Shown here: positions 1 through 5,492 of the stretch, one piece after another | Layout of the letters: every line of letters begins with the position of its first letter | How positions within the stretch are numbered: the stretch's first letter is position 1 | Source: J061 sp003695725 [NCBI: Candidatus Schekmanbacteria bacterium] | Lineage (GTDB): Bacteria; Schekmanbacteria; GWA2-38-11 | Assembly (NCBI GenBank): GCA_003695725.1 | Contig: RFHX01000298.1 | Location: 1 to 5,492, forward strand | Direction of reading: 5' to 3' | DNA: 5,492 nucleotides | The notes under the pieces: model-generated | Database searches by the model: none | Told to the model about the DNA's origin: nothing | Seen by the model: only the letters and a program-made list of their open reading frames with translations | Translations under genes and position numbers: made by a program

Positions 1-176
1 AAATTTTTTGTAATTAAAATTTTTGTAAACCACAAAATAAAAATAAGAAAAACAGTTATATGCAATACTGATTCAGACCAAAATTCAACGGTGCTGTATG
101 CAGCAGGAGTAAAAACAATTAGAAAAAGGATACCTCCCTCAATAATCTTGTCTAATCTTCTTTCCTCAAAAATCAC
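1..176 (-). CDS. N-terminus of a polytopic membrane protein, probably O-antigen ligase/polymerase (Wzy/WaaL-like), partial
   Basis: An open frame of 58 codons begins with GTG (176-174), one base after the methyltransferase stop, and continues off the left edge without a stop. An in-frame TAG at 203-201 limits upstream extension, and GTG is the only standard start before a TTG near codon 38. A short charged N-terminus (EERRLDK) is followed by a hydrophobic segment, then the loop TPAAYSTVEFWSES, then a second strongly hydrophobic segment (about codons 39-53). This helix, P-A-x-x-x-V-E-x-W loop, helix pattern resembles the start of O-antigen ligase/polymerase-family inner-membrane proteins, which often read PLAFGxVExW there. 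From family knowledge such proteins join or polymerise lipid-linked glycan units, which suits the flanking export genes. The ribosome site is weak (AGAAAG about 10 bases upstream), so coupling to the preceding gene is likely. Family assignment is inference from 58 residues; another membrane protein is possible. Confidence 0.6.
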   Translation of the reverse strand, partial: MIFEERRLDKIIEGGILFLIVFTPAAYSTVEFWSESVLHITVFLIFILWFTKILITKN

Positions 177-177
177 T

Positions 178-888
178 TTATAAAGGCTTTCTATAACAAG
201 CTACGATATGAGCTCTAAAAATAAAAAAAGTTTTTGTGCTAAGAATCATTTCCATAAATCCCAAAGTTTTTCGCAACAAGGGGCTTTTCCAATAACCATG
301 TCCATGAGTATGATGAATATAATACTCTTCTTCAAACCCCACTGCCTTTGACATCTTTTCAAAAGCCCATTTAGTATTACATTTATAATGAGTAGGATAT
401 GTACCTTCATCAAGCTCCATATTGAGCAATCTTTTCTTTAAAAAAACTCTAAATTCTGAAGGGAATAGATAACTTAGAAACATTACAGGATGGTATTTAT
501 TTTGAGTCGATATTATGACATAACCGCCCGGTTTAAGTATTCTTGCAAATTCTGACCATACGCTTTGCGGTTCTGTCAAATGTTCAAAAACAGAACGACA
601 TATAATCAGTTGCACTGATTCATCTTTCAAAGGAATTTGAGAAAGATTACCTTCAGCTCCAATAGAAATTATTTTATTTTCTGCTATAGATTCTCTACTA
701 ATATCTATTCCAATTACTTTTTTCCCTAAAAAACGACTTTCTCTACCTTGCCAATAATCACCACTTCCACATCCTGCATCCAATAGGATGGAACATTTAT
801 CAAGTTTTTCTGTAACCCAATCATCATAAAATGACTCTTTACATTGAAGGAGTGCAGGGTCAACATATTTTTCAAGAAAATTTCCCAT
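178..888 (-). CDS. Class I SAM-dependent methyltransferase (Methyltransf_11-like)
   Basis: A 236-residue soluble protein with the Rossmann methyltransferase signatures in order: glycine-rich motif I LLDAGCGSGDY (35-45), the acidic residue ending strand 2 in IGIDIS (D62), an NLSQIPLKDES segment (81-91) where the adenine-binding acidic loop is expected, CRSVFEHLTEP (97-107), and RILKPGGYVIIST (116-128). Such enzymes transfer a methyl group from S-adenosylmethionine. Placed between the chain-length kinase and a ligase-like gene, it probably methylates a sugar, a lipid-linked precursor or the chain end, but the acceptor cannot be read from sequence. The C-terminal third is less conserved and holds a histidine cluster (HHTHGHGYW, 192-200). 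The ATG is preceded by TAA four codons upstream with no ATG, GTG or TTG between, so the start is firm unless an unusual CTG is used. No Shine-Dalgarno sequence is visible; a small upstream frame ends 8 bases before it and may supply ribosomes. Family very sure, substrate unknown. Confidence 0.93.
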   Translation of the reverse strand: MGNFLEKYVDPALLQCKESFYDDWVTEKLDKCSILLDAGCGSGDYWQGRESRFLGKKVIGIDISRESIAENKIISIGAEGNLSQIPLKDESVQLIICRSVFEHLTEPQSVWSEFARILKPGGYVIISTQNKYHPVMFLSYLFPSEFRVFLKKRLLNMELDEGTYPTHYKCNTKWAFEKMSKAVGFEEEYYIHHTHGHGYWKSPLLRKTLGFMEMILSTKTFFIFRAHIVACYRKPL

Positions 889-891
889 GAA

Positions 892-961
892 TTCATTCAG
901 TTAAAAAATTGATTTGCAAAGTGAAAAGATTGGAAAGAGTTAGATGCATCAACTGAATGAA
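892..961 (-). repeat. 11-base perfect inverted repeat flanking the leader frame, ending just before the methyltransferase start
   Basis: The arm TTCATTCAGTT at 892-902 is the exact reverse complement of AACTGAATGAA at 951-961, with 48 bases between. On the minus-strand transcript the distal arm ends 3 bases before the methyltransferase ATG and covers the zone where a Shine-Dalgarno would sit. The proximal arm lies in codons 5-8 of the 25-codon leader frame. Pairing would therefore bury the start region, and a ribosome translating the leader would open it. The stem has only three G-C pairs and a long loop, so stability is doubtful, and an 11-base match this close could arise by chance in AT-rich DNA. 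The 10-base palindrome ATGAATTCAT (887-896) overlaps the distal arm and the start codon. Confidence 0.35.
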
Positions 962-974
962 AAAAATAGTTCAT
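897..974 (-). CDS. Putative 25-codon leader peptide upstream of the methyltransferase
   Basis: A short frame starts at ATG 974-972, ends at TGA 899-897, and lies wholly in the gap between the kinase and methyltransferase genes. AGAGGA sits three bases before its ATG, a better ribosome binding site than those of the kinase, the methyltransferase or the gene after it. The peptide begins MNYFFHSVDA, ends FANQFFN, and has 7 Phe among 25 residues. T-rich DNA alone could give that, so it is not proof of a Phe attenuator. It has no signal peptide, membrane segment or recognisable domain. Its stop lies 8 bases before the methyltransferase ATG, which has no Shine-Dalgarno, so the natural role would be translational coupling. 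The leader also spans both arms of the inverted repeat. It could be a chance ORF; no family is recognised. Confidence 0.33.
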   Translation of the reverse strand: MNYFFHSVDASNSFQSFHFANQFFN

Positions 975-977
975 TGT

Positions 978-983
978 TCCTCT
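978..983 (-). promoter_or_regulatory. Ribosome binding site AGAGGA of the leader frame
   Basis: On the minus strand the sequence reads AGAGGA-ACA-ATG, a near-consensus anti-16S match with somewhat tight spacing. It lies 10 bases after the kinase stop and is the only strong Shine-Dalgarno in the gap, which points to ribosomes loading here rather than directly at the methyltransferase ATG about 90 bases further on. Confidence 0.4.
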
Positions 984-993
984 ATGCTTTTCC

Positions 994-3093
994 CTATACC
1001 TGATGCAGCTCCTCTTCCTTTTTGTAGTAGCTGTAATAATATTCTGAATAGTAATAATCTGAATCTTGTTTTCTCACATCATTTAATAAAACATTCAATC
1101 TCTTAACATCTAAATCCAAAAATCTCTTTGCATTCTTTTCCACAATATTCTTTGCTGTTACACCGCTCCTTACTACAAGACAAACAACATCTGAATATTT
1201 TGAAATTATCGACGGATCAGTTACAGGCACTACAGGAGGCGCATCGATTATAATAATGTCAAAGTTATCTTTATAAATTTTAATCAAAGACTTCATTCTT
1301 TCCTTCATCAAAAGCTCTGCTGGATTTTTTGGGACCGGACCACTCGGTAAAATATTGAGATTTGTAATGCTGCTTTTCACTATAAGCGAAAAAGCATCTA
1401 TATTCTCATCTGTGAGTAGTGTGCTTAATCCATATTTATTTTCAAGGCGGAAAATGTCATGAATCCTTGAACGCCTCAGGTCACCATCCATCAATAATAC
1501 TTTTTTTTCACTTTGAGCCATAGCTATTGCAATATTGACTGCAGAAACAGTTTTCCCTTCGCCCGGTGTTGAACTTGTCACCATTATAACTTTTGGTGGA
1601 ACTTCAGTCGAGAAAAGGATATTTGTCCTAACAGCGCGGTAACATTCAGAGACAGTTGATTTTGGATGGGTATATGTTATCAATTCAGGACTTACTCGTT
1701 GTGACCTTTTCTTCATATAGCTGTGTATATTTGGCACAAACCCCAAAATAGGAAGATTCAAATAATGCTCAACATCTTCCAAAGACCTGATTGTTTCATC
1801 GAGATATTCAAGGAAAAAGGCAAAGCCTAAACCGAATATAAGTCCTACAACAGCTCCAAGAATGAGATTTCTTGGCACATTGGGACTTATAGGCTTTTTA
1901 GGTACTGTTGCCTTATCAACGAGACTAATATTGTTGAAGCGCATACTTCCTGTCACATTTATTTCACCTGCTCTCTTTAATAAGTAGTCATAGAGATTGC
2001 GGTTTATCTCTACTTCCCTGTTTAAGATATTATATTGAATTGACCTCTCCAATAATCCAATTGCAGTATTATTTAGCTCCTTTTTTCTCTCATTGTATAA
2101 TTTCTCCTTTGCTTTCAGTAATTCATACTGATTATTGATTCTATTGATTACTTTATCAATTTCTGTTTGGATATTTTTATTAATCGCATCTATTTGTGCC
2201 TTGACTTTCAAAACTTCAGGATGTTTTTCTCCAAATTCTGTTTTAAGTTTATACAAAGTTTGTGTTAAAGCATAGATTTGCCCTCTCATTGCCTGAATTC
2301 CGGTTCCCTGTAAAACTTCTGGCAATGTCGTTTCATCTATATCTATTCCTTTATCTCTTAATTCCTTAATCTGCTTTAAAGCTATTTCAAGTTCTAATTT
2401 TCTCGACCGAAGTCCCTGTAACTCCCTTGTCACCTGATTCAATTCAGCAATTACATTGCTCTGTCTTTCTTCAATCTTTGGTGAAATTATCTGTTTCTGT
2501 TCTCTGTATTTTTGAAGATCAAATTCCGCTTTCTTCATCTTAACAATAACGGATGTTATTTGGTCATCAAGCCAGCTTGAAGCTGTCTTATAACTATTAA
2601 CCTTATCTTCCAAACTTTTCTCGATATAAACATCAGTCACTAAATTAACCAACCGCGCCACTTCCTTTGGGTCAGGTCCCATCATAGCTAAATCAACTAA
2701 ATTTGTCCCTTTAACTGGATTGACAATGATCTTTGCTCGAATTGCATCGGCTCTCGCTATTCTTTCGTCTTCTGTCAAATTCTCATTGGGAAAAAGTCGG
2801 TCAACAACTTCTAGTGCAACCATTCTGCTCTTTATAATTTCATACTGTGTTTCAAAATATTCATTATAGCCAGAAAATTTATTGATATCTTGGAAAGAAA
2901 CTATATTGCTTGCAGAATATTCGATAAGAATTCTCGATTTTGCCATATAAAGTTTTTTCTGCTTGAATGTTGCAATGGAAACAGAAACAAGAATAAACAT
3001 TGCAATGAGGACCACTGTCCAAACTCTTTTTTTGACTATGTAAAAATAGTCCTTCAGTGAAAGTTTAGTTTCTATTTTCTTAGCAACATCCAT
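994..3093 (-). CDS. wzc: Wzc-type polysaccharide co-polymerase fused to a BY-family tyrosine autokinase
   Basis: A 699-residue inner-membrane protein that controls polysaccharide chain length and export. Visible in order: Wzz-like N-terminal domain (about 10-105) with membrane segment 1 (about 25-42); a long periplasmic region rich in predicted coiled coil (about 165-350); a GNVR-type segment and proline motif PKKPISPNVP (398-407) leading into membrane segment 2 (about 409-430) with GxxxG spacing (G413, G417, G421); then the cytoplasmic kinase. The kinase has the ExxRxxR oligomerisation motif (E483, R486, R489), Walker A SSTPGEGKT (507-515, K514), Walker A' LLMDGDLR (533-540, D536 and D538) and Walker B IIIIDAPP (613-620, D617). 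The tail carries eight tyrosines in eleven residues (680-690), the expected autophosphorylation cluster. All catalytic motifs are intact and both domains are in one polypeptide, as in proteobacterial Wzc. No cognate Wzb-type phosphatase is in the window. It starts 29 bases after the OPX stop, and its own ribosome site is weak. Confidence 0.97.
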   Translation of the reverse strand: MDVAKKIETKLSLKDYFYIVKKRVWTVVLIAMFILVSVSIATFKQKKLYMAKSRILIEYSASNIVSFQDINKFSGYNEYFETQYEIIKSRMVALEVVDRLFPNENLTEDERIARADAIRAKIIVNPVKGTNLVDLAMMGPDPKEVARLVNLVTDVYIEKSLEDKVNSYKTASSWLDDQITSVIVKMKKAEFDLQKYREQKQIISPKIEERQSNVIAELNQVTRELQGLRSRKLELEIALKQIKELRDKGIDIDETTLPEVLQGTGIQAMRGQIYALTQTLYKLKTEFGEKHPEVLKVKAQIDAINKNIQTEIDKVINRINNQYELLKAKEKLYNERKKELNNTAIGLLERSIQYNILNREVEINRNLYDYLLKRAGEINVTGSMRFNNISLVDKATVPKKPISPNVPRNLILGAVVGLIFGLGFAFFLEYLDETIRSLEDVEHYLNLPILGFVPNIHSYMKKRSQRVSPELITYTHPKSTVSECYRAVRTNILFSTEVPPKVIMVTSSTPGEGKTVSAVNIAIAMAQSEKKVLLMDGDLRRSRIHDIFRLENKYGLSTLLTDENIDAFSLIVKSSITNLNILPSGPVPKNPAELLMKERMKSLIKIYKDNFDIIIIDAPPVVPVTDPSIISKYSDVVCLVVRSGVTAKNIVEKNAKRFLDLDVKRLNVLLNDVRKQDSDYYYSEYYYSYYKKEEELHQV

Positions 3094-3122
3094 AACTTAA
3101 AATATATCGGTTTTTTACTTCT

Positions 3123-4124
3123 CTATTCGGAATAAAAAATACTCTTTGGAACAATTATAACATCTCCATCTCGAATTTTTAATTCTTCCAACTCCTTTCT
3201 GAATCTTTCGGATTTTGCGGGTAATCCTCTTTCAAGACCCTTTCTAATTCTTTCAACATTTACAACATAGACTTCCCTGCCGCCGTTGCGTATCAATTTG
3301 ACTGCTGTTTCTCTTGCTCCTCTCGTAAAATCACCTGCCACTATAATTGCCTGATATATATTATAATCTTCCTGTAAAGTATAGTATCCAGATTTCCCAA
3401 CTTCTCCACTTATAAAAAACTTTGCTTCCGGTATATCGATAACATCGTTTTCTTGTAATAGTATATTTTTTTGAATTTCGCCATCAATAACAGGAATTTC
3501 TATTTCAACCATCTTTTCGCTATTATTATCTTTTTGAAGCCGCTTGATTATAATCCTGTTTCCTGCTGTTTTTTTCAAACCTCCCAATTGAGAAATAAAT
3601 TCAAATAATGATGTGGGTTTCTTAAGAAAATATTTGCCATTCTTTTCAGCTTCTCCGATTACAAAAACTTTTTTGCTCCTATATTCCTTTACAGAAACAA
3701 AAACCTGCGGATTTTCTATATATCCATTTGACAATAAGCCTGCTATTTTATCGGCTATTTCAGATGGCGTAAGTCCTGCCACATATATTTTTTTAAAAAA
3801 AGGATAATTTATAGTTCCGTCTTCAAGCACTTCAGCTTCAAATGATAATTCGTTATGCTCCCAAACCTTAATATTTATAATGTCTTCAGGACCTACTGTA
3901 TACCATTCCTTATTTGAGTCGACTACAGGCTCTGTCAACTGGACTACTTCCATTGAATTACCTTCTTCATTCACTTTTTCTTGCGATGTACTGGTATATT
4001 TCTTTATGATAAGATGGTCTGCAGCAAAAAAACTACAGCTACCAAAGACAAACAAGTAAAATAAAGATAGAATCAATAAAAACGATTTTCCCCTAAAATA
4101 TTTCATATAATTCCTCATTGCCAT
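3123..4124 (-). CDS. Polysaccharide export outer-membrane lipoprotein (Wza/OPX family) without a C-terminal helix
   Basis: The periplasmic conduit for polysaccharide export. The longest frame starts at ATG 4160 (345 residues; numbering here follows it). I prefer ATG 4124 (Met13), preceded by GGAG with a 7-base spacer; ATG 4106 (Met19, GAGGA, 5-base spacer) also suits, giving MKYFRGK followed by a hydrophobic core. ATG 4160 has no ribosome site. The signal sequence ends FGSC (Cys42), an imperfect lipobox with Phe at -3; Ser43 after the Cys would permit outer-membrane sorting. The polysaccharide export domain begins at YTVGPEDIINIKVW (87-100) and runs to about 158. SLBB 1 spans about 165-245 and SLBB 2 about 247-338, ending GDVIIVPK. 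Only six residues follow, so the amphipathic helix that forms the Wza outer-membrane pore is absent. It lies between the beta-barrel gene and the Wzc-like gene. Family is sure; lipidation is likely but not certain. Confidence 0.95.
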   Translation of the reverse strand: MAMRNYMKYFRGKSFLLILSLFYLFVFGSCSFFAADHLIIKKYTSTSQEKVNEEGNSMEVVQLTEPVVDSNKEWYTVGPEDIINIKVWEHNELSFEAEVLEDGTINYPFFKKIYVAGLTPSEIADKIAGLLSNGYIENPQVFVSVKEYRSKKVFVIGEAEKNGKYFLKKPTSLFEFISQLGGLKKTAGNRIIIKRLQKDNNSEKMVEIEIPVIDGEIQKNILLQENDVIDIPEAKFFISGEVGKSGYYTLQEDYNIYQAIIVAGDFTRGARETAVKLIRNGGREVYVVNVERIRKGLERGLPAKSERFRKELEELKIRDGDVIIVPKSIFYSE

Positions 4125-4135
4125 AATATTTCTCC
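4112..4135 (-). promoter_or_regulatory. Two ribosome binding sites deciding the OPX start
   Basis: On the minus strand GGAG (4135-4132) precedes ATG 4124 by 7 bases, and GAGGA (4116-4112) precedes ATG 4106 by 5 bases. The upstream tandem ATGs at 4160 and 4157 have no comparable site. Both favoured starts keep the whole hydrophobic signal core and the candidate lipobox Cys, so the choice does not alter the mature protein. Confidence 0.5.
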
Positions 4136-4144
4136 GACTATAAA

Positions 4145-4173
4145 AAAGTATTCTCATCATTAATCATTGTCAA
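4145..4173 (-). promoter_or_regulatory. Weak candidate internal sigma-70 promoter before the OPX gene
   Basis: A perfect -35 hexamer TTGACA (4173-4168) is followed after 17 bases by TACTTT (4150-4145), which matches the -10 consensus at its three most conserved positions only. Transcription would begin near 4138, just before the GGAG that serves ATG 4124; that fits the shortened start and would exclude ATG 4160. In AT-rich DNA such partial matches are common, so this is a suggestion only. Confidence 0.2.
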
Positions 4174-4222
4174 TCATAATTTATATAAAACATCCTTTTA
4201 CTCTACTATCCTTATTTTTTTC

Positions 4223-5492
4223 TCAATAGGTAAAATTTATACTAAAAGTATATCGGTTTCTTACAAAACTTCCAAAAAAACTCGTCCTTTTTTCGTGAAG
4301 ATAACCAAAACGCAAATTTGTTTTTCGGGATATTCTAAAATTTAGATTATCTTCGATGTTCCATCTTCTATCTTTTCTTTTAACACTTCCAAAAAAAAAT
4401 CCCCCTCCTTCAAACTCATTAAGACCGAATCGATATTCAATTTCATTTCTGATTCTCTCAAAAAATTGGTTATCCAATCTCACTGTTATATTTTTAAATA
4501 CTGAATTCCCACCATTGACACTATTAGTCCAATTTCTTGTCCTTCCTGCAATTATATCAATGTCCGAATGGTCCGTAAGTTTCCCTCTTAAAGAAAGAAA
4601 CATAGAAAGAGTCCGTCTAGTATTTTCTTTTTTAACATTTTTATACGATGTGTCTGTCACAGTCCTATTGACATTGTAATACAATGATAAACGGTCTGTA
4701 AGAGCCAAAAAAACACCTGTTGACCAAGTCAGTCTGTCGTCTTCGGGTCGTGATACAGAATTTGCCTTTCTTTTCCCTGTGCCAATTTGTGCATTGATTC
4801 GAATAAAATCCCCTATTGATTGTTGGATCCCATAATTTACCTGCCTTGATTGCGAATCTCTGAGCGGGTCATTCTTATACAAATTCCTTTGATACCAATA
4901 GCGGACAAAAAAACTGGTATCCTTAACAGGCTTAAAGCCCAAACGAATATTCATATTATCAAGTTTTCTATTATTCTTTGAAAATGAAAAAAAAGTGTTG
5001 CTTTTATCAATGTAACGGTAATTCTCATTTCTATAATTAAAAAATACATCAAACATTGTGCCAATTGGCATAAAAATATCGCCCGCAAACCTGTTTTCAG
5101 ACCTATCAGTACGGTCAAATTTTTCTTTTGTTAAAAAAGGGCTTAGTTCTGTTGATACAAAGTTATCTTCCAAATGGAGTTTTATTCGAGCAGGAAGTCT
5201 CACCGTCATTTCTGCTTCATAAAAAGTGTCCTGAAATTTAGATTTTTTCCCGGTAGATTCAGAAAAGTATCGATACGGGCTTCTAAGATTCAGTCTAATT
5301 TCAGCTATTCCTTTTTCATAAGAAAAATCTAAGGAAGGACTTACATTGATTGTATAGGCGCTTTCTTTCTTTTCCGTAAATCTGTAATTGTCATCATAAG
5401 AATATGTTACATTTACTCTTGGCTCAATTTTAATGCCTGCTATTCCAATCTTTCCATCAGCTTTTTGAGAGAAAAAACAATAAAATATAGAT
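4223..5492 (-). CDS. Outer-membrane beta-barrel protein (putative beta-barrel porin 2 type), 5' end outside the window
   Basis: The frame is open from stop TGA (4225-4223) to the right edge, giving 422 visible codons and no start. The first visible residues SIFYCFFSQKADG look like the end of a signal peptide, so the true start is probably only a few tens of bases outside. An ATG at 5209 lies inside the domain and is not the start. Next comes IKIEPRVNVTYSYDDNYRFT (visible residues 20-39) and VSPSLDFSYEKG, the P-x-x-x-x-Y-x-DDN and SPSL pattern typical of BBP2-like barrels. The rest is alternating polar/aromatic strands with charged turns, for example SFFVRYWYQRNLY and RLSLYYNVNRT. It ends YTFSINFTY with a terminal aromatic residue, as expected for the assembly signal of outer-membrane barrels. 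Position directly before the OPX gene suggests a pore for polymer passage, which is inference. A run of nine T (4399-4391) encodes three Phe. Strand number was not computed; length fits roughly 16-18. Confidence 0.87.
   Translation of the reverse strand, partial: SIFYCFFSQKADGKIGIAGIKIEPRVNVTYSYDDNYRFTEKKESAYTINVSPSLDFSYEKGIAEIRLNLRSPYRYFSESTGKKSKFQDTFYEAEMTVRLPARIKLHLEDNFVSTELSPFLTKEKFDRTDRSENRFAGDIFMPIGTMFDVFFNYRNENYRYIDKSNTFFSFSKNNRKLDNMNIRLGFKPVKDTSFFVRYWYQRNLYKNDPLRDSQSRQVNYGIQQSIGDFIRINAQIGTGKRKANSVSRPEDDRLTWSTGVFLALTDRLSLYYNVNRTVTDTSYKNVKKENTRRTLSMFLSLRGKLTDHSDIDIIAGRTRNWTNSVNGGNSVFKNITVRLDNQFFERIRNEIEYRFGLNEFEGGGFFFGSVKRKDRRWNIEDNLNFRISRKTNLRFGYLHEKRTSFFGSFVRNRYTFSINFTY
4391..4399 (-). 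repeat. Nine-base homopolymer tract inside the beta-barrel gene
   Basis: Nine A on the + strand (T on the coding strand) form three in-frame TTT codons in GGGFFFGS, next to a run of five G. Slippage would frameshift the last 55 residues and remove the C-terminal barrel assembly signal. It was the longest single-base run noticed in the window, but long A/T runs are expected at this composition, so a phase-variation role is unproven. Confidence 0.4.

Follow-up and report, generated by a model that had tools for sequence, protein, structure and literature searches.

The locus raises the question of how a polysaccharide may cross the outer membrane where the OPX protein appears to lack a membrane helix of its own. 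The gene just upstream encodes a beta-barrel, and by likeness of arrangement to published systems it is highly probable that barrel and OPX protein form a composite translocon. The window, meaning the whole stretch of DNA analysed here (5492 bp), is one whole contig with a GC content of 33.1% (0.331), in agreement with a preliminary description that had called it AT-rich. It carries four genes, all on the minus strand, with the following features:

4223..5491, minus strand: BBP2_2 outer-membrane beta-barrel; 422 aa seen, 5' end open, start of the signal peptide beyond the contig end
4643..4744, minus strand: inserted hairpin of the barrel, residues 250-283, predicted strands 12-13 (AlphaFold2 model and alignment occupancy, 4 of 25 barrels)
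3123..4160, minus strand: OPX lipoprotein of 345 aa with Poly_export, SLBB and SLBB (D1-D3, without the D4 helix; Pfam and profile comparison)
4035..4052, minus strand: lipobox-like FVFGS-C, Cys42 of the OPX protein (read in the sequence; Cys invariant in four order members)
3126..3146, minus strand: OPX C-terminal tail KSIFYSE, matching the aromatic ending of other barrel-coupled OPX proteins (comparison of C-termini)
994..3093, minus strand: Wzc-type PCP with fused BY-kinase (Wzz, GNVR and AAA_31; Pfam)
1024..1056, minus strand: C-terminal tyrosine cluster of the kinase, YYYSEYYYSYY (sequence)
178..888, minus strand: SAM methyltransferase, 3' of the PCP gene, with a putative relation to the polymer (Pfam)

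The intergenic gaps measure 62 bp (barrel-OPX), 29 bp (OPX-PCP) and 105 bp (PCP-methyltransferase), and the remainder of the operon, like the barrel start, falls beyond the contig end. The motifs GEGKT, LLMDGD and IIIDAP, together with the tyrosine cluster, identify the PCP as carrying a fused BY-kinase. The fusion had been pointed out before and is real, but it is no peculiarity of this locus, being the usual Wzc layout.

The OPX protein and its C-terminus

Pfam matches, accepted up to E 0.1, place Poly_export at residues 84-158 of the OPX protein, followed by SLBB_2 (best stretch 163-241) and SLBB (best stretch 247-299), with two stretches each. Cys42 was assigned from FVFGS-C, which resembles the lipobox pattern of bacterial lipoproteins. 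With 345 aa the protein exceeds the empirical limit for short OPX proteins (<=280 aa) in the survey of Schwabe et al. 2022. Neither Wza_C nor GfcC was matched in it by Pfam. The same library detects Wza_C in the OPX protein L057 (55.2 bits), but leaves it unmatched in L004 and L051, two OPX proteins taken as helix-tailed, and the absent match is therefore little proof by itself. Tail length is the stronger evidence that the helix is missing. Only 8 residues follow the last SLBB strand (GDVIIV-PKSIFYSE), leaving no room for a helix domain, while L004 and L051 continue for 36 residues past the profile end. The preliminary description had counted six residues after the second SLBB domain; the count is corrected to eight, and the absence of an amphipathic C-terminal helix is upheld. 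In the last 38 residues the best amphipathic 18-mer has a moment of 0.46 at a mean hydrophobicity of -0.49 and lies N-terminal to the last strand. By the same measure L004 and L051 give 0.65 at 0.04-0.05 and the Wza_C control 0.54 at 0.18, so that the moment alone is a poor separator. As judged from sequence, the protein thus belongs with OPX proteins that have no C-terminal membrane helix.

The C-termini of 36 barrel-coupled OPX proteins were compared together with that of the window (n=37). In all 37 the chain ends no more than 8 residues after the last SLBB strand (31 by pattern, 6 judged by eye); a final F is present in 30 of them and S-x-F in 20, VPESFF being typical. The ending is the same in short (~190 aa) and longer (~300 aa) proteins. 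Four order members have YSE or YTE appended after the final F, including the one from G003, whose contig ends before any barrel. Since five helix-less OPX proteins where no BBP2_2 gene was seen as the next gene share this ending (L047, L052, L054, L064 and L152), it marks the helix-less OPX type and not adjacency. The helix-tailed OPX of contig C131, in the window genome, and its relative on G001:C2 are 36 residues longer at the C-terminus, and directly beside these two no barrel-like gene was found. Five helix-tailed OPX genes in Alcanivorax-type genomes do adjoin a barrel-like gene, which has a Wzi-like start. Among the best 80 of 541 OPX-profile matches, most are proteobacterial OPX proteins, many with a Wza_C-like ending. 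By eye, no clear pattern was seen between PCP length and OPX length. A scan of viral contigs gave one match, at a contig edge, judged to be host-like.

Barrel family and conservation of the gene pair

The gene upstream of the OPX gene had been described as a beta-barrel with an aromatic C-terminus. Its product indeed ends in FSINFTY and matches BBP2_2 (PF10082) with 26.5 bits, above the curated cut-off of 23.7, while in the translated-genome search the score was 16.9 bits, under that cut-off. A profile of three order-member barrels matched a 22-row BBP2_2 alignment, in which 21 rows come from OPX-coupled loci, with 99.7% probability over 357 columns, and the assignment is firmer by this profile-profile comparison than by the single-sequence Pfam score. 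Compared by sequence with solved structures, the barrel profile gave only weak matches, the best being OmpG (E 0.0024), and Pfam found no Wzi family match in the barrel. BBP2_2 is a usable family label for the translocon barrel.

Conservation of the gene order, proposed earlier as a check on the reading, is found in the order, and adjacency of barrel and OPX genes also beyond it. Among the 60 genomes listed, only G001-G003 share the order of the window, G001 being of the same family, and within these 60 the barrel was found only in the window genome (G000), G001 and G002. The barrel-OPX-PCP order is kept in both G001 and G002, followed in each by Wzy_C and TPR genes; among the other genes tested, those for DUF362 and an oxidoreductase come next in G001, and a glycosyltransferase gene lies further on in G002. 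G003 has the OPX and PCP genes on a contig that stops 245 bp upstream of the OPX gene and is thus uninformative on the barrel.

For a wider view, BBP2_2 places were pooled from searches of three partly overlapping genome sets (145, 335 and 384 genomes), giving 51 distinct places, 50 of which were examined (G238:C23 was left out), and OPX genes were sought with the OPX profile in about 1.5 kb on each side. An OPX gene lies beside BBP2_2 in 36 of these 50 loci, which are not all independent because some genomes share a genus. By our own estimate, assuming about two OPX genes per 3-Mb genome, chance would account for well under one. The barrel comes first in 34 of the 36, where at most 380 bp separate the end of the barrel match from the OPX gene; the OPX gene is first in G110 and G267. 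No OPX gene was found in the ~1.5 kb flanks of the other 14 (G090:C71, G113, G019, G116, G118:C94, G036, G100, G331, G382, G237, G285, G173, G394:C412 and G364); here the G382 contig stops ~100 bp after the barrel, G394:C412 is at a contig end, and in G285 an OPX gene (L152) lies ~2.5 kb off.

The barrel profile alone, run against 386 genomes, gave 11 matches outside the order (E <=0.01). The neighbours of nine of the 11, all but G272 and G380, were examined. An OPX gene adjoins the barrel in five (G090, G118, G255, G358 and G336) and lies further off in G285; none was found within ~12 kb in G263 and G364, and the G382 contig stops short. In a separate set of 20 genomes of named organisms there were nine BBP2_2 places, five of them above the cut-off. 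The pairing is less frequent in this set: an OPX gene lies beside BBP2_2 in three of the nine, those of Vibrio splendidus MOR1 (L233), Photobacterium damselae (L234) and Thalassomonas sp. M1454 (L230), and in none of the remaining six.

The window genome contains two other OPX genes, both on other contigs. The one on C131 encodes a candidate C-terminal helix and has its own PCP of 808 aa, and the one on C288, with a product of 944 aa, shares its contig with a PCP gene. The preliminary description had listed a second Wza with a C-terminal helix, acting for this locus, among the observations that would speak against a two-part channel; both genes lie off the locus, and either product may help in trans.

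Predicted barrel structure and alternative readings

An AlphaFold2 model of the barrel from a 25-row alignment reached a mean pLDDT of 86.1 and a pTM of 0.79 (82.6-86.1 across five models), while an alignment of the three order members only gave a pLDDT of 34. DSSP assigns 20 strands of 12-21 residues to the model, counted with two DSSP-broken strands joined (63-78 and 83-99) and a three-residue piece (15-17) left out. The strands are connected in alternation by nine turns (2-4 residues) and ten loops (2-14 residues, at least 5 in eight of them), an arrangement that fits an outer-membrane barrel whose two termini are both periplasmic. The longest inter-strand segment has 14 residues, hence no plug domain is predicted, neither a helical one of the Wzi kind nor the N-terminal plug of TonB-dependent receptors. 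Strand 1 begins at residue 20; the complete G001 homologue has nothing but a signal-peptide-like stretch ahead of this strand. A plugged lumen, which the preliminary description had listed among the features that would speak against its reading, is accordingly not seen in the model, which contains no plug-sized segment. By the criteria of Schwabe et al. 2022, a composite translocon has an outer-membrane barrel of at least 16 strands and a polysaccharide gene, each within five genes of the OPX gene; here the barrel, with 20 predicted strands, is the next gene, and the PCP has a Wzz domain.

Two functional alternatives were considered. In one, the barrel would be Wzi-like, anchoring the polymer at the surface while export runs through another OPX protein. 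Genes for Wzi, a barrel of 18 strands, occur close to OPX genes (PMC9603273), and the helix-bearing candidate at C131 in the same genome could serve as that other protein. The barrel has no Pfam Wzi match and no plug-sized stretch in the model, its coupled OPX lacks a membrane helix of its own and the C131 OPX has its own PCP, all of which makes this reading improbable. The barrel might also be a general porin that adjoins an OPX gene by chance, a view to which the 14 loci without an adjoining OPX gene and the similar Foldseek scores of general porins lend something. It is very improbable indeed, given the coupling in 36 loci against well under one expected and the tail-less type of OPX that accompanies the barrel.

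The number of strands is a separate matter from the translocon reading. Strands 12-13 are filled in 4 of the 25 aligned rows (window, G001, G002 and L198), and the remaining 17 strands in all 25. Strand 14 is 60% filled in 3 rows only, because its first third is part of the insertion, while the other rows are aligned over its second part (by eye). As 21 of the 25 barrels lack strands 12-13, the rest of the family aligns to an 18-strand core. The calculated ideal C-alpha radius, which follows from geometry and not from the model, is 17.6-18.9 A for 20 strands against 15.8-17.2 A for 18. VIA-align fits the model to large barrels (best Z 19.9, 357 residues, 4.0 A). Among the 50 Foldseek matches listed, TM-scores by query length range from 0.31 to 0.57, and AlgE (E 1.1e-6) takes rank 14. 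Large barrels in a broad sense, and not polysaccharide translocons specifically, make up the closest PDB matches.

One good model and the consistent insertion in three related sequences and L198 tip the balance slightly towards 20 strands in the barrel wall. An ordinary 18-stranded barrel whose extra hairpin lies outside the wall, miscounted in the model, is quite possible if somewhat doubtful. It agrees with the 21 relatives that align to 18 strands and with the 18 strands modelled for EpsX, ExoB and WzpB in the published accounts. Sided hydrophobicity alternation is weak in strands 12 (0.12) and 13 (0.09), within a range of 0.08-1.14 for all strands, and is also weak in strands 9-11, 14 and 16; the loop 13/14 has merely 2 residues. 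On the other side, pLDDT is 95 in each block of 251-280 (71 in 281-290), where the strands are regular, with 14 and 16 residues, and throughout all 20 strands one side has turns of 2-4 residues and the opposite one mostly longer loops. The model shares more aligned residues with the 22-stranded barrels of TonB-dependent receptors (343-382) than with the 18-stranded OccK-type porins (295-315). We therefore lean, by a narrow preference, to a genuine 20-stranded, plug-free barrel in this small lineage, descended from an OPX-coupled BBP2_2 barrel of 18 strands that acquired one hairpin (strands 12-13), which would place a wider pore on the OPX ring.

An origin of the insertion by hairpin duplication is not claimed. 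When the three order members were pooled, hairpins 12/13 and 14/15 were the most alike of 36 hairpin pairs, a shared motif having been noticed before the test. The likeness is carried by one sequence: taken singly, the pair ranks first in G002 and fourth in G001, but 15th in the window and 17th in L198. The pooled score is attained by 21 of 500 parity-keeping shuffles, so that duplication is only a hint.

Export model and relation to published systems

The preliminary description had proposed that the pair and the Wzc-type kinase form a two-part outer-membrane channel, and the protein families, the missing helix, the gene order and the predicted plug-free barrel support it. The barrel, OPX and PCP genes would encode a trans-envelope export line in which the PCP/BY-kinase handles the growing polymer in the inner membrane. 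The OPX lipoprotein would form a ring in the periplasm (D1-D3) that its lipid ties to the outer membrane but that is unable to cross it, and one BBP2_2 barrel seated on this ring would provide the pore through the outer membrane. The C-terminus of the OPX protein, in many cases S-x-F and here extended by YSE, would be at the top of the ring, probably touching the periplasmic turns of the barrel. The oligomeric state, the docking of barrel and OPX and the transport itself are part of what we infer. The pathway would be of the Wzx/Wzy type, as suggested by the Wzy_C gene after the PCP gene in G001 and G002; no such gene is present on the window contig.

This exporter is not new in kind, because composite OPX/beta-barrel translocons, with EpsX/EpsY and Wzp, have been described since 2022. 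For EpsX and EpsY of Myxococcus xanthus, Schwabe et al. 2022 (PMC9601211) demonstrate through proteomics and pull-down that the two bind and stabilise each other. They also describe short OPX proteins coupled to a barrel in ten phyla, extend the coupling to D1D2D2 forms and count VpsN/VpsM of V. cholerae among the coupled pairs. In the classification of Saidi et al. 2022 (PMC9603273), such OPX proteins are class 3 and their barrel is Wzp; homologues of MXAN_7418, MXAN_3226 and MXAN_1916 are there found in myxobacterial genomes only. The window exporter is a further member of these composite translocons and has the longer D1-D3 architecture, which Schwabe et al. mention as well.

Like EpsX/EpsY, it combines an OPX protein without the D4 helix, an adjoining outer-membrane barrel and a PCP partner. 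It differs from EpsY (D1D2) by an OPX protein of D1-D3 with 345 aa, and from EpsX, modelled with 18 strands, by 20 predicted strands; the barrel is here assigned to BBP2_2 by Pfam, and neither "BBP2" nor "PF10082" occurs in the main text of PMC9601211 or PMC9603273. The domain content of class 3 OPX proteins, Poly_export and SLBB without Wza_C or GfcC by Pfam, is also that of the window OPX, and in both cases the barrel gene is next door. The L233 locus of Vibrio splendidus MOR1, where a barrel lies just upstream of a short OPX ending in S-F-F, may be the VpsM/VpsN pair. The window OPX shares with E. coli Wza a profile match over D1-D2 (2j58, E 1.5e-30), but Wza spans the membrane with its own helices (PMC9601211).

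According to a 2018 survey (PMC6340704), solved barrels cover all even strand numbers in the range 8-26 apart from 20; whether 20 strands would need a plug is considered there. The present prediction is not the first of its kind, because AlphaFold2 models of 20-stranded Tpr barrels (PMC9001972) and a low-quality 20-stranded model (PMC5406399) precede it. Searches of open-licence papers showed no solved 20-stranded bacterial outer-membrane barrel, and later work may exist elsewhere.

What is new here, beyond the first reading of the sequence, is the barrel family (BBP2_2) and the predicted strand number. The published export mechanism is extended to a further lineage, and the C-terminal signature of the OPX proteins, an aromatic end that is often S-x-F, makes docking directly testable by mutation. 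If the 20 strands are true, the barrel fills the strand number missing among the solved bacterial barrels of the 2018 survey (PMC6340704) and represents an unplugged 18-to-20 transition, which would speak against 20 strands needing a large plug. With 18-stranded relatives in the same gene setting, the gain of a hairpin with the partner retained could then be studied.

Further OPX genes of the source genome

The source genome encodes a second OPX in locus L004 (G000:C131), with a counterpart in L051 (G001:C2) from a genome of the same order, and the amphipathic end, IAPVLRTINEGLQPFYIY, is conserved between the two. Both are accompanied by a PCP of about 805 aa, and no Pfam match to Wza_C, the domain for the C-terminal helix of Wza-type OPX proteins, was found in the second OPX of L004 or L051. 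An AAA-ATPase-like gene and an HD-domain gene precede the second OPX in L004, the locus in which these genes were checked. A third OPX lies on another contig, which also carries a separate PCP gene (402 aa):

2477-5311 of L005 (G000:C288): third OPX (944 aa); it contains six SLBB stretches, and its end is hydrophobic

Gene following the PCP

In the window, the PCP gene is followed by a methyltransferase gene (178-888), while a Wzy_C gene occupies this place in G001 and G002, two genomes of the same order. This difference suggests that the operon in the window is rearranged.

OPX and barrel-like proteins in other loci

In Alcanivorax-type genomes (L058, L071, L099, L119 and L130), the gene of a helix-tailed (class 1) OPX is immediately preceded by one for a barrel-like protein of about 500 aa, whose start we take to be Wzi-like. 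At a contig edge in IMG/VR (L133), an OPX was found whose end, RWNRFISQLLP, is Wza_C-like; the contig is classed as viral and looks like host DNA. Searches of the type of BBP2_2, the Pfam family of the window barrel, also returned PEP-CTERM-system outer-membrane proteins (TIGR03016; L152, L235, L236 and L238), the assignment being confirmed for L152 and L235. These matches suggest that a related barrel is used by XrtA loci.
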